DNA from: an uncultured bacterium
GTDB lineage: Bacteria; Planctomycetota; UBA1135; GCA-002686595
Length of the DNA stretch: 41,920 nt
Direction of reading: 5' to 3'
Assembly (NCBI GenBank): GCA_938030175.1
Contig: CALHGQ010000111.1
Coordinates: 1-41,920, forward strand
Below, piece by piece: positions 1 through 41,920 of this stretch (positions within the stretch are counted from its first letter, which is position 1; the number at the start of each line of letters is the position of its first letter). The position numbers were made by a program, and so were the translations under genes. Below the pieces are notes generated by a model. The model worked only from the letters and a program-made list of their open reading frames with translations. It was not told the DNA's origin and searched no databases.

Positions 1-922
1 CGCCGTGGATGTGGGGGCGTACGTCGTCCACGAAGCCGGTGAACTCCCAGTTGGCTCCGGCGCGCTTGGCCGCTTGCACGAGGCCTTCGTCGGGGTTGCG
101 GCCGATAACCTTCAGGGAGATGCCCGGGCAAGTCTCGGCGATCTTTGGCCAGGATTCGGCGAGGAACCACTCCAGGCCCTCGATGTTCGGGAGCCAGTTC
201 ATCGAGCCCGTGAAGACGAGCTGGGGCTTCTGGTTCGTGAGGTCGCCTTCGCGAGCGGACTCCGCGGGGGAGTGGAACTCGATGTCGACGCCCGTCGGAA
301 TCGTGTCGGTGTGGGGGACGCCGAAGTTCTGGTTGAACTGCTCGGCGTCGCGGTCGGATACGGCGATGACGGTGTCGAAGCGCTTCAGGTTGTCGGCCTC
401 GAAGCGGTGCATCTTCTTGGCCTGGCTCTTCCAGACCGCGCGCATCCACGGCTTATCGGCGCGCTCGGCCTGGCGCTTGTAGATCTCGGCTTCGACGTTG
501 TGCGTGAAGACAACGCTGGGGACTTCGAAGACATCAGGGCACACGAGAGCCGTGTGGACGAAGTCGACGACGACGACGTCGGGCTTCTTCGCGAGCGCGG
601 CTTGGATGGCGGCGCGGGCGTTGGGGGACGCGTCGGTCGCGACGGAGATCGGGAGCGGAGAGGCGACGGCGCAGACTCGGCGCAGACTCGAGCGCTTGGT
701 GTCGTCCTTCCAGAAGATCACCTCGTCGGCGGCGCGGTCGAGTTCGGCCTTGTGGACCTCGACGCCTTCCGGCGGTTCCGGTTGGAGCAGCGTGACGTGG
801 AACTTCCCGCCCAGCATCCCCCGCAGAATGTCAGCCGTACGAATCCGACCCCCGCTGATCGTGGGGAACAGAAACCACGGCACCACGAAGAGGAGCCTGG
901 GGCGGTTGTCCGGAGTGCTCAT
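1..922 (-). CDS. GT4-family glycosyltransferase, partial (C-terminus outside window)
   Basis: Reading the minus strand from ATG 922-920 gives an open frame of 307 codons that runs off the window edge. The N-terminal part (LLFVVPWFLFP, then SGGRIRTADIL) is the usual acceptor-domain start of a GT-B retaining glycosyltransferase. FTHNVEAEIYKRQ, VIAVSDRDAEQF, the segment LVFTGSMNWLPNIEGLEWF and KVIGRNP are typical of GT4 enzymes, especially those linked to exopolysaccharide export systems. It would transfer a sugar from a nucleotide-sugar to a polysaccharide or lipid-linked acceptor at the cytoplasmic face of the membrane. The upstream dehydrogenase stops with TAA overlapping this ATG (TAATG), so the two are almost certainly co-transcribed and translationally coupled. 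The sugar specificity cannot be read from the sequence. The C-terminal nucleotide-binding half is incomplete here. Confidence 0.88.
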   Translation of the reverse strand, partial: MSTPDNRPRLLFVVPWFLFPTISGGRIRTADILRGMLGGKFHVTLLQPEPPEGVEVHKAELDRAADEVIFWKDDTKRSSLRRVCAVASPLPISVATDASPNARAAIQAALAKKPDVVVVDFVHTALVCPDVFEVPSVVFTHNVEAEIYKRQAERADKPWMRAVWKSQAKKMHRFEADNLKRFDTVIAVSDRDAEQFNQNFGVPHTDTIPTGVDIEFHSPAESAREGDLTNQKPQLVFTGSMNWLPNIEGLEWFLAESWPKIAETCPGISLKVIGRNPDEGLVQAAKRAGANWEFTGFVDDVRPHIHG

Positions 923-2238
923 TACCAGGAGAGGCCTTCGTACTTGGCGCCGTCGATGCGACGCAGGGCGTCAATGCCGCTGACGTCGACGATCGGTCGG
1001 CCGCCGTGGGACGTCTTGATGAGGTCGAGAACGGTGGCCGGGGCGTGGGCGACGACGATGGTGTCGGCGCCGTCGAGGACCTTGGCCGGGTCGTTGACGA
1101 GGAGTTCGTTGAGGTGGGGGATCTCGCGCTCGATGAACTCGCGGTTCGCGCCGAGGATGCGGCCCATCTCAAGGGCTTCGTCGTAGATCACTACTTCGTA
1201 GCCCTTGCCGAGCAGGCGCTCCGCGAGGTCCACGTGGGGGGACTCGCGCAGGTCGTCGGTGCCGGGCTTGAACGCGAGGCCGAAGAGGGCGACGCGACCG
1301 CGGCCGTGCTTGGCGACGAGGTCGAAGGCGCGCTCCTTTTGGCTGAGGTTACTCGCCATCACGTTCTCGATCATCGGCATCGAGATGTTGCGGATGCCTG
1401 CGAGGGCCATAAACGCGCGGATCTCTTTCGGGAGGCAGGAGCCACCGAAGGCGCCGCCCGGGCGGAGGTAAGCGGGCGAGATGTTGAGGCTCTTGTCTTC
1501 GCAGAAGAGCTTGAGGGCCTCACGGGAGTCGACGCCCATGTCCTTCAGGAGCGAGCCAGCTTCGTTCGCGAAGACGATCTTCACGGCGTGGAACGCGTTC
1601 GAGAGGAACTTCACGGACTCGGCGGCGCGGCAGCTCGTGGCGTGGAACGCAGCGTCGACGCCCTCGTAGATGCGACGTACTTCATCCGCTCCGTTGGGGC
1701 TAGCGCTGCCCGCGAGGGTGAACGGGGGAGCGTAGAAGTCGCGGACCGCGCTGCCCTCCCGGAGGAACTCCGGGTTGAAGGCGAGCTCGATGCCGTCGCC
1801 GAGCTTGCGCCCGCTGGCCTTCTCGAGGGCCGGACCGACGCGATCTTCGGTAACACCGGGGATCACGGTGCTGCGCAGCACGAGCGTGTGGGAGGTGTCC
1901 TTCTTAGCGATGGACTCGCCGATCTCTTTGACCACCGCGTCCACGGCGCCGAGGGAGAGCTCGCCGGCCGCGTTGCTCGGCGTACCGACGCAAACGATGC
2001 TGAGGTCGGTGCGCTGGACGGCTTCATGGGCGTCGCTCGTCGCGTGCACGCGGCCCTCACTGTGGGCCTTCGCGATGCGCTCGGCGACGCCAGCTTCGAT
2101 CACCGGGGACTTGCCCTGGGAGATCGACTCCAGCTTGGCCGGGTTGAGGTCCACCCCGACGATTTCGTGACCTAGCTCGGCGAGGCACGCAGAGGAGACG
2201 GCTCCGACGTAGCCCATTCCAAAAATCGAGATCTTCAA
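922..2238 (-). CDS. algD: GDP-mannose 6-dehydrogenase (AlgD type of UDP-glucose/GDP-mannose dehydrogenase family)
   Basis: Oxidises GDP-mannose to GDP-mannuronate with two NAD+, supplying an acidic sugar for exopolysaccharide. The 438-residue protein has the Rossmann motif GMGYVG at residues 7-12, a central dimerisation helix region and the catalytic loop FGGSCLPKE with Cys268, the same residue number as the catalytic cysteine of Pseudomonas AlgD. The start MKISIFGMGYVG also follows AlgD more closely than UDP-glucose dehydrogenases, although substrate choice is inferred. The start codon is TTG (2238-2236); it places the dinucleotide-binding strand exactly at the N-terminus as in the family, and no Shine-Dalgarno sequence is visible. 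The gene is followed with a 1-base overlap by a GT4 glycosyltransferase, so it looks like the end of a capsule or matrix polysaccharide operon. A short inverted repeat (GTTTCC/GGAAAC, 2398-2414) lies upstream and could be an operator, but this is weak. Confidence 0.88.
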   Translation of the reverse strand: MKISIFGMGYVGAVSSACLAELGHEIVGVDLNPAKLESISQGKSPVIEAGVAERIAKAHSEGRVHATSDAHEAVQRTDLSIVCVGTPSNAAGELSLGAVDAVVKEIGESIAKKDTSHTLVLRSTVIPGVTEDRVGPALEKASGRKLGDGIELAFNPEFLREGSAVRDFYAPPFTLAGSASPNGADEVRRIYEGVDAAFHATSCRAAESVKFLSNAFHAVKIVFANEAGSLLKDMGVDSREALKLFCEDKSLNISPAYLRPGGAFGGSCLPKEIRAFMALAGIRNISMPMIENVMASNLSQKERAFDLVAKHGRGRVALFGLAFKPGTDDLRESPHVDLAERLLGKGYEVVIYDEALEMGRILGANREFIEREIPHLNELLVNDPAKVLDGADTIVVAHAPATVLDLIKTSHGGRPIVDVSGIDALRRIDGAKYEGLSW

Positions 2239-2515
2239 AGGTGTGTAGCTGTTCTAGCGCTGGCTGAGGGTCGTGGGCGGCGGTGGGGGCCGCCACGGGA
2301 GGAACCGGCGTCCGTAGATGGACTGGAGGGGAGAACCGGGTTCGGTTCATCGGCGATTTCGCCGTAAGTCTGGACCAAGAGACGTGAGGAGCTATCCGTT
2401 TCCGGGTGGGAAACCTTTTCCGGTGTTAACGCACCAGGGCGCCGGGGGCGGCGCAGCCTACCGGAATCATGGGCGTGCCATGGGGATGCGGCCATGGGCG
2501 AGACTCTCCTCGCGT

Positions 2516-4129
2516 TCATGTCCATTCGCCGTGAATGAAGGCGCGGCCGTGTTTCGGCTCTTGAAAAGTCCAAAGCGAGCGCCCGCAGCTGGTCTCCAGT
2601 CGGAAATAGTCGCGCACCGTATGGGCCGAACCGTCGGGCCAGGCGGGTGCGTCATCCCACCAAGGGCGGGCGATCCGCTCTGGGCCGCGGGCGCGCTGAA
2701 CGCGGTAGGCGATGCCGCGCCAACGAATTCGCTGGGGTGCGCCATGGGTGTCCTGGAGGTCGAAGGTGGCGGGCTCGGGTGGCGTGAAGAGCTTCGAGGG
2801 CCGCGGTGTATCCCGGTGCGGGGCCGCGGCTGGCGCAGCCCCTTGCGCGCGGTGGCTTGGCTCGCCCGGCCGCCGAAGAGTGAACGCACGTTCAGGTAGG
2901 TGAGTCGCTTCTTCCTGGGGAACCACGACGGCGGGAAGGCCGAGGCGCGCGACGAGGATGTCGATCAGCTCGCCCACGTGTTTGTCGAGGGAGTGACCGC
3001 TCGCCTTTTGTCCCTCGGAGAATTCGCTGCCCGTCCCGAAGGCGCCGGACTGGCGCGTGGGTAGGCGGCCGGTGCGGATCGCTACCAAGCGGACGCTCTC
3101 GATGCCAAAGCCCATGTGCACAAGGTCGACCTTGGGCTTCAGCATCGTCCAGAGGTGCTTCGCGTCAGCGCTGGGACGTGCGAGGGTCAGGGGGACGTGA
3201 CGCGCCGGAAGGTCGGAGGCCTTGAGCACGAGGCGACCCTCCAGGAGTCCGCGCCGCGCCCGCGCCAGATCGCCGGTGAGCTCGTCCACGAGCACCCGGG
3301 CCGTCTCCACGATCGCCGCGATGTTCTTGACGGGGCCTTCGAAGGTGCGCTCGGCCACCGGCGGCGTTTCGTAGACGAGGGGCGTTACGGGTTCGAACGC
3401 GCGACCGAGGGCCTGGTCGAGGCGCAGGCCGACGTCGGCCCCAAAGCGCGCCGCTACGCGGTCGCGGTCGAGGTCCATGAGCTGGCGGATCTCGTTGACG
3501 CCGAGTTCGCGCAGCGCATCGGCCAAGGATTGATTAGGCAGGCGCAGGGCTTCGATGGGCAGGGGCCCGAGGGCCTCACGTTCTTGACCTGAGTCCAGAA
3601 TCGTGCGCGGCGTCTGGCCGTAACGCGACACCGCCCACGCGGCGCCGATGGTGTCGGCCACCGCGATGCGCGCACCGAGGCCAAAACGATGCATGCCGCC
3701 GAGGATCGCGCGGCACAGCTCGTGCTCGTTCCCGAACAGCCGCTCGGTCCCCGCCACGTCAAGGAAGAGTCCGTCCGGTGGGTCCAGCGCCACGATGGGC
3801 GAGAACTGACCCATGAGCCACATGCCCACCGCGTGGAGCGCGCGCAGGTCGCGTTCCTCGGAGGCTTCCTCCACCCAGGGCTCTCCCGCCGTCTCGCGGA
3901 TGCGCGGATCGATCAGGGCGCTGGCTTCGGCCAAGGAGAGGCCGACGCGCACACCGCGCCGCGCGGCTTCATTGCAGCGCGCGACGATCGAGGCGCGCCC
4001 GCCGCTCGTTTTGGTCAAGAGAAGACAGGAGGTCTTCGGGGCTCCAGGTTGGCGCATCGCCCTTTGGCGTCGGCGCTGGGATAGGTCGATAGAAAATGAA
4101 CGTAGATGGAGTGCTAGGACGCGCCGCAT
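2516..4129 (-). CDS. imuB: ImuB, Y-family polymerase-like mutagenesis protein
   Basis: ImuB is the Y-family polymerase-like hub of the ImuA-ImuB-DnaE2 translesion mutasome; it binds the beta clamp and DnaE2 and is thought to be catalytically inactive. The 537-residue protein starts MRRVLALHLRSF, then has the fingers-like segment ending RRGVRVGLSLAEASALI, and the palm strand DGLFLDVAGTERLFG, which in ImuB replaces the acidic active site of real polymerases. A helix-hairpin-helix-like stretch (ALRELGVNEIRQLMDLDRDRV) and the ImuB C-terminal region rich in Pro and Arg follow, ending in DYFRLETSCGRSLW. The frame is open 54 codons further upstream, but that extension is low complexity and inside imuA; ATG 4129 gives the family start. 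The start lies 161 bases inside imuA in another frame. No dnaE2 follows; the next gene on the strand is algD. Confidence 0.88.
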   Translation of the reverse strand: MRRVLALHLRSFSIDLSQRRRQRAMRQPGAPKTSCLLLTKTSGGRASIVARCNEAARRGVRVGLSLAEASALIDPRIRETAGEPWVEEASEERDLRALHAVGMWLMGQFSPIVALDPPDGLFLDVAGTERLFGNEHELCRAILGGMHRFGLGARIAVADTIGAAWAVSRYGQTPRTILDSGQEREALGPLPIEALRLPNQSLADALRELGVNEIRQLMDLDRDRVAARFGADVGLRLDQALGRAFEPVTPLVYETPPVAERTFEGPVKNIAAIVETARVLVDELTGDLARARRGLLEGRLVLKASDLPARHVPLTLARPSADAKHLWTMLKPKVDLVHMGFGIESVRLVAIRTGRLPTRQSGAFGTGSEFSEGQKASGHSLDKHVGELIDILVARLGLPAVVVPQEEATHLPERAFTLRRPGEPSHRAQGAAPAAAPHRDTPRPSKLFTPPEPATFDLQDTHGAPQRIRWRGIAYRVQRARGPERIARPWWDDAPAWPDGSAHTVRDYFRLETSCGRSLWTFQEPKHGRAFIHGEWT

Positions 4130-5081
4130 AGCTGTGCACGTATCGATGGATACGGTGCTGCTGGATATTGGGTTGGTTCCTCCTCCTTCCCATGTCTTCC
4201 CCGCCGTTGCCCGCGGAAGCCGTGAGGGCTTCCATGAGGGCTGCGGTGATCTTTTTTGGTGTGTGCTGCGCCCCAGGGGATTGGGCCCCAAGGGATACGG
4301 ACTGGGCGCCCTTGGCCCGCAGAAGGGTCAGGTCCCAGGAGAGAGCGGGTGCACCGCTCGCGGTGCTGCTTTCGCGCGTGACCGACCAGCGTGTCGTCGC
4401 CGCAGAGATCTCGCCCACCTCATGGGGAGGCCGCGCGAGGAGTACAAGGACGCCGGTGGAGGCCCCCGCGAGCTGCAGCCTGCGCGTCGCCGCCATGGTG
4501 AGTCCCGTTCCGTCTGCGACTACGGCCGTCACCCCCGGGCAGCGCAGCGCGGTATCGATGGCCCACAGCCTCTCGCTGACCTCTTGGGTCCTCGAAGAAC
4601 CGTCTGGGGCCACGAAGAGCGAACGGCCGAGGAGGTCAGGTCCAGGGCCAGGGCCTTGGCCGTCCTCTGCCAGCAAAATACGCACGCTCAGCTGGTGACG
4701 TTGGGCAGGGGTCTCCTCCGCATGGATCACGGGCGCAGAACCCGATAGCGCGCGCGGGTAAGGCCAAACGTTCCGCCCGATCCACACGACCTGATCCGGA
4801 GCCCCACGATCCTGGGCCTCGAGCACGGCTCGCTTGGCGAGGTGCGTCAATAGAAACAGAGGTGGCGACCAGCCTTCGCCGCGGTGTCGCCCAGATCTGT
4901 TTCTAGCGGGGGAGCCGTGCCGCCCGACCTGGACCTCTCCTCCAGGGGAGCTGACCCCAAGCCACTCGTGCAAAGCGCCCCGAACGAGGCCTGGACCTCC
5001 GGGGCCTCGACTACTGCTGAGAGCACCATCCACGGCTTTCCAGCCGGTGGGGACGGTTCGGGTTGGGCTCGCAGGGTCCAT
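3969..5081 (-). CDS. imuA: ImuA, RecA-like mutagenesis protein with C-terminal extension overlapping imuB
   Basis: ImuA is the RecA-fold partner of ImuB in damage-induced mutagenesis. The 370-residue product begins with the family pattern PTGWKAVDGAL followed by VRGALHEWLG, then QVVWIGRNVWPYPRAL (about residues 97-112) and ERLWAIDTALRCPGVTAVVAD plus ATRRLQLAGASTGVLVLLARP (about 170-220), which match the SulA/RecA-like core. The recognisable core ends near residue 257 (SWDLTLLRAKG); the last ~110 residues are low complexity, and the final ~53 are encoded within imuB in another frame. Either imuA simply lacks an early stop or a frameshift has extended it; the normal family size is about 230-270 residues. 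A TACCCT box lies 7 bases before ATG 5081, suggesting a leaderless mRNA. No LexA box is recognisable. Confidence 0.8.
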   Translation of the reverse strand: MDPASPTRTVPTGWKAVDGALSSSRGPGGPGLVRGALHEWLGVSSPGGEVQVGRHGSPARNRSGRHRGEGWSPPLFLLTHLAKRAVLEAQDRGAPDQVVWIGRNVWPYPRALSGSAPVIHAEETPAQRHQLSVRILLAEDGQGPGPGPDLLGRSLFVAPDGSSRTQEVSERLWAIDTALRCPGVTAVVADGTGLTMAATRRLQLAGASTGVLVLLARPPHEVGEISAATTRWSVTRESSTASGAPALSWDLTLLRAKGAQSVSLGAQSPGAQHTPKKITAALMEALTASAGNGGEDMGRRRNQPNIQQHRIHRYVHSYAARPSTPSTFIFYRPIPAPTPKGDAPTWSPEDLLSSLDQNERRARLDRRALQ

Positions 5082-5088
5082 ACCTGCG

Positions 5089-5094
5089 AGGGTA
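5089..5094 (-). promoter_or_regulatory. -10-like box TACCCT for leaderless imuA transcript
   Basis: On the minus strand CCTACCCT ends 7 bases before the imuA ATG (5081). It is one of eight GSTANNNT boxes in this window that sit 6-9 bases before a start codon lacking a Shine-Dalgarno sequence (here preceded by CC). A transcript starting 6-7 bases after the box would begin at or next to the ATG. The same hexamer precedes the SRAP gene at the same spacing. No convincing -35 element is visible. Confidence 0.55.
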
Positions 5095-5128
5095 GGGTTT
5101 TGTTTGGGTTTCGGCTAGGGGCCCAGGC

Positions 5129-5947
5129 TCAGTTAACCTCCGCGCCGTCCCTGTCGACCGTCTTCGCGGTCAAAAAGACGACGTCCATGTGCTCTGGGTC
5201 GCCCGCGCGGGGGATGGCAGTGACGACGGCTTCGTCTGGGCCGAGGTCGGTGAGCACTTCGACGCGCTGATGCGTGGTCACCGGCCGCTGGATCTCGGCA
5301 GGGGAGACGAGCCAAGGCAGATCGACTTCGAGAGTCGGGAAGGGCTTGGTGAGGCCGTGGCGCTCGAAGGCTGCATCCAACGCAACGCTGCTCCCGTCTT
5401 CCGACGGCGACGCGGTGGCGAAGAAGACCACGCCTTCGTTGGCCACAGAGATCACAGGTTCCGCGACAAGCTCGGCGGCTGATCCCTTGACCTCAAAGCT
5501 CTCGATGAACGCCACCTGGTTGCAAACCGAGGTGTAGCTCTTGTGGCCGGGCACCAGCGTGAGCGCCTGTTGCTGCTGGTTGGTTGTCTCTCGGGCGCGG
5601 TCGAACCAGCGCCGAGCGCGGTCGCGGCTCGTCTTGATGCTCCATGCATGGTCGCGCTCGCTGCCAAGAAGGGCTGCCACCTCAGCGCGGGTCAGCTCAG
5701 CCGTGCGAGTCTCTACGCGAACGTATCGCTCGACTTGATCAAGGTCCTCGGGCACGTCGAACTCCAGGTCTTCAGCGCTCCATACGACCGTAGACACGCT
5801 GGCCTCGTAGGTCAGGTCAACCTCAGCGAACTCGCCGACGGTTCCGAGGCCCTCGGTGGACGGCTGGGGGCTGGAAGCGCAGGAAGCTGCAAGGAAGAGT
5901 GCTGCGCCCATGAAGGGACCAACGAATGGAGAGGCAGAGCAGGTCAT
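5129..5947 (-). CDS. lipoprotein with secretin-like domain, unknown role
   Basis: The 272-residue product has a hydrophobic leader with the lipobox-like run LAASCASS near residue 22, so it is probably a lipoprotein. Residues ~75-130 are charged and may be helical. From about residue 133 the pattern TSVCNQVAFIESFEV, PVISVANEGVVFFATASPSEDGSSVAL and a final strand-rich part resembles the C-terminal beta region of secretin-like proteins, in which a short strand and an 'invariant-G-V' turn precede a double-glycine segment. It lacks the N-domains and size of a working secretin pore, so it may be a stand-alone relative anchored to a membrane. The secretin link is my pattern match, not an established assignment. 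It is divergent from the downstream plus-strand gene at 6080, with a 132-base shared promoter region. Confidence 0.6.
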   Translation of the reverse strand: MTCSASPFVGPFMGAALFLAASCASSPQPSTEGLGTVGEFAEVDLTYEASVSTVVWSAEDLEFDVPEDLDQVERYVRVETRTAELTRAEVAALLGSERDHAWSIKTSRDRARRWFDRARETTNQQQQALTLVPGHKSYTSVCNQVAFIESFEVKGSAAELVAEPVISVANEGVVFFATASPSEDGSSVALDAAFERHGLTKPFPTLEVDLPWLVSPAEIQRPVTTHQRVEVLTDLGPDEAVVTAIPRAGDPEHMDVVFLTAKTVDRDGAEVN

Positions 5948-6079
5948 GGCGAGGGGGGATCGGGGGGAGCGGTCTTGGGCTGCGGTTCACTAGATGACAC
6001 CCGGATGGCGGCTACCAAATGGTCTTGAGTTTCCTATAGAACGGGGCATCCCCATCCACGGGATTTGAGCTCGCGCCCC

Positions 6080-8482
6080 ATGGAATCAATCAGCAACGAA
6101 CGTGCCAACACGGCGGCGACTGGCCGCCGACTTCTTGTGCTCATGGCCGGCATCTTGGCGCTCCTCGTGGGCGTTGCGGTGCTCGGCGACAGATGGACCG
6201 AGGAGCCCGAAGCGCCCTCGGCTCGTTCGCTGTCCCGTCCAGCCGAAACAGACGACTCATCCGAGGTCGATGCGCTCGTCGACGTCGAGCGGGATCAGGC
6301 GAGTCGAGAAGTACGGTTGCCTCCCCCGGAGGCACTCCTGGACGCGGAGCCGGCTCCGAAGGCGAGGCCGGCCTACCCCGTCCCGTCCAAGCTCGAGCGC
6401 GCGAGTATCGATGTGGTGGCCGTGTGGGAGCTGACTGAGGAGCCCGCCACCGACCAGTGGTTGTCGTTCGGCCATGAGTCCGCTCGAACCGATGCGATGG
6501 GACGCGCTAGTTTCGTGGGAGTCCCGGCTGGGCACCGAGGTTTGACGAACGGCGCGGGATCCCACCTCAACGTTGAACTCGAACCGGGGGAGCGGCGCAC
6601 CGTCACGTTCTCGATACGGCGAGAGTTTTCTGCGGAGGGATTCGTGGTCGATCGAGCGGGCGCGCCCGTGAAGGATGCAGACGTTCTTGTTTGCGCAAGC
6701 TCGAACGGGCCCGGCGTTGCCCTAGCCAGCACCGACGCGGATGGAGGTTTCCGCCTCGAAGCGTTGGCGCAGCGAGTGTTCGTCTCAGCGCGACACGCTT
6801 CGCTCGGTGTTTCAGAGACCATCGTGCTCCACCAAGGCAATCAAAACGACGAACCACACCGGCTTGTCGTCGACGGCGGAACCGGGGCGCTTGAGGGCTC
6901 GGTGGTCGATCGGGATGGAGTGCCCGTTTCCGGTGCGTACCTCCTCTATGAGCCCCAGCTCCTCGGTGTGCGGCCGGAAACGATCAACGCTCCCGCAAGG
7001 ACGCAGGGCTACTCAGACGGGCAGGGCAGTTTCCGAATGGAAGCGCTGCGCCCTGGGCCTGGCGAGCTGCTCGTCCGAACGTCGAATCATGTGGTACACG
7101 TGAGCGCGGTCGAGATTCACGAAGGAACCACCACTCACCTCGTGGCGCAGCTTGACCCCGGTGTAGCGCTAGCGGGAAGAGTGATCAACGACGCCACGGA
7201 CGAGGCCGTCGTTCAGGCGTACGTTCTCATCGGCGAGCGCGGCGACCCAGCGTTCACCGGGGCAGTGACAGACGAGCGAGGCGAGTTCTTGATCGAGCGA
7301 ACCCCAGTGGCTTCCGCCGAACTCACCGTCGAGATTGTCGGCGACGTGGTCCACCGGCAGCAGATCGAGCCCGCGGAATTCGCTTCGAGTCCGCTCGAGA
7401 TCCGCATCGAGACGAACGCGCACTCGGTTCACGGCTTTGTGGTCGACGAGAAGGGGCAGCCGATCGCCGGTTGCGAAGTTCGCGCCGAGGGAAAAGGGAG
7501 CGGATCCTACGCCGTTCAGACAGACAGCGACGGTTCGTTCCGCATCCACAACGCTCCGGCCACATCCACGGCCCTCGTCGTCTATGACGGCAGCGGCGAC
7601 AGGCAGCTCGTGTCCCTGCCCCGTGCCTTGCCGAGTGCTAGGCCGGTGACCATCGTCGTTCCGTCAGACCGACGCGAGGTCGGCGCGATCCGCGGGCGCG
7701 TCGTCGGCGCAGACGGCGAGCCTGTGGACGGGTTGAATGTGGAGCTCGAGTTCTTGGCGGGATCCGCATGGCAGTTCATGGAAGGCCAGGCAGGCGGCGC
7801 CTTTGGGTTCGATGGAGTCCCTGTGGGCCAGCATGGGCTTACGCTTCGATGCGAAGGCTTCCCTGAGATCCTCAAGGTTGTCGACGTCAACGCGAACGAG
7901 ACCATCGACCTTGGAGCGTTGACTCTCAACGAGGGCGTCATGTTTCGACTGGACCTGACCTTTGAGCCACCGTTGGGCAAAGGGGATCGCGTCAACATCT
8001 GGCAGCAGCGGCCAAGCGACGGAAGCACAGAGTTCTTGAGCTATCTCGGCGAAGCGAGTGAAGCGGAGGAGCCCTTAGGCCCGGTGACGCCAGGTCCCGT
8101 GAAGCTGCGGCTCAATGGCGCGGGCGTCCACCAAGTCTTTGAGTTCATCGTCGAGGCTGATGGTGAGACCCGCACGGCCATGGAAGCCTCGCGCACTGCG
8201 CTCACCGAAGTGACCATGGATTACTCGGCGGTGGACACAAACGCCGCGCTACCCCAGGACGGCGAGATCATGAGCTACGGCCAGTCGTGGATCCTGAAGG
8301 ATGCCTCGGGCAAGGCTGTGCGAGGGTCCTATCGACCCCGCGGCTACTTCTATGGAAAGCCGCTGGTTATCGACGGGCTCGAAACAGGCGCCGACTACAC
8401 GCTTCACGTGACCGATGTCGAAGGGCGTTCCGGCAGCGTCAGCTTCCAGGGCGGTACCGCGCCGACGCTTTCTATGCGCTAA
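6080..8482 (+). CDS. membrane-anchored protein with repeated carboxypeptidase-regulatory-like domains
   Basis: About 800 residues. A single N-terminal hydrophobic segment (LLVLMAGILALLVGVAVLG) acts as signal anchor, followed by an acidic linker. The rest is a chain of beta-sandwich modules of the carboxypeptidase D regulatory-like type, each with the pattern G.V.D..G.PV..A.V followed by T/SD..G.F.. : EGFVVDRAGAPVKDADV, LEGSVVDRDGVPVSGAY, LAGRVINDATDEAVVQAYV, VHGFVVDEKGQPIAGCEV and IRGRVVGADGEPVDGLNV. These modules are structural and adhesive in most exported proteins; no catalytic domain is visible. ATG 6080 was preferred to an in-frame TTG five codons upstream; neither has a clear ribosome-binding site. 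The last codons overlap the convergent minus-strand gene by 11 bases. The protein probably sits at the cell surface or in the periplasm. Confidence 0.8.
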   Translation: MESISNERANTAATGRRLLVLMAGILALLVGVAVLGDRWTEEPEAPSARSLSRPAETDDSSEVDALVDVERDQASREVRLPPPEALLDAEPAPKARPAYPVPSKLERASIDVVAVWELTEEPATDQWLSFGHESARTDAMGRASFVGVPAGHRGLTNGAGSHLNVELEPGERRTVTFSIRREFSAEGFVVDRAGAPVKDADVLVCASSNGPGVALASTDADGGFRLEALAQRVFVSARHASLGVSETIVLHQGNQNDEPHRLVVDGGTGALEGSVVDRDGVPVSGAYLLYEPQLLGVRPETINAPARTQGYSDGQGSFRMEALRPGPGELLVRTSNHVVHVSAVEIHEGTTTHLVAQLDPGVALAGRVINDATDEAVVQAYVLIGERGDPAFTGAVTDERGEFLIERTPVASAELTVEIVGDVVHRQQIEPAEFASSPLEIRIETNAHSVHGFVVDEKGQPIAGCEVRAEGKGSGSYAVQTDSDGSFRIHNAPATSTALVVYDGSGDRQLVSLPRALPSARPVTIVVPSDRREVGAIRGRVVGADGEPVDGLNVELEFLAGSAWQFMEGQAGGAFGFDGVPVGQHGLTLRCEGFPEILKVVDVNANETIDLGALTLNEGVMFRLDLTFEPPLGKGDRVNIWQQRPSDGSTEFLSYLGEASEAEEPLGPVTPGPVKLRLNGAGVHQVFEFIVEADGETRTAMEASRTALTEVTMDYSAVDTNAALPQDGEIMSYGQSWILKDASGKAVRGSYRPRGYFYGKPLVIDGLETGADYTLHVTDVEGRSGSVSFQGGTAPTLSMR

Positions 8483-8969
8483 CCACGCGATAGGTCTCGC
8501 GGACCTTGCGCACGAGAAGGATCGCCAGCAGCACGAGGTAGAGCGCCGCGGGGACCCCCGCAAGAAACGCGAGCTTGCGAATCACGTTGTCGATGTTCGG
8601 GTGGTCGAAGTTCAGCGTCGCGTAGAGGTTGCGGTAGATGCGCAGGAGGTCCAGCGGCCCTAGGACAGCGGCCGCCGCCGTGAGCCACCAGCCCCAGGCT
8701 TTTGGGACGAGGAGCCCGATCCCGCCGATCGCGAGGCTGCCACCGATAAGGTAGGTCAGGAGGAACGGCGAGCTTTCGGCCGCCACAACGCCGTACGTGG
8801 TCTGCGTCGTCTCAAGGCTCTGGCGCGTCAGGTACACCGCGAGCGGTGCGATCACGAGGGCGAGGATGCCCGCGGCGATCCCAAGGCGCGTGCGCGGAAC
8901 GCCGCGCTGATGCCTGCGCTCTGCGGCTCGCTCAATCCGCTCCAAGCTCCTGTTCCGTGGCGCCGCCAT
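8472..8969 (-). CDS. small integral membrane protein, unknown function
   Basis: The 165-residue product has a basic N-terminus (APRNRSLERIERAAERRHQR) and four predicted transmembrane helices at roughly residues 29-48, 66-86, 90-108 and 135-153. I do not recognise the family. The short loops and positive N-terminus suggest that the N-terminus is cytoplasmic. The start ATG 8969 has no Shine-Dalgarno sequence, but GGTAGAAT ends 6 bases upstream, the leaderless-type arrangement seen elsewhere in the window. Its 3' end overlaps the 3' end of the convergent large exported protein by 11 bases. Confidence 0.7.
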   Translation of the reverse strand: MAAPRNRSLERIERAAERRHQRGVPRTRLGIAAGILALVIAPLAVYLTRQSLETTQTTYGVVAAESSPFLLTYLIGGSLAIGGIGLLVPKAWGWWLTAAAAVLGPLDLLRIYRNLYATLNFDHPNIDNVIRKLAFLAGVPAALYLVLLAILLVRKVRETYRVVSA

Positions 8970-8975
8970 CCCGGA

Positions 8976-8981
8976 ATTCTA
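8976..8981 (-). promoter_or_regulatory. -10-like box TAGAAT, leaderless start of the four-helix membrane protein
   Basis: Minus-strand GGTAGAAT lies 6 bases before ATG 8969. This is the same hexamer as the one before trmB. At this distance the transcript would begin at or within a base or two of the start codon. Confidence 0.5.
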
Positions 8982-9165
8982 CCGGAAAGCGTTTCGTTCC
9001 GACCCCGACAGAACGACCTTGTCACCGGAGCGTCACCGCTCGGAAAACGGGCCCCATGGGCCGGTAGTGCGTTGTTCTACTCTCGCCTGCGGCTCTGCCA
9101 CGGACCGACGCCGCCTACGGAAATATTTTCTCAAGGTCCTCCCACGAACCACCGATCTACCCGTC

Positions 9166-10107
9166 ATGACCACCCCCAACTACTCAGATATCGAAGCCCT
9201 CGTCGCCAGCAAAGAGGTCCGAGGATCGTCCGTTTCCGTCACCTTCCGTTGCCCTGAGACGGATGTCGAAGTTCCCAGCACTGGGTCGCTCAAGCGCTCG
9301 AGCAGCGTCAAGTCGGAGGCTGCGCGATCGGTCAAGAAGAACCTTTGGTCTGGCCTCCGCCGCTCCGTGACCCGTGCCGTCTCTGACGCCCTCGGCAACG
9401 GCGCCGCCGGCCGCATTGCCCGTGACATCACGAACACCGGCATGCGTCAGGGTATGGAGAAGACCGCTTTCTCCAAGGAAGAGGTTCAGAACGGCGTCGT
9501 CGCAGCGTTCGAAGCCGTTCAGTCAAACTTCAAGCTCAACGCCTCCGGCACCTGGGTAGGCATGAAGAAGCCCGCCAACGGATTCGAGAAGCGCCTCGCG
9601 GAGGCCCCGGTCTCCGAGCGCTTCGACCAGGGCGTTCTCGCACGCACCCTCGTTGAGCTCAGCGCCGCCGACGGCGAAATCAGCGAAGAGGAAGTCGCCT
9701 TCATCGCCGACTTCATCGATCCCGAGCTTGGTAGCGTCGACGACTTCGCCAAGCGTCCGCCCCTCACCCCGGCCGAACTCTCTGAGACCAGCGAAGCTGC
9801 CCGTAGCTCGATCATGATGCTCGCCTGGGCCTGCGCCATGAGCGACGAAGAGCTGGCTGACGCCGAGGTCGCGCGCCTCAACGAGCTGAGCTCTGGCTTT
9901 GGCCTCAACGACGAGCAGAACACGAGCGTCAAGAACGACGCTCAGCAATTCCTCTTCGAGCAGGCCCTCGCCGGCGTCTACGCCAGCGGTAGCCGGAACG
10001 ACGAGGCCTTTGACGCCGCCAACGAAGCAGCCGGCAAGATGGGCATCGACACCGATCGCGCCGCTCAGATGGATGCGTCCTACCGCAAGCTTGCGGGCAT
10101 CGTCTAA
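9166..10107 (+). CDS. TerB-like domain protein
   Basis: Cytosolic protein of 313 residues. The N-terminal part (1-140) contains Ser/Lys-rich and helical stretches with no recognised domain. From about residue 150 the pattern LARTLVELSAADGEISEEE, then a helical region with MMLAWACAMSDEELADAEVARL, fits the all-helical TerB (tellurite-resistance B/DjlA N-terminal) fold, whose acidic ADGEIS loop binds metal in some members. The role in this organism is unknown. The open frame extends 49 codons upstream, but ATG 9166 gives a sensible start (MTTPNYSDIEAL) and the extension overlaps the divergent promoter region and has poor composition. The gene stands alone and is followed by a strong hairpin at 10132-10166. 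Confidence 0.75.
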   Translation: MTTPNYSDIEALVASKEVRGSSVSVTFRCPETDVEVPSTGSLKRSSSVKSEAARSVKKNLWSGLRRSVTRAVSDALGNGAAGRIARDITNTGMRQGMEKTAFSKEEVQNGVVAAFEAVQSNFKLNASGTWVGMKKPANGFEKRLAEAPVSERFDQGVLARTLVELSAADGEISEEEVAFIADFIDPELGSVDDFAKRPPLTPAELSETSEAARSSIMMLAWACAMSDEELADAEVARLNELSSGFGLNDEQNTSVKNDAQQFLFEQALAGVYASGSRNDEAFDAANEAAGKMGIDTDRAAQMDASYRKLAGIV

Positions 10108-10131
10108 ACCGCCACTCCAGCATTGCCGAAC

Positions 10132-10166
10132 GAGGGCCCGGACCAGCGCTGCTGGTTCGGGCCCTC
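10132..10166 (+). terminator. Strong hairpin between convergent genes, likely bidirectional terminator
   Basis: Two 16-base arms (10132-10147 and 10151-10166) pair fully with one G-U wobble around a 3-base loop, giving a very stable GC-rich stem 24 bases after the TerB-like gene. A pyrimidine-rich but not pure T tail follows. It also lies 27 bases beyond the stop of the convergent channel gene, so it can serve both. Confidence 0.75.
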
Positions 10167-10193
10167 ACTCATTCTCCGAAGGTGCCTCGGCTC

Positions 10194-11297
10194 TCAGTCC
10201 ACTCCCAGGTAGAGGTGCTTCGAGTCGTGCCATTCAGGCCGCTTGAGCTGCTCCAGAAGCGCTTGATTGATCCGCTTCCGCAGCGGGCTCTGCAGCGGGA
10301 GCGCGAAGGCGTAGTCTTGGCGCTCGAACGTGGCCGGCAGGACGTCGATGACGCCGTCCAGCTCCTTGAGCGTCAGGTAGCGCAGGATGGGTTGATCGTA
10401 TACAGCGGCCTGGGATACGCCGTCCACGACGGCGTTCAGGGCCTCCTTAGCGGTCGAAAAAGGCGCGGTGGGGATGCCCTCCGAGAGCAGGTACGTCTCG
10501 CCGGTGGAGCCCTCGACGCAGGCGATCCGTCCAATGCTGCGCAGGTCTTCGGGTCCTTGAATGGCGTGCTCCAATCGCTGAACCGTCAGGGACGACGCGA
10601 TCGTTGCGGTCAGGCCAGAGATCGTGATCACGCCCGCGAACATCCAGATCACGCCGATCAGCCGGCCGCCCGCGGTCACCGGCGCCTTGTCCCCGTACCC
10701 CACGGTGGTCATCGTCACGGCGGACCACCAGAACGCGGAGCCCAGGCCGTCCGCGGTGGACCCGCCGAACTGCTCTGGGTTGCGCCTCCGCTCTAGGAAC
10801 CACACGACCGCGCCGCCCAGGAAGAGCACGATGATGAGCGTGCCAGCGGCTTTGAAGAACTGGACGGTGAACAGATTCTTGAACACCCCCATGAGCCCCG
10901 TTGCGCGCTCGTCCTTGCGGACGGCGATGCCAAGCCCTGAGGGGTGGAAGGCATGGCTGAAGTCCACCATCTCCTCTCGCGCAGGCGTCACGGTGAGCGC
11001 CGCTACGGACGCGTCGAAGCGGCCGTCGGTGAGGCCGGTCACGAGGTCCTTGAGCGGCGCCTCGCGGAATTCGAACTCGAGGTTCAGCTCCGTCGCGATG
11101 GAGCGCCAGAGGTCGATGCTCATGCCCTGCCACGATCCGTCGTCGCCTTTGAACGAGAAGGGCGCGGCCTCCTTGGTGCCTACGATGAGCTTCTGAGGGG
11201 CGTTCTCCTGGGTCGCGGCCGCGGATGGTACGAGGGCGCAGGCGGAAAGAAGAACGGTGACGAAGCGTAGGAGCACGCCGATTCGGTGGCTGGGCAT
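10194..11297 (-). CDS. GluR0-type ligand-gated potassium channel (prokaryotic ionotropic glutamate receptor)
   Basis: A 367-residue membrane receptor. After a signal peptide (to about residue 29) comes the first lobe of a type 3 periplasmic solute-binding domain (KLIVGTKEAAPFSF to about 130), with R107 in TPAREEMVDFS at the position that binds the amino-acid carboxylate. The domain is interrupted by an ion-channel module: helix ~150-168, pore loop with the potassium selectivity filter TVGYGD at 198-203, helix ~212-237. The second lobe then resumes (LEHAIQGPEDLRSIGRIACVEGSTGETYLL; acidic D301 in AVYDQP). This matches the layout of GluR0 of Synechocystis: amino-acid-like ligands open a K+ channel. 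The ligand cannot be predicted. No transporter genes are adjacent, in line with a sensory or channel role. The gene is divergent from the large secreted protein at 11510, with a 212-base shared region. Confidence 0.87.
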   Translation of the reverse strand: MPSHRIGVLLRFVTVLLSACALVPSAAATQENAPQKLIVGTKEAAPFSFKGDDGSWQGMSIDLWRSIATELNLEFEFREAPLKDLVTGLTDGRFDASVAALTVTPAREEMVDFSHAFHPSGLGIAVRKDERATGLMGVFKNLFTVQFFKAAGTLIIVLFLGGAVVWFLERRRNPEQFGGSTADGLGSAFWWSAVTMTTVGYGDKAPVTAGGRLIGVIWMFAGVITISGLTATIASSLTVQRLEHAIQGPEDLRSIGRIACVEGSTGETYLLSEGIPTAPFSTAKEALNAVVDGVSQAAVYDQPILRYLTLKELDGVIDVLPATFERQDYAFALPLQSPLRKRINQALLEQLKRPEWHDSKHLYLGVD

Positions 11298-11509
11298 GGG
11301 GGGGCCGGGGACTTCGGTGGGGACGGTAGTTCGGGGCGATGTGACTCGCGCGGCCTAGCGTGCCGAAGTCAAAGATCTTCACACAAGGATCGGCCCACGA
11401 AAGCGCGCATCAAGGCCGCTTCAAAGGTGGTGCTGCGTGGCGATGGTTGACCTCTTCTTGATCGCCTCCTGGGCTCCTCCCAACGGTCATCGGGAGCCTA
11501 GCGATCGCC

Positions 11510-13888
11510 ATGAAACTATCCCCCATCCAGAAGTCCAGCGCCGCCGTCTTTGGCCTCGCTGCCCTCGTTGCATCCGCAGCGACCGTTGTCCCCCTGCCCC
11601 AGGGCCCCTTCGAGCGGGTCTCTACCTTCTACGTCTTCGAGAACAGCGATGTCGACAACGAGGCTGTCGCCGAGATCGTCGCCGCCACAGAGGACGGAAT
11701 GATGCTGATCTACACCGACTCCGAGCAGGAGCAGCTCGGCTTCGTTGACATCGCTGACGCCCAGAACCCGCAGCCTGCCGGCACCGTGGACCTCGGCGGT
11801 GAGCCGACGAGCGTAGCCGTCCGAGGCGCGAACGCCCTCGTGGCCATCAACACCAGCGACGACTTTGTCCATACGTCCGGCGACCTCCTCGTTGTCGACA
11901 TCGCAACCCAAACGGTGCTCCACACGCTGCCCCTCGGCGGACAGCCCGACTCCATCGCGGTCAGCCCCGACGGCCAGTACGCGGCCATCGCCATCGAGAA
12001 CGAGCGTGACGAGGACCTCGGCAACGGCGAGCCGCCCCAGGCCCCCGCTGGGTTCCTCGTGATCGTCGATCTCGTCGGCGACGATCCGATGAACTGGACG
12101 ACCCGTGACGTCAGCCTCGTCGGTGTCCCCGACCTCTTTCCGGATGACCCAGAGCCCGAGTACGTCGCGATCAATGAGTTCAACATCGCCGCTGTGACGA
12201 TGCAGGAGAACAACCACATCGCCCTCGTGGCCCTCGGCACCGGCGACGTCATCCTCGACTTCTCCGCTGGCACCGTGGATCTCGCCGACATCGACACCGT
12301 CGAGGACGACCGCGTCGACCAGACGTCGATGCTGATGGGGGCGCCCCGCGAGCCCGACGCGATCACCTGGGTCACGCCGTTCACTCTGGCGACGGCCGAC
12401 GAAGGCGATCTCTTCGGTGGCAGCCGTGGCTTCACGACCTGGCAGCCATTCGGCGGCACGCTCTTTGAGGCGGGCAGCACCGTCGAGCACATCGCCGCCA
12501 GCGTTGGCCACTACCCGGAGAGCCGCTCGGAGAACAAGGGCACCGAGCCCGAAGGCGTCGCGTCCGGTGCCTACAGCGATGGCACTTACCTCTTTGTTGG
12601 AGCTGAACGCGCCAACATCGTGCTCGTCTACGAGGTCGGCCCATCCGGACCGTTCGGGCCCGACTCTGATCCGCGGCTGATCCAGGTCCTTCCCACGGGC
12701 GTCGGCCCCGAGGGCCTTCTGGCGATCCCGTCCCGCGACCTCTTCGTGGTCGCGTCCGAGGTGGACAGCCGCGGGGACAAGATCCGCTCTTCGCTCATGA
12801 TCTATCGGCGCACCGGCAACGGGAACTACCCGTCGATCGAGTCGGTTCCGACAGGCGGCGCAGCGGTTCCGGTTCCGTGGGGCGCCCTCTCGGGCCTGAG
12901 CGCCGCGCCCGGCAACGACGCGCTCCTCTACGCAGTTTCCGACAGCTTCTACGTTCGCTCTAGCGTTCTCACCATCGACTCGTCGATGACTCCGGCGCGT
13001 GTCCTCTCGTCGCTTCCGCTCGTCGATTCGAGTGGCGCACTCGGCAAAGCTCTCCGTCGCGTCAAGTTCGTCTATCCGGACTCGGACGACTTCGAGATCG
13101 ACGCGCTCATCAACGCGGATCTCACGGTCAACCTCGACCTCGAGGGCGTGGCTGCGAGCCCGACGGCGTCCGGCAACGAGGTCTGGGTTGTCTCTGCGGG
13201 CAGCGGCAACCTCAGCGATGGCACAAGCAACCCAAACGATCGTCCCTTTGAGTCGCCCAACCTGCTCCTGAGGCTTACCAAGAACGCAGCCGGCGACGCC
13301 TACGACATCGCCCAGGTGGTGGGGCTCCCCGCTGAGCTCGCCGAGCAGCAGCTCCGGTTCGGCCTGGAGGGGGTCACCGTTGGCTCCGACGGGAACGTCT
13401 ACGTCGTCATCCAGCGCGCCTGGACGGGCATCGGTGACTCGGACGATCGGGCTCGCCTCGGTCGCTTCCACCCGACCAGTGGCGCGTGGACCTTTGCCCT
13501 CTATCCGCTCGATGCCCCGACGTCGCCGAACGGCGGCTGGGTGGGCCTCGCTGATCTCTCCGAGGCCGCCCCGGGCATCCTCGCGGTGCTAGAGCGTGAC
13601 AACCAAGGCGGCCCCGACGCGGCCGTCAAGCGCGTCTACTCGGTGGACATCTCAGCCGTGAACTTCAAGGCCACGGATCAAGGGGCCCCCGATGTCGTAT
13701 CCAAGAACCTGGAGGTCGATCTCATGACCTCGGGCGCGTTCGCTCCGTTCGCCGGCGCCGTTCCTGAGAAGATCGAGGGCATGACGGTTCTCTCCTCGGG
13801 CGATGTCGTCATCGTGAACGACAACGACGGCGTCGACGACAACAGCGGCGAGACGCGCCTGTTGACGCTCCCTGGCATCTTCCGCTAG
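11510..13888 (+). CDS. secreted phytase-esterase-like beta-propeller protein
   Basis: The 792-residue product begins with a signal peptide (lysine, hydrophobic run AAVFGLAALVASAATV). The first half has propeller blades with repeats such as EPTSVAVRGANALVAI and QPDSIAVSPDGQYAAIAIE, typical of surface-layer or choice-of-anchor proteins. The second half, with EGVTVGSDGNVYVVIQRAW and DNDGVDDNSGETRLLTLPG, fits the esterase-like activity of phytase family. This type of protein is often made under phosphate limitation, but the catalytic residues cannot be checked here and an extracellular structural role is equally possible. ATG 11510 has no strong ribosome-binding site. The long antisense frame over the gene is a high-GC mirror frame, not a gene. 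A hairpin terminator follows at 13929. Confidence 0.78.
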   Translation: MKLSPIQKSSAAVFGLAALVASAATVVPLPQGPFERVSTFYVFENSDVDNEAVAEIVAATEDGMMLIYTDSEQEQLGFVDIADAQNPQPAGTVDLGGEPTSVAVRGANALVAINTSDDFVHTSGDLLVVDIATQTVLHTLPLGGQPDSIAVSPDGQYAAIAIENERDEDLGNGEPPQAPAGFLVIVDLVGDDPMNWTTRDVSLVGVPDLFPDDPEPEYVAINEFNIAAVTMQENNHIALVALGTGDVILDFSAGTVDLADIDTVEDDRVDQTSMLMGAPREPDAITWVTPFTLATADEGDLFGGSRGFTTWQPFGGTLFEAGSTVEHIAASVGHYPESRSENKGTEPEGVASGAYSDGTYLFVGAERANIVLVYEVGPSGPFGPDSDPRLIQVLPTGVGPEGLLAIPSRDLFVVASEVDSRGDKIRSSLMIYRRTGNGNYPSIESVPTGGAAVPVPWGALSGLSAAPGNDALLYAVSDSFYVRSSVLTIDSSMTPARVLSSLPLVDSSGALGKALRRVKFVYPDSDDFEIDALINADLTVNLDLEGVAASPTASGNEVWVVSAGSGNLSDGTSNPNDRPFESPNLLLRLTKNAAGDAYDIAQVVGLPAELAEQQLRFGLEGVTVGSDGNVYVVIQRAWTGIGDSDDRARLGRFHPTSGAWTFALYPLDAPTSPNGGWVGLADLSEAAPGILAVLERDNQGGPDAAVKRVYSVDISAVNFKATDQGAPDVVSKNLEVDLMTSGAFAPFAGAVPEKIEGMTVLSSGDVVIVNDNDGVDDNSGETRLLTLPGIFR

Positions 13889-13928
13889 CGGCCGACGGCG
13901 CGCGTCGAGGACGACTTTCGTCTAAGCA

Positions 13929-13961
13929 GGACGGCGGCAGCGATTCCTCGCGCCGCCGTCC
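13929..13961 (+). terminator. Hairpin terminator between convergent genes
   Basis: A 10-base perfect GC-rich stem (13929-13938 with 13952-13961), extended by three more pairs inside after a one-base bulge and closed by a 6-base loop. It lies 40 bases after the phytase-like gene and is followed by CTCTCGTTT. It is also 28 bases beyond the stop of the convergent lipoprotein gene. Confidence 0.65.
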
Positions 13962-13989
13962 CTCTCGTTTCAGGGCCGCCGCGTGCCCA

Positions 13990-15372
13990 TCACTTCCCGA
14001 GCAGGACGTCCCGCTTCCAGAACGCGATGTTGTCGACCGCGCCGTGGGTTTGCTCGTCGCTCTCCCAGGGGAGCATCGTCACGTGCATCAGCTTCTTGAC
14101 CGAGTCATCGATCTCAAGGGTCGGAAGCGCGTTCATGAGGTTGTTCCACGTTCCGAGGGTCCCTTCTTCCACGGAGTGGTGGGTGGTGAGGTAGTCGTCG
14201 ACGTAAACGAGCAGGCTTCCGTGGGGCACAAAGCCGCCGAACATGGTCTCTGAGCGTTCACGATCTGGATGCAGGGTGACGCAGAAAAACTCACACTCGA
14301 AGGGTGCTCCCTCCTCTGTGGAGTGCTTCACGAACTCTAGCGTCGTCGATGCGAATTCCCGAATGGAGCACGCGGGCGCGAGGAAGACCACGCGGTCGAC
14401 CGCGAGGGAGGGATAGCGGCGCAGGAGCTCGTTCGCAATGTGCGCACCCATGCTGTGGGCGACTACGGTGACCCGAAGGTCGTCGTGTGATTCTTGTAGG
14501 AGGAGAATCTTCTTGCCGAGTTCGGCGAGCACGCCTCGGCCGAACTTGTTCTTGGCGGCCGCAAGGCTTGGGTCGAAGCGAAGGTCTTCTTCAAGTACGA
14601 ACGGGAGGTGAGCTGTTCTTCGCATATCGCCGTACGCGGTGACGCCCCACGTGTCCGCCAATGGAGTTGTCACGACTCGGAAGATACCTGGGATCCACGG
14701 CTGCACGTGCTTCTTGATGAAGCTCGGGTTCGGCTTGCCTGGATCCACCGATGTCTGGCCTGACCATCCGTCTGGGACTTCAAGAACATTGACACCCTTC
14801 GCGGTCTCGCGAATGTTCCGAACGCCCTGCCAGAAGATCGTTTCGGGTGTCCGGGTGATCGCCCGACCTAGCGCTGCTACCAAGCGGAAGGGGGACGTCA
14901 GCACGCCAGGGATACGGTTGATTCTGCCTTGGAGCGTTTGGAAGAGGCCGAACCCCCACGATGAGATCGGGCCCGAATCCCAGTTGACGAAGATGGGGTA
15001 GAACTGTGCTTCCGGATCCTTCGTCGAACGTGCTTTGTGCATCGCTGCCAGCTTAAGCTTGGCGTTGCGGCAGCCAGCCTCGACGCCGTTCATGCCGCCG
15101 TGGAAGAAGAGCAGCACTCTCTTTTCGCCTCCGTTTGCGGCCGTAGCATGCGCTTTCAGGGCCTTGTCTACGGCGGCGAGCTGGTCGCTGAAGTCCGGAT
15201 CGCGCTCTCCACCGGGGACGCGCTCGACGACGGAGCGCCCATCCTTTCCGAGGGCAAAGATGTGTTGGTACTGGGTGCTATCGAGCTCCACGGAGGTGGC
15301 GCAGGAGGAGAGGGTCCATCCAAGGAGTCCCGCTCCTGAGAGCTTGAGTATGCGGCGGTTGATGTTACTCAT
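13990..15372 (-). CDS. lipoprotein alpha/beta hydrolase (lipase/esterase-like)
   Basis: About 460 residues with a twin-arginine-like basic start (NRRILKLSGAGLLGWTLSSC), where LSSC is a lipobox with Cys24, so it is exported and lipid-anchored. The hydrolase fold is shown by the oxyanion-type start RVLLFFHGGMNG, the nucleophile elbow VVAHSMGAHIANELLRRYP (Ser in the AHSMG motif) and a later strand VVFLAPA. The long insert between them (about residues 100-290) carries aromatic and proline-rich stretches and probably forms a lid. Substrate unknown; lipase or esterase activity is a family-level inference. ATG 15372 was chosen over an in-frame GTG four codons upstream: TACGTT at 15386-15391 would place the transcript start just downstream of that GTG. 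Confidence 0.75.
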   Translation of the reverse strand: MSNINRRILKLSGAGLLGWTLSSCATSVELDSTQYQHIFALGKDGRSVVERVPGGERDPDFSDQLAAVDKALKAHATAANGGEKRVLLFFHGGMNGVEAGCRNAKLKLAAMHKARSTKDPEAQFYPIFVNWDSGPISSWGFGLFQTLQGRINRIPGVLTSPFRLVAALGRAITRTPETIFWQGVRNIRETAKGVNVLEVPDGWSGQTSVDPGKPNPSFIKKHVQPWIPGIFRVVTTPLADTWGVTAYGDMRRTAHLPFVLEEDLRFDPSLAAAKNKFGRGVLAELGKKILLLQESHDDLRVTVVAHSMGAHIANELLRRYPSLAVDRVVFLAPACSIREFASTTLEFVKHSTEEGAPFECEFFCVTLHPDRERSETMFGGFVPHGSLLVYVDDYLTTHHSVEEGTLGTWNNLMNALPTLEIDDSVKKLMHVTMLPWESDEQTHGAVDNIAFWKRDVLLGK

Positions 15373-15385
15373 GTCATTGACCACT

Positions 15386-15391
15386 AACGTA
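15386..15391 (-). promoter_or_regulatory. Possible -10 box TACGTT upstream of hydrolase gene
   Basis: Minus-strand TACGTT lies 13 bases before ATG 15372. It fits TANNNT but has a longer spacing and a weaker flanking pair (CG) than the eight others, giving a leader of perhaps 6-7 bases. Weak support. Confidence 0.25.
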
Positions 15392-15488
15392 CGGGAGGGT
15401 CCCTCGCCGCCAAGTTTCTCGGTCTAAGGGGGAAGGGGGGAACGTGAAGTCGCTGCCTCTGGTGCAAGGCCCGCCGAGCCGTGGCGAC

Positions 15489-15905
15489 TCACTTGCGTCT
15501 GCTGAAGACGAGCCAGTCGACCCCGAACGGGTCTCGCACCGGGCACGAACGGATGGCTTCGTACATCAGCTGATCGGAAGGCGCGGGGCCCGCCCCACCT
15601 GCTTCGATGAAGGCACGCTGAAGGCGCTCTGCTTCTTCAGGCTCCTTCACCCTCAGCTGCACCTCAACGTGCTGCGAGGTGACGCTCTCTCCCTTGAGGA
15701 GCGTCAGCCACCCATCGCCGATGCGCCAGCCCCTCGTGTCATCGTCCTCAACGTACGCGGGGGGGCCGAGAACTGCCGTGTAGTAGGCGGTCGCGGCGGT
15801 GAACGCCTCAAAGAAGAGCGTGACCCCGAACGCACCGGAGAACTGGAATCGCGCCGCGGGGGCAGGATCCACGAAGTATGCGTCGCGGTAGGCTTGTTCG
15901 TCCAT
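15489..15905 (-). CDS. VOC-superfamily (glyoxalase/bleomycin-resistance-like) protein
   Basis: The 138-residue product MDEQAYRDAYFVDP... has the paired beta-alpha-beta-beta-beta modules of the VOC fold: the segment FSGAFGVTLFFEAFTAATAYYTAVLG in the first half, GWRIGDGWLTLL, then VQLRVKEPEEAERLQRAFIEAGG and the closing DPFGVDWLVFSRRK, which is the usual metal-site C-terminal strand (D.FG..W) of the PhnB-like group. No substrate can be named. The frame is open upstream to 16031, but that extra part is encoded by four 13-14-base tandem repeats, so ATG 15905 is the likely start. It follows a membrane-protein gene on the same strand, possibly in one transcript. Confidence 0.7.
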   Translation of the reverse strand: MDEQAYRDAYFVDPAPAARFQFSGAFGVTLFFEAFTAATAYYTAVLGPPAYVEDDDTRGWRIGDGWLTLLKGESVTSQHVEVQLRVKEPEEAERLQRAFIEAGGAGPAPSDQLMYEAIRSCPVRDPFGVDWLVFSRRK

Positions 15906-15964
15906 GATCTGAGCCGGCGGCTGGGCCAGAGAGGTGAAGTCGCGAGATGATTTCGCGGGAGGCT

Positions 15965-16019
15965 CCCAGAGCGAAGGACCCAGAGCGAAGGACCCGAGCG
16001 AAGAACCCCGAGCGAAGAA
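15965..16019. repeat. Four tandem copies of a 13-14 bp unit
   Basis: Units of the form CCC(A)GAGCGAAGGA/GAA repeat at 15965-15978, 15979-15992, 15993-16005 and 16006-16019. The first two are identical; the last two differ at a few bases. They lie between the VOC gene and the upstream membrane-protein gene. A small variable tandem repeat with no obvious role. Confidence 0.7.
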
Positions 16020-16020
16020 T

Positions 16021-16608
16021 TCAGTCGCCACCGATGCCGATCACCGAGCTGCCCCTGGGCTGGGACGACGTGACGACCCCGTGAAGTGCGATCACGATGG
16101 CGAACGCTACCATCAATCCGATCCCCACCGTCAGCGCGCTAGACGGCGTAACGAGGCGGCGACTCTTCGACCTCTCGGCGGGGAACAGATCTTCTAGCTG
16201 ACCGCCGAGCCTCTGGTACTTCCCGACAGTCCACTCCGGCGTCGCCTCCTCGGGCCCCGCCCGTAGGTAGCTGAGGTTCAACGCGAAGAGGCCCGCAAAG
16301 ATGAATTTCCCTTCCACCAGGCACCAAACGATCAGTCCGAGAAAGGCAGCGATCAAGCCGCGTCGCGCCCAACTGGCGGCAGCAGCGGGGCGGCGCTCGA
16401 AGTTCTTCTCGCATAGAGCAAAGCCCACTACGAAGAGCGCCATCACCGCCAGCTCGACGTAAAGTTGAGAGCCCATGACGGCGAAGATCGACATGATCGC
16501 TAGTGCGATCAGGGTGGACCAGAGTCCGAACCGAACGTGCCCTCGGGCAGAGCGCAGCGAAAGAATTGCCTCCTGTCGCGCTTGGGTCATCCTCGGGTCT
16601 CTTTCCAC
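16021..16608 (-). CDS. integral membrane protein, unknown function
   Basis: About 195 residues with hydrophobic segments near residues 27-47 (LWSTLIALAIMSIFAVMGSQL), 50-65, 88-115 (two close helices) and a C-terminal helix near 160-180 (ALTVGIGLMVAFAIVIAL). A soluble loop with EWTVGKYQRLGGQLEDLFPAE separates the last two. I do not recognise the family. The start is set by GGTAGACT, which ends 6 bases before GTG 16608; an ATG six codons downstream is the alternative. It may share a transcript with the VOC gene. High-GC shadow frames on the other strands are ignored. Confidence 0.62.
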   Translation of the reverse strand: MERDPRMTQARQEAILSLRSARGHVRFGLWSTLIALAIMSIFAVMGSQLYVELAVMALFVVGFALCEKNFERRPAAAASWARRGLIAAFLGLIVWCLVEGKFIFAGLFALNLSYLRAGPEEATPEWTVGKYQRLGGQLEDLFPAERSKSRRLVTPSSALTVGIGLMVAFAIVIALHGVVTSSQPRGSSVIGIGGD

Positions 16609-16614
16609 GCCCCC

Positions 16615-16620
16615 AGTCTA
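16615..16620 (-). promoter_or_regulatory. -10-like box TAGACT, decides the GTG start at 16608
   Basis: Minus-strand GGTAGACT, followed by a six-base gap and then GTG 16608. The spacing equals that of the ATG-start cases and argues for the GTG rather than the ATG at 16590. Confidence 0.5.
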
Positions 16621-16669
16621 CCATGGCTCCTCGAACGCCACTCAGCGACGGCGCCGCCCCGGACCTTCC

Positions 16670-18361
16670 TCACTCAAAGTCGATGCGAAGCCCCGGCGTG
16701 AAGTTCGAGGTGTTCACTCCGCCCACGGCATCGCGGTGCCAGCCTTGGAAGTACACGGAGGTGCCGGGTAGGACGACGAGAGAGCCCGACGGCTGCGGAA
16801 CGTCGGCAAGGTCGATTCGGAGGGACGCGTCTCCAAAGAGCCCTGAGTCCAAGACTTCGCCGGGACGGATGTACCGCCCAATGAAGCCGCCCAGGCAGAG
16901 GTTGCCGGCGCTTCCACCTGGGTTGGCCAAGAAGCCCTCGGACAGGCTCGCGAGGAAGAAGGTGAGAACCGATGCCGGAAGCCTGCTTGCACGGAGCACT
17001 ACTTCGTTGCGGTTGACCGCCGAGAAGCCGAGGGCATCGATCGTGCTGGTCACGCTCGTCGAGTTCGGAGCGGCAGAGCAGTACGTCGTGCCGATATCCT
17101 CCAGCAGGTTGCGACCATAGATCAGGAAGTTCGGAGAGCTCATGCCCTGAATCAGATTCAGCGCGCGGGACGTAAACACGACGGTGTGCCCGTCGTGGTC
17201 GATGTGGGGGTCGCACGCTTCCCTGTTGATCGGACCGCCGCCCCAGCCAACGCTGATGCGTTCGGTGGTGTCGGTCAGCCGATCTCGCAGGTAGATCTCT
17301 TCGCTAAACCCGTTCCCGCCTGGCAAGAGGTCATCGGAGTCCGCGCTAAAGGTCACGAAGCGCCCGCGGAACGAGATCCCCATGGGGGAGCTGAGGTTGC
17401 CCGACGCGTTTTGGCCACTGGGAGTGAGGCTGAGCCTCTCCACGCTGTCCGTTGCCACGTCGTAGGCAAAGATCCCGCCGACCGGGGCGATCATGGACGA
17501 CCAGAAGGCCACGACCTGACCCGAGCCAGAGATGGCGGGCCACGCGGCGCCCAGGGTCGAACCGGTAAGGATCGTCGGGTGATCGATCTGACGGATCTCG
17601 CCCGTCGTCATGTCCTTGAGGTAGATGTTCACCTCACTCGGCGCCGTGGTCCCCAGGTTGTCTGCGGCCGAGCGGAACACGAGGGCCTCTCCGCTATCGC
17701 AGATATCAACGTCGATGGACCATGAGTCCGCGCCGATGCCGGATTGCGTCACGCTGACGTACTCGATCGCCCCCGACAACCGGTCGTATCGGTAGATGTC
17801 GGCGTTGTTGTTCAGGTCACGGACGTCCAACTGAGCGTCGGAATCGAAGGCGACGTAGCGGCCGTTTCCGGAGATCCTTGGCCGAGCGCTTGACGCATCG
17901 CTTGGCATCCCGTTCGCCTTCTTGCTGACCAGTTCGGTCGTTCCCGTGACCATGTCCCTCAAGAAGATGTCCCTCCTGTCGTTCGTGTCGCCGGCCACGA
18001 GGTCATCGCGGGCTCCGGCGAACGTCACGTACCGGCCATCGTCGGAGATGTCGGGCCAGAAGCAGCGATCGGCGGGTGTTCCATCCGGGAGGACGCTCAC
18101 GATGTCCGTCGTCTTCGTGACCAGGTCGTGGCGAAAGACGAAGTCGAAGCTCCCCACGGAGCCCGGCGCTAGGTTGGTCGCTCGACTGGAGAAGACCGCA
18201 TAGCGGCCGTCGCCGGAGATCCTCGCCCCGTCACAGGGGCCATTGGCGAAGTCCCCGGCGTCGTTGACACTGATGGCGATGTTGGTCTGAGCGGCGGCGG
18301 TGGCGAGCGCGCCTGCCAGCCATGCCGCGGCGAGCGACGCGGGAGCGAGAGGTTTAGGCAT
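16670..18361 (-). CDS. secreted TolB/PD40-type beta-propeller protein with shared C-terminal domain
   Basis: 563 residues with a signal peptide (LAAAWLAGALATAAAQ). Repeated blades of the TolB/PD40 type carry the pattern ISGDGRYAVFSS, ISDDGRYVTFAG, ISGNGRYVAFDS and similar, forming a propeller over residues ~30-420. From about residue 427 (16670-17083) lies a separate domain: it starts YC, has GGSAGNLCLGGFIGRY, then PQPSG and VYFQGWHRD, ends SNFTPGLRIDFE. The same domain ends two other proteins in the window (32863-33267 and 39199-39612). The two cysteines (start of the domain and LC) could form a disulfide. Function of the protein unknown; it is probably exported to the surface or outer-membrane side. 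The transcript probably starts after TAGTAT at 18387-18392, 25 bases upstream of the ATG. Confidence 0.78.
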   Translation of the reverse strand: MPKPLAPASLAAAWLAGALATAAAQTNIAISVNDAGDFANGPCDGARISGDGRYAVFSSRATNLAPGSVGSFDFVFRHDLVTKTTDIVSVLPDGTPADRCFWPDISDDGRYVTFAGARDDLVAGDTNDRRDIFLRDMVTGTTELVSKKANGMPSDASSARPRISGNGRYVAFDSDAQLDVRDLNNNADIYRYDRLSGAIEYVSVTQSGIGADSWSIDVDICDSGEALVFRSAADNLGTTAPSEVNIYLKDMTTGEIRQIDHPTILTGSTLGAAWPAISGSGQVVAFWSSMIAPVGGIFAYDVATDSVERLSLTPSGQNASGNLSSPMGISFRGRFVTFSADSDDLLPGGNGFSEEIYLRDRLTDTTERISVGWGGGPINREACDPHIDHDGHTVVFTSRALNLIQGMSSPNFLIYGRNLLEDIGTTYCSAAPNSTSVTSTIDALGFSAVNRNEVVLRASRLPASVLTFFLASLSEGFLANPGGSAGNLCLGGFIGRYIRPGEVLDSGLFGDASLRIDLADVPQPSGSLVVLPGTSVYFQGWHRDAVGGVNTSNFTPGLRIDFE

Positions 18362-18524
18362 TTTGGGTGGGTGTAGGGACAGCTCGATACTACGCCCCCG
18401 GCCCCATTTCGGCTGGTACCCGCCTGCCTCCTATGGCTTGGTCGAGGCACTCCCGCGCGACATCAGCGGGAATTCCCCCCGATTTGCAGGTGTGACCGTC
18501 CGTGACAGCCGCTCTAAAGGGGGG

Positions 18525-20924
18525 ATGCTACTCCCAATCATCGTGCTGACAGCCGCAGCCACCGCTGGCGCCATCCTCTCCGAAACCGGCGGGAACGACC
18601 GCGCAACGGCCATTGACGCTTGCCTGGACGGGAAGACGGACGATTGGCTCCGCAAGACGGCGGACGTCGAGGTTGCGCTCCGCGATGCGCTGCGGCCTGA
18701 GGAGTCGAGGCTCAAGCCAGGGAACGTCAGGGAGCTGACCCACAACCAGGGCAGCTTCGCGCGCGAACCGCTTGAGTACGCGGTGAGGCTTCCCCTCGAC
18801 TTCGGGAAGAAGCCTGGGCCGTGGCCGCTCGTGCTAACGCTGCCTGAGGAAGGGGAGACCCCAGGGCGGCACCTGCGTGACCGGTGGCACGACAGGGACT
18901 TCCTCAAGAGTGCGATCTTGGTGAGTCCGGCGATGCCCGAGGATCGGAAGGCGTGGAGTCAAGTGGTCGTTCTCGGTCAGCCGGGGGGGCTTGCGCGGAT
19001 GTTGACGGCGCTCCGGGTGTGCACCGAGACCCTGGATGTTGACCCCGACCGCGTGCTCTGCGTCGGCACCGGCGAGGGGGGCAACGCGGCGCTGGAAGCC
19101 GCGCGTCAGTTTCCCCAACGGTTCGCGGGGGTTGCGTGCCGCGCCTCCGACGCGGGCATCGACCAGGTCGACGTTCTCAACAACATGCCGATCCACATCA
19201 CGGTGGGCGGGGCTAACTCCAAGGCGTTCGCGGCGAAGTGCAAGGAGAAAGGCATCGAGTCCGTCACGATCGATGCGAGCCCCGACGAAGCGCCGCTGAC
19301 GCAGTGGCTCTTGAAGCAGCGTCGCACCCCCCAACCGAATGAGGTTCGGGTGGTCGTGGGCAAGCCGTTTCCGACGCGTTGCTACTGGGTGGGCGTGGCG
19401 CCGATCGATCCGTCGACCGGCGGCGCCTACGCCACGGCGACGCTGCGCCCCGAAGCGAACTCCATCGTCCTGACCGGTGCGGGCATCTCGTTCGCGAGGC
19501 TCTACCTGTCGGATGAGATGCTCGATCTCGACAAGCCCATTGCCCTCCAGGTGAACGGGGAGTTGCGGCAGGAGACCGTCGAGCGCAGCCTGCGCGTCAC
19601 ACGGGAGAACCTCATTGACGGCATCAGTGACTTGGGCGCGGTTTATACGGCCCAGCTGATCGTTGACCTGCGTGCACCAGGTGAGTTCGCTCTTCCTGGA
19701 CCCGAAGAGCTGGCGACGGCGACCGCTGACGTGATGGCACGACTCAACGACCCGATCGCGGCTGAAGCAAGGGGGTGGGTCGAGCGCGACGGGGAGTGGT
19801 TCTCCGCTGAAGATCGGGCGCGCATTCGCTCCGGGGATCGTCGTGACCCCAAGACCGGACTCTGGAGCACGCGCGCTGACGCCAAGCGCACGCGCAAAGG
19901 CGCCGTTCGGTTCGACGACGTCTGGTTGGAGGCCGAGGACGCGGAGAAGCTGAAGGAGGGTCTCTATCCGGTGGGTGGCGAGTGGTGCGATCTCGTGCAA
20001 GCGAACCGGCGGCACACGCGGCTCGATTCCCCCTGGGTGATCCCGACGGCGTTCGCCACGATCCACGCCACGACGGATCGCTCCACGGCGATCGCCGCGC
20101 TCGTGAACATGGCGCGCACCATCCCGGATCTGGAACGGGCCCTTGGCGTCGTGCCTTCGTTGCCCCTGGACGTGGTCCTAGCACGCACCGAAGAGCAGGC
20201 CGACCGCCTCGCCTTCGGCGCTCCTGACGGTCGACACGCCCCGCTGCACGGGGCCGGACGCCATGTGATCTACGGCGCATACTTCGCCGAGCGGCGCTTT
20301 CAACGCGATCGATCGAAGTTCGTGTACGACGGCGCGGGCGTGGGGATCTGGAACGCCGAGGTGTTGCACGGTGATGCCTTCGGGGTCCACTCGTCGCGCC
20401 TTGCCTTCGCTCTCTCGTGGGTTGACGCGATCGACCCCAGCCCGGCGGCTTCGAAGGCGGCCCGAAAAGACGGGCCCGGCGCGGACTTCTTGACCGAGCG
20501 CGAAGCCGAGAAGAGGCTCCCAGCGTGGCTCACTTGGGGCGCAGCGGTCTATGCCGAGCGGTTCTATCGCGATACGTCGATCGACCTCGTGGCGACCCCC
20601 GACGCGGACCCTTGGTGGACGCGCACGTGGTCGGTCTCGAACCTGGTTGATGCCGGCGGGCTGGGCGACATGGCCGAAGTCTTTGAGGTCGCGATGGATC
20701 CAGCCGACGCGAAGAAGGCCCGCCTGCAGCTCTTGCGAGCGGGCTCCCTCGTTGCGTTCGTTCTCGATGGAGACTGCGGCCCTGTGCGCGAAGCACATGC
20801 CGCACTCAAGGGGGCGCTCATCGAAGCCGGCCTCACCGGGCCACTGGATCCGGAGCTTGTGGCAGCCCTAGAGGATGCGATTCGCGCCCACGAGGCAGAA
20901 CTCCGCGCGTTTATTGGGAGCTAG
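18525..20924 (+). CDS. alpha/beta-hydrolase-like protein lacking the nucleophile serine
   Basis: About 800 residues. The start MLLPIIVLTAAATAGAILSETGG is preceded by AAAGGGGGG, the best Shine-Dalgarno sequence in the window, and gives a probable signal peptide. The first ~270 residues have the layout of a hydrolase: PLVLTLPEEGETPG, a nucleophile-elbow region CVGTGEGGNAALEAARQFPQRF and VACRASDAGI. The elbow reads G-T-G-E-G-G, so glycine stands where the serine of G-x-S-x-G should be; the enzyme is probably inactive or works differently. The rest (to about 800) is a large region with many Trp, Glu and Arg residues (EGLYPVGGEWCDLVQANRRH and so on) and no recognised domain. It ends 8 bases before the convergent PagL-type gene. 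Confidence 0.7.
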   Translation: MLLPIIVLTAAATAGAILSETGGNDRATAIDACLDGKTDDWLRKTADVEVALRDALRPEESRLKPGNVRELTHNQGSFAREPLEYAVRLPLDFGKKPGPWPLVLTLPEEGETPGRHLRDRWHDRDFLKSAILVSPAMPEDRKAWSQVVVLGQPGGLARMLTALRVCTETLDVDPDRVLCVGTGEGGNAALEAARQFPQRFAGVACRASDAGIDQVDVLNNMPIHITVGGANSKAFAAKCKEKGIESVTIDASPDEAPLTQWLLKQRRTPQPNEVRVVVGKPFPTRCYWVGVAPIDPSTGGAYATATLRPEANSIVLTGAGISFARLYLSDEMLDLDKPIALQVNGELRQETVERSLRVTRENLIDGISDLGAVYTAQLIVDLRAPGEFALPGPEELATATADVMARLNDPIAAEARGWVERDGEWFSAEDRARIRSGDRRDPKTGLWSTRADAKRTRKGAVRFDDVWLEAEDAEKLKEGLYPVGGEWCDLVQANRRHTRLDSPWVIPTAFATIHATTDRSTAIAALVNMARTIPDLERALGVVPSLPLDVVLARTEEQADRLAFGAPDGRHAPLHGAGRHVIYGAYFAERRFQRDRSKFVYDGAGVGIWNAEVLHGDAFGVHSSRLAFALSWVDAIDPSPAASKAARKDGPGADFLTEREAEKRLPAWLTWGAAVYAERFYRDTSIDLVATPDADPWWTRTWSVSNLVDAGGLGDMAEVFEVAMDPADAKKARLQLLRAGSLVAFVLDGDCGPVREAHAALKGALIEAGLTGPLDPELVAALEDAIRAHEAELRAFIGS

Positions 20925-20932
20925 CGTCGAGG

Positions 20933-21544
20933 CTACAGCTCGGTGGCAAACGTGAAGAGGATCGACTCGGATCCTTGGTTGCGGCTGTAGAGGCCGCCGT
21001 TGCTGAGGTGGAACAGACCCGCTCCGAAAGTGACGCCGTCGAAGACCTCCAAGTTGAGGTCTATCCCAGAGCGAAATTCGACGGGTCCACCTAGGTCTAC
21101 GCCCCCTGGGGAGTAGATGCCCGGTGCGAAGGACAGGCCGAGGCTGTATTCACCCTCGTCGTCAAGGTCGATTTCGGCCCGCGCGCCGACGTACCAGTAG
21201 TTGCCGCCATCGTCCAGAAGGCTCGCGCCAACGATGGGCCTCAGGGAGAACGAGTTGAGCACGTCGAAGGAGGTCAACCTGGCCTCCAGCCCGACTTCGA
21301 AGACCTGTTCTGTTTGTAGTGCCCCGAAGGTGCCGATGTTCGCGGCTAGGTCGACGCTTTCGAAGAGTGAGTAGTGGCCATCGCTCGCCGGTTGCGCCGG
21401 GACGTCGACCCGAGCTCCAGCCGTGTCCTGGGCGGCTGCCATCGGAGCTAGGGCCAGGAGGGCACCTAGCAGTGCAGCGTGGGGTATTGCCTTCTTGAGG
21501 CTACGGCGGGCGGTCGTGGCGATGAGTTGACTGATTCGCTTCAT
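20933..21544 (-). CDS. pagL: PagL-type lipid A 3-O-deacylase (acyloxyacyl hydrolase family)
   Basis: An outer-membrane enzyme of 203 residues that would remove the 3-O-linked acyl chain from lipid A. It has a signal peptide (IPHAALLGALLALAPMAAAQ) followed by alternating beta strands of an eight-stranded barrel. The catalytic set is present: H179 and S181 in FHLSNGG and E193 in NQGSESIL. The 14-residue gap between His and Glu equals that between His126 and Glu140 of Pseudomonas PagL. The start ATG 21544 gives a clean signal peptide; the frame is open 16 codons further but that part lacks signal character. That a planctomycete keeps such an enzyme fits lipid-A-like glycolipids in the outer membrane. 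It is followed after 8 bases by a convergent gene. Confidence 0.78.
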   Translation of the reverse strand: MKRISQLIATTARRSLKKAIPHAALLGALLALAPMAAAQDTAGARVDVPAQPASDGHYSLFESVDLAANIGTFGALQTEQVFEVGLEARLTSFDVLNSFSLRPIVGASLLDDGGNYWYVGARAEIDLDDEGEYSLGLSFAPGIYSPGGVDLGGPVEFRSGIDLNLEVFDGVTFGAGLFHLSNGGLYSRNQGSESILFTFATEL

Positions 21545-21711
21545 GGGGTTCAGGCAAGGCATTGGGGGTGAAGGAAGGGAATGAGCCGCCATCTGCGGCG
21601 GTCACTTCTTCGGTAGACTGATCTGTCTGTGACCAAAAGGTGCATGAACCGGGCGCCTGGGGTCCCAGGCTGGACCGAGTTCACCCTCCCGCGCCGCCTC
21701 CCCTGCGGAGT

Positions 21712-21800
21712 GAAGCAAGAGACCGCCCTCCAAAAGCGCGATGCCCCGGAGAGTCGAAACTCCCCGGGGCATCGCGTTTTGGATGGCGGTCTCTTGCTTC
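21712..21800. repeat. 90-bp near-perfect inverted repeat (long hairpin)
   Basis: Arms 21712-21753 and 21760-21800 pair over about 40 bases with one bulged base and two mismatches around the 6-base loop TCGAAA. The stem is far longer than an intrinsic terminator. It begins 12 bases after the stop of the aldo/keto reductase gene and lies 168 bases upstream of the PagL-type start. No T-run follows on either strand. It could be a transcription-stop element, a processing site, or a copy of an interspersed palindromic repeat. Small open frames across it are by-products of its symmetry. Confidence 0.85.
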
Positions 21801-21812
21801 GCTACGCTCCGA

Positions 21813-22793
21813 CTACGCCTCGAGGATCGAGACAAGCTTCTTGCGCGCTGCCTCGTCGAGGGCTGGCCCGATGCCAGCCGCCATGTTGTCGTCGAGGTGA
21901 TGAGCCTTGCTCGTAGCCGGGATGGGCAGGGTGGCCGCTGGATGCCCGAGGATGAACTTCAGGAAGAGCTGCGCCCAGGAGTGCGCGCCGAAGTCCGCTG
22001 ACCACGGAGGCAGCTCGAGCCCCTTCGTGGCCTTGAACAGCCCGCCCCGTTGGAACGGGCGCATCACGAGTACCCCAACGCCATGCTCAATGCACGCGGG
22101 CAGCACGCGAGCCTCCACGGCTCGGTCCGTGACGGAATAGGGGATCTGGATAAAGTCGAGGACGTCGCTGGTGACGAGCTCTTCGACCTTCTCGTAGTTC
22201 CGCATCTCGGTGACGCCAACGTAGCGGACGCGCCCGCTCGATCGCCAATCCTTGAGGGTCTCAAGGTGCTCGTCGAGCCCCACCAAGTTGTGCACCTGCA
22301 TGAGGTCGAAGCGCTTCGTCCCCATCAGCTCCTCACTGCGCGCCATCTGGGCTATGCCGGCCTCCTTGCCTTCCTTCGTCCAGACCTTCGTCGCGTAGAA
22401 GAGGTCATTTCGCTGGAGCTTTGCCGTCAGCGCACCGACGACGGCCTCACTGCGCTTGTACATGGGCGAGGAGTCGACAAGGGTGCCGCCCCAGTCGAGG
22501 AAGCGCTCCATGACGGCGAGCTGGCCCGGGTTGTCGCCGGCAGGATCGACATCGAACGTGCGCGAGGTGCCGAGTCCGATTTGGGGGAGCAGTTCACCGG
22601 TGCGCGGAATCCGAATGCGGCGGATGGCCGAGCGCAGCGGCTCTTCGCCACCATCGTGATCCTCGTTGCCGAGGGCCACCGGGGCCAGGGAGCCTGCGAG
22701 GCCACCCGTGAGGGCTACGCCAGCTGCGGCCCCCAGGAAGGATCTTCGATCGTGACGGGCGGGTTCGGTCGTGGGTGAGGAGGGGTGCTGCAT
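21813..22793 (-). CDS. Tat-exported aldo/keto reductase
   Basis: 326 residues. A twin-arginine signal (HDRRSFLGAAAGVALTGGLAGSLA) sends it folded to the periplasm. The barrel has the family tetrad D107 (LVDSS), Y112 (PMYKRSE), K136 (YATKVW) and H168 (MQVHNL). It therefore looks like an active NAD(P)H-dependent oxidoreductase, although a Tat-exported AKR needs a cofactor carried across. Substrate unknown; planctomycetes have several such oxidoreductases, some of which act on sugars. ATG 22793 is preceded by GCTAAGCT with a 7-base gap, a leaderless-type arrangement. The 3' end is followed after 12 bases by a long hairpin. Confidence 0.85.
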   Translation of the reverse strand: MQHPSSPTTEPARHDRRSFLGAAAGVALTGGLAGSLAPVALGNEDHDGGEEPLRSAIRRIRIPRTGELLPQIGLGTSRTFDVDPAGDNPGQLAVMERFLDWGGTLVDSSPMYKRSEAVVGALTAKLQRNDLFYATKVWTKEGKEAGIAQMARSEELMGTKRFDLMQVHNLVGLDEHLETLKDWRSSGRVRYVGVTEMRNYEKVEELVTSDVLDFIQIPYSVTDRAVEARVLPACIEHGVGVLVMRPFQRGGLFKATKGLELPPWSADFGAHSWAQLFLKFILGHPAATLPIPATSKAHHLDDNMAAGIGPALDEAARKKLVSILEA

Positions 22794-22800
22794 AGGACGG

Positions 22801-22806
22801 AGCTTA
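22801..22806 (-). promoter_or_regulatory. -10-like box TAAGCT, leaderless start of the aldo/keto reductase
   Basis: Minus-strand GCTAAGCT, 7 bases before ATG 22793. The same hexamer precedes mtfA with a 6-base gap. Confidence 0.5.
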
Positions 22807-22923
22807 GCACGCTCGTAGCGTGATCTCGTCTAGGGGCAGTGGCTGGCCCCATTCGCCGAGTGATCCCCGAACTTCTTCAGGCCGTGCTATCGTGAGCCAG
22901 CCTTCCCTTCCCACTCGCTCGCC

Positions 22924-24546
22924 ATGCAATCACTTCATCGCTTTACCTTCGCAGCCGCTGTTCTCGGCTTCGTTTCGACTGCCCCCGGAGTCGCGCAGAC
23001 CGAAACAGTCTTCGGTCTCACTAACCCTGTTTCCCAAGCCAGCGGCTGGGGCGCCTCCGCCGCGATCCTCGATGACGTGGACGGCGATGGAACCGCGGAC
23101 CTCTTGGTGGGGGCGCCGGGCTTCGGTGGCGGGGTAGCGGCGAGCGTCCATTCCGGCGTTAGTGGCGCACACCTCTACAGCGTGATGGCGTCCAACGCGC
23201 CCATGTTCTTTGGGGACGCGGTCTTCCCCATGTTGGATGAAACCGGCGACGGGATCTCTGAGATCATGTCGCTCCGTAGTCAGTCCGGCAACCCGAGCTC
23301 GGGGCCCGGAACCATCACGGTTCACGACGGCGCCGACGGCAGCGAAATCCGCAGCGTCTCGATCGCCGCTGGCGCCACGCTGCAGGCCCACTCGCAGACC
23401 GACGCTTACTCGCCTGGCGACATCGACGGCGATGGGTACGGCGATCTGCTCTGCGTGACGGCCGGGTTGCAGTCACCGGGCGCGGCGCGCCCCGTCACAG
23501 CACTCTCAGGGCTGACGGGCGAGCTCCTCTACGTCGCGGAGCACGCAGCTGACGTTTCCATAGGAGCGTTCACCTCGGTCTCTGACCACGATGGTGACGG
23601 TCAAGACGACTTCGCGGTCGCCACGAGGCAAGCAAGCGTCGGTGCGGTCGAGATCTTCTCCACCGCGACAGGCCTGCTCCTCTCGGCGTTCCCGTGCAGC
23701 GCCGTCGATCAGATCACGAACAACCATGAGCCGTTCGTCGCCGTATCCGACCTCGACGGTGATGGACTGAAAGACCTGGCCGTCGGCGGCCTCTTTACGG
23801 GCTTCGCTGCCATCGCGTCCTCCGCCACGGGCTCGACGATTCGTGACTGGAGCGTGGTGGCCAGCGGCACGCTGTCTTTTGGCAGTCGACTGATCGAGGT
23901 CGGCGATCTCACCGGCGATGGTCACAGGGACCTGCTTGCGTTCCAAGCCTTTGGGGACTTTCAGAACGATCCGTTCGTAGCGGCTTTGGACCCGGTGACG
24001 GGCGACGTGCTGTTCCACGAGTTCATCCCGGGCCTTGTGGGGGGCTACACGGGTGACGAGCGCTTGATGGCGATCGATGCATCGCTCGATCCACTAGGTT
24101 TCCCCCTCTTCGCGTTCCAGTCGGCCCCGCCGAGCGAGGTTAAGGTCCAGAGGATCCTTCCTGAGATCGGTGACGCCGACTGCTTTGGCGCCGCTGATGC
24201 AATGGGGGTCATGGCCCAGCTGACGGCGCGCGGTGCGCCGCGGGTCCAGGGCCCATCGCGCCTAAGCTTGACGCTCACCGACGCACAACCGGGCGGCTTC
24301 GCGGCCATTCTCTTCGGGTTGGAGCGCACGGTGTTCCCCATCGGGCCCGCCGATCTCTGCGTTGGAATGACGCCTGGCCTGATCCGCCTCGGCAACCTCT
24401 CCACCGCTGGCGACGCAACCCTAGACGTGAGCCTCAGTGCCCTCGGCGCGGCCGCGTTCGAGGACTGGACGTTCCAGGGGGTTTTCCGCGACGCCGTTCT
24501 AGGCGTCCGCGCGACAAACGCTGTCACGTTCACTGCGGCTCCGTAG
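22924..24546 (+). CDS. secreted FG-GAP repeat protein with C-terminal domain
   Basis: 540 residues. A signal peptide (FAAAVLGFVSTAPGVAQ) leads into an FG-GAP propeller whose blades carry calcium-binding DxDGDGxxDL loops: DDVDGDGTADLLVGAP, GDIDGDGYGDLLC, SDHDGDGQDDFAV, SDLDGDGLKDLAV and GDLTGDGHRDLLA. The last ~120 residues (from CFGAADAMG to the end) contain the pattern LCVG..., then EDWTFQGVFRD and RATNAVTF, a diverged version of the C-terminal domain seen in three other proteins of this window. It is probably bound to the surface or released; FG-GAP proteins often bind other surface molecules. A TATCGT box at 22888 could give a 30-base leader. It converges on the minus-strand gene ending at 24570. 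Confidence 0.82.
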   Translation: MQSLHRFTFAAAVLGFVSTAPGVAQTETVFGLTNPVSQASGWGASAAILDDVDGDGTADLLVGAPGFGGGVAASVHSGVSGAHLYSVMASNAPMFFGDAVFPMLDETGDGISEIMSLRSQSGNPSSGPGTITVHDGADGSEIRSVSIAAGATLQAHSQTDAYSPGDIDGDGYGDLLCVTAGLQSPGAARPVTALSGLTGELLYVAEHAADVSIGAFTSVSDHDGDGQDDFAVATRQASVGAVEIFSTATGLLLSAFPCSAVDQITNNHEPFVAVSDLDGDGLKDLAVGGLFTGFAAIASSATGSTIRDWSVVASGTLSFGSRLIEVGDLTGDGHRDLLAFQAFGDFQNDPFVAALDPVTGDVLFHEFIPGLVGGYTGDERLMAIDASLDPLGFPLFAFQSAPPSEVKVQRILPEIGDADCFGAADAMGVMAQLTARGAPRVQGPSRLSLTLTDAQPGGFAAILFGLERTVFPIGPADLCVGMTPGLIRLGNLSTAGDATLDVSLSALGAAAFEDWTFQGVFRDAVLGVRATNAVTFTAAP

Positions 24547-24569
24547 GCGCGCGACCTAGGACCGCCGAG

Positions 24570-26237
24570 CTAGCGGCGCCGTTTCTCCTCGCGGCGCATG
24601 GGCATGACGTCGATGACCTTCCAGATCTCCGCCGCTGGAACCGGCTCTCCGTAGCGCTTCTTCAGGCCGCCGTCCTTGCCCACGAGGAGCATCACGAACC
24701 CATCGCCTTCGATTCCGTAGAGTCGCTTGAGTACGGCGGAAGGCGGCCTCGCGGGTAGGTCGCCGATGCGCGCCTTGGCGAACTCGCGGTTCAGGTCGAT
24801 GGCGATGATGTCTCGGTCGAGGGCGCCGTGGTAATCGCTCGCGAGCAGCTGAACCTGCTCTTCGCAGAGACTCTCGGGGCCGTGCATCACGAGGAGGCGA
24901 TGCTCCCATGCGGTCTTTTTCATGAAGATCTCAGTGGCTTCGACGCCTGCTTCGCGGAGCACCCAGAGCGGCTCTCCTGTTGCGCCTGAGAGCATCCGAA
25001 CGCTGCCGCGGTCGGAGACCCACCCGCGATCGACCCAGGTCGACGTGCCGACCAGGAGGTCGCGAACGCCGTCTCCGTCGACGTCGCGGACCGTGTCCAT
25101 CACGAGCCCCGAGTCGGGGCCAGCGCCCTCCCATTCGCCGCGGTACAGGACCTTGCCCGAGGACGCGGCGTAGGTCGCAAAAGCGACGTTGATCATCTGG
25201 CAGGGCTCCGAAACCCAAACGTCCGCGCGCCCGTCGCCATCCATGTCCGGGGCGAGCTGAAGCGTGGCCGCGACGTTCTCCAGCTGGCCGGAGAAGCCGG
25301 TGAACTCGGTGCTCCCCTTCGGGTTGTTGCGCCCCGGTCCTGGGACAGTCCACGAGACGCTCGCGGACTCACCCACGGCCACGGAGTGGAGCTGTGTGCG
25401 CTCGCCGCTGGCATCCGAGGTCGCCAGGAAGAAACGCGCACCGTCTGCGCCGGGCCCGACGCCCGCACCGACGGCCCCTTCGATCACCGCTTTCTCCAGC
25501 GGCAGCACCGCTTCGCTGTCCCCGAGCAGCTTCTTCGGATACGGCTGCGCGAAGAGCGCTTGTGGGTCCTCGGCGCCTTGGCCGCTCAAGAGGAGCTCAT
25601 TCGTCTCGGGGAGCGCAACGTCCGCGAAGCCGTCGCCATCGAGGTCGCCCAGCGGCAGGAGCCCCTGGGCCGATCGGCTCGCGATGGTCGCGTCGAGGAC
25701 CTCACCGTCCTTCCCTGATCGCAGCGCGAGCGGCCGCGTTCCCGCAAGGACGAAGTCGCTCGCGCCGTCGCCCGAAACATCGCCGATCTGCAGGACGTCG
25801 CGGGCGGCAGCGTCGAGGAGGAAGAGCGCCTTCCCCGTACGTCCACAGCGAACGTCCACCGGTCCGATGCCCGGCCGCCCCACGAGGACCTCTGGCGCAC
25901 CGTCGCCGTTCAGATCGGTGAGGCGCCGCAGAGAGTTGCCGAAGCCGATCGCGTGGTCCGATGTCCAGCGGGCCAAAGGCTGCTGCGTTCGCCCAGAGAG
26001 CACCAGTACCGCGCCCGCCTTCGGGCGGTCGCCGACCGCCGCGGAGGGAGCGCCCACGGCGAAGTCGTCGGTTCCGTCACCGTCGATGTCCGTGAGGGCG
26101 AGCACGGAGCGGCCGAAGCGAATGCCTTCCTTGACCTCTTGGGGGACTGGACCAGCTAGGGCAGTGTGTGCTGCAAGCAGCAGAGCTGCTGTTGCGCCCG
26201 GGATTGTTCTCAGCGTCGAAGCGATGGAGCGAGCCAT
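24570..26237 (-). CDS. exported FG-GAP protein fused to a DUF4174 domain
   Basis: 555 residues. Signal peptide (TAALLLAAHTALA), then FG-GAP blades with metal loops: TDIDGDGTDDFAVGAP, TDLNGDGAPEVLVGRP, GDVSGDGASDFVLAG, GDLDGDGFADVALP, PDMDGDGRADVWVS, RDVDGDGVRDLLVG. The last ~120 residues form a DUF4174 domain: WEHRLLVMHGPES, then DRDIIAIDLN, VMLLVGKDGGLKKRYGE and the hallmark end IDVMPMRREE. DUF4174 has a thioredoxin-like fold with no known reaction. The open frame reaches 26354, but ATG 26237 gives a clean signal peptide and has TAGTGT 7 bases before it. Whether the last domain senses or modifies something at the surface is unknown. Confidence 0.85.
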   Translation of the reverse strand: MARSIASTLRTIPGATAALLLAAHTALAGPVPQEVKEGIRFGRSVLALTDIDGDGTDDFAVGAPSAAVGDRPKAGAVLVLSGRTQQPLARWTSDHAIGFGNSLRRLTDLNGDGAPEVLVGRPGIGPVDVRCGRTGKALFLLDAAARDVLQIGDVSGDGASDFVLAGTRPLALRSGKDGEVLDATIASRSAQGLLPLGDLDGDGFADVALPETNELLLSGQGAEDPQALFAQPYPKKLLGDSEAVLPLEKAVIEGAVGAGVGPGADGARFFLATSDASGERTQLHSVAVGESASVSWTVPGPGRNNPKGSTEFTGFSGQLENVAATLQLAPDMDGDGRADVWVSEPCQMINVAFATYAASSGKVLYRGEWEGAGPDSGLVMDTVRDVDGDGVRDLLVGTSTWVDRGWVSDRGSVRMLSGATGEPLWVLREAGVEATEIFMKKTAWEHRLLVMHGPESLCEEQVQLLASDYHGALDRDIIAIDLNREFAKARIGDLPARPPSAVLKRLYGIEGDGFVMLLVGKDGGLKKRYGEPVPAAEIWKVIDVMPMRREEKRRR

Positions 26238-26244
26238 TCGTTGG

Positions 26245-26250
26245 ACACTA
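26245..26250 (-). promoter_or_regulatory. -10-like box TAGTGT, leaderless start of the FG-GAP/DUF4174 gene
   Basis: Minus-strand GCTAGTGT, 7 bases before ATG 26237; supports this start over the longer open frame. Confidence 0.5.
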
Positions 26251-26451
26251 GCACAAGGGAATCGAAGTTGCATCTTTGCGGGCGTTCTGCGTGGCTCGGT
26301 TCCCAGGGACGTGGCAGGTCGTTTCCGGGTGATGTGGTTGGAACAAAGTTCCATGTCACCTAGGGAGACTGAGCGGAGGATCGCAGGCTCTCCCTCATGA
26401 CCCAGAGGGCCGAACGACGATCAAGGCTGAGACCATTATCTCTCTCGTTCC

Positions 26452-27474
26452 ATGTGGCTCTCCCTCGTCTACTCCACCGCCGTCGCGATTCTCGGCAGCC
26501 CACAGTCGGTTTCCCTGAAGCCGACTGAGTCGTCCTTTCTGGATACCTGGAAGCGCAACCTTCGATGGGACCTAGACGTGAGCCAGCGCGTCGTCGTCGA
26601 TGGAGACGGCGAGGTGGGTTCCCTTGGCGCACTTGGTCTCGACCTCAGGAACGTCTTCGCCGGCGACGATGGAAGCGATCTCGTGACGATCCTCCTCCAG
26701 CCCTACTTGCTGCGTGGCGATGGGCTGTCGCCCCGTCCCGGTGTGTTTGAGGAAGACCACGAGTACGCGGTCCAGTGGCGCATCTTCAATGCGAACCTGC
26801 GCCTCTTGGAGGGCGGAGACGCCAACCTACGGGTTGGACACTTCGAGATTCCATTCGGCCTAGAGCAGAACCTCGATACGAACGGCACGCTCCGGCGCAC
26901 CCCGCATGTGGCGAACTTCGGGTTCGTCGCGGACTGGGGCGCGACCTTGAACGGTGAGCTCGATGCCGTGGACTACGAGCTCGGCTGGAGCCGAGGGTCA
27001 GGCAACGAATACCTCGACCGTGGCGGAGACGGAGTCTTCAGCGGGAGGATCGGCACGCCGCGTGAGGCAAACTCGGTGATTGGCGCATCCTTCGTGCACG
27101 GCGACTTCTTGCGGGGGGCGAGCACCGTTCGAAGGACGCGAGCGGCCGTTGACTGGACAACGCTTTGGCGCTCCTGGACCTTCCAGGCCGAGGCGTCCCA
27201 CGGACGCGAGGACGCTGCGACCGACTCGAGTCGCCTCCTGGTGGAAGCTAACTGGACCAACCCCCACGAGACGCACCTGGCGTGGCTTCAGCTGCTACAC
27301 ACGACTCATCATCGAAGCGGCAGTAGTGACCACAGCACAGAAGCGCGCCTCGGCTACCGAGCTCGGGTCTCACGGGACTGGACGCTGAGCGCTCAGGTCA
27401 CCCAGCCTTTGGATCAGGCGGGGGGCGTCGATGCGCCGACCTCACTTTCTCTGCAGCTGAGGTTTCGTCTATGA
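26452..27474 (+). CDS. outer-membrane porin-like beta-barrel protein
   Basis: 340 residues. A short hydrophobic leader (LVYSTAVAILG) comes before a run of alternating strands with aromatic girdles: NLRWDLDVSQRVVVDGDGEV, YAVQWRIFNANLRLLEG, LRVGHFEIPFGLEQN, VDYELGWSRGSG, WTFQAEASHGRE, WTLSAQVTQPL and a final LSLQLRFRL ending in a hydrophobic residue, the usual C-terminal strand of a porin. The FEIPFGLEQN element recalls phosphate-selective OprO/OprP-type porins, but specificity is not established. It overlaps the next gene by 4 bases (ATGA), so these genes form an operon with the FMN-binding-like protein and the histidine kinase. Confidence 0.78.
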   Translation: MWLSLVYSTAVAILGSPQSVSLKPTESSFLDTWKRNLRWDLDVSQRVVVDGDGEVGSLGALGLDLRNVFAGDDGSDLVTILLQPYLLRGDGLSPRPGVFEEDHEYAVQWRIFNANLRLLEGGDANLRVGHFEIPFGLEQNLDTNGTLRRTPHVANFGFVADWGATLNGELDAVDYELGWSRGSGNEYLDRGGDGVFSGRIGTPREANSVIGASFVHGDFLRGASTVRRTRAAVDWTTLWRSWTFQAEASHGREDAATDSSRLLVEANWTNPHETHLAWLQLLHTTHHRSGSSDHSTEARLGYRARVSRDWTLSAQVTQPLDQAGGVDAPTSLSLQLRFRL

Positions 27475-28526
27475 GCCAGTGCTCGAGCCTCTGCCGCTGG
27501 CTGGTCCTCATGAGCGTCGCTCTCCTGACCTCGTTCAGGCCGATCGAGCCCCAGGCACTCTGCGCCCTTCGGGATCCAGTGCGGCAGATCACGCGCCTCT
27601 TCCCGGACGCGGATGCGTATGAGTCGATCGTGGGCACGGTGGGCCAAGGGGCGCGCAAGGCCGTCTCCAAGAGACTGCCCTTCACGCTGCACTTCAATGA
27701 GCTGGGGCGTCACACGCTCTACGCCGTAAAGAAGGAGGGGCGACCCGTTGGGTTCGTTCACGTGCGATCAGAGGCTGGTCAATGGGGCTTGGTGGAGATC
27801 GCCTGGGCGCTCGACATGGACCTGCGCCTGGTGGGGTACGAGTTCCAGCGTTGTCGCGATCGATCCAAGTCGGTGCTCACGACCCAGTCCGTTCGTGACT
27901 CGCTCGCCCAGAAGGACTTCAAGGGCCTCAAAGAGCTCATCAATGAAGATGGAACAGCGCTAGCCCAGAGCGTGAGGTTCGTGCCGAAAAGCGCGCGGGC
28001 CCTCGCTGCCACCGTGTTTCGTTCTGGGCTCAAGACGATCGCCGTGACGGAGTGCGTATGGCCGAAAGAGGTCGCCTCCCTGCGTGCGCTGAGTCTCGCG
28101 CAGCGCCACCGCCCGGAGGCCGCGAAGGCCATCGCTCAGCAGGATCTATTCGGCGAGGCTGCCCTCCGGAACATCGAGTCGGTCCTCGGGTCTGAGCGAG
28201 TGGGGATCGATCGTGCGCGCTCGACGGCCCACGTGATCCTCGATGATGACGGAGCGCGGCTGGGATGGGTCGCTGAGACTCCGTGGGAGTACGACGAGGC
28301 GACGCTTCTACTCCGGTGGTGCTTCGATCACGACGGCACGATTCAGTCGGTCGGGCCCCGCGGCGGATGGCGGAGCGAGGAGTTTCGCGCTGCCTTCTCT
28401 CACCTGGTGGGCCTCAACGCCGCAGACGCGATTCACTGCACTGGCGCCTCCGGCGTCGTTGCGCTAGAGGTCGCGCTCGGGCTGGGCCTGGGGTCAGAGC
28501 TGGTGCAGCGCGCGAGTTCGCGCTAG
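27471..28526 (+). CDS. exported protein with two FMN-binding-like modules, putative sensory partner
   Basis: 351 residues. N-terminal hydrophobic stretch (WLVLMSVALLTSF) suggests export. Two related parts follow: residues ~80-195 (TLYAVKKEGRPVGFVHVRSEAG...WALDMDLRLVGYEF) and ~252-340 (AHVILDDDGARLGWVAET...RWCFDHDGTIQSV), each with the strand pattern of the FMN_bind fold. The second ends in IHCTGASGVVALEVA, close to the flavin-attachment motif (S/T)GA(S/T)x(S/T), but the last acceptor position is Val, so covalent flavin is unlikely. The assignment is my reading of the pattern. It lies between the porin (4-base overlap) and the kinase (14-base gap), which suggests a periplasmic input protein for the kinase. 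Confidence 0.55.
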   Translation: MSQCSSLCRWLVLMSVALLTSFRPIEPQALCALRDPVRQITRLFPDADAYESIVGTVGQGARKAVSKRLPFTLHFNELGRHTLYAVKKEGRPVGFVHVRSEAGQWGLVEIAWALDMDLRLVGYEFQRCRDRSKSVLTTQSVRDSLAQKDFKGLKELINEDGTALAQSVRFVPKSARALAATVFRSGLKTIAVTECVWPKEVASLRALSLAQRHRPEAAKAIAQQDLFGEAALRNIESVLGSERVGIDRARSTAHVILDDDGARLGWVAETPWEYDEATLLLRWCFDHDGTIQSVGPRGGWRSEEFRAAFSHLVGLNAADAIHCTGASGVVALEVALGLGLGSELVQRASSR

Positions 28527-28540
28527 CGAAGCGAGTCGAC

Positions 28541-30409
28541 ATGAGAATCTCCACGCTCATCGCGCTCCAGACCGGCACGTTGGTCGCCGCAAGCCTTGGC
28601 ATGGCAGGCGTTGTCACGAGCCTGCATGAGGGGGCAGTGGATGCAAGGAGCACAGGTGCGCGCTACAGCGTGGAGTGCGAGAGGTTCGAGCGGGTCGCAG
28701 AGCTCACGTCACAGCTCACGCTCGTGGGGGACCTCGTGCTGAGCGGACAGACGACCTACCTGACAGAAGTCGCGCGACGGGCAGCCAGCCTGGCGTGTGA
28801 GTCGATCGAAGGCGCGATCTCGGAGGACTTCCTCGAAGCTTCTGGCGTGCGCAGCAGCTCCTTGACGGGCCTCATTCGCAGATTGGAGGCCAACACCATT
28901 GAGGCCAGTGAGCTTGCCGGTCAAGACCGAGAAGCGCGCCTCATGACCCTTTTCGACCAGTTCGATGCCACCTCGATCAGGCTCGGCGACGCGATCGAAG
29001 CCGCGCGAGAGAACCTCCGCTGGACCGTCGAGCGCGCCGCATCCAACGCAGAGCGGCAAACCAAGGCGGCCAACCTTGCCACCGCGTGGGCGATCGCGAC
29101 GCTGCTCACCATGATGCTGGTCATCTGGAGCTATCTGCGGACGACGATCCATCGCCCGATCGCGCAGCTCACAAGCGCAGCCGAGGACGCCGAGCACTCG
29201 GGCCGCTTCGACGCGATCTCTGACGGACCTCGGGAAGTGCGACGCCTGAGCCGGAGATTCGCCGAGCTCTTTGACAGCATGAGCCGAGCCATGGAGACGC
29301 GAGCTGCGTTCGTTGCCAACACGAGCCATGAGCTTCGCACGCCGCTGAATGCGATCCTTGGGTATGCAGAGCTCCTCTCGGACGGGATGCCGTCCGACGA
29401 GGAGCTGGAGGAGGGCCTGAGCAGCATCCATAGCAGCGGCGCGCACCTTCTCGGATTGATCAACGACATCCTCGACTTCTCCAAGATCGACGCGGATCAG
29501 ATGACCATCTCGCGCATTCCGACCGACCTGTCCACCGTGCTCGATCAAATTCGAGCGATCCTGGTCGGGACGGCTGAGCGAAGCGGTGTGGAGCTGATCT
29601 TCGAGCTTGATTCGGATGTGCCTCGGCAGCTCATGCTCGATCCCGTCCGCTTCCGCCAAGTGGTGCTCAACGTCGCTGGCAACGCACTCAAGTTCACCGA
29701 GAAGGGCTCTGTCCGGATTCAGGTCTCGCGGAGCGAAGGCCTGCTTCGCGTGGTTGTCCGTGACACCGGGATCGGCATTGCGCCCGAACGCGTCGATCGC
29801 GTCTTCGAGGACTTTCAACAGGCGGACGCTTCGTCCACGCGACTCTACGGGGGGACCGGTCTCGGGCTCGCGATTAGTCGCAGGCTCGCGCGTCTGATGG
29901 GAGGGGATATCAGCGTGACGAGTGAAGTCGGCGTTGGCTCGGAGTTTGTCGTCGAGTTGGAAGCGGCGGCTCCCGAGGGCGATCTTCCAGCGGTCCTACC
30001 CTCGAGCCGCGGGGAATCCACCGGCGACCGGCACCTCCACGTGCTTCTCGCTGACGACGTGCTGGTCAACCAACGGCTGGGCGTGCGGATCTTGGAGCGC
30101 GCTGGCCACACCGTGGTTGCGGTCGGCGACGGAGTGGAGGTTCTTGAGGCGTTCGATGCCGCCGATGGGAGCTTCGATGCCGTACTGATGGACTTGCAGA
30201 TGCCTCGAATGTCGGGGCTTGAGGCCACGCGTGAGCTGCGGAAGCGAGGCTACAGCGGCCATGTCATCGCGCTGACGGCCGCGGCCTTGGCCGAAGAGCG
30301 CACGAAGGCCATGGAGGCTGGATGCTCGGGGTTTATCTCCAAGCCATTCGCCGCGAGTGCGCTTCTTGCTGCACTCGACGGCGCGGAGCCTGTCCCTTCG
30401 GCCCAGTGA
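28541..30409 (+). CDS. hybrid sensor histidine kinase with receiver domain
   Basis: 622 residues in the inner membrane. One TM helix near 7-27, a helical periplasmic domain (~30-178), a second TM (~180-200), then a HAMP-like linker (TTIHRPIAQLTSAAEDAEHSG) and a HisKA domain with H263 in ANTSHELRTPLN. The HATPase domain has the N-box N381 in NVAGNALKF, the G1 box DTGIGI (408-413) and the G2 box GGTGLGL (437-443). A receiver domain follows (~498-612) with D505/D506, phosphoacceptor D551 in LMDLQMP, T579 and K601. It would autophosphorylate H263 and pass the phosphate to D551; the next partner (Hpt or DNA-binding regulator) is not in the window. It is the last gene of the porin/FMN-like/kinase operon and starts at ATG 28541; a longer open frame upstream overlaps the previous gene out of frame. 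Confidence 0.92.
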   Translation: MRISTLIALQTGTLVAASLGMAGVVTSLHEGAVDARSTGARYSVECERFERVAELTSQLTLVGDLVLSGQTTYLTEVARRAASLACESIEGAISEDFLEASGVRSSSLTGLIRRLEANTIEASELAGQDREARLMTLFDQFDATSIRLGDAIEAARENLRWTVERAASNAERQTKAANLATAWAIATLLTMMLVIWSYLRTTIHRPIAQLTSAAEDAEHSGRFDAISDGPREVRRLSRRFAELFDSMSRAMETRAAFVANTSHELRTPLNAILGYAELLSDGMPSDEELEEGLSSIHSSGAHLLGLINDILDFSKIDADQMTISRIPTDLSTVLDQIRAILVGTAERSGVELIFELDSDVPRQLMLDPVRFRQVVLNVAGNALKFTEKGSVRIQVSRSEGLLRVVVRDTGIGIAPERVDRVFEDFQQADASSTRLYGGTGLGLAISRRLARLMGGDISVTSEVGVGSEFVVELEAAAPEGDLPAVLPSSRGESTGDRHLHVLLADDVLVNQRLGVRILERAGHTVVAVGDGVEVLEAFDAADGSFDAVLMDLQMPRMSGLEATRELRKRGYSGHVIALTAAALAEERTKAMEAGCSGFISKPFAASALLAALDGAEPVPSAQ

Positions 30410-30486
30410 GACTCAGTGAGACTCGGGGAGACCCAGCGATGCCCGTCGTCCGTGGCGGGAGATTGGGGCCACGCCCAGCGCTGGGG

Positions 30487-30879
30487 CTACGTGTCTTTCT
30501 CCGCCTTCCGAATGAGCCGCTTGATCTCTTTGAGGTCGGCTGAGCTCACCTTGGTCTCGTCGAGCAGGTGCGCGAAGAGCCCTGGGACGTCCCCGGCGTA
30601 GACGTCCCGCGCTAGCTCAGAGGTCATGGTGCGACCCACTTCTTCGGCGTCGACGAGGGCGCGATAGATGAACTGTCGGCCTTCCTTTCTGTGTTCGACA
30701 ATGCCCCGCGCGGCTAGGCGCTTGAGGAGCGTCGCGACGGTCGTGGCCGCCAGCTTGCGCTTTCTCGACATGGCCTTGTGGACATCGGCGACCGTCGCCT
30801 CCTCCGCATCCCAGAGGACGCGAAGGACGGCGAGCTGGAGCGACGTGAGCCGAAGGTCCCTATCGTCAGCGCCGCTCAC
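30487..30879 (-). CDS. blaI: BlaI/MecI/CopY-family transcriptional repressor
   Basis: 130 residues. A winged helix with LTSLQLAVLRVLWDAEEATVADVHKAM and TTVATLLKRLAARGIVEHRKEGRQFIYRALV is the family hallmark; the helical dimerisation tail follows. It binds palindromic TACAnnTGTA operators as a dimer and is cut or released when its M56 partner is activated. Here two such palindromes lie at 32720-32747 before the M56 gene. The start is GTG, overlapping the stop of the M56 gene (GTGA), so M56 comes first in the operon, whereas the repressor comes first in many loci. Probably autoregulated. Confidence 0.9.
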   Translation of the reverse strand: MSGADDRDLRLTSLQLAVLRVLWDAEEATVADVHKAMSRKRKLAATTVATLLKRLAARGIVEHRKEGRQFIYRALVDAEEVGRTMTSELARDVYAGDVPGLFAHLLDETKVSSADLKEIKRLIRKAEKDT

Positions 30880-32681
30880 TGCTCGTAGCTCCCCATGAAC
30901 GTGATGTCCGTGACGCCTCTGTCGTGGAGAACGTCGAGGAGTGCGGCCACATCTTTGACGGTGACGCCCTTGCGGGGATCGATCCTTGCTTGAAGCACTC
31001 GGCTGGTCTCTGGCCGCTCGTCGATCCAGGACTCAACGCTGTTGAGGGTCGCTAGCTGGCGAGGTTCCGCGCTGCGACCGATGAAAAAGTCGTCCGCGCC
31101 GCCTTCTTCCTCTTCGAGCGGAAGCAAGAGCGTGCCCGGTTTCGCGGCTTCTTTCGTCGTCACCGCGAATCGGACCGAGGGGGTATCGTCGTCGATGCGA
31201 TCGATGCGGAATTCAGCGCAGACACCTTCGGGGCCTTCCCCCGCGTCTCTGGCGGAAACGCCCAGATCCACGGGTAGAGGAATTCGGTAGCTGACCCCGC
31301 CAGTCGCCAAGCGCAGGTCGGGTATCTGGATGTCTCGATCGCCAAACTGGCTCATGATGTGCTGGACATCGCGGAATGGTGCGTCAGCTTCAGCCCGAAT
31401 CAGACCTGTGCCCGAGCGAGCGATCGTCGTCGTTCCCGGCCACTCGAACATGGGGAAGTCAGCGACGGCGCTCCTGAGCCATTCTGTTACCTCGCCCTTC
31501 GCCTCGCGGCCCTGGTAGTGGATCGTCAGGGGTGGGTGCTCTGGCTCGGCGCCCGGTCGCTGGAGGGTGATCATCCTACCTGGGGAGATGAGGATCTCGA
31601 CGACGCTCGTGTCCTGGTCTTCTCCCATCTGGGAATCGAGCCGCGGTGAGCCGCACGCGAACGCGGCGAGTGCTGCAACGCAGGCTAGCCGGAACCGGCC
31701 GGTCGACGGCCTGTCCTCCGTTTCCAGCACGTGCTTCACCCGGCGCACGAGTTCACCGGGCGTTGCCGCCATCGCTGCCATAGAGGAGGGGACACCTTGT
31801 CCCGTGGATGAGACGGACCATTCGGCCACGGAAGAGAGACAACGGGCAACCTGCGTTTCGCTGCCGACCCGCGTCGCCGCGCGGCGATCGCACGCGAATT
31901 CGGCCGATGCGACCCAGCGCCGGCGAAGTGCTCCGTGCCACGGGAGGAAGAACAGCGCGCGACTCAGGGCGGCCGTGCCCAAGAACCAGATCGGGTCCCG
32001 GCGCTCAATGTGCGCGTACTCGTGGGCGAGGGCGGCCTCCCTTTCGTCCGTAGAGAGCGCGCTCCAGAGCTGTTCGGGGACGCAGATCTCATTCGATGAC
32101 AGCACGACCGGGCACCGCAGCCTGGCGGACGCGGTGAGCGCCACCGCTGGGCGCGCTTCGGTCCTTGCCCACTTGCTGAGGAGCTCTCGTGAAGCGCTGT
32201 CGTTCAGCGGAGTTCGCCGAAGCCCTCGAATGAATCGCCGTCGACCGTAGAGAAGCCGCAGCGTGCCGATCAGCGAGAGCGCCGCGAGAACGGTGACCAT
32301 CGCTGCGAACGGCGAGAGAGGGCGTTTCGCAGGGGCGGTTGCGGCTGCCGTGGAGAGCGAGGCCAAGCGAGGCGTGTCCGAGGGAAGCGTCCCCTCGGCC
32401 GCGGGGCCGTCTGTCGAAGCGGTTCGGTCAGGTTCCATCGGCATGGGAGCGGCCTCAACGGACAGCGAGCCCGGCAGGAGATCGAGGGGCTGGAACGCCT
32501 TCCAAGGCAGGCTAGCGCTGAAGAAGCCGCCGATCAGCGCGATCTTCAGCACGGTGGCGCGACGCGCCCCGGGTCGGAAGCAAGCCAGGGCGACGGTGAG
32601 CCCAATGAGGGCGAGCACAGCGCTGTGCATTGCGTAGGTAGCGAGCCAGCGAGTGGCAGCTTCGATCCAGGTGGACTCCAT
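30876..32681 (-). CDS. M56-family membrane peptidase (BlaR1-like) with two C-terminal ExbD-like domains
   Basis: 601 residues. Helices near 15-35, 43-60 and 124-145 precede the zinc protease core: H220-E-Y-A-H224 in AHEYAHIERRD, third ligand E261 in ASAEFACDRRA. A fourth helix (331-346) places the C-terminal part in the periplasm. That part is not a penicillin-binding domain as in BlaR1; it has two ExbD/TolR-like modules, ~359-460 (ILISPGRMITLQ, then LIRAEADAPFRDVQHIMSQFG and IPDLRLATGG) and ~465-600 (RVLQARIDPRKGVTVKDVAALLDVLHDRG, TDITFMG). On activation the protease would relieve repression by BlaI, encoded just downstream with a 4-base overlap. The signal is unknown, and a beta-lactam role should not be assumed. 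Confidence 0.88.
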   Translation of the reverse strand: MESTWIEAATRWLATYAMHSAVLALIGLTVALACFRPGARRATVLKIALIGGFFSASLPWKAFQPLDLLPGSLSVEAAPMPMEPDRTASTDGPAAEGTLPSDTPRLASLSTAAATAPAKRPLSPFAAMVTVLAALSLIGTLRLLYGRRRFIRGLRRTPLNDSASRELLSKWARTEARPAVALTASARLRCPVVLSSNEICVPEQLWSALSTDEREAALAHEYAHIERRDPIWFLGTAALSRALFFLPWHGALRRRWVASAEFACDRRAATRVGSETQVARCLSSVAEWSVSSTGQGVPSSMAAMAATPGELVRRVKHVLETEDRPSTGRFRLACVAALAAFACGSPRLDSQMGEDQDTSVVEILISPGRMITLQRPGAEPEHPPLTIHYQGREAKGEVTEWLRSAVADFPMFEWPGTTTIARSGTGLIRAEADAPFRDVQHIMSQFGDRDIQIPDLRLATGGVSYRIPLPVDLGVSARDAGEGPEGVCAEFRIDRIDDDTPSVRFAVTTKEAAKPGTLLLPLEEEEGGADDFFIGRSAEPRQLATLNSVESWIDERPETSRVLQARIDPRKGVTVKDVAALLDVLHDRGVTDITFMGSYEQ

Positions 32682-32719
32682 GACGGTGTGACCTCAACAG
32701 ACGGTTCTCGGGACGAACT

Positions 32720-32747
32720 ATTACATCTGTAATACTACATCTGTCGT
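32720..32747. promoter_or_regulatory. Two adjacent BlaI-type operators upstream of the M56/BlaI operon
   Basis: A perfect 6+6 palindrome ATTACA-TC-TGTAAT (32720-32733) is followed directly by a second, less perfect site ACTACA-TC-TGTCGT (32734-32747). Both match the TACAnnTGTA operators of BlaI/MecI-family repressors. They lie 39-66 bases before the M56 start codon, where a promoter is expected. An 8-base inverted repeat ACCTCAAC (32691-32698) and GTTGAGGT (32746-32753) surrounds the first site. The dyad sites support autoregulation. Confidence 0.8.
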
Positions 32748-32778
32748 TGAGGTAACCAGGAATATCCAACTATCACAC

Positions 32779-32850
32779 AAAAAGGCCGCCCGGAGCTTGG
32801 TGAGCTAGTTTCGGGCTCTCCTGTAGCGGACGGTGGAAGCCGCCATCCGC
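32779..32850 (-). terminator. Terminator region after the large secreted-protein gene
   Basis: On the minus strand, two hairpins follow the stop at 32863. The first (32826-32850) has an 11-base stem with one mismatch and one wobble around a 3-base loop. The second (32788-32816, GCCCG with CGGGC and an inner AGCT pair) is followed by GGCC and a run of five T residues (complement of 32779-32783). The T-run makes a rho-independent stop plausible. Confidence 0.5.
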
Positions 32851-32862
32851 CGACGCGGCGAA

Positions 32863-35319
32863 TCACTCAAAGAGGATCGAAACCGAGTTGGTGAAGTTCG
32901 ACGTCGCCGTGCCACTGACCGTATCCCGGTGCCAGAGGGCGAACTGCCAGAACGAGCCGCTGATCGCAGGCACCGGACCATCAGGTTGGGAGATCTGTTG
33001 GGGATCGAAGGGCACCGTGATCGAGCCGCTGGATCCGCTGCTTGCGACGGCATTGGAGTAGCGGCCCACCGTGCCGCCGACGCACAGCACGCCAGCGCTG
33101 CCCCCCGGGTTCATCGAGTTGGCGAAGTCCGTTCCGACGACGAAGTAGCCGAAGGAGAACGTGGGCAGGGCGGTCGCGATCATTTGCTTGTTGCTCGTCG
33201 TACTGCGGCTACCGGACAAACGAATGAACCCGCGATCGCCGGTGCTGTTGGGGTTGCCATAGCAGTACTGGAACGCTGGTGAGTAGCCGTTGGACGGGAA
33301 GTACACATGGCCGGTGACGTTGGCGTCGACTCCGATCCCGGTGTCGTACCCGACGCCCACATAGCGGCTAGTGCTAAGTCCACCGGAGTACCGGGAGGCG
33401 AGCGCCAGCCCGCCGCGGTCTGTGTAGCCAGCGGGGATGGAGTCGGCACCGACAGCCCCCGGAGAGACTCGCCGCTCCGAGATCGAGAGAAACTGGCCTT
33501 CGGTGAAGTCGAAAGCGGTAATGAAACCGTTGTAGGTTCCTATGCCAGGGCTCTGCTCGAGGTAGCTGACGATGAACTCCTCAGCGTTGGAGGAGAGACG
33601 GGCCTCCGCCTGGTCGAGGGTGAGGTCTGCGTGCTCGCTCCGCTGAAGCTCAACGGTATTGATCGGGTTGCCGCCTTGCACGAAGGTGATGAACGTGTCT
33701 TCCTCGATCGTGCTGAACTGGTCGTAGGCGATGGTGTAGGTGGGCACGGAGGTACCCGGGAATGCGATGGCGTCCGAGACGTCAAGCTCCCCGACGCTGT
33801 CGCCGACCGGAAGGGTCACGACTGGAAAGTGCGGGAAGGCCACCGAGCCGTTGGCGTTGAGCTGTGTCACCTCGACGGTGTACTGCTCGTCGGCCAAGCG
33901 GCGATTGATCCAGGCGACGTTCCAGCGATTGACGTCCGTCGGGTCGCCCGTGGACTCAGAGATGCAGATGTCTGTCGAGTCAAAGCCCGTCGAGGAATCT
34001 AGGAACAGCGATGAGCCGAACGTGCCGTCAGGCATGACGATTCTGCCCTGAGCGTCCGAGTCCGGCCCGAAGTCGGCGTTCCACACGATGACGAAGCGTG
34101 CATCAGCAGTGGCAGCCCAGCTTCCGCCAACGTCTGGCTGCGTCTGAACGACCGTCGTTGACGGCGTGGTGACCTGGAGGATTCCCGCGTCGAATGAGCC
34201 GCTGCCGAAGTTCCAGGTGCGGGCCACGATCGAGTTCCCGCTCGTGCCAGCGTTCCTCGCTGCCACCAGTCCCTTGGTGGCAGTGTTCACCGTCGCTGCG
34301 CTCGGATCCGTCCAGTTCTCAGACCCGAAGTCCATGTAGTCCCCGCGCGGACTCGCGCCCCCGGACGTGATGTCGGTCGCGTAGATGTCGACGTCCGTGC
34401 CCGAGAACTGATCCTCGTAAACATAGAAGAAGCGATCTGTCTCGGCCTGGTAGGCGATCTCGACGTCGCGCTGATAGCCGGATGCGGTGTCCACGCTGAA
34501 GGTGCTGAGGAGCGGATCCACGACGACTGTGCCGGCCGCAGCCGCGAGGAAGTCAGCCGGAACCGTGAGGGTCAGGCTCGTTCCGCTCAGTTCTGCGGGG
34601 ACGTGGGCGCTGCGACCCGTTCCGTCGAGCACGATGGCCTCGCCGTACCGCATGCCGCCCAGCTCGTTGGCGAACGTGAAGGCCGCGCCCTCGGGGGCTG
34701 CGCCAAGCTCGGTCGTGACCTCCATCTCCAGCGCGAGGTCGGAGGTCGCGCCGGCCACATCGAGCGCAAAGCTCTGCTCGACGGACTCCACCGCGAAGTC
34801 GTAGATGACGTCCACGGCGCCGCGATCGAGGACGATCCGGTCGCCGGAGCGCGTGACGCTTGCGCGGTCAGCGAGCTCGATCTCGCGGCCGCCTAGCGTT
34901 GCGCTGGTCAGGCGGAAGCTGACCGGGTAGTTGCGGGGAGCCTCTGACCCGAGGAACGGGATGTAGGTGAAGCCGTCCTTGGCGGCCTCCGCTTTGTAGG
35001 TCTTGCCCCGGACCCAGGTGGAGTCCGCGCCGGGTTGGAAGTAGAGCCGCTCCCGGTCGATCGCAATGGACTCGACGGGCCCACGGACCTCGGAGTCAGG
35101 CGTGGCGGACACGGCCAGCGGGCGCGGCTGCGAGAAGAACTCCCCTGTGGCAGGCGACTCGACGCCGCGCGGCTCCGCAGAATGGGGCGTGTCACCCCTG
35201 AGCAGCGCGTTTCGATCCTTCGGGAGGACCTCTGCCGGAGCTTGGAGGGCTGCGGCAGGCGCAGCGATCGCGCCCGCGGCGAGTGCGATGGAGGTGGTGC
35301 AGATGAGATTGCGATACAT
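32863..35319 (-). CDS. large secreted protein with shared C-terminal domain
   Basis: About 818 residues. A signal peptide (IALAAGAIAAPAAALQ) is followed by a beta-rich region containing VRGPVESIAIDRERLYFQPGADS-type strands, then FRLTSATLGGREIELADRAS and long runs of strands with Asp and Gly. The middle (~290-680) is a likely propeller (FYVYEDQFSGTDVDIYATDI, RFVIVWNADFGPDSDAQG, WNVAWINRRLADEQYTVEV). The final 134 residues (32863-33267) are the shared domain: start YC, then MNPGGSAGVLCVGGTVGRY, WQFALWHRD, SNFTNSVSILFE. No catalytic motif is visible. The open frame extends nine codons further, but ATG 35319 gives a good signal peptide. It is divergent from trmB. Confidence 0.75.
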   Translation of the reverse strand: MYRNLICTTSIALAAGAIAAPAAALQAPAEVLPKDRNALLRGDTPHSAEPRGVESPATGEFFSQPRPLAVSATPDSEVRGPVESIAIDRERLYFQPGADSTWVRGKTYKAEAAKDGFTYIPFLGSEAPRNYPVSFRLTSATLGGREIELADRASVTRSGDRIVLDRGAVDVIYDFAVESVEQSFALDVAGATSDLALEMEVTTELGAAPEGAAFTFANELGGMRYGEAIVLDGTGRSAHVPAELSGTSLTLTVPADFLAAAAGTVVVDPLLSTFSVDTASGYQRDVEIAYQAETDRFFYVYEDQFSGTDVDIYATDITSGGASPRGDYMDFGSENWTDPSAATVNTATKGLVAARNAGTSGNSIVARTWNFGSGSFDAGILQVTTPSTTVVQTQPDVGGSWAATADARFVIVWNADFGPDSDAQGRIVMPDGTFGSSLFLDSSTGFDSTDICISESTGDPTDVNRWNVAWINRRLADEQYTVEVTQLNANGSVAFPHFPVVTLPVGDSVGELDVSDAIAFPGTSVPTYTIAYDQFSTIEEDTFITFVQGGNPINTVELQRSEHADLTLDQAEARLSSNAEEFIVSYLEQSPGIGTYNGFITAFDFTEGQFLSISERRVSPGAVGADSIPAGYTDRGGLALASRYSGGLSTSRYVGVGYDTGIGVDANVTGHVYFPSNGYSPAFQYCYGNPNSTGDRGFIRLSGSRSTTSNKQMIATALPTFSFGYFVVGTDFANSMNPGGSAGVLCVGGTVGRYSNAVASSGSSGSITVPFDPQQISQPDGPVPAISGSFWQFALWHRDTVSGTATSNFTNSVSILFE

Positions 35320-35465
35320 AGCAGTAGGGACGTGCCTGGGAATCAACGTGAGGAGGAGGTGCTGCCGCGAGGAGCGGCGGCTCGAAGGTGTTGACTGCTG
35401 GCCCAGAACGGGCGTTTAGCCGAATCTCGAAGATCTAGGGCGGGCCCTGCCGCACGCATGGCGGG

Positions 35466-35471
35466 TAGAAT
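35466..35471 (+). promoter_or_regulatory. -10-like box TAGAAT, near-leaderless start of trmB
   Basis: GGTAGAAT lies 9 bases before ATG 35481, the longest spacing of the eight boxes. A start 6-7 bases beyond it leaves at most 2-3 bases of leader. Confidence 0.5.
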
Positions 35472-35480
35472 CCCCGCGAC

Positions 35481-36308
35481 ATGGCCAGAAGACTCAGCAA
35501 GCGCGATAAGTGGGCGGAAAACCAAGAGCTCGAGCGCGTCCACGAACCTGACCGGGACGCGATCGTCTCGGAGAACGCCACTTACATGAAGGGGGAATGG
35601 GGCACAAAGGCCTTCGACCAGGACCAGCCGCTCACCCTCGAGCTGGGCTGCGGCCAGGGGCTCTTCGCCATGGACCTCGCGCGCCGCTTCCCGGACCGCA
35701 ACGTCCTTGGCGTCGACGTCAAGAGCCACCGCTTCTACCGCGGCGCCAAGGACTCCGAGGTCGCAGGCGTGACCAACGTTCAGTTCCTCCGCACGCGGAT
35801 CCAGTGGCTCGACCGCTTCTTCGCGCCAGATGAGGTGTCGGAGATCTGGCTCACCTTCTCCGATCCCCAAGAGGGCGACAAGCGCGGCACGAAGCGCCTC
35901 ACCTCGCCCTACTACCAGGCGATCTACCAGAGCGTGCTCCGCATGGGCGGCCGCGTCCACGTCAAGACGGACAGCCAAGACCTCTACGAGCGAACCCTCG
36001 AACACGCCGCCGAGTCGGGCATGAAGGTCACGGGCCAAACCGCCAACGTTCACGCGGAACGCCACGAACGGTTCGACGAGGAAATCGCCGAGTCCCTTGG
36101 CTTCATCACCGCTTTCGAAGACCGTTGGATCAAGGAAGGCCGCCGTATCCACTACGCCCAGCTCGAGAAGGTCCAAGACGTCTCCCAGGAAGCACTCACC
36201 GAAGCCCTCCGCATGCTCCAAGGCCCCGCCGAACGCACCAAACCCCGCTTCCCGAAGGGTCGCGGCGACAAGGCGCGAGTGACGTGGTCACCGGCGGGCT
36301 TGGACTAG
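35481..36308 (+). CDS. trmB: tRNA (guanine-N7-)-methyltransferase
   Basis: Adds a methyl group from SAM to N7 of guanine 46 in the tRNA variable loop. The 275-residue protein has the SAM motif TLELGCGQGLFAMDLARRF at about residues 52-70, the acidic VLGVDV strand end (D79) and the TrmB-specific WLTFSDPQEGDKRGTKRLTSP near 123-143. In most families the last reads PDPWPKKRHHKRRL; the variant here is typical of more distant bacterial TrmB. The C-terminal part (about 225-275) is basic and may contact tRNA. It starts at ATG 35481 with no Shine-Dalgarno sequence but with a TAGAAT box 9 bases before. Function is established for the family; the variant motif does not remove any core residue I can identify. 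Confidence 0.9.
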   Translation: MARRLSKRDKWAENQELERVHEPDRDAIVSENATYMKGEWGTKAFDQDQPLTLELGCGQGLFAMDLARRFPDRNVLGVDVKSHRFYRGAKDSEVAGVTNVQFLRTRIQWLDRFFAPDEVSEIWLTFSDPQEGDKRGTKRLTSPYYQAIYQSVLRMGGRVHVKTDSQDLYERTLEHAAESGMKVTGQTANVHAERHERFDEEIAESLGFITAFEDRWIKEGRRIHYAQLEKVQDVSQEALTEALRMLQGPAERTKPRFPKGRGDKARVTWSPAGLD

Positions 36309-36504
36309 CGTCCTGATCAAGAAATCAGCACCTCGTGCAGGGGCCCGTTCAAGGAATAAGGCGGCTATCCCTTGGGTCCCCTCGCGGCGCTTCACTGCGC
36401 CCGCTGGCCCACTCCTTTTGGCCCACTCCCGCTGATCTATTCCTTCAGCGACTTTCAGGCGGCAGCCGGCGTGGGTGGCTCGCTCCGCGGCCCGCGTTTC
36501 AAAG

Positions 36505-37245
36505 TTACCGCGCAGGGTCCTGGCCGTAGAAGCTTGCTAAGCAGCCATAGAGCCTTTCATGGCGATCCCGCAGCCTCTTCGGGCGCTCGAAGAAGACCTC
36601 GGTCGCCACGGCGAAGAACTCGGCTTGGTTCGTGGCGCCGTAGGCGTCGAGCAGGGTCCTCTTGCCTCGATCCGTGCTCTTCTTGAGTCGTTCGAACTCT
36701 TCGCCTGCGACCTTGACCCAGGTGTCGTAGGCGTCGCGGTTCCGGGCGGGCGGCGATCCGTCCGCGTAACCGTCGATCATGTCGAGCTTGTGGGCGAACT
36801 CGTGGTAGATCACGTTCCGTCCATCGTCGTCGTTCGCCGCGCCGCGGCGAGTCGCATCCCAAGACAGCACCACGGGACCGCGGAGCCACGCTTCTCCGAG
36901 CCGGTGGCTACGGGACTCACCTTCGCGGCCCGGCGCCGAGTAAGTCGCGGGGAAGAGGTAGATGGTCTGGACCCCGCGATAGGCGTCGTCCCCGAGGGCT
37001 AGTGTCAGCCGGCACGCCTGAGCCGCGACGGAGACGCGCATCTCGTTCGTCACTTCGAGCCCCTCGCGCCCCTCCCAATACACTTGGTCGATGAGGACCA
37101 TCGTGAGCTCTTCGAGCCGCGTTCGCTGCTCGCCGCTCAGTTCGGAAACGAATGGGAGACTCTCCAGGTGGGGGACCCATGCGGCGGGGAAGCCTGCCCG
37201 AAGGAGGCGACCTCGCTTCCAGTTCTTGTACCAGCGGAAGAGCAT
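36505..37245 (-). CDS. mtfA: MtfA-type zinc-dependent peptidase
   Basis: 246 residues, cytosolic. MtfA of E. coli binds and relieves the Mlc repressor of the glucose phosphotransferase system and also has peptidase activity. The zinc motif H148-E-F-A-H152 in IYHEFAHKLDMIDG is complete, and the downstream acidic residues E209/E216 (NQAEFFAVATEVFFE) match the third ligand region. The N-terminal helix (FRWYKNWKRGRLL) and the strand IYLFPATYSAPG are also typical. Target in planctomycetes unknown. ATG 37245 has TAAGCT 6 bases before it and no ribosome-binding site. Confidence 0.88.
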   Translation of the reverse strand: MLFRWYKNWKRGRLLRAGFPAAWVPHLESLPFVSELSGEQRTRLEELTMVLIDQVYWEGREGLEVTNEMRVSVAAQACRLTLALGDDAYRGVQTIYLFPATYSAPGREGESRSHRLGEAWLRGPVVLSWDATRRGAANDDDGRNVIYHEFAHKLDMIDGYADGSPPARNRDAYDTWVKVAGEEFERLKKSTDRGKRTLLDAYGATNQAEFFAVATEVFFERPKRLRDRHERLYGCLASFYGQDPAR

Positions 37246-37251
37246 GGGGGT

Positions 37252-37257
37252 AGCTTA
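37252..37257 (-). promoter_or_regulatory. -10-like box TAAGCT, leaderless start of mtfA
   Basis: Minus-strand GGTAAGCT, 6 bases before ATG 37245. It is the same hexamer as before the aldo/keto reductase. Confidence 0.5.
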
Positions 37258-37326
37258 CCTGCGGGCCGCTCAGTGATGGCTGGCGCAATTTTTAGCGCGG
37301 GCCTCGATCGACCGGATGGCGCTCGC

Positions 37327-38013
37327 CTAGAAGAGCGTGTCAGGGGTCATGAGCTGCGGCCCCTCGTTGCGCACGTTGTTGACCTGGGTGCTAACGCGGT
37401 CGGTGACGAGTGTGCCTCGGGGGGCCGGGGCGAGAAGACGAGCCGTAGCGGCTTCGTCGACCACCTCGGACGTCAACCAGCGGTCGAAGTCGTCCTGTTC
37501 AATGAGACATGGCATGCGGTCGTGCAGGCCTTCGAGGTCCTTGTTGGCCTCGGTCGTGAGAATCGTGAACGTTGTGCGCGGCGGTTCTGCTTCGCTGCCT
37601 TTCCAGTGCTCCCAGAGTCCAGCGAACGCGAGGGGAGCGCCGTCTGTGCGGCGGATTCGGAACGGAATCTTGTTCTTGCCTTCGCGCTTCCACTCGTAGA
37701 ACCAGCTTGCGGGCACTAGGCAGCGGCGGCGCTTGAACGCAGCGCGGAATGAAGGTTTGATCGAGGCCGTCTCGGAGCGCGCGTTGATCGTGCGATAGGC
37801 AATCTTCGCGTCCTTCGACCAAGAAGGAATGAGGCCCCATCGCATGGTCTCGGCCTGCCTTGAACCTTGCTCTTCATCCGAAGATGGCACGATGACGGGC
37901 GCCTCTTGGCTGGGGGCCAAGTTGTAGCGAGCGTCGAACTGCTCAAGCAACTTCAAGGCGAAGAGCCCCGCGAGTACATCGGGTTCAGCGGTTAGGGCGT
38001 AGCGTCCGCACAT
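37327..38013 (-). CDS. yedK: SRAP (HMCES/YedK) protein, abasic-site DNA-protein crosslink
   Basis: SRAP proteins form a covalent crosslink to abasic sites in single-stranded DNA, shielding them during replication. The mature protein starts with MCGRY, so Cys2 becomes the N-terminal nucleophile after Met removal. N77 (TINARSE), E107 (SWFYEWK) and H164 (GLHDRMP) complete the active site at positions close to E. coli YedK (N75, E105, H160). The frame is open 17 codons upstream, but MCGRY is required, so ATG 38013 is certain. A TACCCT box lies 7 bases before it, identical to the one at imuA. Length 228 residues is normal. It is one of three damage- or stress-related loci in the window, none next to another. 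Confidence 0.93.
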   Translation of the reverse strand: MCGRYALTAEPDVLAGLFALKLLEQFDARYNLAPSQEAPVIVPSSDEEQGSRQAETMRWGLIPSWSKDAKIAYRTINARSETASIKPSFRAAFKRRRCLVPASWFYEWKREGKNKIPFRIRRTDGAPLAFAGLWEHWKGSEAEPPRTTFTILTTEANKDLEGLHDRMPCLIEQDDFDRWLTSEVVDEAATARLLAPAPRGTLVTDRVSTQVNNVRNEGPQLMTPDTLF

Positions 38014-38020
38014 GGTCGCA

Positions 38021-38026
38021 AGGGTA
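38021..38026 (-). promoter_or_regulatory. -10-like box TACCCT, leaderless start of the SRAP gene
   Basis: Minus-strand GGTACCCT, 7 bases before ATG 38013; same hexamer and spacing as imuA, the other DNA-damage gene here. Because the SRAP start is fixed by its catalytic Cys2, this is the best anchored example. Confidence 0.6.
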
Positions 38027-38289
38027 CCCGCTGAATCGTTCTGTGAGCGGCCGAGCGTCTCCATAACAGACTTAACGGAGCGTTCGGCCCATCGAGTTAT
38101 GTTCCAACTTTGTCCGCCGAGCGCTCTAAGCTGTGCTGCGCGCTGCGCTGCGGGCTGCGCTATTCGCGATCCTGGGGTAGCATCGAGCTACGCTCAGCCT
38201 GGTCCTTAATCGCGGCACGAAACGTGCCACGTCCTGCCGGATCGGTCTCTGATGCCATCTTCGTTTCCCCCCTCCAATAACCCCAATCC

Positions 38290-39615
38290 ATGAACACTCG
38301 CCTCTTCGTTCTGGCCGCCGCTGCTGTTGCAACGGCTTCTTCTGCCAACGCTCAACGCCTTCTCATTTCCGAGAGCTCCAATGACACCGTCATGGAGTTC
38401 AGTCCCATCGACGGCTCCCTCGTCAACATGCTTGTCACCGACCTCGGTGTGGTCACCGGCGGAGCGGCGGTGACACCCATCGAGTTGATCGATGGACCCA
38501 ACGGTGAGCTCTGGGTCTCTGACCAAGGCGCGGACGTCGTTCTCCGCCTTTCGGGCGACGGCCAAACGTACATCGGCCCTGCAGCGGCCGCTCTCGACAA
38601 CATGCGTGGTCTCGCCCCCTACAACAGCGGCGCGCTGGTGTCCAACGCAGGCACCGGCAACGGAGCGCCCGGTGCGGCTCTGGTCGAGCTCGATGCTGTG
38701 GGAGCGACTGTGGCCGCGACCACGAGCGCGTTGATCGCGAGCCCATTCGACACGGAGCCATTCACCTTCAACGGCGTTGATGGCTACCTCGTCTCCGAGA
38801 TCACGAACGAAGACATCATCTTCGTGGAAGCTGCTGACCCCAACAACCAGCAGATCTTCCACGACTCTGACGGCGTCGTCGGCATCGACTTCCCCGAGCA
38901 GGTGCATGTGTCCGCCACGGGCCGCGTCTTCGTGGCTGGCTTCTCTGCACCCTCTGGTATCTATGAGTACGATCCCGCGACCGGTGCTGAGATCAACTAT
39001 ATCGACACCAGTGTGCTCGGCTTCGGTGGTCTTCGCGGCATCTACGAGCTGGGCAATGGCAACCTGCTCATCACCAACGGTTCTGGTGTGCACGTCTACG
39101 ACGTGACTGCCGGTACGGTTGCGACCGTCGTGGCCGGTGTCTCTGCACGCTTCATCTCCGTCATTACGGGAGACGGAAGCACCGGTATCGGCTCGAACTA
39201 CTGCATGGCGAACGGCAACAGCACGGGCGGCGCCGCAAGCATCAGCGCGGCTGGCTCCACCCTCGTGGCCACGAATGACGTGACGCTGACGGCTAGCATG
39301 GTTCCGAACAATGCGTTCGGGTTCTTCATCACGAGCCAGACCCAGGGCTTCGTCATGAACCCGGCAGGCAGCGCGGGCAACCTGTGCCTCTTGGGTGAGA
39401 TCGGTCGCTACGTGGGCTCCGGGCAGATTCAAAACAGTGGAGCCGCTGGGGAGTTCAGTCTTGCCATCGATCTGACCCAGACGCCACAGCCGACGGGCAT
39501 TGTGTCGATTGCGGCCGGCGAAACCTGGAACTTCCAGGCTTGGTTCCGCGACACAGACGCGTCCGGCGTTGCGACCTCCAACTTCACGGACGGACTCGAG
39601 ATCGACTTCCAATGA
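38290..39615 (+). CDS. secreted beta-propeller protein with shared C-terminal domain
   Basis: 441 residues. Signal peptide (LFVLAAAAVATASSANAQ), then a propeller with blades such as RLLISESSNDTVMEFSPIDG, LIDGPNGELWVSDQGADVV, GRVFVAGFSAPSGIYEYDP and LGNGNLLITNGSGVHVYDV. The last 138 residues (39199-39612) form the shared domain: start YC, MNPAGSAGNLCLLGEIGRY, PQPTG, WNFQAWFRD, SNFTDGLEIDFQ. This is the cleanest copy. The ATG follows a long leader, and a TAGCAT box at 38178-38183 could be its promoter. A strong terminator follows at 39636. Confidence 0.8.
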   Translation: MNTRLFVLAAAAVATASSANAQRLLISESSNDTVMEFSPIDGSLVNMLVTDLGVVTGGAAVTPIELIDGPNGELWVSDQGADVVLRLSGDGQTYIGPAAAALDNMRGLAPYNSGALVSNAGTGNGAPGAALVELDAVGATVAATTSALIASPFDTEPFTFNGVDGYLVSEITNEDIIFVEAADPNNQQIFHDSDGVVGIDFPEQVHVSATGRVFVAGFSAPSGIYEYDPATGAEINYIDTSVLGFGGLRGIYELGNGNLLITNGSGVHVYDVTAGTVATVVAGVSARFISVITGDGSTGIGSNYCMANGNSTGGAASISAAGSTLVATNDVTLTASMVPNNAFGFFITSQTQGFVMNPAGSAGNLCLLGEIGRYVGSGQIQNSGAAGEFSLAIDLTQTPQPTGIVSIAAGETWNFQAWFRDTDASGVATSNFTDGLEIDFQ

Positions 39616-39635
39616 TCTGAGACTGAGTTCGGATG

Positions 39636-39683
39636 GCGCCCCCGCGCTTGAGCTCCCGCAGGGAGACTCAGGCGCGGGGGCGC
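39636..39683 (+). terminator. Very stable hairpin terminator
   Basis: Outer arms 39636-39652 and 39667-39683 pair over 17 bases with one wobble; an inner CTCCC/GGGAG stem with loop GCA adds five pairs. It begins 20 bases after the stop of the secreted protein gene and is followed by TTCTCGTT. Confidence 0.8.
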
Positions 39684-39851
39684 TTCTCGTTGGGTGGGAA
39701 AGTCGCTCCGCCAGGTCGGCTGCTGCCCGTCACGGTCCACGAGGCACTTCGCCCCTGCAAATGGTGGAGGCTCCGCTGGTTCGGCGATTCTTCGCGGGGT
39801 AACGTCGCACGGTTGCAGCAAGAGCCATACCCCCCGCGCAAGGACCACCGC

Positions 39852-40091
39852 ATGGCGATCTACATGGTCGCCGCCTTCGCCATCTGCTTCGTCATCATGG
39901 CGGTGCTTGTGGGCACGATTCAGTCGGGTCTCCGTAGCTTCACTCGCTTCTTCGAAGGAGAAGATCACCGGGGGTGGAAGCTCGCCGGGCTCTCGGTGGC
40001 TTTGCTCGCCGCATTCGGCGCCGCCGTGAACTTCTATCACATGATCCTCGCGCGGCGGTTTCAACGACGTCGCGACGAGCTGGATCAGTGA
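39852..40091 (+). CDS. small two-helix membrane protein, unknown function
   Basis: 79 residues: MAIYMVAAFAICFVIMAVLVG at the start, then SGLRSFTRFFEGEDHRGW, a second helix LAGLSVALLAAFGAAVNFYHMIL, and a basic end ARRFQRRRDELDQ. No family is recognised. The frame is open 73 codons further upstream, but that part overlaps the terminator hairpin, has non-coding composition and gives no sensible protein. The basic tail suggests that the C-terminus is cytoplasmic. Confidence 0.55.
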   Translation: MAIYMVAAFAICFVIMAVLVGTIQSGLRSFTRFFEGEDHRGWKLAGLSVALLAAFGAAVNFYHMILARRFQRRRDELDQ

Positions 40092-40118
40092 GTCGGTTCG
40101 CGGTCCTGGGTGATGAAG

Positions 40119-41051
40119 CTAACGCGGACTCGCAGCGCGTCTCCTGCGCCTCGCGGACTGCGTGGAACGCAGTGCAACGATGAGGAGCAGCGCGCCGGCG
40201 GTGGCTGCGACGCTACCGCTCGCATCCACAGCGCTGCCGATCGCCAGGGGAGCCGCCCGAGTGGCGAGTAGGTAGCCGCTCAGACCCGCGATGGCGCCGA
40301 AGCTGGCGGAGAGGCAAACGTAAGAGCCGAGGCGCTGGGTGAGGAGCCGCGCCGCAGCGGGGGGGCAGGTCAAGAGGGCGATGACGAGGATGGAGCCGAG
40401 GGCTTCAAAGCTCGCGATGACCGCTGCGGTGGTCAGTAGCAAGAGGGCCGTCCGCACGAGGCCGGGGCGGAGGCCTCGCGTGTCCGCGAACTGCGGGTCG
40501 AAGAGCGCCGCGCGCAGCAGACGCCAGCCCACGATGACGGCGGCGAGGGTGGCAACAAGCGTCAGGCTCAGCGTGACAATTGGCTGCGGCAGTGCGGCGA
40601 GGGACTCGGCGCTCCAAGGGGTCGCGCCCTCCTTAATCGGCCAGAAGAGCAGCTCTAGCTGGCCGCTGAGGACGCAGTCGAGGTCGAGATCGACGTTGCG
40701 TGCGCCGGTGGTCTCGACGAGGAGGACGCCGAGGGCGAAGAGCGTCGTGAACACGACTCCGATGGCCGCGGTGGGCTCTACGCGTGCGTAGCGGGTGAGG
40801 GCGGAGATGGCGAGGCTCGCGACGAGGGCCGCGCCGAGCGCTCCGAGGAACATGGGGAACGGCGCTCGCGAGCCGGTCACGACGAATGCGACCACCAGCC
40901 CGGGGAGCACGGAGTGGGCCATGGCGTCACCGATCATGGCTCGACGTTGGAGCACGAGGAACGAGCCCAAGAGAGCGAGCGTCGTAGCGCTGAGAACAAC
41001 GGCGGCCAGGGGGGCAGCGTCGAGCAGCAAGAAGTCCGTTGGCGCGGGCAC
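40119..41051 (-). CDS. zinc/manganese-type ABC transporter permease (ABC-3 family), second of two
   Basis: 310 residues, inner membrane. Typical of ZnuB/MntB: an N-terminal helix (APLAAVVLSATTLALLGSFLVL), then the signature LQRRAMIGDAMAHSVLPGLVVAF, followed by about seven further helices and AALFDPQFADTRGLRPG, the conserved cytoplasmic loop that touches the ATPase. It would pass a divalent metal (Zn2+, Mn2+ or Fe2+) inward. The start GTG 41051 overlaps the stop of the upstream permease gene (TAGTG), so the pair is translationally coupled. The open frame extends much further upstream but only as antiphase shadow. No ATPase or binding protein is in the window; they would lie beyond the right edge. 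Confidence 0.85.
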   Translation of the reverse strand: MPAPTDFLLLDAAPLAAVVLSATTLALLGSFLVLQRRAMIGDAMAHSVLPGLVVAFVVTGSRAPFPMFLGALGAALVASLAISALTRYARVEPTAAIGVVFTTLFALGVLLVETTGARNVDLDLDCVLSGQLELLFWPIKEGATPWSAESLAALPQPIVTLSLTLVATLAAVIVGWRLLRAALFDPQFADTRGLRPGLVRTALLLLTTAAVIASFEALGSILVIALLTCPPAAARLLTQRLGSYVCLSASFGAIAGLSGYLLATRAAPLAIGSAVDASGSVAATAGALLLIVALRSTQSARRRRRAASPR

Positions 41052-41920
41052 TACGGCTGCTTCCCCGGCTGCTGGCGAAGTGCGCGTAGCTGGGCTCTCA
41101 CGCTCTGACGAAGGAGTCGCTCGCGGCGCAGGCCTGCGACGATGCCTCGCTCCGGCGCCAAGAGTGCGCTGAGTCCGAAGAAGAGCGCAGCGATGAGAAC
41201 CACGACTGACCCCGTTGGAATGGATGGCACCACGCGCGATAGGGAAACGCCCAGGATGCCGCTTGCGGCTCCGATGGCGGCGCTGAGTATCACGAGTGGA
41301 CCGACCGCGCGGGTCCAAAGTCGCGCAGCGGCGCACGGGGTGACGAGTAACGCAACGACGAGCAGCATTCCGACGGCTTGCATTCCGGCGAGCGTGACCG
41401 CGGCGACGAGCGCGCCGAGCGCCGCGTCGATGGCGCCGACCGGAAGGCCCGAGGTGCGCGCAAAACGTTCGTTGAATGCGACGGCGCGGAGGGGTTTGAA
41501 TAGGACGATCGTGAACAGGGTTGCGGCCAGTGCGAGGGAGCCCATGGCGAAGACGTCTGCGCGCGTCATGCCGGATGCAGCGCCGAAGATGAGCGAGTCG
41601 AGGCCGGCTTGGTCCGCGCCGCTGACCCGACGCGCGATGGACAGCGTGGCGATGCCTGCGCCGAAGGACGCGCTGGAGACAGCGGCGGTAGCCGTGTCGG
41701 CGTGGAGCCTGGTCTTGCGCGTCAACCACTCGATCACGCCGACCGCGAGGGCGCCAGCGATCCCAGCTCCGACCAGCAGCACGGTCATGTTGCGCGCGGG
41801 GGGCGCGGCTGAGTCGCTTCCGCTGGACCCGAGGTGAGCGTGGATAAGGAACGCAACGGCGACGCCGACGAGGGAGGCATGGGCGAAGGCGTCCGCGACC
41901 AGGGACTGTTTCTTGAGCAT
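41051..41920 (-). CDS. zinc/manganese-type ABC transporter permease, first of two, N-terminus outside window
   Basis: 289 codons are visible. The signature LKKQSLVADAFAHASLVGVAVAF appears at once, so the first helix and about 40 residues of the protein lie beyond the right edge. Further helices and the loop AVAFNERFARTSGLPVG follow, then QAVGMLLVVALLVTPCAAARLW, the typical ABC-3 helix pair. The C-terminal tail is basic (RRERLLRQSVRAQLRALRQQ). Two permeases in tandem are usual for MntB/MntC- or TroC/TroD-type systems, which form a heterodimer, whereas ZnuB is a homodimer; this hints at Mn2+ or Fe2+. The stop overlaps the start of the next permease by one base. Confidence 0.85.
   Translation of the reverse strand: MLKKQSLVADAFAHASLVGVAVAFLIHAHLGSSGSDSAAPPARNMTVLLVGAGIAGALAVGVIEWLTRKTRLHADTATAAVSSASFGAGIATLSIARRVSGADQAGLDSLIFGAASGMTRADVFAMGSLALAATLFTIVLFKPLRAVAFNERFARTSGLPVGAIDAALGALVAAVTLAGMQAVGMLLVVALLVTPCAAARLWTRAVGPLVILSAAIGAASGILGVSLSRVVPSIPTGSVVVLIAALFFGLSALLAPERGIVAGLRRERLLRQSVRAQLRALRQQPGKQP

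Follow-up and report, generated by a model that had tools for sequence, protein, structure and literature searches.

Several exported proteins encoded on one contig of an uncultured planctomycete end in what looks like the same sequence, which raises the question of what this common end is and what it does for the proteins that carry it. The window, by which we mean the whole stretch of 41,920 nucleotides that was analysed, had been described in an earlier note as encoding three exported proteins with different N-terminal parts and a shared C-terminal domain, for which a surface-attachment, sorting or lectin-like role was proposed. Translation of 39199-39612 (+) gave the noted sequence, from YC to DFQ, with all the quoted motifs; it forms the last 138 residues of its host, an open reading frame (ORF) that stops with TGA (Table 1). 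The other two copies were also recovered at the ends of exported proteins, and beyond these three, a fourth protein of the window ends in a diverged copy, which is linked to the family via intermediates (single-linkage clustering together with a relative's copies) and was taken into profile A4. All four hosts (four of four) have a signal-peptide-like start and carry the domain at the end. Searches for the rest of the hosts gave no Pfam or NCBIfam family for the N-terminal part of the 441-residue protein, and no Pfam family for the host of copy 3. Two further proteins of the window are without the terminal domain: an FG-GAP protein that adjoins the host of copy 4 (24573-26354, -) and ends in DUF4174, and an exported protein (11510-13888, +) in which a phytase-like domain is accompanied by a weak match to choice-of-anchor I.

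Table 1. Coordinates of the terminal domain, its hosts and associated features in the window
Feature	Position	Strand	Basis or remark
Terminal domain, cleanest copy, YC...DFQ	39199..39612	+	Translation, AF2 pLDDT 95.5, family searches
Host ORF, exported, 441 aa, domain at end	38290..39615	+	ORF translation
Predicted Sec signal peptide MNTRLFVLAAAAVATASSANA, next residue Q	38290..38352	+	Read off sequence; crude rule alone, without SignalP
Cys2 codon, co-conserved Cys pair member 1	39202..39204	+	Co-occurrence count across copies
Cys63 codon, pair member 2, GNLC motif	39385..39387	+	Co-occurrence count across copies
DNA block common to C705 gene end, 83% identity	39188..39619	+	blastn
Copy 2 of domain	16673..17083	-	49% identity to cleanest copy, E 8e-39
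Copy 2 host ORF, 563 aa, signal peptide, weak PD40-like propeller match	16670..18361	-	
Copy 3 of domain	32866..33267	-	41% identity to cleanest copy, E 1e-28
Copy 3 host ORF, 827 aa from TTG, signal peptide	32863..35346	-	Probable ATG start 35319
Copy 4, diverged, CFGAADAMG..., at extreme C-terminus	24178..24543	+	tblastn E 4.5e-4
Copy 4 host ORF, 540 aa, FG-GAP propeller	22924..24546	+	PF01839 E 5e-17

The earlier note knew no named family for this domain, and this holds after searches of Pfam, NCBIfam and the PDB that used both single sequences and 56 diverse copies, some of the latter as little as 18% identical to the query. A covering family in Pfam or NCBIfam was found for neither the window copy nor the diverse copies, and the sole match of the 56 was one stray DUF6764 (E 0.0026). 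PDB sequence searches with the domain returned nothing convincing; the profile matches were partial antibody light chains (E >= 0.003), which we took as a chance likeness to Ig strands. Among the open papers searched, which include few subscription titles, we found no account of the domain. No internal copies in cytosolic proteins were found either. Comparative evidence strongly supports a real, undescribed family. A viral origin was considered and rejected, as none of the viral contigs searched encodes the domain and no viral fold matched at E 0.001.

An AlphaFold2 model of the domain (pLDDT 95.5, pTM 0.89), based on an alignment of 35 copies from its own genome, is all-beta and sandwich-like; it has nine strands, and no helix in it is as long as four residues. 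Foldseek searches of the PDB with this model gave no entry at E <= 0.001; the best matches were generic Ig-like sandwiches, among them antibody domains and repeats of ester-bond adhesins, nearly all with TM < 0.5. The generic two-sheet Ig-like fold is common to the domain and to ester-bond adhesin repeats, antibody-like domains and S-layer beta-sandwiches, but these PDB sandwiches are distant from it (E > 0.001, TM < 0.5, about 10% identity, no common motif). The earlier note had asked whether the two cysteines pair, and their distribution is consistent with this. Cys2 and Cys63 are both present in 243/251 unique copies and both missing in five, which come from five separate genomes (G035, G078, G125, G128, G323); the three discordant copies have extra cysteines elsewhere. 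Co-occurrence is strong by Fisher's test (p 1.6e-8, a value that ignores the relatedness of the copies). Because the two cysteines are kept or lost together, with double losses in five genomes, they probably form a disulfide. Eight positions (G19, G60, R70, G84, G107, Q113, R117 and D118) show conservation of 90% or more among the 56 diverse copies. Along the final long strand, Q113, W115 and R117 occur in alternation with W110, F112 and F116, and we infer that the first three form a surface patch.

We then asked how common the domain is. Its own genome (7.17 Mb, 82% complete) holds at least 150 scored copies, the best 150 of 352 candidates, with E < 1e-26, a recurrence far above chance; one copy there (G000:C221:24034-24444, L005) has an in-frame TAG in the domain and is either a pseudogene or an assembly error. 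When the window copy was used as query in a scan, Planctomycetes bacterium Poly30 (CP036434) emerged as the closest cultured relative, named Saltatorellus ferox Poly30 in the literature (PMC10896814). In an unselected 1.2-Mb stretch of the Poly30 chromosome, 59/850 predicted genes (7%) encode the domain, which extrapolates to about 380 copies over the 7.72-Mb genome. The same genome has an 83-residue frame with the last third of the domain a few kilobases downstream of an intact carrier (L163:10477-10719), probably a decayed or partial copy. A broad profile found the domain in 79/81 genomes of the Saltatorellus family, most with at least 52 copies; in about 16 genera of this family it is rare (1-12 copies each), and therefore not essential there. 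With a narrow profile, 22/392 genomes of the phylum were positive, 18 of them within the family, and with the broad profile 24 of the 294 sampled genomes have a match and fall outside it, mostly with 1-8 copies and with up to 13 in family f27. As judged from these scans, the domain is a mark of one planctomycete family, and the rest of the phylum has few copies. Other phyla were covered by the single scan with the window copy. A metagenome-assembled genome titled Gemmatimonadetes (Ww169) has typical copies, with identities that reach 64% (L096 and L134; JAHECL010000105 and JAHECL010000126); its title is probably wrong, or its bin mixed.

The proteins that carry the domain differ widely. The cargo of 54 Poly30 carriers includes subtilase (S8), M14 carboxypeptidase, M64 peptidase, amidase_3, esterases, FG-GAP and PQQ propellers and beta-helices, so the difference between N-terminal parts seen in the window extends from peptidases to esterases to propellers. 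Among 1914 pairs of proteins whose domains are 60-70% identical, the N-terminal parts align in just 157. A case at the DNA level was found in the own genome, where the end of the window gene and that of the gene on contig C705 (G000:C705) share a block of 432 bp that reaches from 11 bp ahead of the YC codon to 4 bp past the stop codon, with about 95% identity over its 3' two thirds. The C705 gene encodes an FG-GAP-type propeller, and its N-terminal part is unrelated to that of the window host; the module has therefore been copied between genes, and the shared block is direct evidence of copying at the DNA level. Carrier genes in Poly30 are scattered as if at random (12/58 gaps shorter than 5 kb, versus 12.6 expected), and no secretion genes were seen among the ten large ORFs of the window that were checked. 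An operon with a secretion machine was rejected, given unclustered carrier genes and no recognisable secretion operon.

To compare carriers with other genes for export, we applied one home-made, permissive signal-peptide rule to all genes of the 1.2-Mb Poly30 sample, which makes the contrast meaningful but not the absolute rates: 51/59 carriers have a signal peptide versus 333/791 other genes (Fisher p 1.4e-11). Carriers account for 16% of the soluble exported proteins in this sample, i.e., those without internal membrane helices. A home-made lipobox test was positive in 0/47 soluble exported carriers and in 36/250 other soluble exported proteins (p 0.0025). Because none of the 47 has a lipobox, the domain and lipid anchoring appear to be alternatives to each other. 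The apparent exclusion of lipidation also bears on the idea that the domain is a passive cap, that is, a stable, disulfide-bonded end piece that shields repeat proteins or aids their folding and needs no receptor. Many hosts are indeed propellers or repeat proteins, and the fold looks highly stable; however, globular enzymes of several folds are carriers too, and the conservation of polar residues across very diverged copies is hard to explain by stability alone, so that we regard such a cap as improbable.

The placement of the domain is nearly invariant. Zero to five residues follow it in 224/227 non-redundant copies, and in 171 of the 227 exactly one residue lies past the profile end. The proposal that the domain is always last thus stands for 224 copies and fails for the remaining three, in which it forms the mature N-terminus directly behind the signal peptide. 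One of these is a Poly30 protein (L208:4650-5495) in which a cytochrome-like CxxCH domain follows; in the other two (L134, L043), a Gly linker and an FGE-like domain follow, all of these labels being assigned by eye from sequence. These three may be exceptions that serve some other role. In distant families, lone copies are also C-terminal, e.g., in FG-GAP-like or SGNH-like proteins (again labelled by eye), and no tandem or second copies were seen, each protein having one domain. Upstream of the domain there is a Gly-rich linker and G-x-x-YC, and beyond these no conserved cleavage motif. In being terminal, in single copy, on exported proteins and on unrelated cargo, the domain shows the features of a terminal sorting or attachment module, and such a role fits the sequence evidence best. 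Our preferred reading, held with slightly less than even confidence, is that the domain represents an undescribed family of terminal modules for targeting or attachment, which would be recognised by a common partner in the envelope.

The same placement could also be read as that of a C-terminal export signal, comparable to the C-terminal domain (CTD) of type IX secretion (Por_Secre_tail, TIGR04183 / PF18962), which would be read by a dedicated outer-membrane translocon and perhaps cleaved after passage. Type IX CTDs are Ig-like beta-sandwiches (PMC11285876, PMC4804311), which the model of the present domain resembles, and they too occupy the very C-terminal end of proteins exported by Sec, with diverse cargo that includes peptidases, one copy per protein and many copies per genome. 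They measure 67-108 residues, have a 3+4 Ig-like sandwich and need their last residues (PMC11285876), whereas the present domain is larger at 138 residues, has a Cys pair, is sometimes N-terminal, occurs in a different phylum and has no sequence match to them. The Por_Secre_tail profile matched 0/56 diverse copies in Pfam and NCBIfam, TIGR04183 was absent in 9/10 genomes of the family (one marginal match, G012), and no type IX CTD was among the listed PDB fold matches of the nine-strand all-beta model. The SprA/Sov translocon had no match above the cut-off in 11 genomes, in a search whose control set held no SprA-bearing genome and whose sensitivity is unproven. C25 peptidases, which include the PorU-type sortase, were found neither in the own genome nor in Poly30, G009, G012, G047 and G053; C25-type (PorU/gingipain-like) enzymes are encoded in G035 (L307, L310), G088 (L308) and G074 (L309), and thus occur in the sparse-domain genomes G035 and G088 and are missing from the domain-richest ones. 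We rejected membership in type IX on three grounds: no SprA match, no PorU-type sortase and no CTD profile match. An export signal of a kind like type IX fits the strict C-terminal end and the many-to-one cargo, but does not track with Por_Secre_tail or C25 peptidases, has no upstream cleavage motif beyond the Gly-rich linker and G-x-x-YC, and sits ill with the three intact copies at a mature N-terminus; we consider it doubtful, though a serious competitor. Because a few proteins keep the whole domain at their mature N-terminus, we favour a retained attachment module over a cleaved C-terminal signal.

Other known sorting systems were compared in the same way. PEP-CTERM with exosortase and GlyGly-CTERM with rhombosortase are likewise many-to-one C-terminal tags of exported proteins in environmental bacteria, including planctomycetes, but each of these tags consists of a short tail that includes a membrane helix, whereas the present domain is folded, 138 residues long and without a hydrophobic tail. 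Exosortase was present in 4/11 genomes, did not track the number of domains and was absent from several domain-rich genomes; pairing with exosortase was rejected for the lack of correlation and of a hydrophobic tail. No choice-of-anchor link between the cargo and other sorting tags was found among the listed NCBIfam families. The final G-L-x-I-x-F strand is similar by eye to an outer-membrane beta-signal, as found at the C-terminus of barrel proteins, which was set aside because the fold is a sandwich. The kind of module is one already known, that of terminal sorting or attachment tags, and the domain fits this kind as a new family to which no known machine corresponds.

A lectin-like role, already raised in the earlier note, would make the domain an adhesion module for a shared extracellular or cell-wall glycan. 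The beta-sandwich and the conserved Trp115, Gln113 and Arg117, which from the alignment would alternate on one strand, are compatible with glycan binding, as is the tolerance of N-terminal placement, and one of the weak fold matches, 4iyk, is a putative carbohydrate-binding protein. Typical carbohydrate-binding modules, however, occur in tandem and on glycoside hydrolases, whereas this domain is never tandem and glycoside hydrolases are not enriched in the sampled cargo; moreover, no lectin or CBM family matched by sequence in Pfam or by PDB fold at E <= 0.001. We therefore regard a lectin as unlikely.

Related terminal domains were also found. A GPCG-type subfamily is homologous to the domain (hhalign 99%), and in G035 and G089, where the domain is rare, other unnamed terminal domains, A5 (L292, L296-L299, L301, L302 and L305 in G035) and A6 (L271, L275 and L282 in G089; L291, L293, L299 and L306 in G035), stand behind signal peptides. 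They occupy the same terminal place as the present domain but are without its GNLC...IGR...FQxWxRD signature, and neither type has a Pfam or NCBIfam family. By profile comparison, A5 is homologous to the present domain (97.7% probability), with a similar strand order in the fold; A6 is linked to A5 via the last strands alone (92%) and scores 3% against the present domain directly. These relationships suggest that planctomycete terminal domains form a superfamily whose members substitute for one another from genus to genus.

Returning to the attachment module that we prefer, its action may be pictured as follows. The host protein would first be exported by Sec, after which the module would fold in the periplasm; a common envelope partner would then recognise a conserved patch (R70, Q113, W115, R117, D118 and N128) and deliver or hold the diverse cargo of peptidases, amidases, esterases and propellers at the outer surface, so that the module would take the place of the lipid anchor used by other exported proteins. 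Our searches found no envelope partner, receptor or translocon, which counts against this explanation, as do the scatter of carrier genes, the low copy numbers in about 16 genera of the family, the home-made character of the signal-peptide and lipobox tests and the chance that the three N-terminal copies are exceptions. In a bolder form, which we think rather improbable, the domain would serve as signal for an undescribed system of outer-membrane export and anchoring that is particular to the Saltatorellus family. Such a system would bring to the surface about 7% of all gene products, and 16% of the soluble exported proteins in the sample; it would work from either protein end, and sister families would use homologous tags.

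The surface biology of planctomycetes, with crateriform surfaces, shape change and prey engulfment, is poorly explained, and to our knowledge no general route for placing proteins on the surface is known in this planctomycete lineage. A tag on about 380 proteins of one cultured species would define a candidate surface proteome, and it may be usable as bait for a receptor or translocon. Proteins that are otherwise annotated as hypothetical or by their propeller repeats alone also gain a name and a profile from the tag.
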